Source: Achromobacter xylosoxidans (GTDB lineage: Bacteria > Pseudomonadota > Gammaproteobacteria > Burkholderiales > Burkholderiaceae_B). From it: a stretch of 64,000 bases of DNA. The stretch lies in NCBI RefSeq assembly GCF_001457475.1, contig NZ_LN831029.1, forward strand, positions 4,278,001 through 4,342,000, given 5' to 3'. The first letter of the stretch is position 1. The number at the start of each line of letters is the position of its first letter. The notes beneath the pieces are model-generated. The model saw only the letters and a program-made list of their open reading frames with translations, was not told the DNA's origin and did no database searches. The translations under genes and the position numbers were made by a program. Below, one piece after another: positions 1 through 64,000 of this stretch.

Positions 1-786
1 GCGCTGGCGTCGTCCGGCGACTGGACCCGGGTGGTCTGGACCGTGGCGGGCGCCGCCGCCGCGCTGGTGCCGGTGGCCTGGTGGCTGGTGCCCGACCGCC
101 CCGCCAGCGTCGGCCTGGTTCCTTTCGGCAGCGACCCGCATGAACCGCCCGCGCCCGCCACGCCGCGCACCGGCATGATCGCCGCCACCTTCGGCGCCCT
201 GTCCCGCGCCGCCCGCACCCGCACCTTCTGGTTCCTGTTCGCCACCTTCTTCATCTGCGGCTTCACCACCAATGGGCTGGTCGGCACGCACCTGATCGCG
301 CTGTGCGGCGACCATGGCATGCCCGAAGTGCAGGCGGCGGGGCTGCTGGCGATCATGGGCATCTTCGACCTGTTCGGCACCACCGCCTCCGGCTGGCTGA
401 CCGACCGCTACGATCCGCGCAAGCTGCTGTTCGTCTACTACGGGCTGCGCGGCCTGGCGCTGATCTATCTGCCCTATTCCGACTTCTCGTTCTACGGCCT
501 GGCGATCTTCGCGGTGTTCTTCGGCCTGGACTGGATCGCCACCGTGCCGCCCACGCTGCGCCTGGCCACTGAAGCCTTCGGCGATCGCGAGGCGCCCATC
601 GTGTTCGGCTGGATCGTCGCCGGCCACCAGTTGGGCGCGGCCAGCGCGGCCTGGATGGCGGGCGTGGTGCGCGAGTCGCAAGGCAGCTACCTGATGGCCT
701 TCGTCGCGGCCGGCGCCACAGGTCTCGTCGCCGCCGTCATCGCCCTGCTGATCGGGCGCGAGCGGGTCGTGGCGCAACCCGCGTAG
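1..786 (+). CDS. MFS transporter, C-terminal part (5' end outside window)
   Basis: The reading frame is open from base 1 to a TAG stop at 784-786, so the first half of the gene lies upstream. The roughly 261 visible residues hold about six hydrophobic segments. The second half shows the major facilitator pattern of a helix followed by a short charged loop (GWLTDRYDPRKLL), typical of the loop between helices 8 and 9. It would be an inner-membrane secondary transporter. The substrate cannot be told from this fragment; the neighbouring liv operon faces it and is not co-transcribed. A shared terminator follows directly. Confidence 0.85.
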   Translation, partial: ALASSGDWTRVVWTVAGAAAALVPVAWWLVPDRPASVGLVPFGSDPHEPPAPATPRTGMIAATFGALSRAARTRTFWFLFATFFICGFTTNGLVGTHLIALCGDHGMPEVQAAGLLAIMGIFDLFGTTASGWLTDRYDPRKLLFVYYGLRGLALIYLPYSDFSFYGLAIFAVFFGLDWIATVPPTLRLATEAFGDREAPIVFGWIVAGHQLGAASAAWMAGVVRESQGSYLMAFVAAGATGLVAAVIALLIGRERVVAQPA

Positions 787-802
787 CCCGCCAGCGCGGC
801 AC

Positions 803-836
803 AAAAAAAAGCCCGGCCTGGCGGCCGGGCTTTTCT
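803..836. terminator. Bidirectional intrinsic terminator between the MFS gene and livF
   Basis: An 8-bp GC stem (GCCCGGCC / GGCCGGGC, 811-818 and 823-830) with a 4-base loop is flanked by an A-run at 803-810 and a T-run at 831-834. It therefore works on both strands and separates the convergent MFS and liv transcripts. Confidence 0.9.
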
Positions 837-857
837 CATGCGGCAAGCGGAACGCGG

Positions 858-1591
858 CTACGCCTCTTCCACTTCCCCCAGGTACGCGGCGCGCACCTTG
901 GGATCGTGCAGCATGTCGGCGGCAGGACCGGACAGCGTGATCTCGCCGGATTCCATCACGTAGCCGCGGTGGCTGTTCTCCAGCGCCAGGCGCGCGTTCT
1001 GCTCGATCAAGAGGATCGTGACGCCTTCGCTGGCGATGGTGCGCACCACCTCGAAGACCTTCTCGACCATCAGCGGCGCCAGCCCCATCGAGGGTTCGTC
1101 CAGCAACAGCAGCTTCGGACGCGCGATCATCGCGCGGCCCATGGCCACCATCTGCTGCTCGCCACCCGAGAGCGTGCCCGCCGCCTGCTTGCGGCGTTCG
1201 GCCAGGCGCGGGAACAGCGTGAACACGCGGTCGGTGTCCTGCCGCACCTGCGCGGCGTCGCGCCGGATGTAGGCGCCCATCGCCAGGTTTTCCTCGATGG
1301 TGAGCTGGCCAAAGATGCCGCGTCCCTCGGGCACCATCACCAGGCCCTGGCGCACCAGCTCGTGCGACTTCTGGCCGCCGATGGACTGGCCGCCGTAGAC
1401 CACTTCGCCGCCGGCCAGCGGCACCAGGCCGCAGATGGCGCGCAGCGTCGTGCTCTTGCCGGCGCCGTTGGCGCCGATCAGGCACACCAGTTCGCCTTCG
1501 TCCACGCGCAGGTCGATGCCGCGCACCGCGCGGATGCCGCCGTACGCGACCTGCAGGCCGCGCAGTTCCAGTAGGGGTTTGCTTGCCGTCG

Positions 1592-1595
<4 letters not shown>
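858..1595 (-). CDS. livF: Branched-chain amino-acid ABC transporter ATP-binding protein LivF
   Basis: This 245-residue protein is the second ATPase of the high-affinity leucine/isoleucine/valine importer and acts on the cytoplasmic face of the inner membrane. Walker A (GANGAGKST) is at residues 41-49, the ABC signature LSGGEQQ at 142-148 and Walker B LLLLDEP at 162-168. The QGLVMVPEGR stretch around residue 85 is typical of LivF rather than LivG. It is the last gene of livKHMGF: its ATG overlaps the livG stop in an ATGA (1592-1595), which implies translational coupling. The exact substrate range (for example other amino acids or amides) cannot be read from the ATPase. Confidence 0.93.
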
Positions 1596-2388
<793 letters not shown>

Positions 2389-2392
<4 letters not shown>

Positions 2393-3477
2393 GCCGCGCC
2401 TCCCTGCGTCTTGGTGGCCAGCTCGCGCTTGCGCACGGCCGACGGCCACAGGCCGGCGGGACGGAACAGCATCACGCACACCATCGCCAGGCCGAACAGC
2501 AGCATGCGGATGCCCTCGGGATCCAGCACCACCGCGCCGAACACCATCTGCTGCACCGGCTCGACCACGGCGCGCAGGAATTCCGGCAACGCGGCCAGGA
2601 TCAGCGCGCCCAGGATCACGCCCGGGATGTGGCCCATGCCGCCCAGCACCACCATGCACAGGATGGAAATGGACTCCATCAGCGAGAAGCTCTCGGGGCT
2701 GACGAAACCCTGCATCGACGCGAACAGCGCGCCCGCCACGCCGCCGAACGAGGCACCCATGGCGAAGGCCAGCAGCTTGATGTTGCGGGTGTTGATGCCC
2801 ATCGCCTTGGCGGCGATCTCGTCTTCGCGGATGGCTTCCCAGGCGCGGCCGATGCGCGAGTTCTGCAGGCGCACGCACACCAGGATGATGATCAGCGTCA
2901 GCGCCAGCAGCAGGTAGTAGTACTTCTCCGGCCCGGTCACGCGGATGCCCAGCAGGCTCTCGGTGCGGCCAAAGGCGAACTCGCCCACCTTGAAGGTATC
3001 GATGCGGTTGATGCCCTGCGGGCCGTTGGTGATGTTGACCGGCGCGTTCAGGTTGTTCAGGAAGATGCGGATGATCTCGCCGAAGCCCAACGTCACGATG
3101 GCCAGGTAATCGCCGCGCAACTTGAGCGTCGGCGCCCCCAGCAGCACCCCGAACAGGCACGCCACCGCCAGCGCGATCGGCAGGATCGCCCAGAACGGCA
3201 GGTGCAGCCCGAAGTGCGGCGAAGCCAGCAGCGCCCAGGTGTAGGCGCCCACCGCGTAGAACGCGATGTAGCCCAGGTCCAGCAGGCCGGCAAAGCCCAC
3301 CACGATGTTCAGGCCCAGCGACAGCATCACGTACAGCAGCGCGAAGTTCAGGATGCGGACCCAGCTCTGGCCGGCCATGCCGATCACGAACGGCAGCACC
3401 GCCAGCACGATGCCGATCAGCGCGATGCCGATCAGGTTGCGGGTCGACAGCCCGCTGTTTTTCAGGGTGGTGCTCAT
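2389..3477 (-). CDS. livM: Branched-chain amino-acid ABC transporter permease LivM
   Basis: A 362-residue inner-membrane permease with about nine to ten hydrophobic segments. The conserved permease motif around LGFGEIIRIFLNNL (about residue 135) and the cytoplasmic coupling sequence RIGRAWEAIREDEIAAKAMG contact the ATPases. The start ATG at 3475-3477 gives MSTTLKNSGLSTRN and overlaps the livH stop (ATGA). Upstream extension of the open frame would run into livH and is rejected. With LivH it forms the membrane channel of the importer. Confidence 0.93.
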
Positions 3478-4403
3478 GCGCGGTCCCCCACACGCTCGCC
3501 CAGCAGGCCGGACGGACGGAAAATCAGCACCAGCACCAGCACGAAGAACGCGAACACGTCCTGGTAGTGGCTGCCCAGGAAGCCGCCGGTCAGGTCGCCG
3601 ATGTAGCCGGCGCCCAGCGATTCGATGATGCCCAGCAGCAGGCCGCCCGCCATGGCGCCGACCAGGTTGCCGATGCCGCCCAGCACCGCGGCCGTGAAGG
3701 CCTTCAGGCCCAGCATGAAGCCCATGGTGTACTGCGACACGCCGTAGTAGGTGGCGACCATCATGCCGGCCACCGCGGCCAGCGCCGAGCCGATCAGGAA
3801 CGCCGCCGAGATCACGGTGTTGATGTTCACGCCCATCAGGCCGGCCACTTCGCGGTTCTGCGCGGTGGCGCGCATGGCGGTGCCCAGGCGCGTCTTGTGC
3901 ACCACGGCCAGCAACCCGCCCATGATGAGCGCGGCGATCGCGACGATGGCGATCTGCAGCGTGCTCATGCGGGCGCCGAAGATCTCGAACACCTGCGGCG
4001 TCAGCACCTGCGGGAAGTTCAGATAGTTGCGGCCCCAGCCCATCATCGCCACGTTCTGCAGGATGATGGACACGCCGATGGCGGTGATCAGGGCGGCCAG
4101 GCGCGGCGCGCGGCGCAGCGGCCGGTAGGCCACGCGCTCGGCGGTCCAGCCCACGGCCATGCACAGCGGCACGGACACCAGCAGGCCCAGGCCCAGCACC
4201 ATGAAGGCGGACGCGGACGGGTCGCCGCCGACCAGCGAGATGGCGATCGTGGTGGCCGCCATCGCGCCGATCATGACGACGTCGCCATGCGCGAAGTTGA
4301 TCAGCCCGATGATGCCGTACACCATGGTGTAGCCAAGGGCGACCAGGGCGTACACGCTGCCGAGCGTGACGCCGTTAATCAGTTGTTGAATGAAGATATC
4401 CAT
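3474..4403 (-). CDS. livH: Branched-chain amino-acid ABC transporter permease LivH
   Basis: A 309-residue inner-membrane permease beginning MDIFIQQLINGVTLGSVYAL, a hallmark LivH N-terminus. It has about eight membrane segments and a coupling loop near LGTAMRATAQNREVAGLMGV (about residue 180). It follows livK by 161 bases on the same strand. That gap contains GC-rich inverted repeats, so livK may be expressed at a higher level than livHMGF, a common arrangement in ABC importers. Confidence 0.93.
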   Translation of the reverse strand: MDIFIQQLINGVTLGSVYALVALGYTMVYGIIGLINFAHGDVVMIGAMAATTIAISLVGGDPSASAFMVLGLGLLVSVPLCMAVGWTAERVAYRPLRRAPRLAALITAIGVSIILQNVAMMGWGRNYLNFPQVLTPQVFEIFGARMSTLQIAIVAIAALIMGGLLAVVHKTRLGTAMRATAQNREVAGLMGVNINTVISAAFLIGSALAAVAGMMVATYYGVSQYTMGFMLGLKAFTAAVLGGIGNLVGAMAGGLLLGIIESLGAGYIGDLTGGFLGSHYQDVFAFFVLVLVLIFRPSGLLGERVGDRA

Positions 4404-4453
4404 AGGGGCCGTGGAAATAAGCCTGGAAAAATCGCGCGAGGATCGGATGCGGC

Positions 4454-4470
4454 GCGGCCCCGGGGGCCGC
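4454..4470 (-). promoter_or_regulatory. GC-rich inverted repeat between livK and livH (possible attenuator)
   Basis: GCGGCCCC (4454-4461) and GGGGCCGC (4463-4470) are perfect arms around a single base, so a real hairpin would open the inner pairs. A second GC inverted repeat lies just beyond (about 4484-4505). No T-run follows on the minus strand. It could slow transcription or protect the livK 3' end; this is inference. Confidence 0.3.
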
Positions 4471-4564
4471 CTTCGCGCAAATCGCCGCCGCGCCGGGCGG
4501 CGCGCGCGGGGTCAATCAAGATGGCCAGGCGCGGCGGCGCCGCGTCCTGGCCGGGTCAGGCAGC

Positions 4565-5710
4565 TTAGTTGGCCTGGCTGACCATCGTTTCAACCATCTC
4601 CCACTTGCCATTCTTGACTTCGTAGATGGTGACCGAGATTTCCTTCAGGTCGCCGTTCTTGTCGTAGGCGATGTGCTCGCTGGTGGCGCCCTTGCGGTTC
4701 AGCTTGGCCAGTTCCGGCAGGTACTTCTCGGGCTTGGCCGAACCGGCCGCTTCGATCGCCGCGATCATGTTCCAGGCGCCGTCATAGGCGTACGGCGCGT
4801 AGACGCCGGGGGCCTTCTTGAAGCGGGCCTGGTAGCGCTGCTCGAAGTCCTTGCCCGCGGCCATCTTGTCCAGCGGCACGCCGGCCAGCGAGGCGTAGGT
4901 GCCGTCGGCGGCGTCGCCGGCCAGCTTGATGAAGGTGTCGCTGCGGGTCATTTCACCCGAGACCAGCGGCGCCTTCAGGCCGAGCGTGGCCAACTGGCGC
5001 TTCATCGGGCCGGACTGCGCGTCCAGGCCGCCGTAGAAGATGGCGTCGGGCGCCGAGCCCTTGATGTTGGTCAGGATGGCCGTGAAGTCGTTGGCCTTGT
5101 CGGTCGTGTACTCGCGGCGCACCACCTGGCCGCCGGCGGCCTTGACGGCCTTCTCGACCTCGTCGGCCAGGCCCTGGCCGTAGGCGGTGCGGTCGTCGAT
5201 GATGGCGACCTTCTTGGCCTTCAGGCTCTGCACCATGAACTTGCCGACCGCGGCGCCCTGCTGGGTGTCGCTGGTCATCATGCGGAAGGTGGTTTCGTAG
5301 CCCTGCTTGGTGTACTCGGGCGAGGTCGCCATGGCGATCTGCGGCAGGCCGGCTTCGTGGTAGACGCGCGAAGCGGGAATCGTGGTGCCCGAGTTGAAGT
5401 GGCCCAGGATGCCGACGACGTTCTCGTCGACCAGCTGCTGCGCCACCTGCACGCCCACGCGCGGGTCGGCCTGGTCGTCGCGCGACACCAGCACGAACTT
5501 GGCGGGCTGGCCGTCGACCTTCACGCCCTTCTTGTTGGCTTCTTCCAGCGCCAGGTTCAGGCCGTTCTGCATGTCCTCGCCATAGTGCGACTGGGGACCG
5601 GTCAGGGGCGCGGCAAAGCCGAACTTGACGTCGGCGGCCTGCGCGGCCGCGGCCATGCCGACGGCGGCGATGCTGGCGGCGACAAGCTTCAAAGTGGTGC
5701 GAAACTTCAT
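4565..5710 (-). CDS. livK: Branched-chain amino-acid ABC transporter periplasmic binding protein LivK
   Basis: A 381-residue periplasmic receptor of the Leu/Ile/Val-binding (periplasmic-binding-protein type I) family. The signal peptide has the pattern MKFRTTLKLVAAS...AQA-ADVKFG, with cleavage after about residue 25. The mature protein opens with the family signature KFGFAAPLTGPQSHYGED and contains the hinge-region sequence VVGILGHFNSGTT. The ATG at 5708-5710 has a strong GGAGG six bases upstream. It is the first gene of livKHMGF. A short inverted repeat ACCTGG/CCAGGT (5747-5752, 5762-5767) touches a plausible minus-strand -10 (TATAAC) and could be an operator. Confidence 0.92.
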   Translation of the reverse strand: MKFRTTLKLVAASIAAVGMAAAAQAADVKFGFAAPLTGPQSHYGEDMQNGLNLALEEANKKGVKVDGQPAKFVLVSRDDQADPRVGVQVAQQLVDENVVGILGHFNSGTTIPASRVYHEAGLPQIAMATSPEYTKQGYETTFRMMTSDTQQGAAVGKFMVQSLKAKKVAIIDDRTAYGQGLADEVEKAVKAAGGQVVRREYTTDKANDFTAILTNIKGSAPDAIFYGGLDAQSGPMKRQLATLGLKAPLVSGEMTRSDTFIKLAGDAADGTYASLAGVPLDKMAAGKDFEQRYQARFKKAPGVYAPYAYDGAWNMIAAIEAAGSAKPEKYLPELAKLNRKGATSEHIAYDKNGDLKEISVTIYEVKNGKWEMVETMVSQAN

Positions 5711-5859
5711 TGGAATCCTCCGGTATGTCGGATGTGGCTTTGTTATACCTGGGCTTTTGGGCCAGGTGATCTATTTGAGTGCGATTGCCGGGTTGCCACA
5801 ATCGAACTTCAGGTGCGACCGGATTTTGCTTCCAGTGCAACCTCGCTAGATATTGGAGA

Positions 5860-5883
5860 TAACCCTTGGTTTCCCAAGGGTTA
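5860..5883. repeat. Perfect 10-bp hairpin after putA (TAACCCTTGG / CCAAGGGTTA)
   Basis: The arms lie at 5860-5869 and 5874-5883 around a TTTC loop, 14 bases beyond the putA stop and upstream of livK. There is no T-run, so it is not a standard intrinsic terminator. It may stabilise the putA 3' end or terminate with Rho. Two other palindromes in this window share the TTAACCC core (9825-9845 and 30866-30893). Confidence 0.6.
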
Positions 5884-5897
5884 CCCCTCGGTCACGC

Positions 5898-8800
5898 TCA
5901 GCCGATGGTCATGAGGCTGGCGTTGCCGCCGGCCGCGGCCGTATTGACGCTGATGGAACGTTCGGTAAGCAGGCGTTCCGGCACATACGCGGCGCCGGCC
6001 GCCAACGCGTCCGAGGTCAGCCCATGCACCGCCAGGATCGCGCCCGGACGCTGCGCGATGCGCTGGTTCAGGGCGCGCAGCGTGTCGCCGTCGCCCTCGA
6101 ACAGCACCGCGTGGTAGTCGGCCTGGTCGACCTCGGCATCGGCCAGGATACCCGCCTGGCCCTGCTGCTCGGCATCCAGCGTGGCCAGCAGCGCCTGCGC
6201 CGCCGGCGTGTCGGCGAACCAGGCGTGGTTGCCCGTCAGGCGCGCCGCGGCCCACTGGGCGCGCGCGCCGGCCTCGGTGGCCGCCACGCAGTAGACCGCG
6301 CCGCGCGGTTCCACCATATAGGTGTTGGTCTCGCCCGTGGGACCCGGCAGCGCGATGCGCTGCGGCAGCGGCGCCGCCGCGTCCAGCGCCGGCGGCAGGC
6401 CCTCGGGCCGCGTGCCCAGCAGGCGGTACATATACAGCGGGCCGCCGGCCTTGGGGCCGGTGCCCGACAGGCACTCGCCGCCAAAGGGCTGCACCCCGAC
6501 CACCGCGCCGACGATGTTGCGGTTGACGTAGACGTTGCCGGCATGGACCTGGCCGGTCACGTGGGCAATGGTTTCGTCGATGCGGGTGTGCACGCCGAAG
6601 GTCAGGCCGTAGCCGGTGCCATTGATGGCGTCCAGCAACGCGTCCAGCTCATCGCGGGCGTAGCGCACCACGTGCAGCACCGGGCCGAACACTTCGCGCG
6701 TCAGTTCGCTGATGTGGTCGATCTCGATGATGGTGGGCGCCACGAAGGTGCCGTGGCGGCATTCGCCGTTCAGCTCGACCTGGTCCACCCGGTGGCCGGC
6801 CGTGCGCATCGCGTCGATGTGGCGCTGGATGCCGTTGCGCGCCTCGGTGTCGATGACCGGGCCGACGTCGACCGACAGGCGGTCCGGGTTGCCCACGCTC
6901 AGTTCGCGCATCGCGCCGCGCAGCATGGTCAGGACGTGATCGGCGTTGTCTTCCTGCACGCATAGCACGCGCAGCGCGGAACAGCGCTGGCCGGCCGAAT
7001 CGAAGGCCGAGCTGAGCACGTCGAATACCACCTGCTCGGACAGCGCCGACGAATCCACCACCATGGCGTTCTGGCCGCCGGTCTCGGCGATCAGCGGAAT
7101 GGTATGGCCGTCGTCGTCCAGCCGATCGGCCAGCGTGCGCGCGATGATGCGCGCCACGTCGGTCGAGCCGGTGAACATCACGCCACGCACGCCGGGGCTG
7201 GCCACCAGTTGCGCGCCCACGGTCTCGCCACGGCCGGGCAACAGTTGCACCGCGCCGGCCGGCACGCCGGCGGCGCGCAGGATCGCCACCGCCTGCGCCG
7301 CGATCAGCGGCGTCTGCTCGGCGGGCTTGGCCAGCACGGTGTTGCCGGCGGCCAGCGCGGCCGCGACCTGGCCGGTGAAGATGGCCAGCGGGAAATTCCA
7401 GGGGCTGATGCACAGCACCGTGCCCAGCGGGCGGTGCGTGTCGTTGCTGAATTCGCGGTCGGCCTGGTCGGCGTAGTAGCGCAGGAAGTCCACCGCCTCG
7501 CGCACTTCGGCGATGGCGTTGGGCAGCGACTTGCCGGCCTCGCGCACGATCAGGCCCAGCAGGGTCTGCATCTGCTCTTCCAGCAGTTGCGCGGCGCGGC
7601 GCAGGCATTGCGCGCGCTCGGCCACCGGGGTCGACTGCCAGATGGGCGCGGCATTGGCCGCGGCGCGCAGGGCGGCCTCGGCTTCTTCGCCATTGGCCTC
7701 GATGACATGGCCGACCACGTCGCGCAGGTTGGCGGGGTTGCGCACCTCGATGGCGCGCGCCGCGTCCCAGGCGCCGTCGCCCTCGCCCAGCATGGGCGCG
7801 GCGCGCCAGGGCGTGGCGGCGCTGGCCAGCAGCGCGGCCGACAGCGAGCCCAGGCGGTGTTCGTTGCTCAGGTCCAGGCCGGCGGAGTTGGCGCGCGCGC
7901 CCTGTTGCGGATTGCCGTAAAGCTCGCGCGGCAACGGAATCTTCTCGTGCGGCGCGCCCAGCGGCACGATGCGCGAGGCGGCCTCGACCGGGTCGGCCAC
8001 CAGGGTCTCGACCGGAATGCTCTCGTCGCCGATCAGATTGACGAACGAGGTATTGGCGCCGTTTTCCAGCAGGCGGCGCACCAGGTAGGCCAGCAGCGTT
8101 TCGTGCGTGCCGACCGGGGCGTAGATGCGGCACGGACGGTTCAGCTTGCCCTGGGCCAGCGGCCCGACCACCTCGTCATACAGCGGTTCGCCCATGCCGT
8201 GCAGGCATTGGAATTCATACTGGCCCGGGTAGTAGTTCTGGCCGGCCAGCTGGTAGATCGCCGACAGCGTGTAGGCGTTGTGGGTGGCGAACTGCGGATA
8301 CACGGCTTCCGGCGCGCCCAGCAGCTTGCGGGCGCAGGCCAGGTAGGCCACGTCGGTGTAGACCTTGCGGGTGTAGACCGGATAGCCCTCCAGGCCATCG
8401 ACCTGGGCGCGCTTGATCTCGCTGTCCCAGTAGGCGCCCTTGACCAGGCGCACCATCACGCGATGACGGCTGCGGCGCGCCAGGTCGATGACGTAGTCGA
8501 TGACGAACGGCGCGCGCTTCTGGTAGGCCTGGATCACGAAGCCGATGCCATTCCAGCCTTCCAGCTCGGGCGTGAAGCACAGCGCCTCCAGCAGATCCAG
8601 CGAGATTTCCAGGCGGTCGGCTTCTTCGGCATCGATGTTCAGGCCGATGTCGTAGCTGCGCGCCAGGATGGTCAGCGCCTTCACGCGCGGCAGCAGCTCG
8701 GCCATGACGCGTTCGCGCTGGGCGCGCGAATAGCGCGGGTGCAGCGCCGACAGCTTGATGGAGATGCCGGGGCCTTCATAGATGCCGCGGCCGGCGGCGG

Positions 8801-9719
8801 CCTTGCCGATGGCGTGGATGGCCTGCTCGTACGAAGCGTAATAGCGCTCGGCGTCCTCGGCCGTGGTGGCCGCTTCGCCCAGCATGTCGTACGAATAGCG
8901 GAAGCCGCGGCCTTCCATCTTGCGGTTGTTGGCCAGCGCCTCGGAAATGGTCTGGCCCGACACGAATTGCTCGCCCATCATGCGCATGGCGATGTTCACG
9001 CCCTTGCGCACCAGCGGCTCGCCGCCCTTGCCGATCAGGCGCGTCAGCGCCTTGGACAGCGACTGCTCGCTGCTCACGGCCACCAGCTTGCCGGTGATCA
9101 TCAGGCCCCAGGTGGCGGCGTTGACGAACAGCGACTGCGAACCGCCCATGTGCGATTTCCAGTCGCCGCGCGAGACCTTGTCGCGGATCAGCGCATCGCG
9201 CGTGGCGCGGTCGGGAATGCGCAGCAGCGCCTCGGCCAGGCACATCAGCGCCACGCCCTCCTGGCTGGACAGCGAGAATTCCTGGATCAGTCCCTCGACG
9301 CCGCCGCCGCTGCGCTTGCCGCGCAGCTTCTTGACCAGGTCGGTGGCCATCGCATGCACTTTTTCCAGGTTCGGCATGCGTGCCTGGCCCAGCAACAGCG
9401 GCACGCACTCGGGCTCGGGCCGGCGATAGGCCGCCGTGATGGCCGCGCGCAGCACCGATTGCGGCTGCACGTCCTGGCCGAACTCGTAGAACGGCGGCGT
9501 GGCGGCGGCCTGGTGCTCACCGCCGTCTTCATCGCCTCCCTCGTCGCCGCCCAGGTGGGACATCTCGGCCGGCAGGTGGCCACGCTCGATCTTGTCCAGG
9601 TAGGCGAGAATCGCCTGCTTGTGCAGCCAGTGCGGCGTGCAATTGAGTTTTTGCGCGGCGGCCTTCAGGCGGTCGCGCAGCGCGTCATCGACCTTGACGC
9701 CGAGGGTGGTGCTGGCCAT
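5898..9719 (-). CDS. putA: Trifunctional PutA: proline dehydrogenase / P5C dehydrogenase / transcriptional repressor
   Basis: A 1273-residue protein that oxidises proline to glutamate in two steps at the inner membrane, passing electrons to the quinone pool and NAD. Residues 1-47 (TTLGVKVDDALRDRLKAAAQ) form a ribbon-helix-helix DNA-binding domain, so it should also repress its own gene. The FAD-dependent proline dehydrogenase barrel covers about 190-490 (for example GIYEGPGISIKLSALHPRYS). The aldehyde dehydrogenase part covers about 570-1010, with ETGGQNAMVV and the catalytic cysteine in AGQRCSALR (Cys913). A C-terminal domain follows. Length fits type B/C PutA proteins. No putP proline permease lies in the window. 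A PutA-type operator lies upstream at 9800-9813. Confidence 0.96.
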   Translation of the reverse strand: MASTTLGVKVDDALRDRLKAAAQKLNCTPHWLHKQAILAYLDKIERGHLPAEMSHLGGDEGGDEDGGEHQAAATPPFYEFGQDVQPQSVLRAAITAAYRRPEPECVPLLLGQARMPNLEKVHAMATDLVKKLRGKRSGGGVEGLIQEFSLSSQEGVALMCLAEALLRIPDRATRDALIRDKVSRGDWKSHMGGSQSLFVNAATWGLMITGKLVAVSSEQSLSKALTRLIGKGGEPLVRKGVNIAMRMMGEQFVSGQTISEALANNRKMEGRGFRYSYDMLGEAATTAEDAERYYASYEQAIHAIGKAAAGRGIYEGPGISIKLSALHPRYSRAQRERVMAELLPRVKALTILARSYDIGLNIDAEEADRLEISLDLLEALCFTPELEGWNGIGFVIQAYQKRAPFVIDYVIDLARRSRHRVMVRLVKGAYWDSEIKRAQVDGLEGYPVYTRKVYTDVAYLACARKLLGAPEAVYPQFATHNAYTLSAIYQLAGQNYYPGQYEFQCLHGMGEPLYDEVVGPLAQGKLNRPCRIYAPVGTHETLLAYLVRRLLENGANTSFVNLIGDESIPVETLVADPVEAASRIVPLGAPHEKIPLPRELYGNPQQGARANSAGLDLSNEHRLGSLSAALLASAATPWRAAPMLGEGDGAWDAARAIEVRNPANLRDVVGHVIEANGEEAEAALRAAANAAPIWQSTPVAERAQCLRRAAQLLEEQMQTLLGLIVREAGKSLPNAIAEVREAVDFLRYYADQADREFSNDTHRPLGTVLCISPWNFPLAIFTGQVAAALAAGNTVLAKPAEQTPLIAAQAVAILRAAGVPAGAVQLLPGRGETVGAQLVASPGVRGVMFTGSTDVARIIARTLADRLDDDGHTIPLIAETGGQNAMVVDSSALSEQVVFDVLSSAFDSAGQRCSALRVLCVQEDNADHVLTMLRGAMRELSVGNPDRLSVDVGPVIDTEARNGIQRHIDAMRTAGHRVDQVELNGECRHGTFVAPTIIEIDHISELTREVFGPVLHVVRYARDELDALLDAINGTGYGLTFGVHTRIDETIAHVTGQVHAGNVYVNRNIVGAVVGVQPFGGECLSGTGPKAGGPLYMYRLLGTRPEGLPPALDAAAPLPQRIALPGPTGETNTYMVEPRGAVYCVAATEAGARAQWAAARLTGNHAWFADTPAAQALLATLDAEQQGQAGILADAEVDQADYHAVLFEGDGDTLRALNQRIAQRPGAILAVHGLTSDALAAGAAYVPERLLTERSISVNTAAAGGNASLMTIG

Positions 9720-9799
9720 AAGAGATTGCTTCCTGTCGCATGGCAGAGGTCACACCGGGCACGCAAAGGGGCCCGGCATCGGTAGGACCGTATGCTAGT

Positions 9800-9813
9800 C
9801 AGGTTGCAACCTG
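9800..9813. promoter_or_regulatory. Perfect 14-bp palindrome, candidate PutA autoregulatory operator
   Basis: CAGGTTGCAACCTG is its own reverse complement. It contains GTTGCA on both strands (9803-9808 and, reversed, 9805-9810). GTTGCA is the reported recognition core of the PutA ribbon-helix-helix domain in Escherichia coli. It lies 81-94 bases upstream of the putA start, where a repressor site would be expected. Confidence 0.65.
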
Positions 9814-9824
9814 GTTTGTATTAA

Positions 9825-9845
9825 GGTTAACCCTAGGGGTTAACC
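9825..9845. repeat. Perfect 9-bp inverted repeat between pqiC and putA
   Basis: GGTTAACCC (9825-9833), TAG, GGGTTAACC (9837-9845). It lies between the pqiC stop and the putA operator palindrome. It may end the pqi transcript or be a second regulator site for putA; no T-run follows it. Confidence 0.5.
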
Positions 9846-9887
9846 GTTTGAGATCACGGCAGGTTTTGGCGCTCTGCCCGTCCCCGT

Positions 9888-10580
9888 TTATGACTTGTCC
9901 GCATCGGGCAGCGGCGAGCAGCCCAGCATCTGTACCGCGCCGCCGCTATCCGGCGTCTGCCCGCGCATGGCGGACGCCATGGCGCCCGCCAGCGCGGCCA
10001 CCGCGCGCTGCTGCGCGGCGACCAGCGCCGGTATGCCGGCCTGCGTCACGGTTTCGGTGACGACGCTGCGGCACAGCAGACCCTGGCCCTTGAGGTTTAC
10101 CGGCCGCACCCGCCAGGTTGCGTCCAGTTGCGCCATGCTGCCCGACACCAGGTCAAACCGCTGCACGTCGGTCTGGACCCGCCACACCGGCGCGGCGGGA
10201 CCGGGCTTGACCACCTGCACGTCCAGCGCGCCCAGGTCGTGCTTGAGCGCGTCGGACAGCGCGCCGCGGATCTCGTCACCCAAGGGCGAACTCCAGCGCT
10301 CGGAATACATCGCCGCCACGCTGCCGTCGCCCGTGCGCACCATCAATTGCGGCTGATCCGCCTGCGACGCGACGTTGACACCCTGCACTTCCAGCAGGAA
10401 CGGCGCGGCTGCGCGGGGCACGGCCGGGGGCTTCGGCGCCGGCCCTTGCAGCGTGTAGTAATGCACGGGCGGCGATGAGGCGCAGGCGGCCAGCAGCAGC
10501 GGCAGGGCCAGCAACGCCAGGCCGCGGCCAAACGCGCCGGAACGGGAAGTCGGGAAGGGGCGGAAACGGAGTCGGGTCAT
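9888..10580 (-). CDS. pqiC: PqiC-type lipoprotein of the Pqi intermembrane transport system
   Basis: A 230-residue outer-membrane lipoprotein. The signal peptide ends in a clear lipobox LLAACASS (cysteine at about residue 33), followed by HYYTLQGP, which is characteristic of the ABC-type auxiliary lipoprotein (DUF330/PqiC) family. The known role in E. coli is to anchor the PqiB tunnel at the outer membrane. The ATG at 10578-10580 lies four bases after the pqiB stop, so it is the last gene of pqiABC. An SVVTETV segment and a long alanine-rich helix complete the domain. Confidence 0.85.
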   Translation of the reverse strand: MTRLRFRPFPTSRSGAFGRGLALLALPLLLAACASSPPVHYYTLQGPAPKPPAVPRAAAPFLLEVQGVNVASQADQPQLMVRTGDGSVAAMYSERWSSPLGDEIRGALSDALKHDLGALDVQVVKPGPAAPVWRVQTDVQRFDLVSGSMAQLDATWRVRPVNLKGQGLLCRSVVTETVTQAGIPALVAAQQRAVAALAGAMASAMRGQTPDSGGAVQMLGCSPLPDADKS

Positions 10581-10584
10581 GGGT

Positions 10585-12249
10585 TCAGTTCCTGACGGGG
10601 CCGGCGCCGGGGATCGGGTCCTGGCCGCGGCCGCGCAGCAGCGATTCGGGATTCGATTGCAGGAAGTCGGCCAGCGCCCGCAGCGAACGGGCGGCGCGGC
10701 TCAATTCCTGCATGGCCTTCTCGGCGTTGACCGGCAGCGAGGCATCCGAGGCCAGCAGCGCATTGAGGTTGGCCATGGAGTCGCGCGCCTGCTTGAGCAC
10801 GCCCTGGGCCTCGGGCGCGACCTGCTTGTCCAGGCGGTTCATCAGCTTGGAGGTGCTGGCCAGCGTGGTGCGCAGGTCCTCGCCGATCTTGTCGAACGGA
10901 ATCTTGTCGATCTTGGCGACGATGTTGCTGACCTGCTGCTGCAATTGGTCGAGCTGGCCCGGCACGGTCGGGATCATGGCCGGCGTGGTCATCTTGAATT
11001 CCACCGGCTTGACGTTGGGGAACTCGTCCAGCACCACGTACAGCTGGCCGGTCAGCAGGTTGGCGGTACGCAACTGGGCGCGCAGGCCATGCTTGATCAT
11101 GATGCCCAGCAGGCGTCCGCCGGCCTCGTCGCCGTCCTTGATGGCGTGCTCGCGCACCTCGTCGTAGACCCGGCCCAGGCGTTCCGGATACAGCGTGGCG
11201 TCCACCAGCGCGAAGAAGCGCTTGCTGACGGGATCGAAATCCATGTTGATCTGGGTGACGTTGCCCAGCGTGATGCCCGAGAAGTCGATCGCCGCGCCCA
11301 CCGCCAGACCGCGGATCGACTGATCAAAGCGCATGCGGATCGGGAAGGCTTCGCCGTCCGGGTTGGCCTTGGCCGCCGCCTCCGTGGCATACAGCTCGAA
11401 GTGCGTATCGGCCGCCGCCGGCGTGTTGGCGTCGCGCGCGCTGTAGACCGGCTCGAACGCCACGCCGCCCACCGCCATCGACACCAGCGACTGGGTGCGG
11501 ACCTTCAGGCCTTCGGCGTTGACGCTGAAGTCCACGCCGCTGGCGTTCCAGAAACGGGTGCCATTGGTCACGAACTTGTCGTTGGGCGCGTCGACGAATA
11601 CCTCGACATTGACGGCATTGCCGGTCTTGTCGAGTTCGTAGCCGATCACGCGGCCCACGTTGATGCGGCGGAAATACACCGGCGAACCGATGTCCAGCGA
11701 CCCCAGGTCCGCCGCCTTGAGCTTGAAGCGCTTGCCGGCGCGGTCATGCGTCACGGCGGGCGGGGTTTCCAGGCCGACGAAATGCAACTTGGTCGCCTTC
11801 TTGGACGAGTCCTTGCCCTCGACCGCATCGACGCCGATGTAGGCGCCGGACAACAAGGTGCCCAGGCCCGACACGCCGCTGACGTCCAGGCGCGGGCGCA
11901 CCACCCAGAAGTTGGTGCCCTCGCGCGCCAGATCGGCCACATCCTTGGACAGCTCGGCCTGCACCACCACCTTGCTGCGATCGGCGTTGAAACCGATGGA
12001 CCTGACGGTGCCGACGTTCACGTCCTTGTAGCGCAGCTGGGTCTTGCCGACTTCCAGCCCCTCGGCCGTATTGAATTCGATCGACAGGTCGGGGCCGGCC
12101 TGCATCCAGGTGCGCACCACCAGCGACAGGCCCATCAGCGCCGCAACGACGGGCACCAGCCAGATCCATGAAATCCGGCTCTTGCGCTTGCGCGAGATCG
12201 TGGGTGACGCGTACTTCCCTTCACCAGATCCAGGTGCTTGGTCGGACAT
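10585..12249 (-). CDS. pqiB: PqiB, MCE-domain intermembrane tunnel protein
   Basis: A 554-residue protein with one N-terminal membrane helix (about residues 28-48, ISWIWLVPVVAALMGLSLVV) followed by three successive MCE/MlaD repeats. The first starts near GPDLSIEFNTAEGLEVGKTQLRYKD (about 55), the second near GSPVYFRRINVGRV (about 185) and the third near FDQSIRGLAVGAAIDFSGI (about 300). A C-terminal helical region (about 430-540) is rich in heptad-like patterns. In E. coli, PqiB forms a hexameric tube that spans the periplasm and carries lipids. It lies between pqiA and pqiC, with a 56-base gap after pqiA. Confidence 0.92.
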   Translation of the reverse strand: MSDQAPGSGEGKYASPTISRKRKSRISWIWLVPVVAALMGLSLVVRTWMQAGPDLSIEFNTAEGLEVGKTQLRYKDVNVGTVRSIGFNADRSKVVVQAELSKDVADLAREGTNFWVVRPRLDVSGVSGLGTLLSGAYIGVDAVEGKDSSKKATKLHFVGLETPPAVTHDRAGKRFKLKAADLGSLDIGSPVYFRRINVGRVIGYELDKTGNAVNVEVFVDAPNDKFVTNGTRFWNASGVDFSVNAEGLKVRTQSLVSMAVGGVAFEPVYSARDANTPAAADTHFELYATEAAAKANPDGEAFPIRMRFDQSIRGLAVGAAIDFSGITLGNVTQINMDFDPVSKRFFALVDATLYPERLGRVYDEVREHAIKDGDEAGGRLLGIMIKHGLRAQLRTANLLTGQLYVVLDEFPNVKPVEFKMTTPAMIPTVPGQLDQLQQQVSNIVAKIDKIPFDKIGEDLRTTLASTSKLMNRLDKQVAPEAQGVLKQARDSMANLNALLASDASLPVNAEKAMQELSRAARSLRALADFLQSNPESLLRGRGQDPIPGAGPVRN

Positions 12250-12305
12250 CGGTTTTTCCTTTTCTTCTTGAACAACGCCAGGCGGCAGACAGCGCCGCGC
12301 CGGAC

Positions 12306-13622
12306 TCAGCCCGCTTCCACGCCAGCGGACGCCGGGCGCCGGCCCGCTGCCGGCTCCGTGGCGTCCAACTCACTTACCGCTTCCAGGTCCCAACTGCGGC
12401 GCAGGTCGAAGCTCATGGCTGACAGCATGGTCAGGATGACCACCACGCCGAAGGCCGCGGCGCCCGCGCCGGCACTGATTTCCATCAGGCCCTGGAAATC
12501 GGCCAGGGCCGCCAGCAGGATCACGACGAACACGTCCAGCATCGACCATTGGCCGATGAATTCGACCATCTGGTACAGCCGCGTGCGCGGGCGCAGGTTG
12601 GTGGTGCTGCGCCACTGCTCGGTCAACAATAACAGGATCAGCGCCAGCAACTTGGTCAGCGGCACCGCCACGCTGGCGATGAAGACGATCAGCGCGATGT
12701 CCCAGGAGCCCATGTCCCACAGTTCCACCACGCCGCCCAGGATGGTGTGGGCGCTGTCGCCCAGCACCGAACTGACTTTCATCACCGGCAGCACGTTGGC
12801 GGGAATATAGAACACCACGGCCGCCAGCAACAGGGCCCAGGTGCGATTCAGGTGATCAGGCTTGCGGTAATGGACCACGGCGTGGCAACGCACGCAGTGG
12901 TGTTCTTCCTCGGGATCGGCGTCGCGCGGCACGGCCTGCACCTGGCCACAGACATGACAGCCTGTCAGCACCACGTCGGGGCCGGCCTCGGGCACGTGCA
13001 CCGGCACCACGCCCTCGCTTTCGGCGTAGCGCCACAGCACGTGCGGCGTCAGGCGGCCCAGCATGGTCAGGAAGATGGTGAGCACGCCAAAGGCGAACAG
13101 GCCGATGCCGGGCGAAACGGCCGCCATGCCGGCCAGCTTGACCACCGCCACCAGCACGCCGAGCAGGAACACCGGCACCATGCACCATGGCCGCAACAGG
13201 CCCAGCAATCGCATCGCGCCTCGGAACGCCGCCGGCTCGACGCCGCGCGACAGCGGGCCCAGCACCCACAACAACACCGCCAGCTGGACCAGCGGCAGCA
13301 CGAAGCCCGCCAGCCCGGTCATGACGGCCACGGTGTAATGCCCCTGGCGCCAGGTGATGTCGATGGCATCGAGCAGCGAGGCCTGCTGCACCATGCCCTG
13401 CACCGACATCGAGGCGACCGGATAGGCATTGGCCACGCCGAAGATGATCAGCGCGGCGATGGCAAGCGCCAGCCAATTGGACAAAGTAAGCCCGCTGTAG
13501 CGCCACAGGGTGGCACCGCAGCGGGCGCAATTGGCGGTCTCGCCAGGTTCGAGCTGATGTCGGCGATAGATGCTTGCGCAGTGCTCGCACTCGATCAGCG
13601 GCTGGCTCTCCGCGGTCGTCAT
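12306..13622 (-). CDS. pqiA: PqiA, inner-membrane component of the Pqi system
   Basis: A 438-residue protein with two similar halves. Each has a zinc-ribbon-like cysteine motif (CEHC...CARC near residues 13-36; CHVC...CVRC near 221-243) followed by about four hydrophobic segments. This duplicated layout is typical of PqiA/YebS. Transcription would be driven through the element at 13627-13894. The best ribosome-binding sequence (AGGGGGAG, complement of about 13633-13641) lies inside the terminal repeat of that element, 12 bases from the ATG. The pqi genes are named for induction by paraquat in E. coli; whether that holds here is unknown. Confidence 0.92.
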   Translation of the reverse strand: MTTAESQPLIECEHCASIYRRHQLEPGETANCARCGATLWRYSGLTLSNWLALAIAALIIFGVANAYPVASMSVQGMVQQASLLDAIDITWRQGHYTVAVMTGLAGFVLPLVQLAVLLWVLGPLSRGVEPAAFRGAMRLLGLLRPWCMVPVFLLGVLVAVVKLAGMAAVSPGIGLFAFGVLTIFLTMLGRLTPHVLWRYAESEGVVPVHVPEAGPDVVLTGCHVCGQVQAVPRDADPEEEHHCVRCHAVVHYRKPDHLNRTWALLLAAVVFYIPANVLPVMKVSSVLGDSAHTILGGVVELWDMGSWDIALIVFIASVAVPLTKLLALILLLLTEQWRSTTNLRPRTRLYQMVEFIGQWSMLDVFVVILLAALADFQGLMEISAGAGAAAFGVVVILTMLSAMSFDLRRSWDLEAVSELDATEPAAGRRPASAGVEAG

Positions 13623-13626
13623 AGGC

Positions 13627-13894
13627 AGGGCCTGCTCCCCCTAAAAGAAGCCTCGCACAGGCCTGTAATCGGCTGCCAGGCTAGGCGTGATCGCCGCCGC
13701 GTGGCTCCGCCACGCAAGGTGAGCGCAACGACGCCTGGCAGCCGATTACAGGCCTGCCCGAAGGGTGAGTACCCAAATGAGCGCCTCTCAGCGTTGCGAA
13801 TGCTCGCCGGGGGGCCGCCACGACTGCGCTTCGCGCCTTGATAGTCACTCATTTGGGTACTCATGCGAGGCTTCTTTTAGGGGGAGCAGGCCCT
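13627..13894. repeat. 268-bp cloverleaf-forming repeat element between clpA and pqiA
   Basis: Three perfect inverted repeats tile this stretch. Arm A is 31 bp at the ends (13627-13657 with 13864-13894). Arm B is 24 bp (13658-13681 with 13733-13756). Arm C is 16 bp (13766-13781 with 13848-13863). Arm B starts at the base after A, C ends at the base before A', and the nine bases between B' and C are CCCGAAGGG, itself a mini-hairpin (13757-13765). On the lower strand this reads as a C(UUCG)G tetraloop. The B loop holds another 7-bp hairpin, GCGTGGC/GCCACGC (13699-13715). The outer end touches the last base of the clpA stop, and pqiA begins four bases beyond the other end. No target-site duplication is visible. 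Open frames inside have no recognisable product. It looks like a MITE-like or REP-like element; copy number in the genome is unknown. Confidence 0.85.
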
Positions 13895-16203
13895 CATTCG
13901 ACGAGTTCGACTTCCTGCTTGTCCGGGGCGGCCGACGGCGGCTTGCCGTGGTCGTCGAAGTCCAGCGTGACCTTGCCGGCCTCGTCCAGGTCCACCGTGA
14001 CGGTGCCGCCATCGACCAGCTTGCCGAACAGCAGCTCGTCGGCCAGCGCGCGCCGGATGGTGTCCTGGATCAGGCGCTGCATCGGCCTGGCGCCCATCAG
14101 CGGGTCGAAGCCTTCCTTGGCCAGGTGCTCGCGCAGGGCCGTGGTGAACACGGCTTCGACGCGGCGCTCGTGCAACTGGTCTTCGAGCTGCATCAGGAAC
14201 TTGTCGACCACGCGCAGGATGATCTCGCGATCCAGCGGCGCGAACGGGATGATCGCATCCAGCCGGTTGCGGAACTCGGGCGTGAACATGCGGCGGATTT
14301 CCGCCATTTCGTCGCCCACCACACGCGAATTGGCGAAGCCGATGGACGGACGGTTCAAGGTCTCGGCGCCCGCGTTGGTCGTCATGATGAGGATGACGTT
14401 GCGGAAGTCCGCCTTGCGGCCGTTGTTGTCCGTCAGCGTGCCATGGTCCATGACCTGCAGCAGGATGTTGAAGACGTCCGGGTGGGCCTTTTCGATTTCA
14501 TCGAGCAGCAGCACGCAATGCGGCTGCTTGGTGATGGCCTCGGTCAGCAAGCCCCCCTGGTCGAAACCGACGTATCCCGGCGGCGCGCCGATCAGGCGCG
14601 ACACCGCATGGCGTTCCATGTACTCGGACATGTCGAAGCGCAGCAGCTCCACGCCCAGCGTGAAGGCCAGCTGGCGCGCGACTTCGGTCTTGCCGACGCC
14701 GGTGGGGCCGGAGAACAGGAAGGCGCCGATCGGCTTTTCCGGCTTGCCCAGGCCCGAGCGCGCCATCTTGATGGCGGCGGACAAGGCCTCGATGGCGTTG
14801 TCCTGGCCGAACACGACGGTCTTGAGGTCGCGGTCGAGCGTGGCGAGCTTGCTGCGGTCGTCGTTGGAAACCGACTGCGGCGGAATGCGCGCGATCTTGG
14901 AAACGATGTTCTCGATGTCGACCTTGCCGATCACCTTCTTCTGGCGCGAACGCGGCAACAGGCGCTGCGCGGCGCCGGCCTCGTCGATCACGTCGATGGC
15001 CTTGTCGGGCAGGTGGCGGTCGTTGATGAAGCGCGCCGACAGCTCGGCGGCGGCCGACAGCGCCGCGGCCGAATAGCGCACGTTGTGGTGTTCCTCGAAG
15101 CGGCTCTTCAGGCCGCGCAGGATCTGCACGGTCTGCTCGACGCTGGGCTCGGCCACGTCGATCTTCTGGAAGCGGCGCGACAGCGCGTGGTCTTTCTCGA
15201 AGACACCGCGGTATTCGGTGTACGTGGTGGCGCCGATGCACTTGAGCTGACCCGAGGACAGGGCCGGCTTGAGCAGGTTGGACGCGTCCAGCGTGCCGCC
15301 CGACGCCGAGCCGGCGCCGATCAGCGTGTGGATTTCGTCGATGAACAGGATGGCGTCGGGATTGCCGCGGATCTGCTTGAGCACGCCCTTCAGGCGTTGC
15401 TCGAAATCGCCGCGGTACTTGGTGCCCGCCAGCAGCGCGCCCATGTCCAGCGCGAACACTTGCGCGGCCTGCAGGATCTCGGGAACCTCGCCGCGCGTGA
15501 TGCGCCAGGCCAGGCCCTCGGCGATGGCGGTCTTGCCCACGCCGGCCTCGCCGACCAGCAGCGGGTTGTTCTTGCGGCGGCGGCACAACACCTGGATCAC
15601 GCGCTCGACTTCGTGCTCGCGCCCGATCAGCGGGTCGATGCGCCCGGCCAACGCCGCGGCGTTCAGGTCGGTCGCATACTGGTCCAGCGGCGACTGGCGC
15701 GATTCGCCCTGTTCTTCACCATTGGTTTGCTGCTCTTTCTGCACGGCGGCGGACTCCACCTGTGGCTGTTTGGTAATGCCATGCGACAGGAAATTCACCA
15801 CGTCCAGCCGCGTCACGCCCTGCTGTTGCAGGTAGTACACGGCGTGCGAATCCTTTTCGCCGAAAATGGCCACGAGCACGTTCGCGCCGGTGACCGGCTT
15901 CTTGCCGGTGCCGCCCGCGGACACGTGCATGATCGCGCGCTGGATGACGCGCTGGAAACCCAGCGTGGGCTGGGTGTCGACTTCCGCGCCGCTGGGGATC
16001 ACCGGCGTGTTTTCCGAAACGAACTGACGCAGGTTGCGGCGCAGGTCATCCAGGTTGGCGGCGCAGGCGCGCAACACTTCGACGGCGGAAGCGTTATCGA
16101 GCAGCGCGAGCAACAGGTGCTCGACGGTAATAAATTCGTGCCGGGCCGAACGGGCCTCGACAAAAGCCATATGCAGGCTGACTTCAAGCTCTTGGGAAAT
16201 CAC
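13894..16203 (-). CDS. clpA: ATP-dependent Clp protease ATP-binding subunit ClpA
   Basis: A 769-residue Hsp100 unfoldase that feeds substrates to ClpP. The N-domain (about 1-145, beginning [13 protein letters not shown]) is followed by two AAA+ modules with Walker A motifs [13 protein letters not shown] and [13 protein letters not shown]. The ClpP-docking loop is present as IGF (in PSIGFANSR). The start is taken at GTG 16201-16203, which has GGAGG four bases upstream and matches the ClpA N-terminus; an earlier GTG at 16239 would add 12 unrelated residues. The stop codon ends at the boundary of the repeat element. The adaptor gene clpS, normally adjacent, is 7.6 kb upstream on the same strand. 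Confidence 0.95.
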
Positions 16204-16258
16204 GCTTCCTCCGTAACGCATCGAAGCGGGCAAATACACGATTCATATTCTATGCCGA

Positions 16259-18526
16259 TCAGGGCGTAACGCCAGCGATTTCAAAAACCACGCTGTCATG
16301 ACGGCCTTGCGCGTCCATGACGGTAAGCGTATACCGTCCGTCCCGCGTCAGCACCAGATTAAACGGACGACCCGACGCGGCATGACCCACCACGCGACCA
16401 TCGAGCATCCACCAAACTTCGCCTTCGGCGCCCTGCACATCCACATCCACCGCCACCTGCGCGCTGCCAGGCACCGGCCGCAATACCGACCCGGTGGCCA
16501 CGCCCCCCAGGCGCAACGGCCCTTGGGTGGCATCGGCATAGCCGGCGAACGACGGCGGCACCGTGTCATTCAAGGCCCAGGCCGCGCGCTGCTCGGGGCA
16601 TTCGCCCGACGGCACGCTGCCCAGCCGGTAACCCAGCGGCCAGCAGGTCACGACCGGCTGCACCGTGGCGGGCCGCACGCGCACGTGCTGGGCGCCTTCC
16701 GGCAGGGCCGCCACGATATCCTGTAGTAGCGGCGCCGCCACATTCGCCCCGAAAAATCCGGGGTTGGGGGTGCCGTCCGGCCGGCCTACCCACACGCCGA
16801 TCGTCCAGCTGTCGGTCACACCGACCGCCCAGGCATCCCGGAATCCGAAACTCGTCCCGGTTTTCCAGGCCAGTTGCCGCGCCGGGCTGCCCGACTGATA
16901 AAAGGGCCGGTCCGGGTGGCCGCCGCCTTCCAGGATGTCACGCACAATCCAGGCCGCGCCAGCACTCATCATACGGGACTCGACCCGGGGCTGCTCCGGC
17001 CGCAGGCGCGCGCGCCCGGAAATGCCGCCACGGGCCAGGGCCCGATAAGCGCCCACCAGTTCTTCCAATGTGGTGCCGCCCCCGCCCAAAATCAAGCTCA
17101 GATTCGGTTCGGCCCCGGCTGGCAAACGTAACCAGACCCCGCCCGTCAGCATAACCGACGCAAAGCGGGTCGGCCCGACGCGGTCCAGCAGGTCCACCGC
17201 CGGCACGTTGAGCGAGCGCTGCAGCGCCTGCGCCACGCTGACCGGCCCCGAGAACGACGCCTGGAAATTGCCCGGCGCGTAGCCGCCAAACGACAGCGGC
17301 GCATCGATCAGCAGGCTTTCCGAGTGGATCAGGCCGTCGTCCAGCGCCTGGGCGTACAGGAACGGCTTGAGCGTCGAGCCGGGCGAGCGCACGCCGCGCA
17401 CCATATCCACGTGGGCGTAGCGGGAATCATCGGAAAAATCGGCGGAACCGGCGTAGGCCTTGACCTCCAGCGTGTCGTTGTCCATTACCAGCACCGCCAT
17501 CGAAACCTTGGGCGGCAGGTTGTCGACGCGGTCCAGCAGCATGCGCTCGACCGCGGCCTGCATGTCGGCGTCCAGCGTCGAGGTCAGCAGCGGCGGACGG
17601 CTGCCGGGACGGCGCGAACCCGCCTGCGGCCGGCCGGCCTCCTGCAACAGGCGCTGCGCCGCCAGCGGCGCCAGCCAGCGGGCCCGCAGCGGCGGCGCCA
17701 CCACCTGCTCGATCTTGGCGTCGGCGACCTCGGCCGGCGTCCAGCGGCCAAGCTCCACCATGCGGTCCAGGACCTTGTCGCGCGCCGCCTGCGCGGCCTG
17801 GGGATGGCGGTCCGGCCGCAGCCGCGACGGGGCCTGCGGCAAGGCGGTCAGCATGGCGGCCTCGGCCGGGCTGAGATCGCGCGCCGGCTTGCCCAGCCAC
17901 AGGCGCGAGCCCATTTCCACGCCCTCGACAATGCCGCCCATGGGCGCGTGGGTCAGGTACAGCGACAGGATCTCGTCCTTGCTGTAGTGCATTTCCAATT
18001 GCACCGCGCGCCAGGCCTGGCGCAGCTTGGCGCTCATCGAGCGCGACGGTTTGCCGGCCAGTTGCGGGTCGATCAGGCGCGCCACCTGCATCGTCAGGGT
18101 CGAACCGCCCGAAACGATGCGGCGGTTGGTGGCCCATTGCCAGCCGGCGCGCGCCAGCGACACCGGGTTGACGCCGGGGTGCCAGTAGAACCAGCGGTCC
18201 TCGTAGGTCAGCAGCGTATCGAGGTAGTGCGGCGACACCTGGTCAGGCTTGACCGGGTAGCGCCAGATGCCGTCGCGGCTGGGATAGTTGCGCAGCGGCG
18301 TGCCGTCGGCGGCGACCACCACGGCCGCGCCGCCGGAGTCGATGGTCGGCAAGGGATAGAGGCGGTCGAGCACGAATAACAACGCGGCCAGCGCTGACAA
18401 CACGCTGGCCACGAAGAGTCCGCGCCGCCGCCAGCGGCGGGCGCGCGAGGCGCCCGCCGGCGGGGTGGCGGCGGTGTTCAAGGACGCTGCTTGGCGCTGC
18501 GATCGCGGATCTCGACCGTGCTCCAT
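16259..18526 (-). CDS. pbpC: Penicillin-binding protein 1C (bifunctional transglycosylase/transpeptidase)
   Basis: Up to 755 residues. A membrane anchor (about 33-55) is followed by the glycosyltransferase 51 domain, with the catalytic glutamate in EDRWFYWHPGVN (about 108-119). The transpeptidase domain carries SxxK in SPGSTLKPF and the KTG box in WKTGTSFGF. The C-terminus has the beta-rich domain typical of PBP1C. Two starts are possible. The ATG at 18526 overlaps the preceding gene by 49 bases. A TTG at 18479-18481 overlaps its stop as TTGA and would shorten the protein by 15 residues. PBP1C genes are commonly paired with an alpha-2-macroglobulin gene, as here; the pair is thought to repair and protect the wall after attack. 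Confidence 0.93.
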   Translation of the reverse strand: MEHGRDPRSQRQAASLNTAATPPAGASRARRWRRRGLFVASVLSALAALLFVLDRLYPLPTIDSGGAAVVVAADGTPLRNYPSRDGIWRYPVKPDQVSPHYLDTLLTYEDRWFYWHPGVNPVSLARAGWQWATNRRIVSGGSTLTMQVARLIDPQLAGKPSRSMSAKLRQAWRAVQLEMHYSKDEILSLYLTHAPMGGIVEGVEMGSRLWLGKPARDLSPAEAAMLTALPQAPSRLRPDRHPQAAQAARDKVLDRMVELGRWTPAEVADAKIEQVVAPPLRARWLAPLAAQRLLQEAGRPQAGSRRPGSRPPLLTSTLDADMQAAVERMLLDRVDNLPPKVSMAVLVMDNDTLEVKAYAGSADFSDDSRYAHVDMVRGVRSPGSTLKPFLYAQALDDGLIHSESLLIDAPLSFGGYAPGNFQASFSGPVSVAQALQRSLNVPAVDLLDRVGPTRFASVMLTGGVWLRLPAGAEPNLSLILGGGGTTLEELVGAYRALARGGISGRARLRPEQPRVESRMMSAGAAWIVRDILEGGGHPDRPFYQSGSPARQLAWKTGTSFGFRDAWAVGVTDSWTIGVWVGRPDGTPNPGFFGANVAAPLLQDIVAALPEGAQHVRVRPATVQPVVTCWPLGYRLGSVPSGECPEQRAAWALNDTVPPSFAGYADATQGPLRLGGVATGSVLRPVPGSAQVAVDVDVQGAEGEVWWMLDGRVVGHAASGRPFNLVLTRDGRYTLTVMDAQGRHDSVVFEIAGVTP

Positions 18527-21500
18527 TGCTCGCCTACGCCACGGATCTCGGGCCGGTACATGTCTTCGGCCACGGTCGACGGCACCGCGTAGCGGCCCGG
18601 CGTCACGACCCGCACCAGGTAGAACACGTCCACCTTGCCGCGACCCAGCGAAACCGCCGCAACATAACGATCATCGCGGAATTCGCGGTGCTTGATGTTG
18701 GGGTCGGCCATTGCGTCGGCCACGCGGCGCCCGCCGATGCTCCAGTCCTGCATTTCGGGGCTTTGCGACAGGTTCAGGTTCTCGACCTCGAAGCCGGCGG
18801 GCACGCGGTCCACCAGCAGGCCATCCGGGATGTTCTGGTTGGCGCTGGCCTGGACCCACACCACCAGCATGTCGCCGGTCTGCAGCGTGCCGCCATCCCA
18901 CGGCTTGCCGTCCGGACGGTACCAGCCGCGCTTGAGCTGGATCACGTCGTTGCGCGGCGCGGGCACCGTGGTCGGGCTGCCCTGGATGTCGTACTCGATG
19001 AAGAGCGACTGGCTGCCGGTGTTGAGCAACTGCGTGCCGGCCAGCTCGGCCGCGCTCAGCGACACGGTGCGGTCGGACCTGCCGCCTTCCAGCTCCTTAC
19101 GCACGCCGTTGACGGTCAGCGCGGCCTGCCACGGGGTCGACTTGTCGCCGCCGGCGGCGCGCGCGGCCAGCAGCAGGGCCATCTGTTCCTGCGTCGACAG
19201 GTACGAACGGTTGCCCATGCGCGCGGCCAGTTGCGTCATCAGGTTCTCGACGCGGTCATGGCGCAGCTCGTACTGGTTGGCCAGCGCGTACGCCAGCGCG
19301 TAGTCGCGCACGGCGCTGCCGTAGTCGCCGAGCCAGTCGTCGTAGTAGCTGTTGGCGCGGCGGGTGATGCCGTATTCGCGCGTCATGGCCAGGTCGAGCG
19401 CGCTCTTCATGCGCCCTTCGTCGCCCATCAGCTTGAACGCGGCGGCCAGCTGGATCAGGGGCAGCGGCGAACGCGCGCGGTCCTGGTAGTTGTCGAACAG
19501 CTGGCGAACCGTCGACAGCGGCGCCTTCTTGTCACGCGCCAGCGCCAGGGCGGCCGTGGCCAGGCCGGCGAAGCGGCGATGGTCTTCGCGCAGCACGCTC
19601 AGCCCGCTGCTGTCCAGGCGGCCCGACTCGAAGTCGCGCTTCAGGTTGGCCGACCAGGTGCCGAACGAACCGCTGCTCTGCTGCACCTGCTCCAGCAGCC
19701 ACTGGCGCGAACGGTCCAGCGAGGCCTCGGGGATGGTGAAGCCCTTGTCGCGCGCATCCTGCAGGAAGCCCACGGCGTAGGCCGTCAGCCACACGTCGCG
19801 CGCCGAAGAACTGCTCCACAGATTGTAGGAGCCGACGGCGTTGCGCATGCCGGACAGGCGGCCGATGGCGCCAGCCACCTTGGCTTCGCGCTCGGCCTGG
19901 GTGCGCGGCTTGAGGCCGAACTGCTTGGCCGCTTCTTCGTCGATCAGCACCCACGGCAGGGTCGCGCTGATGGTCTGCTCGGTGCAACCATAGGGGTAGT
20001 TGAGCAGGCCTTCGACCACGCGGTTGACGTTGATCGGCGGACGGTTCGAGACCGTCATGCTGACCGTGGTGGAGTCCGGATAGTAGGACGCCACCCACGA
20101 CGCCTGCGGCGTGTTCGACTCGCCCGGGTTCAGGCGCAGGCGGCGCACCTGGCGCTCGGCCGCGTAGGCCGGCTGCACCTGCAGCACTGATTCGCGCACG
20201 ATGTGGATCGGCTTGGCGCCGCCCTGCCCGTCCACGGTCAGGCGCATCAGGCCCAGGCCATACGAGCCGGTGGTGCTGGCGGTGAAGCGCAGCGTGGTGC
20301 GTTGCTTGTCCTTGAGCGTCACGGTGCGGGTGCCGTCGACGATGCCGACCGGATCCAGCGCTTCCAGCTTGACCGTCACCTTCTGGTCGGAGCCGCTCAG
20401 GTTGGTCACGTCCAGCGCGATGGCGGCCTGGTCGCCCGGGGTGATGAAGCGCGGCGTGTTCAGCTCGGCCACGATCGGCGCCGCCACCACCATTTCGGCG
20501 TCGGTGCTGCCGTAGTTGTCGGCGGTGAACGCGACGGCCATCAGGCGCAGCGTGCCGTTGAAGTCGGGCAGGTCCAGCGGGATGTCGGCCTCGCCCTTGT
20601 CGTTGAGCTTGACCGGACCCGAGAACAGGTCGACCAGCTTGACCTTCTTGGGCAGGCTCTTGCTGTCGCCGCGCATGGCGGCGTCGCCGCCCCACTTCAG
20701 CTTGCCCTTGGTGCCGTCCATCTTCTCGATCAGCTTGCCGTACATGTCCAGCAGTTCGGGCGCGTAGCGGTGCTTGCCGAAGAAGAAGTCCAGCGGATCG
20801 GGCGTGCGGTACTGGTTGATGTTGAGGATGCCGACGTCGACCGCCGACAGCGTCACCATGGCCTGCTTGCCCTGCGCGCCATCGACCTTCACGCGGACCG
20901 TGGTCTTGGTCTCGGGTTCGGTCTTGGCGGCGGCGCTCAGCTTGACGTCGAGCTTGCGGTCGGCGCTGGCGATCGGCAGGAACGTCAGGCCCAGCGCGCG
21001 CGCCGGCGTCACGCGGTCGCCTTCGCTGCCGGGGCGGAACACCGCCGCGGCCACGTACAGGTCATGGCGCTTCCAGCTCTTGTCGATCGGGATTTCCACT
21101 TGCGTGCCGGTCGCCTTCACGGCCACCCAGGTCGACCACAGCATGCGGTCGCCTTCGACGGTGATCAGGGCCTGGCCGTCGTGCGGCGGCGTCAGGGTCA
21201 GCTTGACGCTGTCGCCCGGCTTGGCGGGCACGCCTTCCAGCTTCATCTGGACGCGATCGGGGCGGTTGCCCATGGCGTCGGCGTCCTGGGCGTCCCAGCC
21301 CGCGTAGAAGCGGTAGCGCAGGGTTTCGCCGGTCTCGGGATCGGCGATTTCCAGGCGGTAGCGGCCCCACTTGACCGGCACCGTGAACTGGCTGCGGTCC
21401 TTCAGCGCGATCTCGCGCGAGTCCAGCAGTTCCTCGGTTTCGGTGTAGCCGCTGTTCCAGCCGCGCTGGTCGTCGAAGCGCCAGTAGTACTGGCGTTCCT

Positions 21501-23703
21501 CGCGGTACAGGCGCATCTGGGCCTGCGCCAGCGGCGCGATCTTGCCCTGCGCGTCCACGCGCAGCACTTCGAAGGCGGCCGGGGCGCCTTCGCGCGCGAC
21601 ATCGCTGTCGAACTGCGGACGCACGGCAATCAGCTTGTCGGCGGGCCAGACGCTGCGCTCGATCGAGCGCACCACCGGGCGGCCGCCCGATTCCAGCAGG
21701 CTGGCCGAAACCCGCACTTTCATCGGCGAATGGGTGCCTTCGGTGCGCGGTTCGACCTCCAGTTGCGCGGCGCCGGTCGAATCCAGCGCCGCTTCCGGCA
21801 GTTCCTCGAAATGGCGGCGGGAATCATCGTCCACGTCGCCGAAAATGAAGCCGGGCCATTGCTGCGGCAACGCGTAGCGGTCGCGCTTGACCTGGAAGCT
21901 GGACAGCAGGCGGTTGCCGGCGGCCGGCGCGCCATACAGATAGTCGCCCTGCACGTCGACGGTCAGGGTGTCGTCCGGCGACAACACGTCCTGGTCGGAG
22001 GTCAGCGCCATCTTCATGCGTTCGGGCAGGAATTCCTCGACCTGGAACTTCCAAGAGGCATCCGGCGCGCGCGAAGCGGGATCAACGCGCAATTCCAGCA
22101 TCCAGGCGCCGGTCTGGGCGTCCGGCGGCAGATCGATGGCGCGTTCGACGTAGCCCTGCAGGTCCTTGGCGGGCTGCCACAGATTGGTCGAGACCACGCG
22201 GCCGTCGGGGCGCTTGAGGGTCGCTGTCAGCGGCGACGGCGGCATCACGCGGCCGTCGAGGTCGCGCGGCAGCACCGACACGTGGAAGGTTTCACCGGGG
22301 CGATAGAGGTTGCGGCCGGCGTAGACGAACAGGTTGTTGGGGCGGGAAATGTGGCCGCCGGTATCGAATTCGGACAGGTCCAGCGCCGGTTCGGCCAGCG
22401 CCAGCACGGTCATTTCCTTGTCGCGCGAGGCGCGGATGACGCGGGCGTTGGTGAAGCTGCCGTCAAAGCGCACGTGGCCCTGGCCGTCGGCCTGGGCCTT
22501 GGCCAGCACCTTGCCGGCGCCGTCCACCAGTTCGAACAGCGCGCCGGAGATCGCCTGGCCGCTCTTGAGCGACACCGAGTAGGCCTCGATGCGATCGCTG
22601 TAGCGGCGCGCGTGCAGGCCGATGTCGCTGACATAAAAATAGGTGACCTGGTACTCATAGCGGAAACGGCCGGGCTGGCTCATCACCGCGACGTAGATGC
22701 CGGGTTCCTGCAATTCCTTGATGCCTTCGACCGGCAGGAAGGTGACGTGGCGGCGGTTCGGCTTGTCGTCCGTCAGGAAGCGGCCCTGGTAGACGCTGGT
22801 GGTCAGCGTGTTCAGGCGGTCCAGGTCCCAGTTGCTGACCGAGCCCTTCAGGCTGCGGTTGCCGGCATAGCGCCAATCGTCTTCGTCGTAGCCGCCGGAT
22901 TCCTCTTCATCCGACGAGGCCGTGCTGCGGCCGATGCCCAGCACCGACTCGAACAGTTCCGGCACGCGCTCGGGCGCGACGCGCAGGAATTGCACGTCGA
23001 CTTCGGGCATGTTGACGGTCGCCACCGGCAGGCCGCCGTTCTGGCCGGCCGGCAGCACCACGCCGCGGCTGGCGAAATAGAACGAAGGCGGCATGGCGTC
23101 GGTCACCACGTCGCAGTGCGAGCCCGTGGCCAGCGCAACCTTGTCGCCCTGGCCCGGCAGGCCCGCGCGCACCGAAACCGAATACGAGCGTTGCGGCTGG
23201 ACGTAGGGGAAATACACCATGCGCGGATTGGAGCCGACCACCCAGTTGCCCTGGACGATCTTGCCCTTGGGCGCGGCGTCGCCCGGCTGGACGGAGCTCG
23301 GCTGCTGGCCGTTGGCGCTGCGCTCGGTGTCCTGGTCGGGTTTGCCCGAGGCGGCGCCCGTGTCGGTGACCTGCAGGAACTTGCTCAGGTCGGCCTTGGC
23401 CTCGACCGACTGCGTGAAGGTGACCGCCAGCGCCAGCGAATCGTTGTACTGGCGCGGCTGGCAATTGAGCACCGCGAAGGCGTCGGCAGTGCCAACCGTG
23501 GCCGTGGCCGGCAGGGCCTCGGGCTTGGCGGCGCCGCCCGTCGCGGCGGGCGCGGCCGTGGTCGCCGCCGGCGTAGCCGTCTGCGGCGTTGCGGGCGCGG
23601 ACGGTTGGCCGCCCTTGCCCATCCACCATCCCACGCCGATGGCGCCGGCCACCACGATCGCGCCGGCTACCGCCAGCCAGGTCTTGCTGTTCTTTCCACT
23701 CAC
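18478..23703 (-). CDS. Bacterial alpha-2-macroglobulin (YfhM-like), thioester type
   Basis: A 1741-residue periplasmic protease trap. The thioester motif is intact in YPYGCTEQT (Cys1240, Gln1243). The N-terminal half contains the macroglobulin (MG) domains, for example FVYAGRNLYRPGETFHVSVL. After the thioester comes a helical thioester domain ending in a receptor-like beta domain. The N-terminus is a single hydrophobic helix (about 8-29, TWLAVAGAIVVAGAIGVGWW) with no lipobox cysteine, so it is likely held in the inner membrane by a signal anchor rather than as a lipoprotein like E. coli YfhM. A Pro/Ala/Thr linker follows (about 33-65). The start is a GTG (23701-23703) with GGGGAGG upstream. 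It overlaps or abuts pbpC. Confidence 0.94.
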   Translation of the reverse strand: MSGKNSKTWLAVAGAIVVAGAIGVGWWMGKGGQPSAPATPQTATPAATTAAPAATGGAAKPEALPATATVGTADAFAVLNCQPRQYNDSLALAVTFTQSVEAKADLSKFLQVTDTGAASGKPDQDTERSANGQQPSSVQPGDAAPKGKIVQGNWVVGSNPRMVYFPYVQPQRSYSVSVRAGLPGQGDKVALATGSHCDVVTDAMPPSFYFASRGVVLPAGQNGGLPVATVNMPEVDVQFLRVAPERVPELFESVLGIGRSTASSDEEESGGYDEDDWRYAGNRSLKGSVSNWDLDRLNTLTTSVYQGRFLTDDKPNRRHVTFLPVEGIKELQEPGIYVAVMSQPGRFRYEYQVTYFYVSDIGLHARRYSDRIEAYSVSLKSGQAISGALFELVDGAGKVLAKAQADGQGHVRFDGSFTNARVIRASRDKEMTVLALAEPALDLSEFDTGGHISRPNNLFVYAGRNLYRPGETFHVSVLPRDLDGRVMPPSPLTATLKRPDGRVVSTNLWQPAKDLQGYVERAIDLPPDAQTGAWMLELRVDPASRAPDASWKFQVEEFLPERMKMALTSDQDVLSPDDTLTVDVQGDYLYGAPAAGNRLLSSFQVKRDRYALPQQWPGFIFGDVDDDSRRHFEELPEAALDSTGAAQLEVEPRTEGTHSPMKVRVSASLLESGGRPVVRSIERSVWPADKLIAVRPQFDSDVAREGAPAAFEVLRVDAQGKIAPLAQAQMRLYREERQYYWRFDDQRGWNSGYTETEELLDSREIALKDRSQFTVPVKWGRYRLEIADPETGETLRYRFYAGWDAQDADAMGNRPDRVQMKLEGVPAKPGDSVKLTLTPPHDGQALITVEGDRMLWSTWVAVKATGTQVEIPIDKSWKRHDLYVAAAVFRPGSEGDRVTPARALGLTFLPIASADRKLDVKLSAAAKTEPETKTTVRVKVDGAQGKQAMVTLSAVDVGILNINQYRTPDPLDFFFGKHRYAPELLDMYGKLIEKMDGTKGKLKWGGDAAMRGDSKSLPKKVKLVDLFSGPVKLNDKGEADIPLDLPDFNGTLRLMAVAFTADNYGSTDAEMVVAAPIVAELNTPRFITPGDQAAIALDVTNLSGSDQKVTVKLEALDPVGIVDGTRTVTLKDKQRTTLRFTASTTGSYGLGLMRLTVDGQGGAKPIHIVRESVLQVQPAYAAERQVRRLRLNPGESNTPQASWVASYYPDSTTVSMTVSNRPPINVNRVVEGLLNYPYGCTEQTISATLPWVLIDEEAAKQFGLKPRTQAEREAKVAGAIGRLSGMRNAVGSYNLWSSSSARDVWLTAYAVGFLQDARDKGFTIPEASLDRSRQWLLEQVQQSSGSFGTWSANLKRDFESGRLDSSGLSVLREDHRRFAGLATAALALARDKKAPLSTVRQLFDNYQDRARSPLPLIQLAAAFKLMGDEGRMKSALDLAMTREYGITRRANSYYDDWLGDYGSAVRDYALAYALANQYELRHDRVENLMTQLAARMGNRSYLSTQEQMALLLAARAAGGDKSTPWQAALTVNGVRKELEGGRSDRTVSLSAAELAGTQLLNTGSQSLFIEYDIQGSPTTVPAPRNDVIQLKRGWYRPDGKPWDGGTLQTGDMLVVWVQASANQNIPDGLLVDRVPAGFEVENLNLSQSPEMQDWSIGGRRVADAMADPNIKHREFRDDRYVAAVSLGRGKVDVFYLVRVVTPGRYAVPSTVAEDMYRPEIRGVGEQWSTVEIRDRSAKQRP

Positions 23704-23853
23704 GGCAAACCTCCCCGCCTACTCGAATGCAATGCTCCTTTGCGGCGGAGCTGCCGACCTGATAATGCCGCGCGCTTCTCGGTGCGCGGTTCCTGCTTTT
23801 GCAACCCTGTACAGCAGAACGCCGCCAGTCGTGGCGGCGCTGTTCCTGCGAGT

Positions 23854-24168
23854 TCAGACCGGTTCCATCACGCACTGCAAGGGATGCTGGCGGGCCCGCG
23901 CATACTGCGCCACCTGGGCGATCCGGGTGGCGGCGAGGTCGCGCGGATAGACGCCGCAAACGCCGCGGCCTTCGTGATGCACCTGCAACATGATGCGCGT
24001 GGCCTCTTCATGATTCTTATTGAAGAACTTCTGCAGCACCTTCACGACGAACTCCATCGGGGTGTAGTCGTCATTGAGCAACAGGACCTGGTACATCGGA
24101 GGCGGCGCGGCGCGGGCCGGTGCCTTTTCGACGGCCAAATCGTGCTGGGTATCCAAGGTAGAACTCAT
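23854..24168 (-). CDS. clpS: ClpS, N-end-rule adaptor of ClpA
   Basis: A 104-residue cytosolic adaptor that delivers substrates with N-terminal Leu/Phe/Tyr/Trp to ClpAP. A flexible N-terminal tail (about 1-24) precedes the fold. The substrate pocket residues are present in [16 protein letters not shown] (about 29-44) and in the histidines of MLQVHHEG (about 60-67). It is the first gene of the run clpS, alpha-2-macroglobulin, pbpC, clpA. The 150-base gap after it contains no clear T-tailed terminator, so some read-through is possible. The upstream region contains TACGCA/TGCGTA arms (24213-24218, 24235-24240) near its likely promoter. Confidence 0.94.
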
Positions 24169-24250
24169 AGGGCGGCTATTCTATTTAATCAGGGGACGGC
24201 TTGCATGTAACTTACGCAAAATTACACGTAGAAATGCGTAGTTTCCATAC

Positions 24251-24280
24251 TTGACTCCGCAAAGAAAAGCGGCGCATTAT
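24251..24280 (+). promoter_or_regulatory. Candidate cold-shock gene promoter
   Basis: A -35-like TTGACT (24251-24256), 18-base spacer and -10-like CATTAT (24275-24280). It would give a 5' leader of about 108 bases before the cold-shock ATG. Long leaders are usual in cspA-type genes, where they control translation by temperature. Confidence 0.45.
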
Positions 24281-24394
24281 CCACGCATTCTGGGGTTTTC
24301 AACTCATCGAAAATCTGCCAGGAAGCCGGAGGGGGGACAGGGGTCTAGGCCGCGATGCCCTTCTGTCAACATACGATTCAATGAGGCAGTCCGC

Positions 24395-24640
24395 ATGTCT
24401 GATACGACCGCAACCGCCGTCCAAGGGGACAATCCCAAATCGACGGGTACCGTCAAATGGTTCAACGATGCAAAGGGGTTCGGCTTCATTACGCCCGACG
24501 ACGGCGGTGAAGATCTGTTCGCCCACTTCTCGTCCATCCAGATGAATGGTTTTAAAACCCTGAAAGAAGGCCAGAAAGTGGCTTTCGAGATAATCCAGGG
24601 GCCCAAAGGCAAACAGGCGCTCAATATCACCGCTGCCTGA
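24395..24640 (+). CDS. Cold-shock protein, CspA family
   Basis: An 81-residue single-domain nucleic-acid chaperone. The cold-shock fold covers about 15-80, with RNP1 as KGFGFI and RNP2 as DLFAHF, and the opening [14 protein letters not shown]. It has a 15-residue N-terminal extension ([13 protein letters not shown]...) compared with the usual 66-70 residue CspA. The ATG at 24395 has GAGG eight bases upstream; the open frame continues 48 codons further back but has no cold-shock homology there. Regulation by its leader is likely but not shown. Confidence 0.92.
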
Positions 24641-24680
24641 GTTACCCTTTACAGCGCAACGGTAAGGTTGCGCCATTATC

Positions 24681-24720
24681 AGGCGGGGCTTTCGGGCCCC
24701 GCCTTGTTATTTTCTTATTA
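24681..24720 (+). terminator. Intrinsic terminator after the cold-shock gene
   Basis: A 9-bp stem AGGCGGGGC / GCCCCGCCT (24681-24689, 24696-24704) is followed by a T-rich tail (TTGTTATTTTCTTATT). Confidence 0.9.
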
Positions 24721-24732
24721 CTGCGTCGGGTT

Positions 24733-25251
24733 ATGCTGAAGAATGCTGCTTTGTTTCATGTCGGTCGTACGTTGTTCAAGACGGCGTTCATTAAAGCGGC
24801 ATCGCGCAGGACGGCAACGGCACTGCTGAGCGCCGCCGCGCTGGCCCTGCCGCTGGCGGCCGGCGCGCAGGTCCCGTCGGGTCCGCAGGCGCCGCTGCCC
24901 ACCACGCAACTGGCGGCCGGTATCCATATTATCCGCGCAGAAGTCGCCAACACGGAAGCCACCCGCCGCGATGGCCTCATGTTCCGCAAGGAACTGCCCG
25001 GCAACGACGGCATGCTGTTCGTGTTCGAACAGCCCGACGTGCAGTGCTTCTGGATGCGCAATACCCTGCTGCCCCTGTCGATCGCTTTTATCGCCGACGA
25101 CGGCACGATCGTCAACATCGAAGACATGGCCCCGCAGACCGACGACGCCCATTGTTCCAAGAAACCGGTGCGCTACGCGCTGGAAATGGCGCAGGGCTGG
25201 TACGAGGCGCACGGCATCAAGTCTGGCCGCAAGATCGACGGCCTGCCCTGA
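24733..25251 (+). CDS. Exported DUF192 family protein
   Basis: A 172-residue protein with a long positively charged N-region and a hydrophobic core (TALLSAAALALPLAAGAQ) giving likely signal-peptide cleavage near residue 45. The rest is one DUF192 domain: GLMFRKEL, GMLFVFEQP and FWMRNTLLPLSIAFI are typical conserved blocks. The biochemical role of the family is not established. The ATG lies only 13 bases past the terminator tail, with no clear ribosome site, so a later start or read-through from the cold-shock gene is possible. Confidence 0.85.
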   Translation: MLKNAALFHVGRTLFKTAFIKAASRRTATALLSAAALALPLAAGAQVPSGPQAPLPTTQLAAGIHIIRAEVANTEATRRDGLMFRKELPGNDGMLFVFEQPDVQCFWMRNTLLPLSIAFIADDGTIVNIEDMAPQTDDAHCSKKPVRYALEMAQGWYEAHGIKSGRKIDGLP

Positions 25252-25265
25252 GACGGCCGCCGCGA

Positions 25266-25309
25266 GACATGCAAAAAAGGGAGCCCGCGGGCTCCCTTTT
25301 TTGCATGTC
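25266..25309. terminator. 44-bp perfect palindrome, bidirectional terminator
   Basis: Bases 25266-25309 equal their own reverse complement. The GC core GGGAGCCCGCGGGCTCCC (25279-25296) is bordered by A6 and T6. It separates the convergent DUF192 and thiolase genes. Confidence 0.93.
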
Positions 25310-25370
25310 CGCCCGGCGCGCCGGGCGGCTTGCGCCGGCGGACGCGGCCCGGGCGGAGGCCGCCGCAAAA

Positions 25371-26576
25371 TCAGACGCGTTCGATGATCAGGGCAATGCC
25401 CTGGCCCACGCCGATGCACATGGTGCAAAGCGCATAGCGGCCGCCGGTGCGATGCAACTGGTTGATCGCGGTGGTGGCCAGGCGCGCGCCGCTGGCGCCC
25501 AGCGGATGGCCCAGGGCGATGGCGCCGCCATTGGGATTGACGCGCGGATCGTTGTCGGCGATGCCCAGCTGGCGCAGCACGGCCAGGCCCTGGGCGGCGA
25601 ACGCCTCGTTCAGTTCGATCACGTCCATCTGGTCCAGCGTCAGGCCGGTCTGGGCCAGCACCTTGCGGGTGGCAGGCGCCGGACCGATGCCCATGATGCG
25701 CGGCGCGACGCCGGCGGTGGCCATGCCGACGACGCGGGCGCGCGGGGTCAGGCCGTGGCGGGCAGCGCCCTTTTCGTCGGCCAGCAGCAGCGCGGCGGCG
25801 CCGTCGTTGACACCCGAGGCGTTGCCGGCCGTGACCGTGCCGCCCTCGCGCACCACACCCTTGAGCTTGGCCAGCGCCTCGATGCTGGTCTCGCGCGGGT
25901 GTTCATCCTTGGCGACGATGATCGGATCGCCCTTCTTCTGGGCGATCGAGACCGGCACGATTTCGGCGTCGAAGAAGCCTTCCTGCTGGGCGCGGGCCGT
26001 CTTCTGCTGGCTGGCCAGCGCGAACAGGTCCTGGTCTTCGCGGTTGATCTTGAAATCGTCGGCGACGTTCTCGGCGGTTTCCGGCATGGAATCGACGCCG
26101 TACTGGGCCTTCATCAGCTTGTTGATGAAGCGCCAGCCGATGGTGGTGTCGTAGATGGCGGCGTTGCGCGAGAAGGCGCTGTCGGCCTTGCCCATGACGA
26201 ACGGCGCGCGGCTCATGCTTTCGACGCCGCCAGCCAGCATCAGGCCGGCTTCGCCGGCGCGGATGGCGCGCGCGGCGCTGCCGATGGCGTCCAGGCCCGA
26301 ACCGCACAGGCGGTTGACGGTGGCGCCGGGCACTTCGACCGGCAGGCCGGCCAGCAGCGTGGCCATGCGAGCGACGTTGCGGTTGTCTTCGCCGGCCTGG
26401 TTGGCGCAGCCCATGATGGCATCGTCGAGCTCTTCCCAGCGCACGCCGGGGTTGCGCGCCACCAGCGCCTTGATGGCGACGGCCGCGAGGTCGTCGGGGC
26501 GCACGGAAGCCAGCGCGCCGCCATAGCGGCCGAAGGGGGTGCGGATCGCGTCACAGATAAAGGCATGCACGGTCAT
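25371..26576 (-). CDS. pcaF: Acetyl-CoA acyltransferase, probable 3-oxoadipyl-CoA thiolase
   Basis: A 401-residue thiolase. The nucleophilic cysteine is in NRLCGSGLDA (Cys91). The second active-site pair is in GHPLGASG and CTMCIGVGQG. The stretches YGVDSMPETAENVA and YALCTMCIGVGQG resemble 3-oxoadipyl-CoA thiolases (PcaF/PaaJ), which cleave 3-oxoadipyl-CoA to succinyl-CoA and acetyl-CoA at the end of the beta-ketoadipate or phenylacetate routes. No other pca gene is nearby, so a role as a general degradative thiolase remains possible. ATG start at 26574-26576. Confidence 0.85.
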   Translation of the reverse strand: MTVHAFICDAIRTPFGRYGGALASVRPDDLAAVAIKALVARNPGVRWEELDDAIMGCANQAGEDNRNVARMATLLAGLPVEVPGATVNRLCGSGLDAIGSAARAIRAGEAGLMLAGGVESMSRAPFVMGKADSAFSRNAAIYDTTIGWRFINKLMKAQYGVDSMPETAENVADDFKINREDQDLFALASQQKTARAQQEGFFDAEIVPVSIAQKKGDPIIVAKDEHPRETSIEALAKLKGVVREGGTVTAGNASGVNDGAAALLLADEKGAARHGLTPRARVVGMATAGVAPRIMGIGPAPATRKVLAQTGLTLDQMDVIELNEAFAAQGLAVLRQLGIADNDPRVNPNGGAIALGHPLGASGARLATTAINQLHRTGGRYALCTMCIGVGQGIALIIERV

Positions 26577-26696
26577 GGGATGCTCGGATTGAAGTGGAAA
26601 AATGGAATGCGGTCGATCTTAACGCAGCGGTTTTCGCGCCAAGTTGGTGCATTCCCCGGATGTCCGCTGCACGGACGGTGTCCAGCAGCTGTTCAC

Positions 26697-28106
26697 TCAC
26701 CGTACGGCTGATGTGCCCGTGCGCGCCGCGCGCCCCGCCTCGACGATGGCCTGGCGCCGAAAGCGCCCGGCGGCCAGGTGATAGAACGGCTGCGGGCAGA
26801 ACTGGCGCGACACGCCCGAGGCCAGCAGCGAGCCGACCAGCAGCCAGAACAGCATCGGCTGGCTGCCGGTCATCTCCATGACCACCACGCTCGCCGTGAG
26901 CGGCGCCTGGGTGGCGGCGGCCAGGAATGCGGCCATCGACACCAGCACCAGCACGCGCTGGTCCACGCCCTCGCCCGCCAGCTCCCAGATGTGATGGCCA
27001 ATGCCCGCGCCGGTGGTGAGCGCGGGGGTGAAGATGCCGCCCGGAATGCCGGCCCAATACGACGCCACGGTGGCGGCCAGCTTGGCCAGGCCAAAGCCGG
27101 CGGGCAGCGCGTGCTGGGTTTCGCCCGACAGCAGGTCGGCCGCCGCGCCGTAGCCGGTGCCGTAGACGCTGCCGGCCGTGGCCAGGCCGATCAGCGCCAG
27201 GGCCAGGCCCATGGCGAAGGCGGTCCAGATGGGGTGCGCGCGGATCCAGGCGCGCCACGACGCGGGCGCCATCGCCGCCGGCCCCTTGCCCAGCAGGCGC
27301 GCGAAGATGCCGCCCAGCGCGCCGTTGAGCGCGGCGCAGATCAGTACCCACCACAGCATGCCGTGGGCCAGCGGCGCGCCGGCAAAGGTGCCGAAATAGG
27401 GGTTGTTGCCTTGCACGGCGACCACCAGGAAGCCGGCGGCCAGCACGCCGATCAGCACCAGCCGCTGCCAGCGCAGCACGGTGCCGCGCCCCAATTCCTC
27501 GATGGCGAAGATGACGCCGGCCAGCGGCGCATTGAATGCCGCGGCCAGCCCCCCGGCCGCGCCTGCCGCCAGCAATTCGTTGGCATGGAAGCCGCGCAGC
27601 TGCAGGCCGCGGCGTTTCCAGAAGTCGCCCCAGGCCAGCATCACGGCCGCGCCGACCTGCACCGACGGCCCTTCGCGTCCGATCGAGGCGCCGGCCAGCA
27701 TGCCGCAAAAAGCCAGCGGGATCTTCCACAACACCTGCGCCAGCGACACCAGGCTGCGCTGGCTTGGCCCGGGCGGCAGCGACAAGGCGCCGATGACCTG
27801 CGGAATGCCGCTGCCCGCGGCATTGGGCGCGAACCGCAGCGTGGCCCAGCGCAGGGCGGCCAGCGCGCAAGGCAGCACCAGCAAGGCCAGCCAGCCGGCG
27901 CGGCCGACCCATTCGCGATTCCACTCCAACGCCAGGTCGGCCAGATAGGCAAAGCCCAGCGACACCAGCGCCACCAATGCCGCGCCGCCGAGCAACAGGG
28001 CCATCGGCAGGCTCTTGCGCGACAGACGGTTGGTTTGGCGCAGCTTGCGGCGCAGGAGATGGCGCGAGCCGGTGGCGACGCGGCGCAAAGGTGTGGGCAG
28101 GGACAT
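26697..28106 (-). CDS. ClC-type voltage-gated chloride channel family protein
   Basis: A 469-residue inner-membrane protein with about ten to twelve hydrophobic segments. The chloride-binding signatures are present: GSGIPQV (about 95-101), GREGPSVQ (about 140-147) and GIFTPAL late in the protein. E. coli relatives are ClcA/ClcB. The residue after GREGP motifs fits a ClC protein, but whether it is an exchanger or a channel cannot be decided here. The start is set at ATG 28104-28106 (MSLPTPLRRVATG); a TTG eight codons upstream is also open. No CBS domains follow the membrane part. Confidence 0.85.
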   Translation of the reverse strand: MSLPTPLRRVATGSRHLLRRKLRQTNRLSRKSLPMALLLGGAALVALVSLGFAYLADLALEWNREWVGRAGWLALLVLPCALAALRWATLRFAPNAAGSGIPQVIGALSLPPGPSQRSLVSLAQVLWKIPLAFCGMLAGASIGREGPSVQVGAAVMLAWGDFWKRRGLQLRGFHANELLAAGAAGGLAAAFNAPLAGVIFAIEELGRGTVLRWQRLVLIGVLAAGFLVVAVQGNNPYFGTFAGAPLAHGMLWWVLICAALNGALGGIFARLLGKGPAAMAPASWRAWIRAHPIWTAFAMGLALALIGLATAGSVYGTGYGAAADLLSGETQHALPAGFGLAKLAATVASYWAGIPGGIFTPALTTGAGIGHHIWELAGEGVDQRVLVLVSMAAFLAAATQAPLTASVVVMEMTGSQPMLFWLLVGSLLASGVSRQFCPQPFYHLAAGRFRRQAIVEAGRAARTGTSAVR

Positions 28107-28202
28107 GAGCGAAGCCAGGCGGCAGGACAAGGCTGAACCGGAAGTGGCTACACCTTACCATCGCCGCCTGACGGCCAGCCCACAAACCGCGGCATCCGCG
28201 CT

Positions 28203-29930
28203 TCAGAACGACGACCAGTCGTCCTCGTCCGGGCTGTGCTTGAGCGCCGGGCGCGCCACCACCGGTTCTTGGCGCGGCGCCACCGGCGCCGGATGCGGCG
28301 TGGCGCGACCGGCCTGGATCAGGCGGGCCTGCGGCTCCGCGCCCATCGTCACCACGCCGGCATCGATCTTGAAGCGGCGCACCTGTTGCGACAGCCGGCC
28401 CGCCTGATCCTGCATGCTGCCGGCCGCGGCGGCGGCCTGCTCCACCAGCGCGGCATTCTGCTGGGTCACGGTGTCCATTTGCGCCACGGCCTGGTTGACC
28501 TGGCCGATGCCGGTCGATTGCTCGGCCGAGGCGCTGGCGATTTCGTGCACCAGGATCGCCGCCTGGCGCACGCTATCGACCACCTCGCGCATGGTGCTGC
28601 CGGCTTCGTCGGCCTGGCGCGTGCCGCCTTCGACGCGATGGACGGATTCGTCGATCAGGGCCTTGATTTCCTTGGCGGCCACGGCGGAACGCTGTGCCAG
28701 GGTGCGGACTTCGCCCGCCACCACGGCGAAACCGCGGCCCTGCTCGCCGGCGCGCGCGGCCTCGACCGCGGCATTGAGCGCCAGGATGTTGGTCTGGAAC
28801 GCGATGCCGTCGATCACGCTGGTGATATCGGCGATGCGGCGCGAGCTTTCGGAGATGGCGCTCATGGTCTGCACCACCACGTCGACCACCTCGCCGCCAC
28901 GGATCGCCACCTCGGAGGCCTGGGTGACCAGCTTCTCGGCTTCGCCGGCATTGCTGGCGTTCTGCTGCACGGTGCTGGTGAGCTGTTCCATGGAGGCCGC
29001 GGTCTGTTCCAGCGACGCGGCCTGTTCCTCGGTGCGCTGCGACAGGTCGGCGTTGCCCTGCGCGATCTGCGACGAGGCCGAGGCGATGCTTTCGCAGCCG
29101 TCGCGCACGTCGCGCACGATGCGCGACAGGCTCTCGTTCATGGCCTTGAGCGCGGCCATCAGGTCGCCGGTCTCGTCGCGCGAAGTGACCTGGATGTTGC
29201 CGCTCAGGTCACCATTGGCGACACGACGCGCGGCGTCCACCGCCAGCCCCAGGGGCCGCGTGATGCCGCGCGTCACCAGCCAGCCGAGCAGCAGGCCGAG
29301 GGCCACGCCGGCCAGCGACAGCAGGATCATGATGAGACGGGTGCTGCGATACAGATCGGTGACTTCGTGCACCGCCTGATCGGCGGCTTCTTCCTTGGCC
29401 TGCGCCAACTCGCTCATCAGGCTCTCGGCCTTGCCCGACGACGCCGCCGCGCGCTTGGTGATGCTGGCAATGGCGGGATCGACCTGCGCCAGGGGCAGCG
29501 ATTGCGCGTTGTCGAAGAATTCGATGGCCTCGCGCTTCCAGAGCTCCTCGGCTTCGGTGAATTGCGCCAGCAGGCGTTTGCCGCTTTCGCGGATGAAGTT
29601 CTGCGCGGCCTTGGCGCGCAGGCGCTCCAGGTTTTCGACATCGCGGTCGAATTCGGCGCGCAGCGCCTGGCGTTCCTCCTGGGACGTGGCCGCCAGGAAA
29701 CTCTTGCGCGCCCGGCCAGCCGCGATCAGGCTGATGTTGGCTTCCTTGATGTCGGACAGTCCGCGAAATTCGATCTGGGCGATCTGATCATTCATGTCGT
29801 TGATGCGGGCCAGCCCCCACACCCCGAACGCGCCGATGATGCCGCCCAGCAAGGCCACCAGCAGGAACGCGCCCGACAGGCGCACGCCGATGCGCGCGCC
29901 GATATGCAATCTCGAAAAAAACCGCAACAT
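28203..29930 (-). CDS. Methyl-accepting chemotaxis protein
   Basis: A 575-residue chemoreceptor. The first membrane helix is at about 14-36 (VRLSGAFLLVALLGGIIGAFGVWG). A periplasmic four-helix-bundle sensor runs to about 190. The second helix (RLIMILLSLAGVALGLLLGW) is followed by a HAMP domain. The signalling domain has the hairpin tip motif GIAFQTNILALNAAVEAARAG. The C-terminus ends in DWSSF, which fits the xWxxF tether used by CheR/CheB. Start ATG 29928-29930 (MLRFFSRLHIGARIG) with AAGG upstream; a further 20 codons upstream are open but unlike the family. The ligand is unknown; no chemotaxis operon is adjacent. Confidence 0.93.
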   Translation of the reverse strand: MLRFFSRLHIGARIGVRLSGAFLLVALLGGIIGAFGVWGLARINDMNDQIAQIEFRGLSDIKEANISLIAAGRARKSFLAATSQEERQALRAEFDRDVENLERLRAKAAQNFIRESGKRLLAQFTEAEELWKREAIEFFDNAQSLPLAQVDPAIASITKRAAASSGKAESLMSELAQAKEEAADQAVHEVTDLYRSTRLIMILLSLAGVALGLLLGWLVTRGITRPLGLAVDAARRVANGDLSGNIQVTSRDETGDLMAALKAMNESLSRIVRDVRDGCESIASASSQIAQGNADLSQRTEEQAASLEQTAASMEQLTSTVQQNASNAGEAEKLVTQASEVAIRGGEVVDVVVQTMSAISESSRRIADITSVIDGIAFQTNILALNAAVEAARAGEQGRGFAVVAGEVRTLAQRSAVAAKEIKALIDESVHRVEGGTRQADEAGSTMREVVDSVRQAAILVHEIASASAEQSTGIGQVNQAVAQMDTVTQQNAALVEQAAAAAGSMQDQAGRLSQQVRRFKIDAGVVTMGAEPQARLIQAGRATPHPAPVAPRQEPVVARPALKHSPDEDDWSSF

Positions 29931-30149
29931 GCTTGCCTTCCCGTCAGACACCACGGTACCGGGCGGCCATGCCGCGGTCCTTGGCCCCATGGCTCAGCCG
30001 CAGACTGCCATCAACAATAGCGGCTGCCTTTCCCCGGGTTAGGCCGGAGGAACGGGAGATTCATTCTCATTTTCGACAAAATGGATTCGACAATATACAA
30101 AATTTGACCATGTAATACAGAATTACGGCGGCATTTCCACGGCACGGAA

Positions 30150-30181
30150 AACAAAAAGGCCCCTCGCGATGCGAGGGGCCT
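30150..30181 (-). terminator. Intrinsic terminator of sodB
   Basis: An 11-bp stem AGGCCCCTCGC / GCGAGGGGCCT (30157-30167, 30171-30181) with a 3-base loop. On the minus strand it is followed by TTTTTGTTTT. Confidence 0.9.
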
Positions 30182-30216
30182 CGGCCTTGGCGATGCGCGA
30201 CGGGCGCGCAGCGGAA

Positions 30217-30795
30217 TCAGGCGAAATTCTTGGCCGCGAAGTCCCAGTTCACCAGGGCCCAGAAGTTTTCCAGGTACTTGGGACGGGCATTGCGGTAGTC
30301 GATGTAGTACGCGTGTTCCCAGACATCACAGGTCAGCAGCGGCTTGTCGGCCGTGGTCAGCGGGGTGGCGGCGTTGCTGGTGTTGACGATGTCGACCGAG
30401 CCGTCGGCCTTCTTGACCAGCCAGGTCCAGCCCGAACCGAAGTTGCCGGCGGCCGACTTGTTGAAGGCTTCCTTGAAGGCGTCGAAGCTGCCCCACTTGG
30501 CGTTGATGGCGTCGGCCAGCTTGCCGGTCGGCGCGCCGCCGGCCTTGGGAGCCAGGCTGTTCCAGTAGAAGGTGTGGTTCCAGATCTGCGCGGCGTTGTT
30601 GAAGATGCCACCCGAGGACTTCTTGACGATGTCTTCCAGCGACAGGTTCTCGAACTCGGTGCCCGGGATCAGGTTGTTCAGGTTCGTGACGTAGGTCTGG
30701 TGGTGCTTGCCGTAGTGGAACTCCAGCGTCTCTTTCGAGATGTGCGGAGCCAGCGCGTCCAGTTCGTAAGGCAGGGGGGGAAGAGTATGTGCCAT
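30217..30795 (-). CDS. sodB: Superoxide dismutase, iron type
   Basis: A 192-residue cytosolic enzyme that converts superoxide to hydrogen peroxide and oxygen. All metal ligands are visible: His27 (EFHYGKHH), His74 (IWNHTFYW), Asp157 and His161 ([13 protein letters not shown]). Gln70 in NNAAQIWNH is the outer-sphere glutamine position typical of iron enzymes. The ATG at 30793-30795 has AGAAGG upstream. A strong hairpin (30866-30893) lies further upstream, and its own terminator follows at 30150-30181, so it is probably monocistronic. I could not identify a convincing Fur box. Confidence 0.96.
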
Positions 30796-30865
30796 GTGTC
30801 GGTTCCTTCTGTTGAGTGCACGATCAAGCCGTTCAATTGTATCGGCAACTCTACGAGGATACCGC

Positions 30866-30893
30866 GTTAACCCCGCGGCGACGCGGGGTTAAC
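30866..30893. repeat. 12-bp perfect hairpin between the ankyrin gene and sodB
   Basis: GTTAACCCCGCG (30866-30877), loop GCGA, CGCGGGGTTAAC (30882-30893). It lies 32 bases past the ankyrin-gene stop on the minus strand. It probably closes that transcript, although no T-run follows. Confidence 0.6.
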
Positions 30894-30924
30894 AGGTATG
30901 TGTTTATGACCGCGCGCGTAAACG

Positions 30925-33900
30925 CTACTCTTTCTCATAGCGCAGCTCGCGCCCGCCCTGCGCGGCCACCAGCGCGCCATCGGCGCGCAATGCCAATGTC
31001 ATATGCAACGGCGTGCGACTGGCGGATTCTGGCAATTCCAGATCGATGCGCAAGGCACGCGCCGTGATATCGGACTTGCTCACATCCACGCTGTGCCAAC
31101 GCGCGCCGGAGGGCAAGGGCACGAACACGGCCAGGGCCTTCAGGTCACCCGGCGCGATCGGCGCGCTGACGCCATCGGCCCCTTCCGACTGCTTGGGCGT
31201 GCCGGCGTAATCGGCGCTGGCCGAGGACATGGCCACGTCGACCTTCACGGGCCGCCCCTGGTAGTACACGCGCACCGTCAATTGGTCGCCATCGGCCGCG
31301 CGCGCATCCGCGCCGACCTTGCCGATCGCCGAAAACGGCTGGATCGGCGGCGTGTCCAGGATCACCTGCTTGCCATCGCTGCGCCAGGTGCCGCTGGCCT
31401 GGATGTCCGTGGCGCCGTAGCTCATCAGGTAATCGAAGCTGCCGTCGGCCGACAGCAGCAGCTCGCTGCCCACTTCACGCACGCCGCGCAGATAGTAATG
31501 GCCGGGGATACGGGCGGCCGACTTGGCCGTCGCCTTGCCAGCAGCCCGCGCGCGCGGGCAGGCCTGTTCAAGCACGACGCCGGCCGCCTGCAACACCGCC
31601 GCGAAGTCCGGCGCCGCCTGGCATGCCAGCGTCTGGTTGAAGGACTGCCCCGACGGCGCGGCCGCGCCGTCGAAGCGCGCCTGGTGCCGCGCCAGCAACG
31701 CCAGCATCCGTGGCTGGCCGCTGGCCAGCGCCAACCAGGCGGGGCTGCGCCCCTGCGCATCGGCCGCGTCCGCGCTGGCGCCCGCGGCCAGCAGGGCTTC
31801 GGCCAGGTCGGCGCGGCCCAGCTCGATGGCCGCGCCCAGCGGCGTGACGCCGCGCTCGCCTTGCGGCGCGTCCAGGTCCGCGCCCATTTCCTTCACGCGC
31901 CGCAATACGTCGACCACGGTGTCGCGTCGCGCGACCGCCAGTTGCCGGTCGCGCAGCAACGCCGACAGCAGGCGTTGCGGCAGCCCCCCTTCCTGGCGCG
32001 CGCAATCATCGCGCGCGCCGCGATAGCCGGCCGCCTGCAGTTGCGCGAAATAGCCCGGCCGGTCCAGCAGGACATATTCGCCGCCCGACGGCAGGCACGC
32101 GGCCTCGGCGGATTGCCCGCTGCCTTGCGCCACGCGCGCGACCCGCGCCATGTCGCCGGAGAGCAGCGCCGCATTCAGCAAGGCGTGAGGCGCGGGCGCG
32201 CGAGGCAGGCGCGGATCGTCCATCCTGGCGCCGGCGCGCAGCAGGCGCTCGAGCATCGCATCGTCGCCACCGGCAATGGCCCAGTACAAGGCGCTGCGAC
32301 CGTCCGGCGCGAGGCCCAGCGGGTCGGCGCCCCTGGCCAGCAGCAGGTCGACCATCGCGGCCTGGCCCGAAGTCACCGCCGCCAGCAGCGGCGGCATTCC
32401 CTTGCCGTCGAACGCATCGTTCGACGTGGCGGCGGCGGGCGCCGGATTGACGGGCACGCCGGCCTCGATCAGGTACGTGGCCATTGCCGCATCGCGATTC
32501 TCCAGCGCCTGGCGTATGGCGTCCGCATCGAGCGTTTTCAGGTCCAGCCCGGCATCGGCCAGCAGCCGCAACATGGCAGCGCCCTGCCTGCCGGGCTGGC
32601 GCAGGGCCAGCGCCAGCGGCGAATGCGCGGAGTCGGCCAGCAGAGCCTGCAAGGCCTCGCGCGGCGTGGCCGCGAGCAGTTCGCGCAGCAGCGCCGCGTT
32701 GTCCGCCTCGATGGCGCGCTCGATGGCCGATTTGCGCTCATACCCTTGCCGCCACGCGGCCGGATTCGCGCCCCCGGCCAGCAGCGCGCGCGCCGCATCG
32801 GTCTGGCCCGCGCGCACGGCGTCCGCCAGCGGCGTGTCGCCATGCGCGTCGCCGGCGTCGCCGTCGACCGGGGCGCCCAATGCCAGCAGGCGTTGCAGCG
32901 TCGCCGTGTCGCCCTTGGCCGCGGCCAGGTTCATGATGGGCTGTTCCTCGGCCTGCATCCTGACGAAGACGGCGGGATCGGTGCCGTTGCGCGGGCCGCG
33001 CTGGCTGAACGGCATGCCCGAGCGCAACAGCGGCGCGGCGATGTCGCCATGGCCCGCCACGACCGCGGCCTGCGCGGCGTCCAGCCAAAGATCCAGGTCG
33101 CCGGTGGCGCCGTAGGCTTTGTCCGGCGTGGTGCGCGGGCCCATTTCGGCCAGCGCCGCGGTCGCGCCGGCGTTGCCTGTGTAGGCCGCCAGCGCCAACG
33201 GGCTGGCGCCATCGTCGTAGGCCGGCCGGGTGCCGGTGGCGGCCAGAGCCCGCACCACCTCGGCGCCCTCGGTCAGTTCGACCAGCGGTCCCCACGCGAG
33301 ATAATCCGCGGCCTTGCGCGGCTGGCCGTCCGCGTCCTTGAACGCGCGCCGCGTGGCGTCATCGGCATGTTCGTCGATGTAGGCAAACGGCCGCGCCGCG
33401 CCGGCCTTGAGCAGCGCCAGCACCATGCGGGTGGTTTCCTGGCGATCGGGCAGCCTGGGCAGGTAGGTCATGCGCACCGCGAATTCGAAGTCGCGGTTGA
33501 GCAGGAATTCCAGCGGGGTCTTGTTCTCGTCGCCACGCTGGTCGGGCCGCGCGCCGGCGGCCAGCAGCATGTCCATCATCTCGGGCGAGCCATACAGCAG
33601 CGCCAGTTGCAGCGACGGGCGGCGCGATTCGTAGGTGATGTCGTCGAGCGCCGGCCTGGTGGCCAGCAGGGCCTGGAGCATGCGCGTGCGCGCTGGCAGC
33701 GCGTCGCGATAGGCCTGGCGCAAGCGCGCGGCCTCTTGCGCCGGCATGTCCCAATACACGTGTTTGCCGCGCTTGCCCGCTGGGGTCAACAGCGCGTGCA
33801 GGAGCGGCACGCCGTCAAGGGCATAGTCGCCCGGCCGCTCCACCTTGCCCAACGCGGCGCTGAACGCGGCTTCGTCGCCGGCGGCCACCGCGCTGAACAG

Positions 33901-34200
33901 GGCGCGGGTGTCGGACGTTTCGGCCGCGCGGTAGTCGCGATAGGGCGAGGTGCAATCGCAATCGGCCTTGGATGCCGGCCCGGTGACGGGCGCGGCGGGC
34001 GGCGGTGGCGGATCCAGCGGGATATCGGGCGCCGAGACGGCCGCGGCGCGCGTGGCGGCCTTTGCCGTCCTGGTCGGGGCGCCGTCGGCTTGCGCCGGTT
34101 GCGCCGTCACGATGGAGGTGGCGAGCAGAGCCGCCCACAGGGCCGCTCGCCGGGCAACGGGGCGCGCCGCGCGCGCCGACTTGCGTGTGTTCAACCGCAT
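30925..34200 (-). CDS. Very large exported ankyrin-repeat protein
   Basis: A 1091-residue protein with a classical Sec signal peptide (MRLNTRKSARAARPVARRAA..., cleavage near PAQA-DG at about residue 39). Many ankyrin-type repeats run from about 160 to 860, recognisable by patterns such as TPLADAVRAGQTDAARALLAGGANP, broken here as ADAVRAGQTDAARALL and by GVTPLGAAIELGRADL. The last 220 residues are a separate, non-ankyrin region that is probably beta-rich (GHYYLRGVREVGSELLLSAD). A CDC motif sits near residue 80 of the mature region. The ATG at 34198-34200 has GAGG seven bases upstream; an earlier frame start lacks one. Periplasmic or surface location is inferred. The function is unknown. Confidence 0.85.
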   Translation of the reverse strand: MRLNTRKSARAARPVARRAALWAALLATSIVTAQPAQADGAPTRTAKAATRAAAVSAPDIPLDPPPPPAAPVTGPASKADCDCTSPYRDYRAAETSDTRALFSAVAAGDEAAFSAALGKVERPGDYALDGVPLLHALLTPAGKRGKHVYWDMPAQEAARLRQAYRDALPARTRMLQALLATRPALDDITYESRRPSLQLALLYGSPEMMDMLLAAGARPDQRGDENKTPLEFLLNRDFEFAVRMTYLPRLPDRQETTRMVLALLKAGAARPFAYIDEHADDATRRAFKDADGQPRKAADYLAWGPLVELTEGAEVVRALAATGTRPAYDDGASPLALAAYTGNAGATAALAEMGPRTTPDKAYGATGDLDLWLDAAQAAVVAGHGDIAAPLLRSGMPFSQRGPRNGTDPAVFVRMQAEEQPIMNLAAAKGDTATLQRLLALGAPVDGDAGDAHGDTPLADAVRAGQTDAARALLAGGANPAAWRQGYERKSAIERAIEADNAALLRELLAATPREALQALLADSAHSPLALALRQPGRQGAAMLRLLADAGLDLKTLDADAIRQALENRDAAMATYLIEAGVPVNPAPAAATSNDAFDGKGMPPLLAAVTSGQAAMVDLLLARGADPLGLAPDGRSALYWAIAGGDDAMLERLLRAGARMDDPRLPRAPAPHALLNAALLSGDMARVARVAQGSGQSAEAACLPSGGEYVLLDRPGYFAQLQAAGYRGARDDCARQEGGLPQRLLSALLRDRQLAVARRDTVVDVLRRVKEMGADLDAPQGERGVTPLGAAIELGRADLAEALLAAGASADAADAQGRSPAWLALASGQPRMLALLARHQARFDGAAAPSGQSFNQTLACQAAPDFAAVLQAAGVVLEQACPRARAAGKATAKSAARIPGHYYLRGVREVGSELLLSADGSFDYLMSYGATDIQASGTWRSDGKQVILDTPPIQPFSAIGKVGADARAADGDQLTVRVYYQGRPVKVDVAMSSASADYAGTPKQSEGADGVSAPIAPGDLKALAVFVPLPSGARWHSVDVSKSDITARALRIDLELPESASRTPLHMTLALRADGALVAAQGGRELRYEKE

Positions 34201-34267
34201 TGTTCCACCTCGCCGGCCGGCCATTGCGCGGGCCGAGTTGACCTTGCACCGCCCTGCCGCGCCGGCG

Positions 34268-35632
34268 TCAGGGCTCCCGCGTTTCGCGGACCTCTTTGAC
34301 CTCGACGCGGGCGCCGCCCTGCGCGAAGCTCAGGTCCAGGCCCTGCCCCGCCGCCAGGCCGGCCGCATCGCGCACGATGCGGCCGTCGGCGTCGCGGGCG
34401 ATGGCATAGCCGCGCGCCAGCGTATTGCCGGGATCGAGCGCGCGCAGTTGCGCGCCGGCCGCGGCCAGCTGGTCACGCCGACGCGCCAGCAGGCGCGCGT
34501 GCGCCTGGCCCAATTGACGCGTCACTGCGGCCAGCCGTTCGGCGCCGCGCCGGACGTCGGGCACGCGGTGTGCCAGGCGCTGCGCCAGCAGATTGACGCG
34601 GGCGCCGCGGCGGGCCTGCGGACCGGCCCAGGCCGAGGCCAGGCGGTAGCTCAGGCTGTTCAGGCGTTCGCGCTGGTGCTCCAGGCGCTGGGCCGGCGAC
34701 ACCAGTTGCGCGGCGGCGCGGTCCAGCCGCTGCGCCGCCCGCTCCAGTCGACGCTGTTGGCCGCGCGCCAGGGTCTCGGCCGCATACATGACGCGACCGA
34801 GCAGTTCCGAACGCGGCACGCAGGCCAGCTCGGCGGCCGCGGTCGGGGTCGGCGCGCGCACGTCGGCGACGAAGTCGGCGATGGTGAAGTCGGTTTCATG
34901 GCCGACGCCGCTGATGGTGGTGATGGCGCTGGCGTCGATCTCGCGCGCCAGGGCCTCGTCATTGAAGCTCCAGAGATCCTCGATGCTGCCGCCGCCGCGC
35001 ACCAGCAACAGCGTGTCGACCTCGCAACGGGCGTTCGCCAGGCGGATCTGCGCCGCCAGCCGGCCGGCGGCGTCGGCGCCCTGCACCGGCGCCGGATAGA
35101 TGATGACGGGCACCTGCGGCGCGCGCCGGGCCAACGCCGACAGCACGTCGCGCAGCGCGGCGGCGTGCAGCGAGGTGACCACGCCGATGGCGCGTGGCAG
35201 CGGCACCGGTTCGCGCTTGCGGGCGGGATCGAACAGGCCTTCCGCGTTGAGCTGCTCCTTCAGGCGCAGGAAGGCCTCGTAGAGGTTGCCGATACCGGCG
35301 CGGCGCATGGCGTCGACCTGCAGTTGGTAGTCGCCGCGCGGCTCGTACAGCGACACCCTGACCCTGATTTCAACCTGGTCCCCGGCACGCGGCACGAAAC
35401 CCACCGCGCTGGCGCGCCCCCGGAACATGACGGCCCGCACCGCGGCGCGGCTGTCCTTGAGCGTGAAGTACCAATGCCCGGAAGCCGCCTGCGTGAAGTT
35501 CGAAATCTCGCCGCGCACCCACAGCGCCGGGATGCTGCGCTCCAACAACTGCCCCACTGCTTGGTTCAGCTGGGCAACTGTCAGGATATCCCGCGTGAAT
35601 ACGTTGTTTGTGACTGCAAGTTCAATTGTCAT
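34268..35632 (-). CDS. xseA: Exodeoxyribonuclease VII large subunit
   Basis: A 454-residue subunit of the single-strand-specific exonuclease VII. An N-terminal OB-fold (about 12-105: VRGEISNF, SGHWYFTLKD) precedes the catalytic domain with LLVRGGGSIEDLWSFNDE and SGVGHETDFT. A long arginine-rich coiled-coil region follows, and the protein ends with the family motif NTLARGYAIA. The start ATG at 35630-35632 (MTIELAVTNNVFTRD) has GGAAAG upstream; the open frame extends 33 codons further without homology. The small subunit xseB is not in the window, as is usual. Confidence 0.95.
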   Translation of the reverse strand: MTIELAVTNNVFTRDILTVAQLNQAVGQLLERSIPALWVRGEISNFTQAASGHWYFTLKDSRAAVRAVMFRGRASAVGFVPRAGDQVEIRVRVSLYEPRGDYQLQVDAMRRAGIGNLYEAFLRLKEQLNAEGLFDPARKREPVPLPRAIGVVTSLHAAALRDVLSALARRAPQVPVIIYPAPVQGADAAGRLAAQIRLANARCEVDTLLLVRGGGSIEDLWSFNDEALAREIDASAITTISGVGHETDFTIADFVADVRAPTPTAAAELACVPRSELLGRVMYAAETLARGQQRRLERAAQRLDRAAAQLVSPAQRLEHQRERLNSLSYRLASAWAGPQARRGARVNLLAQRLAHRVPDVRRGAERLAAVTRQLGQAHARLLARRRDQLAAAGAQLRALDPGNTLARGYAIARDADGRIVRDAAGLAAGQGLDLSFAQGGARVEVKEVRETREP

Positions 35633-35987
35633 AAGGCTTTCCGATGCGTACCTGTCCACAGGGCATACGTAGCGGGCCGCAATGATACCGCGTCCGGGCA
35701 TTTTTGCCGCGGCTGGCCCGAAAGCCAGCAAATTCGACCTAAGGATATGATTTTTATGGAATTTTTACCCAACACCGGCTGCTCGAAATAAGCGCAAACA
35801 AGCGCAAGCCCTGTGCCCGCAAGCGTTCCGGCGAAGTTTTGCACAGAATTATCCACAAATTCTGTGGATAGCTTGGCGGCCGGCCGCCCTTGCCACATCC
35901 CCGTCGCGCCGTTACAGTTTCGGCTTGATCAGATGCCGACGCGCGGCCCCCTTCGCGCCCTTCGGCCCTCCCCTGGAGTTAACCGTT
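35633..35987. other. 355-base divergent intergenic region between xseA and exbB with DnaA-box-like sites
   Basis: It contains an AT-rich segment (about 35741-35768) and then TTATCCACA at 35849-35857, a perfect consensus DnaA box. An inverted near-match TGTGGATAG lies at 35863-35871. The first box is framed by CAGAATT/AATTCTG arms (35844-35850, 35858-35864). The region must carry the promoters of xseA and of exbB-exbD-lpxK. No gene was found. Confidence 0.6.
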
Positions 35988-36605
35988 TTGCTTTCCATCT
36001 TGCGCGAGGCCGGCTGGCCGATCTGGCCCCTGCTGGCGACTTCCGTGCTGGGCCTGGCGCTGATCTTCGAGCGCTTCCTGTCCCTGCGCCGCAGCCAGGT
36101 CATGCCACGCGGCCTGAACGAGCAGGTGGCCGAGATGCTGCGCAACCGCCAGGACAGCCCCGACGCGCTGAACCGCCTGGAACGCAATTCCCCGCTGGGC
36201 CGCGTGCTGGCCGAGGTCATGCGCCACCGCCACCTGCCGCGCGAGGAACTGCGCAGCGTGGTCGAGGACACCGGCCGCGCCGTCGCCCATGACCTGAGCC
36301 GCTACATCCCGGCCATCGGCACCATCGCCGTGGTGGCGCCGCTGATGGGCCTGTTCGGCACCGTGGTCGGCATGATCGAGATCTTCGGCTCGTACACGCC
36401 GGAAGGCGGCGATCCGGCGCAGCTGGCGCGCGGCATCTCCATCGCGTTGTACAACACCGGCTTCGGCATCCTCATCGCCATTCCCGCCATGATCGCCCAC
36501 CGCTACCTGCGCGGCCGGGTCGAGGGTTACCTGAACACCATGGAAATCGCCGCGGCGCGCCTGGCGCGCGCCGTCTCGCCCGCCTCGCGCGAGGACCGCC
36601 CATGA
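35988..36605 (+). CDS. exbB: MotA/TolQ/ExbB family proton channel protein
   Basis: A 205-residue inner-membrane protein with three membrane helices: about 10-30, 105-130 and 150-175. The central helix contains the channel-lining pattern ([23 protein letters not shown]). It pairs with ExbD to couple proton flow to outer-membrane or TonB-type work. The start is a TTG at 35988-35990 (reading [16 protein letters not shown]), which has GGAG nine bases upstream; the upstream ATG would add 21 residues lacking hydrophobic character. Its stop overlaps the exbD ATG (ATGA). No tonB is present nearby, so a TolQ/ExbB specialisation for lpxK-linked envelope work is open. Confidence 0.88.
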
Positions 36606-37015
36606 ATTTCCGTGGCGTCCGGGGCGACCGCGACGAGCTGGACATCAACCTGATCCCGCTCATCGACGTCCTGCTGGTCATTCTGATCTTCCTGGCGGCC
36701 ACCACCTCGTTCGCCCGCTACACCCAGTTGAAGGTCACGCTGCCGCAGGCGTCGGCCGAGCAGGAAACCCCGCCGGCCCTGGAAGTGGCCATCAGCCAGG
36801 ACGGGCGCTACGCCCTCAACGGCACCCTGATCGACGTGTCCACGCCGCCCGAGATCGCCGACCTGCTGCGCCAGGCCGCCGCCGGCAAGACCGAACCGCT
36901 GGTGATCATCAACGCCGATGCCCAGGCCACGCACCAGTCCGTGATCAACGTGATGGAAGCAGCCCGCCTGGCCGGCATCGGCCGCGTCAACTTCGCTGCC
37001 CAGACCGCCCGGTGA
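36602..37015 (+). CDS. exbD: ExbD/TolR family biopolymer transport protein
   Basis: A 137-residue protein with a short cytoplasmic N-terminus, one membrane helix (about 16-35) carrying the essential aspartate in [15 protein letters not shown], and a periplasmic domain ending in a [16 protein letters not shown] segment. It overlaps exbB by ATGA and lpxK by GTGA, so the three genes form a tightly coupled operon. This exbB-exbD-lpxK order is common in betaproteobacteria. Confidence 0.92.
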
Positions 37016-38061
37016 GCGCGCCGTCCCCCAAGGCCTCGCTGCTTGCGCGCCAATGGCAGCACGGCGGCTGGCTCTCCACCCTGCTGCGGCCGCTGGCCGC
37101 GCTGACCGCCCGCGTCGTGGCGCGCAAGCGCGCCGATTATCGCGACGGCCGCAAGCCGGCCTACCGCGCGCCCGTGCCGGTCGTGGTGATCGGCAACATC
37201 TACGTCGGCGGCACCGGCAAGACCCCGATGGTCATCGCCACCGTGGAGGGCCTGCGCGCCCGCGGCTACACGCCGGGCGTGGTCAGCCGCGGCTACGGCG
37301 TGAAGCTGGGGCCCCAGGCGCGGGTCGGCCAGGGCGAGCTGGACGCCGCCCGGTTCGGCGATGAACCCGCGCTGATCGCGCGCGTCACCGGCGCGCCCAT
37401 CTCGGTGCACCCGCGCCGCGCGCTGGCGGCCCAGGCGCTGCTGCAGACGCATCCGCGGGTGGACGTGATCGTCTCCGACGATGGCCTGCAGCACCTGGCG
37501 TTGGCGCGGGACGTGGAAATCGTGGTGCAGGACCGGCGCGGCGTCGGCAATGGCCGGCTGCTGCCCGCCGGCCCCCTGCGCGAACCGGCCAGCCGGCTGC
37601 GCGAAGTGGACGCGGTGATCACCAATATCGGCGTGCCCGACGGCCGCGCGGCGGCGCCGACCGGCGCGGGGCCGCGCCAGGCCGACATGTGGCTGGAACC
37701 TGGAGAGGCGCGCCAGATCGAGGGCGGCTCGCGCCGGCCGCTGGCCACCTTCGCCGGCCAGCCGGACGTGGCAGCGGCCGCCGGCATCGGCAATCCCGAA
37801 CGTTTCTTCACCACCCTGCGCTCGCAGGGCATCACACTGGCGGCGACGTTGCCGCTGCCCGACCACCACGACTACGCCAGTTCGCCGTTCCAGGCGCTGG
37901 CCGCGCAGACCATCCTGGTCACGTCCAAGGACGCGATCAAGTGCGCCGCGTTGCACGATGCGCGCCTGTGGGAAGTGCCGGTGCGGGCCGGTTTTTCCGA
38001 CCCGCAACTGTTCGATTGGCTGGCGCAGGCGCTGCGCCAGCGCGCCCCGCGCCGGTCCTAG
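37012..38061 (+). CDS. lpxK: Tetraacyldisaccharide 4'-kinase (lipid A biosynthesis)
   Basis: A 349-residue inner-membrane-associated kinase that phosphorylates the lipid A precursor at the 4' position. Walker A is [12 protein letters not shown] (about 63-74) and the family motif SDDGLQH follows at about 160. The start is GTG 37012-37014, overlapping the exbD stop. Its TAG stop shares the palindrome CTAG with the TAG stop of the convergent gene 38058-40295, so the two coding regions overlap by four bases with no space for a terminator. Confidence 0.94.
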
Positions 38062-40295
38062 AAGAAGGCGGGCCGCGCCGCGACCGGACGCCGCGCGTAT
38101 TCCGCCAGGCCGCGCTTGCGGGCCGCCGCCGCGCGCAGCCGCAGCGCCGCCAGGGGCACGTGCACGGCCACCAGCAGCAGTGCCAACGCCAGCCATAGCA
38201 CGCGCGCCAGCGACGGCCACGGATCGTCCAGCGAACGCCGCGCATCGATGTCGACGACGGTGGCGCCGGACGCCTCGCGCCCGACCGCGGTGACCACGCC
38301 GCCTGCCTGGAACGGCCGGGCCCCATCGGCCGCCAGCATCGCGGTCTGGTGGACCCACGACTGCAACAGATCAGGCATGTCGTCGCGCGGCGACAATTGC
38401 GGCAGATCGGCGTAGCGGCCCGGCCACACTTGCAGGACCACGCCGCCGCGCTGGCGCGCCATCAGGTCATTGCCCGCGCGCGCCAGGGCCTCGCGCACCT
38501 GCGGCTCCATGCTGCTCCTGGCCAGGCCGCGCAGCAGGTTGGCGGCACGTGTGATGATGACGCCATCATCGGCATTGCCCCGCTGCTTCAGGGCCCCGCC
38601 CTGTGCCAGCCGCAGCAGTGCCAGCCAGCTGTCCGGCTCGTCGCGCGCCAGCATCAGGCTGTCGGCCGTCTCGGCCTTGAGGCGGTCGCACTCGGCAATG
38701 GCCTGGCCGGTGGCGGCCTCGCAGGCCAGTTCGATCGTCAGCACCAGGTCGGTCACGCGGTTCACGGTCACCGCCGACACATTGCGGGCGTTGTAGGCGG
38801 CCAGCGGATTGCCGGCCATGCTGCCGTAGATCTGGTTGCGGACCAGCAGGTCCATCATCGGATTGGGCCGGGTCTTGAGGAAACCGCCGGAATACAGCGC
38901 CAGCGCGGCCGGAGCCACCCGCAGCTCGTCGGCCTGGATCGCATCGCCCTGCCAACGGATCCGCTCGCAGTCGAAGCGCACCTCGTCCTGACGGTACGCA
39001 TCGGGCTGGAACTGGCAGCGGCCCATGCCCTTCAAGGCCACCACGTCGCCGGGCGCGGGCGGATCCTGGGCCAGCGCCGCGGCCGTGTCGTAGACCCGCG
39101 GCTGCGCGCCGCGCGCCCAGGCCGACGCCAGCGCGATGTCGCCATGCAGATCGCCGCCGCCGATCAGGCCCAGCGCCGCGCCGGCAAGCAGGCCGGCGAG
39201 CGCCAGCGTCACGTGCCGGCCCCAGGCCACCCGCGGGAACAGGCGCTGCTCTTCATCCACGGAAAAACGATTGCCCAGGCGCAGCACGGCATAGTCTTCC
39301 ACCCGCAGGTCCACGTCGACGCGGCCGTCGTCCGGCAACTCCAGGTTGGCGCGCCAATGGTCGGGCAGCGACACCGGCACCTTGTCGCCCAGGAACAACC
39401 GGGTCGACACCGCCTGCGCGTTGGCCGGATTGGTCAGCACGATCGCGTTCAGTTCGCCGCGCACCCGGTTCACCTTCTGCGCCGCGCCCAGCGGCCGGCG
39501 GCGCCAGGTCAGCCAGATCGCCAGCAGCGCGGGCGCGGCGGCCGAGGCCAGCCACGCCATGCCGCCGCCCGCCGCGGCGACGCCCAGGCAGACGAACGCG
39601 GCCAGCCACAGCATGGCGGGCCAGAAGGCGATGCCGGCCGGACGGCGCCAGGCGATTTCGGCGGGCGTTTCCTCGCGCTGGCTCAGGATCTCGACCCGCA
39701 TGGCCTCGGCGAACTCGTGCTCGGCCTGGGCGTCTGGCGCCTGGCCCGCGCCATCCGCGGTGACGGCGTCGGCATCGACCACGTTCTGCATCGCCCCCAG
39801 CTTGCCGCTGGACCATTGCTGGTTCTGTTTCTGCCGGCGCGCCTCGCGCTCGCGGCCGCCGGCCAGGTCGAATTCGCCGTTCAGCGCCACCACGATGGCG
39901 AATTTCTCCGTCATCACGACTTCGGCCTGGTTGTCCTCGCGCAGATAGTCGCGGGCGTCATAAGGCAGCACCACGTCGACGCCGCCCAGGGTGTCGTGCA
40001 TGGTGGCCGCGCCGTGGCCCGATTCCAGCCCGTGGCGCACGAAGGCGCCGCGCAGCGGGAACACGCCGTCATTCAGCAGCGCGACGCTTTGGGTGGGCTT
40101 GGCGGGCCGCACCAGGAACGGCTGCACCAGCGCCTGCTCCTGCGCGCTCAGGCGCCGCAGCGGCTGGCCTTCCTGCTTGAGTTCGCGCAGCGCGCCCTTG
40201 TTGCCGCTGCGGCGCGCCATGTAGGTGATGGCGCTGATGACCGACCAGACCAGGATGATGAGCATCAGGCCGATGCGTATGGTGTTGGAATCCAT
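38058..40295 (-). CDS. IgaA/UmoB (YrfF) family membrane protein
   Basis: A 745-residue inner-membrane protein with the layout of enterobacterial IgaA: an N-terminal helix (7-27), a cytoplasmic domain, a helical pair (about 222-263), a second cytoplasmic domain, a helix (about 360-378), a periplasmic domain and a C-terminal helix (about 700-722). From memory of E. coli YrfF, matching blocks include [18 protein letters not shown], the stretch [20 protein letters not shown], and GMGRC/GTGMC. All four periplasmic cysteines are present (Cys427, Cys443, Cys525, Cys536). In Enterobacteriaceae IgaA holds back the Rcs stress phosphorelay through RcsD. No Rcs gene is seen here, so its partner is unknown. 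ATG at 40293-40295 with AGGA close upstream. Confidence 0.8.
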
Positions 40296-40490
40296 TGTCC
40301 TGTTTTTCCTCTTTCCTCACGTCGCGGCGGATCATAGGCCACTATCCGTCCCGCAATTTCTTACGGCCGCATCAAAATATGACAATAATTAACAGAACAA
40401 GTAATCCGGCGGCCCGGCGTCCGCCCTTTCCGGCGTGCCGGGCGGCTGCTCGCGGGCTGCCCGCGCCCAAACTGTTTTAGAATCGCGCTC

Positions 40491-40673
40491 ATGGAATCCC
40501 GCCTTCTCGACATCCTCGTCTGCCCCCTGTGCAAGGGCCGCCTCGAACACGACCGGACCCAGGCCGAACTGGTCTGCCGCGCCGACCGCCTGGCCTTCCC
40601 GCTGCGCGACGGCATTCCCGTCATGCTTGAATCCGAGGCGCGCTCGCTGGACGACGCCCCCGCTTCTTCCTGA
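40491..40673 (+). CDS. Trm112/YcaR family small protein
   Basis: A 60-residue protein of the YcaR/Trm112 family, with [14 protein letters not shown] (CPLC at about 11-14) and the conserved [14 protein letters not shown] block. These proteins commonly sit between lpxK and kdsB, as here. The exact role in bacteria is not established. No ribosome-binding sequence precedes the ATG. A -10-like TAGAAT lies at 40478-40483, seven bases from the start, so a leaderless message is possible. Confidence 0.9.
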
Positions 40674-40685
40674 CCCGTCCCTATC

Positions 40686-42199
<1,514 letters not shown>

Positions 42200-42217
42200 T
42201 CGGCGCTTCGCAGGCCC

Positions 42218-42270
42218 AGGCCTTCGGCGCCGGCCGGACGCAACGCGTTCCGGCCCCGGCCCGAAGGCCT
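42218..42270 (+). repeat. Inverted repeat downstream of adk
   Basis: AGGCCTTCGG (42218-42227) pairs perfectly with CCGAAGGCCT (42261-42270), with further partial GC pairing inside. There is no T-run, so it is a weak or Rho-type transcript end at best. Confidence 0.45.
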
Positions 42271-42330
42271 TGTCGCATCCGGCGCCCGGCGCGCCGTTTT
42301 CATCCCTTGAATTGATCTGGTGGTAGAGAC

Positions 42331-43089
42331 ATGGAAATCGCGAACAAGGTATTCATCGTTACCGGCGGCGCATCCGGCCTGGGCGCCGGCACCGTGCGCA
42401 TGCTGGTGGCCAACGGCGCCAAGGTGGTCATCGCCGACCTGCAGGACGGTCCCGGCGAGGAACTGGCCAAGGAACTCGGCCAGCGCTACGTGCACTGCGA
42501 CGTGACGCAAGAGGCCGACGGCCAGCGCGCCGTTGCCGCCGCCAAGGAACTCGGCACCCTGTTCGGCCTGGTCAACTGCGCCGGCGTGGCCCCCGCCGCC
42601 AAGATCGTCGGCAAGAACGGCGCGCATCCGCTGGATCTGTTCCAGAAGGTCGTTTCGATCAACCTGATCGGCAGCTTCAACATGATGCGCCTGGCCGCCG
42701 AGGCCATGAGCGGCAACACGCCCGAGCCCACCGGCGAACGCGGCGTGATGATCAACACCGCGTCGGTCGCCGCGTTCGACGGCCAGATCGGCCAGGCGGC
42801 CTACGCCGCATCGAAGGCGGGCGTGGCTGGCATGACGCTGCCGATCGCCCGCGACCTGGCCAAGACCGGCATCCGCTGCATGACCATCGCCCCCGGCATC
42901 TTCGGCACCCCGATGATCTTCGGCATGCCGCAGGAAGTGCAGGATTCGCTGGCCGCCAGCATCCCCTTCCCCGCCCGCCTGGGCCGTCCGGAGGACTACG
43001 CCAAGCTGGTGCACGCCATCATCACCAATGACATGCTGAATGGCGAGACCATCCGCCTGGATGGCGCCATCCGGATGCCCCCGAAGTAA
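42331..43089 (+). CDS. Short-chain dehydrogenase, 3-hydroxyacyl-CoA dehydrogenase type
   Basis: A 252-residue classical SDR. The NAD-binding motif is [10 protein letters not shown] (about 11-20), the NCAG motif follows at about 84 and the catalytic YAASK at about 153. The segments [20 protein letters not shown] and APGIFGTPM resemble 3-hydroxy(-2-methyl)acyl-CoA dehydrogenases (the HSD17B10 group), used in isoleucine and fatty acid breakdown. The NAD preference is inferred from the acidic residue in VIADLQ. It is flanked by adk and murJ and has no clear operon partner. Confidence 0.85.
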
Positions 43090-43098
43090 TCGCCCAAC

Positions 43099-43118
43099 GC
43101 CCCCTCCCCGGAGGGGGC
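43099..43118 (+). terminator. GC hairpin after the SDR gene
   Basis: GCCCCCTCC (43099-43107) and GGAGGGGGC (43110-43118) form a tight 8-9-bp hairpin, followed only by GATGCTTT. It is a weak terminator candidate between the SDR gene and murJ. Confidence 0.45.
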
Positions 43119-43201
43119 GATGCTTTGGGCGCCGGCGAGCCGGCGCCGCTTCCTTGCAATACCCCGGGCAGGCCCGCCCGTTTTCTTTCGCCGTCACCCC
43201 C

Positions 43202-44761
43202 ATGAGCCTGTTCCGTTCCGCGGCCACCGTCAGCAGCTTCACCCTGCTGTCCCGTATTTCCGGGCTGGTCCGCGACATCCTGGTGGCGCGCGCCTTCGGC
43301 GCCGGCCCCATCACCGACGCCTTCTGGGTCGCCTTCCGCATTCCCAACCTGTTGCGCCGGCTGTTCGCCGAGGGCGCCTTCGCCCAGGCCTTCGTGCCGA
43401 TCCTGGGGCATGCCCGCAACAACCGTTCCGAAACCGAGGTCCGCGCCCTGCTCGACCGCGTGGCCCTGCTGCTGACCGCGGCCCTGATGGCGATCACGCT
43501 GATCGGCATCGTGGCCGCGCCGTGGGTGGTGTCGGCCATGGCCAGCGGCCTGCGCGGCGCGGCCCGCGATACCGAATTCGGCGCCGCCGTCTGGATGACG
43601 CGGGTGATGTTCCCCTACATCTTCTGCATGTCGCTGATCGCGTTCGCCTCGGGCGTGCTAAACACCTGGCGGCGCTTCGCGGTGCCGGCGTTCACGCCCG
43701 TCCTGCTGAACCTGTCCATGATCGGCGCCTGCCTCTGGCTTGCGCCGCGCATGGACGTGCCGGTCTACGCCCTGGCGATCGGGGTGATGATAGGCGGCGT
43801 GGCGCAACTGGCCGTGCAGTGGGTGGCGCTGGCGCGGCTGGGCCTGACGCCGCGCTTCTCGCTGCGCTTTCGCCAGGCCTGGGCCGACCCGACGGTGCAG
43901 CGCATCCTCAAGCAGATGGCGCCGGCCACGCTCGGCGTATCGGTGGCGCAGATCTCGCTGCTGATCAATACCAACATCGCCACCTGGCTCACGCCCGGCA
44001 GCGTCACCTGGCTGTCGTTCGCCGACCGCCTGATGGAATTCCCGACCGCGCTGCTGGGCGTGGCGCTGGGCACCGTGCTGCTGCCCAGCCTGTCGGCGGC
44101 CCATGCCCGCGACGACCATGGCGGCTACAGCGCCCTGCTGGATTGGGGCCTGCGGCTGGTGCTGCTGCTGGGCCTGCCGGCGGCGGTGGGCATGGCGCTG
44201 CTGTCGGACGGCCTGGTGGCCACGCTGTTCCACTACGGCGCGTTTTCGGCGCAGGACGTGCTGCAGACCCGGCTGGCCGTGATTTCCTATTCGGCCGGCC
44301 TGATCGGGCTGCTGGCGGTGAAGATCCTGGCGCCCGGCTTCTACGCCAAGCAGGACATCCGCACGCCCGTGAAGATCGCCATCGGCGTGCTGGTCCTGAC
44401 CCAGTTGATGAACCTGGCGCTGGTGCCGCTGCTGGCCCACGCCGGCCTGGCGCTCGCCATCGGCCTGGGCGCCTGCCTGAACGCGCTGGCGCTGCTGATC
44501 GGGCTGCGGCGCCGTGGCGTCTACCAGCCCGGCACGGGCTGGGGCCGTTTCGCCCTGCGGCTGATTCCGGCCCTGGCGGCGCTGGCGGCCCTGCTGGTCT
44601 ACGCCGACGGCCGTATTGACTGGATCGGCCTGCAGGCCCATACCGGATACCGCGCGCTCTGGCTGGGCGGCGTGCTGGCGGCCAGCGGCGCGGTCTACTT
44701 CGGCATGTTGTTACTGTTTGGGTTCCGTCCCCGAGATTTCGGACGCCGGGCGGCGGGCTGA
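43202..44761 (+). CDS. murJ: Lipid II flippase MurJ (MviN)
   Basis: A 519-residue inner-membrane protein with about 14 hydrophobic segments, of the MOP/MATE superfamily. It exports the peptidoglycan precursor lipid II. The N-terminus LFRSAATVSSFTLLSRISG and the motif FRIPNLLRRLFAEGAF (about 45-60) are diagnostic; the charged residues in these helices line the substrate cavity. The ATG at 43202-43204 fits family length; the open frame reaches back to 43040 inside the SDR gene and is not used. A strong terminator follows. Confidence 0.95.
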   Translation: MSLFRSAATVSSFTLLSRISGLVRDILVARAFGAGPITDAFWVAFRIPNLLRRLFAEGAFAQAFVPILGHARNNRSETEVRALLDRVALLLTAALMAITLIGIVAAPWVVSAMASGLRGAARDTEFGAAVWMTRVMFPYIFCMSLIAFASGVLNTWRRFAVPAFTPVLLNLSMIGACLWLAPRMDVPVYALAIGVMIGGVAQLAVQWVALARLGLTPRFSLRFRQAWADPTVQRILKQMAPATLGVSVAQISLLINTNIATWLTPGSVTWLSFADRLMEFPTALLGVALGTVLLPSLSAAHARDDHGGYSALLDWGLRLVLLLGLPAAVGMALLSDGLVATLFHYGAFSAQDVLQTRLAVISYSAGLIGLLAVKILAPGFYAKQDIRTPVKIAIGVLVLTQLMNLALVPLLAHAGLALAIGLGACLNALALLIGLRRRGVYQPGTGWGRFALRLIPALAALAALLVYADGRIDWIGLQAHTGYRALWLGGVLAASGAVYFGMLLLFGFRPRDFGRRAAG

Positions 44762-44790
44762 TTTCGGGCATTCTCGCCACAACCTCCGCA

Positions 44791-44818
44791 AAAAGCCGGC
44801 TACCCGCCGGCTTTTTTT
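44791..44818 (+). terminator. Intrinsic terminator of murJ
   Basis: A stem AAAAGCCGGC / GCCGGCTTTT (44791-44800, 44806-44815) with loop TACCC and a run of seven Ts. Confidence 0.93.
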
Positions 44819-44837
44819 GCATTTGATCCGTCAAGAA

Positions 44838-44866
44838 TTGACAAGGAGGCGGTAATCTTTGGTAAA
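44838..44866 (+). promoter_or_regulatory. Candidate promoter of the FecR-like gene
   Basis: A perfect -35 TTGACA (44838-44843), a 17-base spacer and a weak -10 GGTAAA (44861-44866), in an AT-rich stretch. It lies 95-123 bases before the ATG at 44961. Confidence 0.45.
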
Positions 44867-44960
44867 AAACCTTTATTATTTACAAATTGCCATCGAAAGG
44901 ATTCCCGCCTGACGCTTTCGCAGGCGGCGTGATGAAGTGAAGTACGCCCAAGGACACCCC

Positions 44961-45932
44961 ATGGCGGACCAAGTAATCAATTGGTTGCTGCTGCTGCGCT
45001 CCGGTAAAGCGACAGCGCAGGACTACAACGATTTCCTGGCGTGGCGAGCAGCAGATCCTCTTCATGAGAATGCCTGGCAGCAATTGACCGGCACTCTGAC
45101 GGGATCGAATTTCGGCCGACTGGGCGACGCCTATCCGGCCGGCTATGCCACGGCGCCCCCGCCACCGTTGATTCCCCCTGCGCCGGCCCCCGCAGCCGTC
45201 GGCGTGCCGCCGCGCCGACGCTTCCTGGCCGGCTCGCTGGCGCTCGCCAGCGCGGGCGCCTGCGCCGCCTACGTGGGCAATGCCTTCTACCCCCTGAGCA
45301 ATGTCGCGGCCGATGCCGCCACGGCCACCGGCGAGCGCCGGCGCTACATCCTGTCCGACGGCAGCCAGCTGCTGCTGGACGCGCGCAGCCGCGTCAACCT
45401 CGATTTCACCCCGGCCTACCGCCAGGTGCGCCTGCTGGATGGCGCCGTCACCGTGTCGGTGGCGCCCGATGCGCGCCGTCCCTTCCTGGTGCAGACCGCC
45501 GAGGGCACCGTGCGCGCCCTGGGCACCCGCTACATGGTGCGCCAGCAGGCCCAGCGCACGGTGGTGGTGGTGCATGAACACGAAGTCGTGGTGGAAACCA
45601 TGGCCGGCGCCCACGGCATCGTCCGCGCCGGCACCGGCGCGCGCTTCGACGTCTCGCGCATCGACACGCCACGCGCCGAACTGGTGGCCGAAGCCGCCTG
45701 GGAAGCCGGCTGGGTCGACGCCCGCGGCCGCCCTCTGGCCGAAGTCATCGCCGCCCTGCGCCCCTACCGCAGCGGCACGCTGCGCGTCTCCATGGCCGCC
45801 GGCGGCCTGCCGGTATCCGGCCACTTCCCGCTGGACGACACCGACGCGGCGCTGGATGCGCTGCAGGACCAGATGCCCATCCACGTGCGGCGCTATACGC
45901 CCTGGTTCGTCTCGATCAACGTCGCGGCCTGA
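44961..45932 (+). CDS. Orphan FecR-family anti-sigma/sigma-regulator protein
   Basis: A 323-residue single-pass protein. The cytoplasmic N-domain carries the DUF4880-type pattern WLLLLRSGKATAQDYNDFLAWRAAD (only partly quoted: DYNDFLAWRAADPLHENAW). A membrane helix lies at about 87-107 (RRRFLAGSLALASAGACAAY). The periplasmic FecR domain shows YILSDGSQLLLDARSRV and the conserved TAEGTVRALGTRYMVRQ block. FecR proteins relay a signal from a TonB receptor to an ECF sigma factor. No fecI-type sigma gene or receptor flanks it. Start ATG 44961 with AAGGA six bases upstream is preferred over GTG 44937. Confidence 0.85.
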   Translation: MADQVINWLLLLRSGKATAQDYNDFLAWRAADPLHENAWQQLTGTLTGSNFGRLGDAYPAGYATAPPPPLIPPAPAPAAVGVPPRRRFLAGSLALASAGACAAYVGNAFYPLSNVAADAATATGERRRYILSDGSQLLLDARSRVNLDFTPAYRQVRLLDGAVTVSVAPDARRPFLVQTAEGTVRALGTRYMVRQQAQRTVVVVHEHEVVVETMAGAHGIVRAGTGARFDVSRIDTPRAELVAEAAWEAGWVDARGRPLAEVIAALRPYRSGTLRVSMAAGGLPVSGHFPLDDTDAALDALQDQMPIHVRRYTPWFVSINVAA

Positions 45933-46310
45933 CCACGGCCACCGACACCGCGCTGTAACGAAAAGCCGCTTCGTTGTATACTCAGTACCGTATTTTTATC
46001 CAGTAGGCGCGGCAGGACCGCCGTCAGGCGTCGATGCCCGGGATTTATCCGATGGTTCCATTCCAGGGATTTTTCCCGCGGAGGTTTTCCACGGATATTC
46101 CATGGGCAGTTCCATGGATCGATCCCATCGACGCCCATCAGGTCTCAGCCCGGGTATATCACCCGGGTTCTGCAGCCCGAGGGGTTTTCCTCGCAGCGCC
46201 CCCCGCCCGGTTGACGGGCGCTCCATCGGCAGACACGGCATTTAAAGCTTGCAATCCCTCGGGGACTTGCTAAAATGTTCGACTTTGCCGAATTCAACTT
46301 ACATAGCAAC
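45933..46310 (+). other. Structured 378-base intergenic region upstream of rpsT
   Basis: It has many short hairpins: GGCGTCGATG with CATCGACGCC enclosing about 90 bases (46027-46036, 46126-46135); GGGA/TCCC (46066-46077); CCCGGGT/ACCCGGG (46149-46155, 46161-46167); CGAGG/CCTCG (46178-46182, 46189-46193); GCCCG/CGGGC (46205-46219). CCATGG occurs twice close together. A -10-like TATACT lies at 45977-45982. No gene was found; the frames here give no recognisable protein. Confidence 0.6.
46249..46276 (+). promoter_or_regulatory. Candidate rpsT promoter
   Basis: TTGCAA (46249-46254), a 16-base spacer and TAAAAT (46271-46276). It would give a leader of about 28 bases before the S20 start. Confidence 0.5.
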
Positions 46311-46574
46311 ATGGCCAATACCGCCCAAGCCCGCAAGCGCGCTCGCCAATCCGTTGAGCGCAACAAGCACAATTCCAGCCTGCGCTCGATGCTGCGCACC
46401 GCCATCAAGCGCGTTCGCCAATCCATCGCCGCTGGCGACAAGGCTGCGGCTGGCGAAGTGTTCCAAAAGGCCAGCAGCGTGATCGATCGCGTGGCCGACA
46501 AGAACATCATCCACAAGAACAAGGCCGCTCGCCACAAGAGCCGCCTGGCCGCCGCCATCAAGGCGCTGGCCTAA
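46311..46574 (+). CDS. rpsT: 30S ribosomal protein S20
   Basis: An 87-residue, very basic protein ([18 protein letters not shown]...) that binds 16S rRNA early in 30S assembly. The length and the alanine/lysine-rich helices match bacterial S20. The ATG at 46311 lacks an obvious ribosome-binding site (TACATAGCAAC precedes it), which fits a gene whose translation is often feedback-controlled. An upstream in-frame start at 46275 would add 12 residues not found in S20. Confidence 0.97.
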
Positions 46575-46624
46575 GCCATTCTGCCGCCCCGCCATGCGGG
46601 GCGTCATGAATACGGCAAATGAAG

Positions 46625-46650
46625 AAGGATGCCCACGGGCATCCTTTTTT
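46625..46650 (+). terminator. Intrinsic terminator of rpsT
   Basis: GGATGCC CACG GGCATCC (46627-46644) followed by TTTTTT. A further hairpin, GCCCCGC/GCGGGGC (46587-46603), precedes it without a T-run. Confidence 0.9.
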
Positions 46651-46688
46651 GTTGCCTGGCGCTTTTGCCCGTTCTTGATTTTGGGCCA

Positions 46689-46778
46689 CCCGTTTTTGAG
46701 TCGCCCGTTTTTGAGTCGCCCGTTTTTGAGTCGCCCGTTTTTGAGTCGCCCGTTTTTGAGCCACCCGTTTTTGAGCAG
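46689..46778. repeat. Six tandem copies of a 15-bp unit downstream of lysR
   Basis: Units start at 46689, 46704, 46719, 46734, 46749 and 46764. The consensus is CCCGTTTTTGAGTCG; the last two end in CCA and CAG. The array begins four bases after the lysR stop on the minus strand. All three minus-strand frames through the repeats are open, giving QKRAT-, SKTGD- or LKNGR-type peptides. Being 15 bp, copy-number change would not alter frame. A degenerate half-copy (CCCGTTCTTGA) lies just outside. Confidence 0.95.
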
Positions 46779-46782
46779 CCCC

Positions 46783-47697
46783 TCACTGCGGCCGGGCCGC
46801 CAGCCGGGCGCGCATCTGCGCGGCTTCGTCCCGCAGCATGGCGGTGAAGGGATCAACCAGCGGGTTCCTGGGACGATGCTCCGGGAACACCAGATTGACC
46901 CGGAACGGAAACGACCGCCGCAGTGGCCGGATATGCAGGCCACGCCCGGCGAAATCGAGCGCGGTGAGCGGATTGACGATGGCCAGGCCCAGCCCCTGGC
47001 GCACGAACGCGCACACCGAGACCGCCGTCGGCGTCTCGATGATGGCGCGCCGCAGGACGCCCTGGGCCGCGAAGGCTTCGTCGATCTGGATCCGGTAGGG
47101 GTCGCTGGCCGACAGGCTGACGAAGGGCTCGCCAGCGAAATCGGCCAGGTCTAGCGCCTGCCGCGCCAGCAGCGGATGGCCGTCGGGCAGCACCGCGACC
47201 TCGTCGACCTCCACCAGAAGCTCCAGGCGCGTGCCGGCCGGCTCCAGGTCGTGTTCGGTCAATCCCAGGTCGTAGCGCTGCGCCGTGAGCCACTCCTCCA
47301 GGAACGGCGATTCCTGCGCCTCCAGCGCCAGGCTCACGCCCGGATGGGCCTGGCTGAAGCGACGGAACGCGCCCGGCAGCAGCGAATGGGAAAACGCCGG
47401 CAGCGCGATCACGGCCAGTTGGCCATCCTGGAATGCCCGCAGGCGCGCGGCGGTCGATGCGACCCGCTCCAGCCCGGCATAGGACTGCCGGACCTCGTCA
47501 TACAGCGCCAGCGCCGGCATGGTGGGCCGCAAGCGGCCGCGCACGCGCTCGAACAGCGCGAAGCCGATGGCCTGTTCCATGCGCGCCAGCTCGCGGCTGA
47601 CGGTGGGTTGCGAGGTGAACAACAGGTCGGCGGCCTTGGTGACGCTGCCGGCGATCATCAGGGCGCGGAACACTTCGATGTGGCGATGGGTCAGCAT
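46783..47697 (-). CDS. lysR: LysR, transcriptional activator of lysA
   Basis: A 304-residue LysR-type regulator, divergent from lysA. The N-terminal helix-turn-helix (HIEVFRALMIAGSVTKAADLL, then TSQPTVSRELARMEQAIG) and the stretches FERVRGRLRPT, QESPFLEEWLTAQRYDLGLTE and VRQGLGLAIVNPLTALD are very close to E. coli LysR as I recall it. It should sense the diaminopimelate/lysine balance and activate lysA. In the 120-base divergent region, AAAAT-N6-ATTTT (47730-47745) is a plausible binding dyad. The coding region ends right at the 15-bp repeat array. Confidence 0.92.
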   Translation of the reverse strand: MLTHRHIEVFRALMIAGSVTKAADLLFTSQPTVSRELARMEQAIGFALFERVRGRLRPTMPALALYDEVRQSYAGLERVASTAARLRAFQDGQLAVIALPAFSHSLLPGAFRRFSQAHPGVSLALEAQESPFLEEWLTAQRYDLGLTEHDLEPAGTRLELLVEVDEVAVLPDGHPLLARQALDLADFAGEPFVSLSASDPYRIQIDEAFAAQGVLRRAIIETPTAVSVCAFVRQGLGLAIVNPLTALDFAGRGLHIRPLRRSFPFRVNLVFPEHRPRNPLVDPFTAMLRDEAAQMRARLAARPQ

Positions 47698-47817
47698 GCC
47701 CTGTCCATATCAGGAATGAATCGACGTGGAAAATATAAGCATTTTACTGGATGGGCTCGCTGGGGCATGATGCCGGCCTGATTTCCCTTTCCCCCCCCGC
47801 TACAAGGTTCACCCGCG

Positions 47818-49047
47818 ATGGCTTTCGATCCGCGCCAGCTCACTCAACTCGCCGCCGAGCACGGCACCCCGCTGTGGGTCTACGATGCCGCCGTCATCCG
47901 CGAACGCATCGCCCAACTGCGCCGCTTCGACGCCATCCGCTACGCGCAGAAGGCCTGCTCCAACCTGCACATCCTGCGCCTGATGCGCGCCGAGGGCGTG
48001 ATGGTGGACGCGGTGTCGCTGGGCGAGATCGAGCGCAGCCTGGCCGCCGGCTTCGAGCCCGCGGGCGAGCCGGCCGGCGTGGTATTCACGGCCGACCTGA
48101 TCGACCACGCCACCCTGGCCACCGTCGTCAAGCACGGCATCACGGTCAATGCCGGCTCGCTCGACATGCTCGAACGCGTCGGCCAGCACGCGCCGGGGCA
48201 CCGCGTGTGGCTGCGCATCAACCCGGGCTTCGGCCACGGCCACAGCAACAAGACCAACACCGGCGGCCCGCAGAGCAAGCACGGCATCTGGATCGACGAC
48301 GTCGCCGCCGCCATCGGCATCGTGCGCCGCTACGGCCTGAAGCTGGTCGGCATCCACATGCATATCGGCTCGGGCGTGGACTACGGCCACCTGTCCAGCG
48401 TGTGCGACGCGATGGTCGACGTGGTCGCCTCGCTGGACCACGACATCGAGGCCATCTCGGCCGGCGGCGGCCTGTCGATTCCGTATCGCGAAGGCGAGCC
48501 GCGCATCGACTGCGACCACTACTTCGAGCAATGGGACGCGGCCCGCAAGCGCATCGAACAGCGCCTGGGCCACGCGGTGCGCCTGGAGATCGAACCGGGC
48601 CGCTTCCTGGTGGCCGAGGCCGGCGCGCTGGTGGCCGAAGTGCATGCGATCAACCGCCGCCCCGAGCGCGACTTCGCGCTGGTGGACGCCGGCTTCAACG
48701 ACCTGATGCGCCCGGCCATGTACGGCAGCTACCACCGCATCTCGGTGCACGCGCCGGACGGCGCCACGCCGCCCACGGCCGAGACCCGCATCGCCGTGGC
48801 CGGCCCGCTGTGCGAATCGGGCGACGTGTTCACGCAGGATGCCGGCGGCGTGGTGTCGGACCAGTCGCTGCCGCGGCCGCGCATCGGTGATTTCCTGGTG
48901 TTCCACAACGCCGGCGCCTACGGCGCGTCGATGTCCTCGAACTACAACACCCGGCCGCTGGCGGCCGAAGTGCTGCTGGACCGCAACGAGGCGCGCCTGA
49001 TCCGCCGCCGCCAGACGGTCGCCGACCTGCTGGCGCTGGACCAGTAA
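47818..49047 (+). CDS. lysA: Diaminopimelate decarboxylase
   Basis: A 409-residue PLP enzyme that makes L-lysine from meso-diaminopimelate, the last step of lysine synthesis. The PLP lysine is in YAQKACSN (Lys45), the glycine-rich phosphate loop is SAGGGLSIPY and the dimer-interface cysteine region is GPLCESGDVF. The substrate motif EPGRFLVAEAG is intact. ATG 47818 with AAGG upstream. Control by the divergent LysR is inferred from position. Confidence 0.96.
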   Translation: MAFDPRQLTQLAAEHGTPLWVYDAAVIRERIAQLRRFDAIRYAQKACSNLHILRLMRAEGVMVDAVSLGEIERSLAAGFEPAGEPAGVVFTADLIDHATLATVVKHGITVNAGSLDMLERVGQHAPGHRVWLRINPGFGHGHSNKTNTGGPQSKHGIWIDDVAAAIGIVRRYGLKLVGIHMHIGSGVDYGHLSSVCDAMVDVVASLDHDIEAISAGGGLSIPYREGEPRIDCDHYFEQWDAARKRIEQRLGHAVRLEIEPGRFLVAEAGALVAEVHAINRRPERDFALVDAGFNDLMRPAMYGSYHRISVHAPDGATPPTAETRIAVAGPLCESGDVFTQDAGGVVSDQSLPRPRIGDFLVFHNAGAYGASMSSNYNTRPLAAEVLLDRNEARLIRRRQTVADLLALDQ

Positions 49048-49053
49048 GGCAAG

Positions 49054-49083
49054 GCGCGGCCGTGGCGAACGCGACGGCCGCGC
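49054..49083. repeat. Hairpin between convergent lysA and garL
   Basis: GCGCGGCCGT (49054-49063) pairs with ACGGCCGCGC (49074-49083). No T-run on either strand. It is a likely transcript-end structure for the convergent genes. Confidence 0.5.
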
Positions 49084-49095
49084 GCTCAGGCAGGA

Positions 49096-49863
49096 TCAGG
49101 TGGGAAAGGCCTCGCGCAAGGCGAAGGTGGCCTGCTTGAACACGCCCAGATCGGTGCCGACCGCGACGAAGTGCATGCCCATGTCCAGGTAGCGGCGCGC
49201 ATCGGCCTGCACCGGCGCCAGGATGCCCACCGCCTTGCCCTGCGCGGTGACGCGCTGGTACAGGTGGCGGATGGCTTCCTGCACTTCCGGATGGCCCGGA
49301 TTGCCCAGGTGGCCCAGGGCCGCGGCCAGGTCGGATGGGCCGATGAAGACCCCATCCACGCCCTCGACCGCGGCGATTTCGTCGACCGCCTCGATGCCCG
49401 GACGGCTCTCGATCTGCAGCAGCACGCAGATGTTGTCGTTGATGGTCTTGAGGTAATCCGGCACGGTGCCGTAGCGGTTGCTGCGCTGCATGCCGGCCAC
49501 GCCGCGGATGCCCTGCGGCGGATAGCGGGTCGCGGCCACCGCGCGGCGCGCGTCGTCCTCGGATTCGATGAAGGGGATCAGCAGGTTGTAGAAGCCGATG
49601 TCCAGCAGGCGCTTGATTTCGACCGGGTCGTTCCAGGTGGGTCGGCCGATGGCGGCGCTGGCGCTGCCCTGCAGGGCCTGCAACTGCTGCAGGAACATCG
49701 GCACGGTATTGGGTGAATGCTCGCCGTCCAGCAGCAGCCAGTCGAAGTCGGCCAGGCCCGCCAGTTCGGCGGTGACGTGGCTGGACATGCACATCCAGAA
49801 GCCGATCAGGCGTTCGCGCGCCAGGATGCGTTGGCGAAAGCGGTTGGGCAAGGGTGAAGTCAT
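49096..49863 (-). CDS. garL: 5-keto-4-deoxy-D-glucarate aldolase (GarL/HpaI family)
   Basis: A 255-residue class II (metal-dependent) aldolase. The catalytic histidine is in LLLDGEHSPN (His49). The segments RLLDIGFYNLLIPF, TRYPPQGIRGV, VEGVDGVFIGPSDLAAALGHLGN and GILAPVQADARRYL are close to E. coli GarL. The known reaction splits 5-keto-4-deoxy-D-glucarate into pyruvate and tartronate semialdehyde. It is the last gene of a five-gene leftward operon with a Bug receptor, an Ldh-type oxidoreductase, a GntR regulator and a DapA-type enzyme. Other oxo-acid aldol substrates are possible. Confidence 0.88.
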   Translation of the reverse strand: MTSPLPNRFRQRILARERLIGFWMCMSSHVTAELAGLADFDWLLLDGEHSPNTVPMFLQQLQALQGSASAAIGRPTWNDPVEIKRLLDIGFYNLLIPFIESEDDARRAVAATRYPPQGIRGVAGMQRSNRYGTVPDYLKTINDNICVLLQIESRPGIEAVDEIAAVEGVDGVFIGPSDLAAALGHLGNPGHPEVQEAIRHLYQRVTAQGKAVGILAPVQADARRYLDMGMHFVAVGTDLGVFKQATFALREAFPT

Positions 49864-49929
49864 CGCTGCGTGTTTCCCATCGAATGAACCCCGGGCGCCC
49901 GGCGCGCGGGGTGTGTTGATACCGATTCC

Positions 49930-50925
49930 TCAGTCCATGCGGGCGCCGGAGGCCTTGGCCGCCGCGCCCCACTTGGTGATTTCGGATTGGACGAAGGCCG
50001 AGAACGCCTTGGGGTCGTCGCCCACCACCACGAAGCCTACGCTTTCCAGCTTCTGCCGGATATCCGGTGAAGCCAGGGCCTTGACGGTGGCCTGGTTCAG
50101 GCGCTGGATGATGGCCGTCGGCGTCTTGGCGGGCGCGGACAGGCCGAACCACGATTCGGCGGCAAAGCCCGGATAGCCCGATTCCGCCACCGTGGGCGTG
50201 TCCGGATAGGCCGGGTTGCGCTGGGCGCTGGCCACCGCCAGGGCGCGCAGCTTGCCCGACTTGACCTGCGGCAGCAGCGAGTCCTGGTTCAGGAACATCA
50301 CCGACACGCGCCCGCCGATCATGTCGGTGATGGCGGCGGCGCCGCCCTTGTAGGGCACGTGCACTAGGTCGAGCTTGGCGGCCTGCTTGAGCATTTCCAT
50401 GGCCAGGTGGCCGGACGACCCGTTGCCCGAGCTGGCGTGGGTGTACTTGCCGGGATTGGCGCGCACCAGCTTGATGAAGTCGGCGAAGTTGGTGGCCGGG
50501 AAATCCATGTTGGCCACCAGCACGTTGGGCCCGGTGGCCAGCAGCGAGATATGGGCGAAGTCGCTGTCGCGGTACGGCATGCTCTGGTAGAGCGAATAGC
50601 TGATGGCGTTCGAGCCCACGCCCGACAGCAGCAGCGTGTAGCCGTCGGGCTCGGCCTTGGCGACCACGTCGGAACCGATGTTGCCGTTGGCGCCGCCCTT
50701 GTTCTCGACCACCACGCTCTGGCCCAGTTCCCTGGACAGTTCGGCGGCCAGCAGGCGCCCGACCGCGTCGGTGCTGCCGCCCGCGGGGAACGGCACGATC
50801 AGCTTGACCGGCCGCGTCGGCCAGTCCTGCGCCAGCAGCAGGCCCGGCGCCAGCGCGGCGGCCGCGCCCAATGCGATGGCGGCCAGTCCCAGCCGGCGGC
50901 GCGCCGGCGATGTCTTGTGTTGCAT
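49930..50925 (-). CDS. Bug/TctC-type periplasmic solute receptor (1 of 3)
   Basis: A 331-residue periplasmic receptor of the tripartite tricarboxylate transporter family. The signal peptide ends near LLLAQ-DWPTRPV. The family signatures RPVKLIVPFPAGGSTDAVGR and EPDGYTLLLSG are present, as is the VPYKGGAAAITDMIGG binding loop. It lies in the garL operon, so a hexarate or related acid is a plausible ligand. No TctA/TctB membrane subunits are nearby. Strong AAGGAG before the ATG. Confidence 0.9.
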   Translation of the reverse strand: MQHKTSPARRRLGLAAIALGAAAALAPGLLLAQDWPTRPVKLIVPFPAGGSTDAVGRLLAAELSRELGQSVVVENKGGANGNIGSDVVAKAEPDGYTLLLSGVGSNAISYSLYQSMPYRDSDFAHISLLATGPNVLVANMDFPATNFADFIKLVRANPGKYTHASSGNGSSGHLAMEMLKQAAKLDLVHVPYKGGAAAITDMIGGRVSVMFLNQDSLLPQVKSGKLRALAVASAQRNPAYPDTPTVAESGYPGFAAESWFGLSAPAKTPTAIIQRLNQATVKALASPDIRQKLESVGFVVVGDDPKAFSAFVQSEITKWGAAAKASGARMD

Positions 50926-51040
50926 GGTTGTCTCCTTGTCGTGTTTTTCTAATGCTTGCCGCCCGGTGGGCCGGGTCGGTGGATCACCGCGCGGTCGTTG
51001 CCGCGCGGCGGGGAAAACGTCATGCGACCGGACGGCGCAT

Positions 51041-52147
51041 TCAGTCCAGCAGATAAGGCACCGAAGCGCGCTGGCAGATCTCGCGCAGGCGCACGGCCAG
51101 CGCGGGCGGGATCGGGATGCCGTCGATCCGGCGGCGCGCGCGCTCGGCGGCCTCGGGCTCGCCGGCCACCAGCACCGGCTCGTCGGGCCGCGCCGGCGGG
51201 GTGTCGTGCAGCGTGTCGATCAGGTCGTCCATGTCCGATTCAAATGAGCCGCTGGCGCGGAACGCGTCGGGATTGAGCGCCAGGAAGAAATGGCCGACGT
51301 CGTCCGGCTCGCCCGGCCGCCGGGTGACGTTGCGGCGCGCCGCCAGCGCGCTGCCGCTGAGCGTGCCGCCCAGGATCTGCGCCATCATCGCCAGGCCGTA
51401 GCCCTTGTGGCTGCTCATGGCCGGCGTGCCGCCCAGCGGCGTCAGCCCGCCTTCGGGATGCTTGAAGATGAACTGCATGGCGGTATCGGCCGCGGTGACC
51501 GGCTCGCCCCGCCCGTCCACCGCCCAGCCCGGCGGCAGCGGCTTGCCGAGGAAGTCGTACACCTTGACCTTGTTGGCCGCCACGGTGGTGGTGGCCATGT
51601 CGAGCACGAACGGCTCGTTGTGCGCGGCCGGCGCGCCGAAAGCGATGGGATTGGTGCCCAGCATCGGCATGGCGCCGCGCGTGGGCACCATGATGACGCC
51701 GTTGGCGCTGCTGGTGACCAGCCCGACCACGCCGCGTTCGACCGCGATGCGCGCATAGACGCCGGCCGCGCCGAAGTGGTGGGAATTGCACACCGACACC
51801 GCGCCCACGCCGTGTTCCAGCGCCTTGTCGACGGCCAGGTTCATGGCCTGCGCCGACACCGGGTAGCCCAGGCCGCCCATGCCGTCCAGCAATGCGCTGG
51901 CGCCGCCGTCGCGCACCAGGCGCGGCCGCGCGTCGAGCCTGAGCGTGCCCGCGCGCAGCTTTTCCTCGTATGAAGGCAGCATCGAGATGCCGTGCGAATC
52001 GATGCCCAGCAGATCCGTCTCGGCCATCAGGCCGGCGGTGATGGCGGCCAGGTCGGGCGCCATGCCCCAGGCCTGCAACACGATCAGAATCTGTTCACGC
52101 ACCTGCCCCGCCGATGCCGCTGTTCCTGCCGAACCATTGCCTTGCAC
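51041..52147 (-). CDS. Ldh-family (malate/L-lactate type) NAD(P)-dependent oxidoreductase
   Basis: A 368-residue member of the LDH2/MDHG2 oxidoreductase family, which reduces or oxidises 2-hydroxy/2-oxo acids. Typical blocks are DLLGIDSHGISMLPSYEEKL (about 44-63), VCNSHHFGAAGVYARIA (with a conserved histidine pair) and ANGVIMVPTRGAMPMLGTNP. The start is GTG 52145-52147 with GGAGA six bases upstream. In this operon it may act on a sugar-acid-derived hydroxy acid such as tartronate or a malate analogue; the substrate is inferred only. Confidence 0.85.
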   Translation of the reverse strand: MQGNGSAGTAASAGQVREQILIVLQAWGMAPDLAAITAGLMAETDLLGIDSHGISMLPSYEEKLRAGTLRLDARPRLVRDGGASALLDGMGGLGYPVSAQAMNLAVDKALEHGVGAVSVCNSHHFGAAGVYARIAVERGVVGLVTSSANGVIMVPTRGAMPMLGTNPIAFGAPAAHNEPFVLDMATTTVAANKVKVYDFLGKPLPPGWAVDGRGEPVTAADTAMQFIFKHPEGGLTPLGGTPAMSSHKGYGLAMMAQILGGTLSGSALAARRNVTRRPGEPDDVGHFFLALNPDAFRASGSFESDMDDLIDTLHDTPPARPDEPVLVAGEPEAAERARRRIDGIPIPPALAVRLREICQRASVPYLLD

Positions 52148-52201
52148 GCGATGTCTCCTGCTGTTGTCAGTGTGAAGCTCCCGGACGGCGCGAGCGGCCG
52201 G

Positions 52202-52975
52202 TCAATCGCGTTCGCGGTCGACCAGCCGGTGGCGGGCCTGGCCCAGGTGGAATTGCATGGCGACCCGGGCGCGCTCGCCGTCCTGGGCGCGGATCGCGTC
52301 CAGGATGGTGGCGTGCTCGTCGAGGACGCGCTGGGCGCGCTGGCGCGACCCGGTGCGGGTCAGGTTGAGCGTCAGGCGCATGAAGCCGTTGATGGACTCG
52401 TGGATGCTTTCCAGCACCCCGAGATAGAAGTCGTTGCCGGTGGCCTCGGTGATGCTGGCGTGGAACGCCAGGTCGGCCTCGGCCGACATCTGGCCGCGCG
52501 CCAGACTGTCGGCGAAGGCGGCGTGCGCGGCTTCGATCTTTTGCAATTGCTCGTCGGTGCGGCGCAGCGCCGCCAGCCGCGCGGCATCGCCTTCGAGCGC
52601 CACGCGCAGTTCCTGCGCGCGCAGGTAGGCGCCGACGTTGCCCACATCGCTGAAGGCGGTCAGGCGCGGCGCCGGCTGGTGGCTGACGAAGGTGCCCAGG
52701 CCCTGGTGGGCGGTGATGAGGCCATCCGCGCGCAGGCGCAGCAAGGCTTCGCGCACCACCGGCCGCGATACGCCGAAGCGTTCGGAGATCTCGTTCTCGG
52801 AAGGCAGCTTGTCGCCGACGTTGAGATTGCCGGCGACGATCTGCTCGAAGATCTGCCCGTACAACTGGTCGGCCAGCCGGACGCGGTGGCCGCGTTCCAG
52901 CACCAGCGCGCCCATGGCGTCCGGCTCGGCGGACGCGGGCGGCGCGGACGGGGGCGATGCTTTGGGTCGGGCCAC
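52202..52975 (-). CDS. GntR-family regulator, FadR/FCD subgroup
   Basis: A 257-residue transcription factor. The winged helix (about 33-100) shows KLPSENEISERFGVSRPVVREAL and ITAHQGLGTFV, the GntR hallmarks. The C-terminal FCD ligand domain has metal-site histidines in AFHASITEATGN and near LDEHATILDAI. FCD members often sense sugar acids or organic acids. The start is GTG 52973-52975 with AGGAGA upstream. It sits inside the operon it probably represses; a candidate operator lies at 54030-54046. Confidence 0.9.
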   Translation of the reverse strand: MARPKASPPSAPPASAEPDAMGALVLERGHRVRLADQLYGQIFEQIVAGNLNVGDKLPSENEISERFGVSRPVVREALLRLRADGLITAHQGLGTFVSHQPAPRLTAFSDVGNVGAYLRAQELRVALEGDAARLAALRRTDEQLQKIEAAHAAFADSLARGQMSAEADLAFHASITEATGNDFYLGVLESIHESINGFMRLTLNLTRTGSRQRAQRVLDEHATILDAIRAQDGERARVAMQFHLGQARHRLVDRERD

Positions 52976-53035
52976 GAAATCTCCTGGGGCGTATCGGCAG
53001 CGCTCATCGTACCGTCAATGCCGCGCGCGCGGCCA

Positions 53036-53965
53036 TCAGGCCGCCACGGCGTCGCGGTCCCAGGCGGCCAGCGCGCGCGCCACCGGCGCCACCCGTTCGC
53101 GCTCGGCGCTGGAGATGCCGGTCAGCAGCGGCAGCATCGGCCCCATGTCGGCCACGCCGGACAGGGTCACGGCGTCGTGCAGCACGCGGATCGGGCTGAT
53201 CGCATCGCGGCAGTCCTCCAGGCCCAGGTAGCTGGCGCGCACCGTTTCGGCTTCGTCATAGAGGCCTTCGTTGAGCAGCTGAAGCAGGCGCATCGAGCCG
53301 CGCGGGGCGACGCAGACCGAGCCCGAGGTGAAGCTCTTCAGCCCGAAGTCGCGGTAGTGGACGATGGCCGGACGTTCGCCAATGCCGCTGACCACGCGGT
53401 TGCTGTCCACGCTTTGCAGCAACGCCGACAGGTAGGCGTCGCGCGCCGGATTCTCGCGCACCACGGCGTACTTGAACGCGACGATGCGGCCTTCCTCGAC
53501 CAGGCGCGCCGCCGTTGCCGGCGCCAGGTAATCGGCCGACTTGATGTAGACCACGGCGGGCTTGCCCAGCGCATCGGTGAAGCGGCGCACGCCATCGGCC
53601 AGGCCGGCATCGGTGTAGGGAAACGACATGGGCAGCAGCATGGCCGTCGGAAAGGCGCGACTGCGCAGGATTGCCGCCTGATCCATCATCTTGCCGAAAT
53701 CCGGACCGACCGACGGCAGGATCCAGGTGTCCGGCCCGGCCAGCGACGCCAGCAGGTCGACGATGCGCGCGTACTCGCCCACGCCGACGTTGTAGAAGTT
53801 GGCATTGCCGCCGTACATCACGTTGCGCACCCCGCCCGCCTCCAGGTGCCGCAGCAGGGCCTGGTTGGCGGCTTCGTTCAGGGACAGGTCCGCGTGGCGC
53901 GCCAGCGGCGGCACCGCGATGACGGAACGCTGCAGGTCCTGGACGGTGACCGGGGAGGTTTTCAT
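53036..53965 (-). CDS. DapA-family aldolase/dehydratase, probably of sugar-acid catabolism
   Basis: A 309-residue member of the dihydrodipicolinate synthase/N-acetylneuraminate lyase superfamily. The Schiff-base lysine is in IVAFKYAVVR (Lys165) and the YIKSADY block supplies the conserved tyrosine region. The pocket segment MYGGNANFYNVGVGEY (about 50-65) replaces the usual GTTGE motif, so it is not a true DapA. With GarL in the same operon, a keto-deoxy sugar acid is a likely substrate. It is the first gene of the leftward operon; strong AGGAG precedes the ATG. Confidence 0.8.
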   Translation of the reverse strand: MKTSPVTVQDLQRSVIAVPPLARHADLSLNEAANQALLRHLEAGGVRNVMYGGNANFYNVGVGEYARIVDLLASLAGPDTWILPSVGPDFGKMMDQAAILRSRAFPTAMLLPMSFPYTDAGLADGVRRFTDALGKPAVVYIKSADYLAPATAARLVEEGRIVAFKYAVVRENPARDAYLSALLQSVDSNRVVSGIGERPAIVHYRDFGLKSFTSGSVCVAPRGSMRLLQLLNEGLYDEAETVRASYLGLEDCRDAISPIRVLHDAVTLSGVADMGPMLPLLTGISSAERERVAPVARALAAWDRDAVAA

Positions 53966-53980
53966 GGCGGGTCTCCTGGT

Positions 53981-53999
53981 GGATTCCGCGGCGGAATCC
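53981..53999. promoter_or_regulatory. Inverted repeat in the leader of the leftward sugar-acid operon
   Basis: GGATTCCG (53981-53988), CGG, CGGAATCC (53992-53999). It lies between the leftward -10 and the ribosome site of the DapA-type gene; either a hairpin in the leader or a second operator. Confidence 0.45.
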
Positions 54000-54025
54000 A
54001 GTTGTTAGATGAGTGGCTTCCAAAA

Positions 54026-54055
54026 AGTATACTTGGTTGACAAGTAGACCCTCAA
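54026..54055 (-). promoter_or_regulatory. Leftward promoter of the sugar-acid operon
   Basis: On the minus strand: -35 TTGAGG (54050-54055), 18-base spacer, -10 TATACT (54026-54031). It overlaps the rightward promoter. Confidence 0.6.
54030..54046. promoter_or_regulatory. Candidate GntR-family operator between divergent promoters
   Basis: TACTTG-GTTGA-CAAGTA is a perfect 6-bp dyad. It occupies the spacer of the leftward promoter and covers the rightward -35, so one bound repressor could shut both. A further half-site ACAAGT occurs near 54072. Size and form suit an FCD-type GntR protein. Confidence 0.6.
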
Positions 54056-54065
54056 TACCTATATT
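54037..54065 (+). promoter_or_regulatory. Rightward promoter of the second sugar-acid arm
   Basis: A perfect -35 TTGACA (54037-54042), a 17-base spacer and -10 TATATT (54060-54065). It points at the Bug receptor gene at 54195, giving a leader of about 120 bases. Confidence 0.75.
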
Positions 54066-54194
54066 CGTTTTACAAGTCATCGGCATCACGACGGCAGGGC
54101 GCGACAGACGCCGGCAGCATTCAAGCGGGCTCCGGCCCGGCAGGAACACCCCACAAACGATGCGCGGCCACGCGCACACGAGGAGACGATTTCC

Positions 54195-55196
54195 ATGCTT
54201 GCAGCCCCTTTGCGCGGCCGCCTGGCCCTTGCCGCCTGCCTGGCCGCCGCAGCCCTGCTGCCGTGCGCGGCCGGCGCCAGCACCGATTACCCGGCGCGCG
54301 ACGTCAGGATCGTCGTGCCCTTCCCGGCCGGCGGCACGGCCGACATTGCCGCGCGCGTGGTGGCCGCCGAACTGGGCAAGGCCTGGGGCAAGGCGGTGGT
54401 GGTGGACAACAAGGCGGGCGCGGGCGGCAACGTAGGCACCGCCGAAGCCGCCCGCGCCACGCCCGACGGCTACACCCTGTTGATGGGCACCGTCAGCACC
54501 CATGCCATCAACCAGTCCGTCTATGCCAAGCTGCCCTACGATCCGGTCAAGGACTTCACGCCGGTCACGCTGGTGATCCCGGTGCCCAACGTGCTCGAAC
54601 TGAATCCCGGTTTCGCCGACAAGCACGGCATCCGCAACGTGGCGGACCTGATCAAGTACCTGAAGGCCAATCCCGGCAGCGTCAACATGGCCTCGACCGG
54701 CAACGGCACCTCGACCCACCTGTCCGGCGAGCTGTTCCAGGCCATGACCGGCACCCGCATGACGCACGTGCCCTACAAGGGCAGCAGCCCGGCGCTGACC
54801 GACGTGATGGCGGGCTCGGCCGACCTGATCTTCGACAACCTGCCCTCGTCGATGGGCTTCATCAAGGGCGGCAAGTTGTGGCCGCTGGCGGTCACCACCG
54901 CCACGCGCTCGCCGGCGCTGCCGGACGTGCCGACGTTGGCCGAGGCGGGCGTGACGGGCTACGAGGCCTCCAGCTGGTTCGGCCTGCTGGCCCCCGCCGG
55001 CACGCCGCGCGAGATCGTCGACAAGATCCAGCGCGATGTCGCCGCGGCGCTGCAGCAGGCGCCGGTACGCGCCCAGCTGCAGGCCCAGGGCGCCACGCCG
55101 TCGGGCAACACGCCGGCACAGTTCACCCAGTTCATGGCGCGGGAAACCGTCAAGTGGGCCGCGGTCGTGAAGCAATCGGGCGCCAAGGTCGACTGA
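54195..55196 (+). CDS. Bug/TctC-type periplasmic solute receptor (2 of 3)
   Basis: A 333-residue periplasmic receptor. The signal peptide runs to about residue 28 ([14 protein letters not shown]). Family blocks are [31 protein letters not shown] and [17 protein letters not shown]. It is the first gene of the rightward arm, from the consensus-like promoter at 54037. It is clearly divergent from the neighbouring receptor at 55270, so the two probably bind different acids. AGGAGA lies eight bases before the ATG. Confidence 0.9.
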
Positions 55197-55269
55197 CCGG
55201 CGCCGGTCCGGACCCGGCCGCCACGCGTGGGCGCCGGGTTCTTCATCATCACGCGAACCAGGAGACACC

Positions 55270-56241
55270 ATGAACAGATCGATATGCGCGGTCGCGCTGT
55301 CCGCCGCCGCCCTGCTTGCCGGGCCGGCGGTCCACGCCGCCGGCTATCCCACCAAGCCCGTCACGATGATCGTGCCGTTCGTGCCGGGCGGCTCGTCCGA
55401 CATCACCGCGCGCAGCGTCACGCCCGGGCTGACGAAGGCGCTCGGCCAGACCTTCGTGGTCGAGAACAAGCCGGGCGCCAACAGCGCCATCGGCGCGCAG
55501 GCGCTGGCCCGCTCCACGCCCGACGGCTACACCATGATGGTCGGCTCGATCGGCACCTTCGCCATCAACGAGGCGCTGTACAAGAATCTTTCGTACAACC
55601 CCAGCAAGGACTTCGAATACCTGACGCAGGCCGTGCGCAACCCCAACGTGCTGGTGGCCTCGCCGTCGTTCCCGGCCAGCACGGTGGCCGAGTTGGTGGA
55701 CTATGCGAACAAGAATCCGGGCAAAGTGTCGTACGCTTCGTCCGGCACGGGTTCGTCCGACCACCTGTCGGCGGTGATGTTCCGCCAGCGCACGCAGACC
55801 TCGGGCGTGGACGTGCCGTACCGCGGCGGGGGCGCCGCCATCGCCGACCTGATCGGCGGCCAGGTCAACGTGTCGTTCCAGAACCTGGGCGCGGTGCAGA
55901 CCCACATCAAGGCCGGCAAGCTCAAGGCGCTGGCCATCACCGGCGATGCGCGCGCGGCCGATCTGCCGGACGTGCCGACGCTGGCCGAGGCCGGCATCAA
56001 GGACATGGTGGTGTATTCGTGGCAGGGCTTCGCGGTGCCCAAGGGCACCCCGCCGGACGTGGTGCAACAGCTGACCAAGGCCCTGCAGGCCGCCCTGCGC
56101 GACCCGCAGACCGAAAAGACGCTGCAGGGGCTGGGCTTCGAAGTGGTGGCCAACACGCCGCAGCAGTTCAGCGCGTTCCAGCAGGCCGAGGTCAAGCGCT
56201 GGAAGGACGTGATCCAGAAGGCCAACATCCAGCTGGAATAA
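55270..56241 (+). CDS. Bug/TctC-type periplasmic solute receptor (3 of 3)
   Basis: A 323-residue periplasmic receptor with a signal peptide (cleavage near VHA-AGYPTKPV). Family blocks are VTMIVPFVPGGSSDITARSV, TPDGYTMMVGS and DVPYRGGGAAIADLIGG. It follows the previous receptor by 73 bases on the same strand. GGAGA precedes the ATG. An 11-bp GC hairpin follows (56249-56259 with 56271-56281), without a T-run, so the next gene may still be co-transcribed. Confidence 0.9.
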   Translation: MNRSICAVALSAAALLAGPAVHAAGYPTKPVTMIVPFVPGGSSDITARSVTPGLTKALGQTFVVENKPGANSAIGAQALARSTPDGYTMMVGSIGTFAINEALYKNLSYNPSKDFEYLTQAVRNPNVLVASPSFPASTVAELVDYANKNPGKVSYASSGTGSSDHLSAVMFRQRTQTSGVDVPYRGGGAAIADLIGGQVNVSFQNLGAVQTHIKAGKLKALAITGDARAADLPDVPTLAEAGIKDMVVYSWQGFAVPKGTPPDVVQQLTKALQAALRDPQTEKTLQGLGFEVVANTPQQFSAFQQAEVKRWKDVIQKANIQLE

Positions 56242-56248
56242 GGCCGCC

Positions 56249-56281
56249 GGGCGGCGCGGCCGGCGGCCTGCCGCGCCGCCC
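56249..56281 (+). repeat. GC hairpin after the third Bug receptor gene
   Basis: GGGCGGCGCGG (56249-56259) pairs perfectly with CCGCGCCGCCC (56271-56281). It may protect the receptor message 3' end or reduce read-through into the dehydrogenase gene. Confidence 0.5.
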
Positions 56282-56351
56282 GCCCCCTCTCAGCCGGATT
56301 CAAGGCCGGATCAAGTAGCATGAAGGTTTCGCCACCCACCTGTACGACAAC

Positions 56352-57308
56352 ATGACCACCAAGCATCGCATCATCCAGGTCGGCTCGCTGGCCGGCTCGC
56401 CCTCCGCCAACCAGCGCCTCGCGGAGCGCTACGACGTCATCGAGCTCTGGAAGCAGCCCGACCGCAAGGCCGCCCTGGCCGAACTGGGCAAGGGCGTCAC
56501 CGCCGTCGTCACCTCGGCCAACTTCGGCGCCAATGCCGAGCTCATCAACGCCCTGCCCGACCTGAAGGCCATCTGCAGCTGGGGCGTGGGCTACGAGACC
56601 ATCGACGTGCAGGCGGCGCATGCGCGTGGCGTGCAGGTCAGCAACACGCCCGACGTGCTGACCGACTGCGTGGCGGACCTGGCCTGGGGCCTGATGATCG
56701 CCGGCGCCCGCCGCATGGGCCAGGGCGAACGCTTCGTGCGCGCCGGCCAGTGGGGCCAGGTGCATGGCAGCATTCCGCTGGGCCAGCGCGTCAGCGGCAA
56801 GAAGCTCGGCATCGTCGGCCTGGGCCGCATCGGCGAAGCCATCGCCCGCCGCGGCCTCGGCTTCGACATGCAGGTGCGCTATCACAATCGCAGGAAGCGC
56901 GACGACGTCGACTACGGCTACGAGGCCTCGCTGACCGACCTGGCGGCCTGGGCCGATTTCCTGGTCGTGGCCACCGTGGGCGGTCCCGCCACGCGCCACC
57001 TGGTCAACCGCGAGGTGCTGGAAGCGCTTGGCCCGCGCGGCATCATCGTCAACATCGCGCGCGGTCCGGTCATCGACGAGGCCGCGCTGGTGGCCGCGCT
57101 TGAGGCCGGCAAGCTCGGCTGCGCCGCGCTCGACGTGTTCGAGCATGAACCCAAGGTGCCCGAGGCGCTGATCAAGAGCGACCAGGCGGTGCTGCTGCCG
57201 CACATCGGCAGCGCCACGCTGGAGACGCGCCAGGCGATGGAAGACCTGATGCTGGAAAACCTGGCGGCGTATTTCGACACCGGCCGCGTGATCACGCCGG
57301 TGGACTGA
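56352..57308 (+). CDS. D-2-hydroxyacid dehydrogenase (glyoxylate/hydroxypyruvate reductase type)
   Basis: A 318-residue NAD(P)-dependent enzyme. The dinucleotide motif is GLGRIG (156-161). The catalytic triad is visible: arginine in VNIARGP, glutamate in DVFEHEP and histidine in LPHIGSAT. NRRKR after the second strand of the cofactor fold suggests NADPH preference. In this region it could reduce tartronate semialdehyde, hydroxypyruvate or glyoxylate formed downstream of GarL; this is inference. The ribosome-binding site is weak. Confidence 0.87.
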   Translation: MTTKHRIIQVGSLAGSPSANQRLAERYDVIELWKQPDRKAALAELGKGVTAVVTSANFGANAELINALPDLKAICSWGVGYETIDVQAAHARGVQVSNTPDVLTDCVADLAWGLMIAGARRMGQGERFVRAGQWGQVHGSIPLGQRVSGKKLGIVGLGRIGEAIARRGLGFDMQVRYHNRRKRDDVDYGYEASLTDLAAWADFLVVATVGGPATRHLVNREVLEALGPRGIIVNIARGPVIDEAALVAALEAGKLGCAALDVFEHEPKVPEALIKSDQAVLLPHIGSATLETRQAMEDLMLENLAAYFDTGRVITPVD

Positions 57309-57400
57309 CGACGCGGGCGGGAACGGCGGCGCGGCCAGCGCCGTCGGCGCCCACGCAAGTGGCTCGAATACGGGCAACACAAACGCAGGCAATACAAACG

Positions 57401-57434
57401 AAAAAGCCTCCCGGCGCCCATACCGAGAGGCTTT
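57401..57434. terminator. Terminator between the hydroxyacid dehydrogenase gene and the small exported protein gene
   Basis: AAAGCCTC (57403-57410) pairs with GAGGCTTT (57427-57434) around a 16-base loop. On the minus strand it runs into TTTTTCGTTT; the plus-strand tail is short. Confidence 0.7.
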
Positions 57435-57510
57435 CGACTTCCAGGTCCGAAAACCCGTCCGTCGTGCAAAGGAACTGCCAGACCTCGCGGTCCGATGCTG
57501 CGTGACTGCC

Positions 57511-57750
57511 TTACTTCGCGGGCGCCGTGGCGGTACCCGATTTGTCCATCTTGGCGGCGCCCGATTTCTCGGTGCCCTGCTTGGCGGACGTTTTGTCGGA
57601 CTTGTGATGCTTGTGCTGCGCCTGGGTCTTGGTTTCGCCCGACTTGGTCGTGGCATCGGCGCCCGCCGCGAACGCCGAAGGCGCGGCGGCAAGGCCGAGG
57701 CACAAGGCCGAAGTGGACAGGAACGCAGCGATACGGGAGTGGGTCGTCAT
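57511..57750 (-). CDS. Small exported Lys/Thr/His-rich protein, function unknown
   Basis: A 79-residue protein with a clear signal peptide (MTTHSRIAAFLSTSALCLGL..., cleavage near AFA-AGA). The mature part is about 50 residues and almost lacks hydrophobic residues (SGETKTQAQHKHHKSDKTS). It is likely disordered and periplasmic. Similar small charged exported proteins include acid-shock types, but I do not recognise this one. The ATG at 57748-57750 has AGGAG eight bases upstream; 25 further codons upstream are open but lack a ribosome site. It is monocistronic with a terminator after it. Confidence 0.75.
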   Translation of the reverse strand: MTTHSRIAAFLSTSALCLGLAAAPSAFAAGADATTKSGETKTQAQHKHHKSDKTSAKQGTEKSGAAKMDKSGTATAPAK

Positions 57751-57950
57751 TACATGAACTCCTAATGGTGAAGGCCCGGGGCTGGCCCCTGGCCTTTCCG
57801 ACACGGGGCGGCAACATCGCCGCATGACCCGTACTCCGTTGGAACCGGCGCCCCGCCGAAGGTTCAGCGCGCCGCGGGAAATTTTCGCGCCCTTTCCGAC
57901 GTTAACGCTTCGTCATGGGATCGTGACAATCGACTCCCGGCGAGCGGCGC

Positions 57951-58724
57951 TCAGCTTTCAAATACCAACAGCGCCACGGTGGCGAACAGCATCGCCGCGA
58001 AGCTGGCTCTCAGCTTGCGTTCAGGCAGACGATAGGCCAGCCGCACGCCGACCGGCACGAACAGCAGGCTGCCCGCCGCCAGCGGCAGGCCCACCAGCCA
58101 GTCGGCCTGGCCGGCCCATGAGTACGTCACCAGCGCCACCGCGGAACCCGGGATCACCATGCACAGCGCCAGCGCCTGCGCGGTGGTCTGCGGCAGCCGG
58201 AACACCGTGGTGATGATGGGCACCGCCAACACCGCGCCACCGACGCCGAAGAAGCCGCCCAGCGTGCCGCACAGCACGCCCAGCGCGGTGGCGCGGCGCG
58301 GCGTGAACACCGGGGCGTTGCCGCCGGCCCTGGGCGCGCGCCGGGCGCGGCCGGCGCGCCAGGTCTGCCAGGCGTAGAACAGCGCGATGAAGAACAGGAA
58401 CACGGCGAAGCTCAGGCGCAACACGCCCGAATCGATGCCCAGCGCCAGCCGCGCGCCGACCCAGGTGAACACCACCGCGCCGCCCGCGCCCGCCAGCGCC
58501 ACGCGGCGGTCGATGCGGGTCTGCTGGTTGTACTTGCGCACCGCCATCATGATGGTGGGCAGCACCATGATCAGCGCGGTGCCCTGCGCCAGCTGCTGCG
58601 ACATGCCCATCAGCAGCACCAGCGCCGGAATCGCGATCATGCCGCCGCCGATGCCCAGCACGCCGCCCATGAAGCCAATGAGGCACCCCGCGCCCAGGCA
58701 CAGGGCGATCAGCAACAGACTCAC
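57951..58724 (-). CDS. TauE/SafE family permease (TSUP)
   Basis: A 257-residue inner-membrane protein with about eight hydrophobic segments in two similar halves. Each half has the family glycine motif (FMGGVLGIGGGMIAIPAL and GTLGGFFGVGGAVLAVP). Relatives export sulfite, sulfoacetate or other anions; the substrate is not known here. The start is GTG 58722-58724 with GGGAG six bases upstream, 12 bases after the radA stop, so it is probably co-transcribed with radA. Confidence 0.87.
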   Translation of the reverse strand: MSLLLIALCLGAGCLIGFMGGVLGIGGGMIAIPALVLLMGMSQQLAQGTALIMVLPTIMMAVRKYNQQTRIDRRVALAGAGGAVVFTWVGARLALGIDSGVLRLSFAVFLFFIALFYAWQTWRAGRARRAPRAGGNAPVFTPRRATALGVLCGTLGGFFGVGGAVLAVPIITTVFRLPQTTAQALALCMVIPGSAVALVTYSWAGQADWLVGLPLAAGSLLFVPVGVRLAYRLPERKLRASFAAMLFATVALLVFES

Positions 58725-58736
58725 GTGAGGCTCCCG

Positions 58737-60101
58737 TCAGCGCAGCTTGTCGAGCGCGGCGTCGAGCCGGTCCACCGCCCAGATCTCCAGCCCCTCGATG
58801 GGCTGGCGCGGCGCATTGGCCTTGGGGATGAGCGCGATCGAGAAGCCCAGCTTGGCGGCTTCGCGCAGGCGTTCCTGGCCGCGCGGCGCGGGCCGGATCT
58901 CGCCCGCCAGGCCGACTTCGCCGAAGGCGATCAGCCCGCGCGGCAGGGGCCGGTCGCGCAGCGACGACATGATGGCCAGCAGCACCGGCAGGTCGGCCGC
59001 GGGCTCGGTGATGCGCACCCCGCCCACGGCGTTGACGAACACGTCCTGGTCGAAGGTCGAGACGCCGGCATGGCGGTGCAGCACCGCCAGCAGCATCGCC
59101 AGGCGGTTGCCCTCCAGGCCGACCGTCAGGCGGCGCGGATTGGGCGCGTGGGAACTGTCCACCAGCGCCTGGATCTCGACCAGCAGCGGACGGGTGCCCT
59201 CCTGCGTGGCCATTACGCAGGAGCCGGCCACCTGCTGCTCGTGCTGCGACAGGAACAGCGCCGACGGGTTGGCCACGCCGCGCAGGCCGCGGTCGGTCAT
59301 GGCGAACACGCCCAGCTCGTTGACCGCGCCGAAGCGGTTCTTGAAGGCGCGCACCAGGCGGAACGACGAGTGCGTGTCGCCCTCGAAGTACAGCACCGTA
59401 TCAACGATGTGTTCGAGCACGCGCGGTCCGGCCAGCGCGCCGTCCTTGGTGACGTGGCCGATCATGACGATGGCGATGCCGGTCTGCTTGGCCAGGCGCG
59501 TCAATTGCGCGGCGCACTCGCGCACCTGCGACACCGAGCCGGGCGCGGCGGTCAGTTCGCCGCTGTAGAGGGTCTGGATCGAGTCGATCACGGCCACGCT
59601 GGGCTTCTGCTCGGACACCGCCGCCTGGATCGCCTCCAGGCGGATTTCCGCCAGCAGGTTGACGTTGCCGGTCTGCAAACCCAGCCGGCGCGCGCGCAAC
59701 GCCACTTGCTCGGCCGATTCCTCGCCCGTGACATAAAGCACGTTGGTGCTTTCCGAGAGCGACGCCAGCGCCTGCAGCAGCAGGGTCGACTTGCCGATGC
59801 CGGGATCGCCGCCGATCAGCACCACGGCGCCGGCCACCAGGCCGCCGCCCAGCACGCGGTCGAATTCCTCCAGCCCGGTGGGGGTACGCGGGGTTTCGCG
59901 CGCCTCGATCTCGGACAGGCTGCGCACGGGGCTGCTGGAGGCCAGCGGCGCGTAGCGGTGCGAGGCGGCCGCCGCGGGCACGGACGATTCGACGGTTTCT
60001 TCCAGAGTGTTCCAGGCATTGCAGTGCGGACACTTGCCTTGCCATTTCGGGGTGGTGCCGCCGCATTCGGCGCACACGTATACGGTTCGGGTCTTGGCCA
60101 T
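58737..60101 (-). CDS. radA: DNA repair protein RadA (Sms)
   Basis: A 454-residue branch-migration ATPase that processes recombination intermediates. The N-terminal zinc finger is CAECGG...CPHC (about 9-31). Walker A is GGDPGIGKSTLLLQ, the RadA-specific KNRFG motif is in FKNRFGAVNELG and the C-terminal domain is Lon-protease-like. The start ATG 60099-60101 (MAKTRTVYVCAECGG) matches the family; 25 codons upstream are open but unrelated. It heads a two-gene unit with the TauE-type permease. Confidence 0.95.
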   Translation of the reverse strand: MAKTRTVYVCAECGGTTPKWQGKCPHCNAWNTLEETVESSVPAAAASHRYAPLASSSPVRSLSEIEARETPRTPTGLEEFDRVLGGGLVAGAVVLIGGDPGIGKSTLLLQALASLSESTNVLYVTGEESAEQVALRARRLGLQTGNVNLLAEIRLEAIQAAVSEQKPSVAVIDSIQTLYSGELTAAPGSVSQVRECAAQLTRLAKQTGIAIVMIGHVTKDGALAGPRVLEHIVDTVLYFEGDTHSSFRLVRAFKNRFGAVNELGVFAMTDRGLRGVANPSALFLSQHEQQVAGSCVMATQEGTRPLLVEIQALVDSSHAPNPRRLTVGLEGNRLAMLLAVLHRHAGVSTFDQDVFVNAVGGVRITEPAADLPVLLAIMSSLRDRPLPRGLIAFGEVGLAGEIRPAPRGQERLREAAKLGFSIALIPKANAPRQPIEGLEIWAVDRLDAALDKLR

Positions 60102-60532
60102 GGGCGCAAGTTTACCGGCAGCAGGCGGGTCGCGGGGTCGCCGGCGCGCGGCCGCGACACCGCTTTTCCAGCCCATTTGGCCCCATGCCGGTGCATACCG
60201 CTTTCAATCTGCTTGCAGAAACAGGGACGCCATGCAGTTACACCATGCAAACACAAGAAATTCACTGGCAGATTTCTGCAAATCGCGCATAATCACCGGT
60301 TGATGCGCAATGTTGAACCGCCGGTTATATGGCGGCATACCCGGCGCCGCCGTCCACCCCGACGGCACGACGGAAATCGCGGCGCATTGCAAGCTGTCGG
60401 CCGTGCATGCGGCCACCTAAACCGGAACACGACCCCCAGCCTGGACGAGATCGCCGGACCACCGGCGCGGCGCGGGCAAAGGTCAAACGCGCATGCGCCC
60501 TGCCACCAGGCGCCTGCGCGAGGAGTACGCGC
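60102..60532 (+). other. 431-base intergenic region between radA and the unknown membrane protein gene
   Basis: It contains the radA upstream region (minus strand) and a possible plus-strand promoter, CTGGCA (60265-60270), 17 bases, CATAAT (60288-60293). The plus frame leading into the gene at 60533 is open from 60329 but encodes an Arg/Pro-rich stretch without family features. I see nothing else certain. Confidence 0.5.
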
Positions 60533-61177
60533 ATGAGCATTGCCTATCGCCCCCCCTTCGACGAAGACGACGAACTGGATTTGCGCGCCGTGTATCGCAA
60601 GCCCAGGACCGGCGGCAGCCCCGAACTGGACGCGGCCGTGCGCCGCACCTGGCATCCCGGCCACAGTTGGCATCCGGGCTGGGCCGCGGCCGCCTGCGCG
60701 GCGCTGGTGGCCGGCCTGTTCGCCTGGACCGACATGCGCGAAAACGCCGAGATGATCGACATGACGCCGCAACTGGCCGTGTCGCAGGAAGCCGAGGCCA
60801 GCCCCGAACGCGCGCCGGCACCGCGCCTGGTGGGCACCGACGCGCCCGCGCCGCAGCAGGCGGCCGCCCCGGAAATCCAGCGCGCCGCGCAACCGCCGGC
60901 CGAGTCGCAAGCCAACGTCCCGCCCCAGCTGGCCACGGCCGAGCCGGCGCCCCAGGCGGCGGCGCTGGAGCCCGCGGCCGAACAAACCGCCAGCGCCGAG
61001 CCCGTTGCCTTCAGCGACCAGGACATCGAGGCGCGCGTGGCGCACATCCGTGCCTTGATGCAGGACGATCAGCAGGAAGACGCCGTGGCCGCGCTGCGTG
61101 AACTGCAGCAAGGCGCGCCAGACCTGACGCTGCCCGACGACCTGCAGGAACTGGCGCAGCAGAACCCGGCTTCCTGA
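60533..61177 (+). CDS. Single-pass membrane protein of unknown function
   Basis: A 214-residue protein. The acidic N-terminus (MSIAYRPPFDEDDELDLRAVYRK) would be cytoplasmic. One membrane helix lies at about 60-75 (WAAAACAALVAGLFAW). Then comes a long Ala/Pro/Glu-rich, probably disordered, linker (about 85-160) and a C-terminal helical segment (IEARVAHIRALMQDDQQEDAVAALRELQQ) that resembles a tetratricopeptide-like or anti-parallel helix pair. The start ATG 60533 has GAGGAG seven bases upstream. I do not recognise the family. A strong 11-bp hairpin follows (61205-61231). Confidence 0.7.
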   Translation: MSIAYRPPFDEDDELDLRAVYRKPRTGGSPELDAAVRRTWHPGHSWHPGWAAAACAALVAGLFAWTDMRENAEMIDMTPQLAVSQEAEASPERAPAPRLVGTDAPAPQQAAAPEIQRAAQPPAESQANVPPQLATAEPAPQAAALEPAAEQTASAEPVAFSDQDIEARVAHIRALMQDDQQEDAVAALRELQQGAPDLTLPDDLQELAQQNPAS

Positions 61178-61204
61178 CCCTTTTTTCCTTCCCCCGTTCG
61201 TTTG

Positions 61205-61231
61205 CCAGGCCCGCGCCCGTCGCGGGCCTGG
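61205..61231 (+). repeat. 11-bp hairpin before hpaR
   Basis: CCAGGCCCGCG (61205-61215), loop CCCGT, CGCGGGCCTGG (61221-61231). Its tail lacks Ts. It separates the unknown gene from hpaR. Confidence 0.55.
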
Positions 61232-61290
61232 ACGTTGATGTCCCCGGAAATCAAACAGAAAAAGAACGGCTTCTTGCTAACATAGCCGCC

Positions 61291-61737
61291 ATGAGTCCCA
61301 GCTTCCACCACCGCAACCTCCCCCACCTGCTGCTTTACGCGCGCGAAACCCTGATGGCGCATTTCCGCCCCATCCTGCATGCCGCCGGCGTCACCGAGCA
61401 GCAATGGCGGGTGTTGCGCACCCTGAGCGAAGTGGGCGCGATGGAGCCCAACCAGATCGCCCGCAGTTGCCAGATCCTCAGCCCCAGCCTGACGCGCATG
61501 CTGGCGGGCATGGAGGAACAGGGCCTGATCAAGCGGGTGCGTTCGAGCGCGGACCAGCGGCGCCAGGAGATTTCCCTGACGCCCAAGAGCAACAAGCTGA
61601 TCGACCGCATGCGTCCGCAAGTGGACGCCAAGTACCAGGAAATCGAAGACCGGATCGGCAAGGAATTGCTCGAGCGCCTGTACACCGACGTCGACGCGAT
61701 GGTCGAGCTGATCAAGCGCGACCCCGCCTCGGAATGA
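61291..61737 (+). CDS. hpaR: HpaR, MarR-family regulator of homoprotocatechuate degradation
   Basis: A 148-residue winged-helix repressor. The N-terminus HHRNLPHLLLYARETLMAHFRPIL and the HTH stretch EPNQIARSCQILSPSLTRML are typical of HpaR. The wing contains RSSADQRRQEISLT. It faces hpaD, with one base between the two stop codons. It would control the hpa genes in response to hydroxyphenylacetates. No ribosome site is visible before the ATG; a -10-like TAACAT ends seven bases upstream, so the message may be leaderless. Confidence 0.9.
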   Translation: MSPSFHHRNLPHLLLYARETLMAHFRPILHAAGVTEQQWRVLRTLSEVGAMEPNQIARSCQILSPSLTRMLAGMEEQGLIKRVRSSADQRRQEISLTPKSNKLIDRMRPQVDAKYQEIEDRIGKELLERLYTDVDAMVELIKRDPASE

Positions 61738-61738
61738 A

Positions 61739-62590
61739 TCAGTCGGGCACGGGCAGGATGGCGTTGATCTGCCCCGTGCCCGAACTGGTGAAGTAGTCGG
61801 TGACGATCTCGGCCGGCCGGTCGTAGGCGTCCCAGCCCAACAATCCCAGCAGCATGGCGGTGTCATGCATGCCGCCCTCGCCCACGCACAGCTCGGCGTA
61901 TTCCGGCAGCATGGCGCAGAAGGTCTTCCAGTCGCCCTGGCGCCACAGGTCCACCACGCGCAGGTCGACCTGGCGGTAGAACTCGCGGCTGATCTGGTGC
62001 ATGGCGGCCTCGGGGCTGCCGTTATCGTTGAAGCGGTGCGACAACGAGCCGCTGGCCAGCACCGCCACGCGGCTGTCGCTCTGCTCGATGGCTTGCCGCA
62101 GGGCCGCGCCGAAGCGACGGCTGTCGTCCAACGCGTGCCAGGCGCACCAGGCCGCCACCGACACCACCTTGAAGCGGTCGTCGCCATTCATGTAGCGCAT
62201 CGGCACCAGCGTGCCGTATTCCAGTTCGAGGCTGGCGATCTCGTGCGCGCGGGCAGGCACGCCGGCGGCGCCGGCGCATTCGGCGATGCGCCGCCCCAGC
62301 GCCGGATCGCCGCGGTAGGCGTAGTCCATGTCCTTGATGAAGTGCGGCAGTTCGTTGCTGGTGTAGCGGCCGGCGAAGCGTTCGTTGCAGTTGATGTGGT
62401 AGCCGGCGTTCACCAGCCAGTGCACGTCCAGCACCACCAGCGTGTCGACGTCCAGGTCGCGGCAACGCTGGCCAATGCGGCGATGGCCCTCGATGGCGGC
62501 CTCGCGGCAACCGTGATGGCGGCCGGGCATTTCAGATAGATACATGGACGGCACATGCGTTACCTTGGCCGCCAGCGCGAGCTTGCCCAT
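61739..62590 (-). CDS. hpaD: 3,4-dihydroxyphenylacetate 2,3-dioxygenase
   Basis: A 283-residue class III (LigB-type) extradiol dioxygenase that opens the ring of homoprotocatechuate. Metal-ligand candidates are the histidines in PGRHHGC (near 24-26) and DVHWLVNAGYH (near 57), with the glutamate in LELEYGTLVP. The C-terminal motif VGEGGMHDTAMLLGLLGWD fits the family. The product goes to HpaE, encoded 39 bases upstream on the same strand. Confidence 0.93.
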   Translation of the reverse strand: MGKLALAAKVTHVPSMYLSEMPGRHHGCREAAIEGHRRIGQRCRDLDVDTLVVLDVHWLVNAGYHINCNERFAGRYTSNELPHFIKDMDYAYRGDPALGRRIAECAGAAGVPARAHEIASLELEYGTLVPMRYMNGDDRFKVVSVAAWCAWHALDDSRRFGAALRQAIEQSDSRVAVLASGSLSHRFNDNGSPEAAMHQISREFYRQVDLRVVDLWRQGDWKTFCAMLPEYAELCVGEGGMHDTAMLLGLLGWDAYDRPAEIVTDYFTSSGTGQINAILPVPD

Positions 62591-62629
62591 GATGCTTGTC
62601 TCCTGTTGTTCTCGGTATCCGGGCGTCCT

Positions 62630-64000
62630 TCAGACGCCCCACTTCGGAATGTGGTGGCTGCCCATCGAGACGCAGACGTTCTTGATCTCGGCAAACACTT
62701 CATAGCTGTATTCGCCGCCCTCGCGGCCGGTGCCGGACTCCTTGGTGCCGCCGAACGGCTGGCGCAGGTCGCGCACGTTCTGGCTGTTGATGAACACCAT
62801 GCCGGCCTCGATGCCGCGCGCCAGCCGGTGGGCGCGGCCGATGTCGCTGGTCCAGATGTAAGAGGCAAGGCCATACTTGACGTCGTTGGCCAGCGCCAGG
62901 CCATGGGCCTCGTCCTTGAACGGAATCAGGCAGGCGACGGGGCCGAAGATCTCTTCCTGGGCGCAGCGCATGCGGTTGTCGACGTCGGCCAGCACGGTGG
63001 GACGCACAAAGTTGCCGCCCGCCAGGTGCGCCGGCATGCCCTGCGGCGCGTCGGCGCCGCCGGCCAGGATGCGCGCGCCCTCTTCGCCGGCCAGGCGGAT
63101 GTAGCCGGTGACCTTTTCCCAGTGCTGGCGCGTGATCATCGCGCCCACGTTTGTCTTTTCATCGGTCGGGTCGCCCACCACCAGGCGGTTGGCGCGCTCG
63201 GCGAAGCGGCGCACGAAGTCATCGTAGATCGATTCCTGCACGAAGATGCGCGAGCCCGCGGTGCAGCGCTCGCCGTTGAGCGAGAAGATGGTGAACAGCG
63301 CGGCGTCCAGCGCGCGCTCGACGTCGGCGTCGTCGAACACCAGCACCGGCGACTTGCCGCCCAGCTCCATCGAGAACTTCTTGATGCCGCCCGCGCTCGC
63401 CATGATCTTCTTGCCGGTGACGGTGCCGCCGGTGAACGAGATCGCGCGCACGCCGGGATGGCGCACCAGCGCGTCGCCGGCGGTGGCGCCATAGCCCTGC
63501 ACCACATTCAGCACGCCGGGCGGAATGCCGGCTTCCAGCGCCAGCAGGCCGAGCTGGTCGGCCGTCAGCGGCGACAGCTCCGACATCTTCAGCACGGCGG
63601 TATTGCCCAGCGCCAGGCAGGGCGCGGTCTTCCAGGTCGCGGTCATGAAAGGCACGTTCCAGGGCGATACCAGCGCGCACACGCCCACCGGCTGGTAGAG
63701 CGTGTAGTTCAGCATCTGGTCGTCCACCGGGTAGGTGTGGCCGTTCATGCGGGTGCAGACTTCGGCGAAGAAGGTGAAGTTCTCGGAGGCGCGCGGAATC
63801 AGCTGCTTGCGCGTCTGCGAGATCGGCAGGCCGGTGTCCCGCGTTTCCAGCTCGGCCAAGTGCGGCACATTGCGGTCGATCAGTTCGCCCAGCCGCCGCA
63901 TGAGGCGCGCGCGCTCCTTGGCGGGCATGCCGGCCCACTTGGGAAAAGCCTCGGCCGCGGCCGCAACGGCGGCATCGATCTCGGCCTGGCCGCCGGCGGC
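62630..64000 (-). CDS. hpaE: 5-carboxymethyl-2-hydroxymuconate semialdehyde dehydrogenase, 3' part
   Basis: The frame is open to the window edge, so the first residues (probably a few dozen) are missing; 456 codons are visible. It is an NAD-dependent aldehyde dehydrogenase. The catalytic glutamate is in MELGGKSP and the catalytic cysteine in GERCTAGSR; the oxyanion asparagine is in VSPWNVPF. The C-terminus VCVSMGSHHIPKWGV is typical of HpaE. It oxidises the ring-opened product of HpaD. The gene order hpaE-hpaD on one strand suggests the rest of the hpa operon lies upstream, beyond 64000. Confidence 0.92.
   Translation of the reverse strand, partial: AAGGQAEIDAAVAAAAEAFPKWAGMPAKERARLMRRLGELIDRNVPHLAELETRDTGLPISQTRKQLIPRASENFTFFAEVCTRMNGHTYPVDDQMLNYTLYQPVGVCALVSPWNVPFMTATWKTAPCLALGNTAVLKMSELSPLTADQLGLLALEAGIPPGVLNVVQGYGATAGDALVRHPGVRAISFTGGTVTGKKIMASAGGIKKFSMELGGKSPVLVFDDADVERALDAALFTIFSLNGERCTAGSRIFVQESIYDDFVRRFAERANRLVVGDPTDEKTNVGAMITRQHWEKVTGYIRLAGEEGARILAGGADAPQGMPAHLAGGNFVRPTVLADVDNRMRCAQEEIFGPVACLIPFKDEAHGLALANDVKYGLASYIWTSDIGRAHRLARGIEAGMVFINSQNVRDLRQPFGGTKESGTGREGGEYSYEVFAEIKNVCVSMGSHHIPKWGV

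Follow-up and report, generated by a model that had tools for sequence, protein, structure and literature searches.

To our knowledge, recognition of the small repeats known in bacteria depends either on their termini or on a short hairpin. Among the systems closest to the element analysed here, the enterobacterial RU/ERIC-type repeats are palindromic and carry reading frames, as set out in PMC2759123. The Bor repeats of Bordetella are presented in PMC1590033 as REP-like palindromes of 26-30 bp that lie near coding regions. TnpAREP cleaves at CT, according to PMC8266576.

The window, the whole 64-kb stretch of Achromobacter xylosoxidans DNA that was analysed, contains a 268-bp element between clpA and a pqiA-family gene. 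With the RU/ERIC-type repeats it shares a palindromic repeat with an open frame; however, its frame also has a sequence resembling a ribosome site in the end repeat, a start codon at the inner edge of this repeat and a stop codon provided by the insertion site. The Bor repeats are likewise palindromic and come from the same bacterial group, but are set apart by their described length. Like a MITE, the element is short, is bounded by perfect inverted repeats, lacks a transposase gene and has dispersed copies and empty sites, whereas the lack of a detected parent insertion sequence and of a clear target duplication, the pairing of its arms to the base and the retention of its length across families are unlike a MITE. 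The resemblance to REP/BIME sequences with a RAYT lies in the palindromic structure, the mostly extragenic location, the CT at the cut sites and the termini that give TAG stops. However, there is no family-wide link to a RAYT and none in the window's genome, and a four-way unit of 268 bp replaces hairpins of 20-40 bp; in place of the GTAG that precedes a REP/BIME hairpin, the common flank is CT and the element starts with AGGGCC. The element works like a MITE or a REP-type element yet fails tested features of each. It is real, dispersed and apparently mobile, and its cloverleaf is the conserved feature. No description of this 268-bp family was found in the titles and abstract openings listed from an open-access library.

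Geometry, setting and covariation

The cloverleaf drawn in the sequence-only reading proved exact to the base when recalculated by script from the window sequence: perfect 31-bp terminal repeats surround a 24-bp arm, the CCCGAAGGG mini-arm and a 16-bp arm, and the four-way junction has 0 unpaired bases (Table 1). Numbered within the element, the 31-bp outer stem encloses branches at 32-130, 131-139 and 140-237. On the gene strand the sequence of the mini-arm is CCCTTCGGG, matching the tetraloop proposed earlier. The geometry had also been called too exact for chance, and none of 200 dinucleotide shuffles was as stable in folds of both strands; the z-scores were -14.9, -16.1 and -17.9 (RNA on either strand and DNA on the plus strand). 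Four inverted repeats with exact arms of at least 16 bp and a span of at most 600 bp occur in the window, three of which are the arms of the element. The fourth (25266-25309) is a perfect hairpin with 22-bp arms and a poly-T side, and looks like an ordinary terminator.

Table 1. Positions in the window of the element, its parts and the adjoining genes
Feature	Position	Strand	Remark
Whole 268-bp element	13627..13894		three full copies in genome
Left terminal inverted repeat, 31 bp	13627..13657	+	pairs with 13864-13894
Right terminal inverted repeat, 31 bp	13864..13894	-	gives last base of clpA TGA
Arm 2	13658..13756		24-bp stem (13658-13681 with 13733-13756) and apical loop
Mini-arm CCCGAAGGG	13757..13765		three pairs invariant in 44/44 aligned copies
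Arm 3	13766..13863		16-bp stem (13766-13781 with 13848-13863) and apical loop
Element frame, 81 codons	13619..13864	-	clpA-pqiA strand; TGA overlaps pqiA ATG (ATGA)
Purine-rich AAAAGAAG before element ATG	13871..13878	-	AAAAGGAG in many other copies
AGGGGGAG, possible ribosome site	13635..13642	-	12 nt before pqiA ATG, inside terminal stem
clpA, upstream gene	13894..16239	-	ClpA model match
pqiA-family gene, downstream	12306..13622	-	PqiA-family model match

Contact with the clpA stop codon, read earlier from the window, holds exactly: on the gene strand the element begins with the final base of the TGA. The accompanying suggestion that the element supplies the ribosome-binding sequence of pqiA describes a possible role: the purine-rich AGGGGGAG is located 12 nt 5' of the ATG, but it falls within the 31-bp stem. 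The relatives without the element whose clpA-pqiA junctions had been sought for alignment do exist (17 loci in one comparison and 14 stretches in another). The closest relatives compared read GGCCTATTC where the window reads GGC[element]CATTC, and their clpA stop and pqiA start are 4 nt apart; other relatives diverge more. In one genome (G065, locus L162) the junction is GGC-AGGGCCT-TATTC, in which AGGGCCT is a likely remnant of element loss.

Pairing in the stems is maintained while their sequences change. Across 74 stem pairs in 44 aligned copies, 98.5% of cells are paired, compared with 87.3% after shuffling. Compensatory changes in the arms, which had been named as a check on function, are borne out: 48 of the 74 pairs (shuffled mean 20.4) and 276 cells (shuffled 45.7) have changes on both sides, values reached in 0 of 500 shuffles, although the copies share descent, so that the counts are not independent and these figures overstate independence. 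The 40 ungapped copies, from which those of 269 bp were excluded, provide 2840 stem cells, comprising 2776 Watson-Crick, 24 G-T, 20 A-C and 20 other combinations. There is no clear preference for G-U over A-C (24 vs 20, p = 0.65), and the pairing therefore looks kept as DNA. Diversity is 0.18 in the arm stems, 0.12 and 0.15 in the arm loops, 0.12 in the terminal stem and 0.05 in the mini-arm. One copy, from Bordetella ansorpii (L147:2158-2425), was excluded from the alignment and the pair counts; its arm-2 apex has the opposite orientation to that in other copies, as though an inversion had occurred between the two halves of the stem. Correction of palindromes by template switching could on its own keep the arms complementary, but it leaves the length kept across families unexplained.

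Dispersal, length and insertion sites

Membership of a dispersed family, supposed from the single copy in the window, is supported by the genome search, the relatives search and the end-motif count alike. The window's genome (one 6.8-Mb contig) contains three full-length 268-bp copies with 92-100% identity and a number of shorter derivatives; its end motif, at up to 3 mismatches, was found at 13 end sites, short and one-ended copies included, and the reversed motif used as a control at 0. Matches in the first relatives search came from 18 of 61 genomes (own included), all within the genus. At up to 1 mismatch, the end motif is present in 52 of 268 genomes of the bacterial family and in 13 of its 43 genera (reversed control, 0), and an exact scan of named-species genomes returned 35 stretches, each belonging to Achromobacter, Bordetella, Candidimonas, Paracandidimonas or Pigmentiphaga. 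In Achromobacter pulmonis NZ_POQS01000002.1 (L028/L044 and L159), two 268-bp copies that share their flanks lie 1020 bp apart, which suggests a segmental duplication. Elsewhere, a decayed copy retaining only its right end (L224, genome G015) occupies the same site as the copy at L003, and this insertion thus seems common to two species.

The element was not matched in plasmid and phage collections, from which records close to the window's genome may be absent. A 41-base query gave weak partial matches in only 3 plasmid records, the element pattern was found in 0 stretches of viral contigs, and two copies from other families had no match among plasmids, again with the possible absence of records close to the window's genome. 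A plasmid or phage vector, considered as a candidate, is not supported by these searches.

The length of the element is nearly constant. Among 56 distinct pairs of end motifs in the fetched loci, 41 are 268 bp long, 3 are 269 bp and 12 have other lengths, although the loci were mostly fetched by searches with the full element and are thus biased towards full length; the pairs of 294 and 1288 bp seem just to span neighbouring units. The 268-bp spacing recurs in three high-copy genomes of other genera, where it was found through the end motif alone. Shorter forms have one arm missing or trimmed to a short palindrome, with the mini-arm still present in several, and a 39-bp hairpin is a frequent derivative. 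Near-perfect palindromes of 47-49 bp, made of two end repeats placed head to head, were seen in Pigmentiphaga (L154:5138-5186) and Candidimonas (L140:2030-2076).

This constancy extends beyond the bacterial family. With the 79-residue reading of the element as query, 6 of 399 genomes of the order were matched, own included, and the remaining five, from four other families, contain nine copies. Eight of these copies, from three families (G599, G420, G326 and G503), are exactly 268 bp long, a result tempered by the preference of a protein-query search for gap-free copies of like length. All eight start with AGGGCCT or AGGACCT; in each, a CCCNNNGGG mini-arm occupies 130-138 and arm 2 closes at 139/237, and in six of them arm 3 closes at 32/129. 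The single copy from the fourth family (G042) is 283 bp long, with the mini-arm at 131. In fixed register, the identity of four other-family copies to the window copy is 0.29-0.56 in the arm stems, 0.47-0.58 in the terminal stem and 0.21-0.71 in the loops, and 56-63 of the 74 Watson-Crick pairs of the window's register hold in these copies, a count that is partly owing to bulges. Given this low identity, conservation of length to the base in the four copies tested is not explained by recent shared sequence. Both arm apexes share the motif types CAAGGCGC...GCAACGC and CTAGGCGC...GCAACAACGC.

Empty sites were queried for 16 copies, and 12 were fetched and aligned (L024, L025, L055 and L086 are not among them). 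The flanks of L002, L008, L013 and L014 are too different to fix the junction, leaving eight sites, which together with the window's own give nine informative ones. None has a target duplication longer than 2 bp, in agreement with the absence of a visible duplication in the window. L027 and L083 are clean insertions at CT^A, with no more than a single substitution; at other informative sites 1-2 junction bases have been changed, lost or gained, and insertion with no duplication is therefore inseparable from duplication of TA at targets containing it. Such targets account for five of the nine (the window's own, L027, L083, L052 and L061), which read CTAG, CTAA, CTAA, GTAG and CTAT. The other four (L045, L043, L023 and L003) are of the CTGA/TCAG/TTGA types.

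Insertions frequently coincide with stop codons. Full-length copies have 61 junction sides with a frame of at least 120 codons, and in 32 of these the longest frame is ended by T^AG at the junction (p = 0.0016 vs one third); at 28 of 46 full-length sites, at least one side has a gene-length frame ended by a junction-made TAG. With short forms included, 111 of 154 sides have such a frame; the phase is right on 74 of the 111, and T^AG, for which the T is needed, ends the frame on 67, the figure used here. All these counts rest on open frames rather than annotated genes and come from searches biased towards full-length copies.

The reading frame of the element

A feature that the sequence-only reading overlooked is a frame along the element on the gene strand, the TGA of which overlaps the pqiA ATG (Table 1). 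Its ATG lies at position 31, at the inner edge of an end repeat that contains AAAAGGAG in many copies and AAAAGAAG in the window. Of the 41 copies of 268 bp, 38 have this frame open through positions 31-238, and none of the other five frames is open in more than 13; four 269-bp copies were left out of this count and L147 was kept. In 32 of 48 copies the frame is 79 codons long, its stop being formed by the element's final T together with flanking bases. In 12 representatives chosen from 45 copies, pN/pS is 0.70 (95% interval 0.52-0.95), compared with 1.14 and 1.28 for frames 2 and 3. In another family, the frame is likewise present in five copies from two genomes, where it starts with GTG at 31; four of these have 79 codons and one is longer. 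The copies of G326, G503 and G042 have the shape, but the frame is absent.

Orientation is also uneven. Among 47 sites, 22 score as placed between same-strand genes that run in the direction of the frame, and 7 between genes that run the opposite way (p = 0.008). Taken singly, the counts are 29 vs 22 for ends of upstream genes (p = 0.40) and 36 vs 18 for starts of downstream genes (p = 0.02).

The product of the frame has matches in 37 protein clusters at E <=0.001, corresponds to no Pfam or NCBIfam model and is predicted to be unstructured (mean pLDDT 55, from a shallow alignment of 22 sequences). Given the lack of a protein family and of predicted structure, we think that translation of this frame matters more than its product. 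An ATG lies at the expected spacing in 24 of the 72 unpaired ends, but many of these 24 are parts of the element itself. In seven one-ended copies (L188, L194, L141, L150, L153, L202 and L143), the first 28-30 bases stand alone directly 5' of the start of another frame, with a length of 217-482 codons in six cases and cut by the end of the locus in the seventh. One of these leaders precedes a 313-residue protein starting MRIVFAGTPE, which we take to be methionyl-tRNA formyltransferase (after peptide deformylase), and follows a 179-codon frame ended by T^AG; another precedes a 438-residue protein starting MADLFSQEP, presumably RarA. Such copies suggest that hosts have kept the element leader as a ribosome site before genes of their own.

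Alternative explanations and proposed mode of spread

No mobilising enzyme or transposase tied to the element was identified. One explanation, considered unlikely, is an ordinary MITE that an IS630/Tc1-mariner-type transposase would move into CTAG with duplication of TA, the true element being GGGCC...GGCCC and the arms incidental. The flanks are consistent with this, having CT on the left at 31 of 46 distinct sites, AG on the right at 26 and both at 19, as is the TA in five of the nine informative targets; Tenzen and Ohtsubo, cited in PMC2170065, reportedly described a preference of IS630 for CTAG, and in G254 (L246, L248) an IS630-family copy of ~1170 bp, with CTAG on both sides, sits in a CTAG at the end of one element. 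However, four of the nine targets lack TA, and PF13358 (the IS630-type transposase) turned up in only 3 of the 14 genomes chosen among those with the element, and not in the window's genome, which argues against IS630 as the mobiliser in most hosts tested. A parent insertion sequence sharing the element ends was likewise not found among the fetched loci and the places listed for three high-copy genomes: the sole end pair of that size in the fetched loci, 1288 bp, joins two neighbouring copies, and a 909-bp pair in G228, inspected by eye among the places listed, contains a frame that looks like a regulator rather than a transposase. The kept 268-bp geometry would also be left unexplained. The IS630-family insertion sequence of G254 adjoins a partial element end elsewhere in that genome as well. 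Movement of a REP/BIME-type element by a RAYT (Y1 transposase), acting on single strands at CT dinucleotides, is distinctly improbable. The ends do fit cleavage after CT on both sides, the specificity described for TnpAREP, and insertion without duplication. Among the genomes of the genus, Y1_Tnp is present in 8 of the 25 that bear the end motif and in 2 of the 18 that do not, a non-significant trend (p = 0.15) that remains, and the two genomes with the highest counts in the genus, G019 (46 ends) and G024 (40 ends), have one each. Across the family, however, it does not track the motif (present in 12 of the 52 genomes with the motif and in 52 of the 216 without it; Fisher p = 1.0), and it was found neither in G254, with 62 ends, nor in the window's genome. 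For this genome, the likeness to REP/BIME drawn in the sequence-only reading fails on the transposase.

That reading had also likened the paired arms to structured RNA elements, and a structured RNA with a function, or an mRNA element with a regulatory role, would account for the very stable fold on both strands and the frequent position inside operons. Selection on RNA would tolerate G-U over A-C, whereas the two are about equally rare in the stems (24 vs 20), and the orthologous sites are empty. Rfam offers no known family at gathering score (MIR918 at 27.9 vs 268 bits; mir-3926 twice and STnc40, all below gathering), and an RNA function is regarded as very improbable. Least probable of all is a cassette that spreads a small protein gene and in which the palindrome would be a secondary feature. 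The intact 79-codon frame of most copies and its pN/pS, the 37 protein clusters and the five open frames in another family would fit such a gene, but no model in Pfam or NCBIfam fits the product, which is predicted to be unstructured from its 22 sequences, and the frame is missing in G326, G503 and G042 despite their shape.

The copies are dispersed, with empty sites and compensated stems; their length and junction are kept in other families, and they are frequently located at stop codons. The reading preferred here, with a probability of roughly 55%, is that the element is a non-autonomous mobile DNA element defined by a folded four-armed shape of near-fixed size (268 bp). The step from shape to mechanism draws on the geometry, on the strand-symmetric covariation and on the fact that no clear duplication was seen. 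A factor acting in trans would recognise the folded form, either as a single strand or as an extruded cruciform, and would cut at CT-purine targets and insert the element without target duplication; with ends of the form AG...CT, such an insertion would restore TAG on each side. In the Achromobacter/Bordetella branch, the element may persist inside operons because ribosomes can translate through it, using the ribosome-site-like sequence, the ATG at position 31, a frame of typically 79 codons and the flank-made stop. At the locus in the window, the element would have separated the clpA stop from the pqiA start and would now bridge the two with its own frame.

It is possible, and suggested here only tentatively, that the element represents a class of mobile DNA elements whose recognition depends on a folded four-way shape and not on sequence, in which 268 bp, the junction and the mini-arm are kept to the base across families while the stems turn over, and in which insertion at stop codons and a translatable frame allow silent passage through operons. 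A geometry that stays exact to the base although the stems drift would indicate a recombination machine able to read the shape of DNA. For selfish DNA, insertion at stop codons, combined with a start and a frame of its own and a stop taken from the flank, would offer a simple means of living inside operons.
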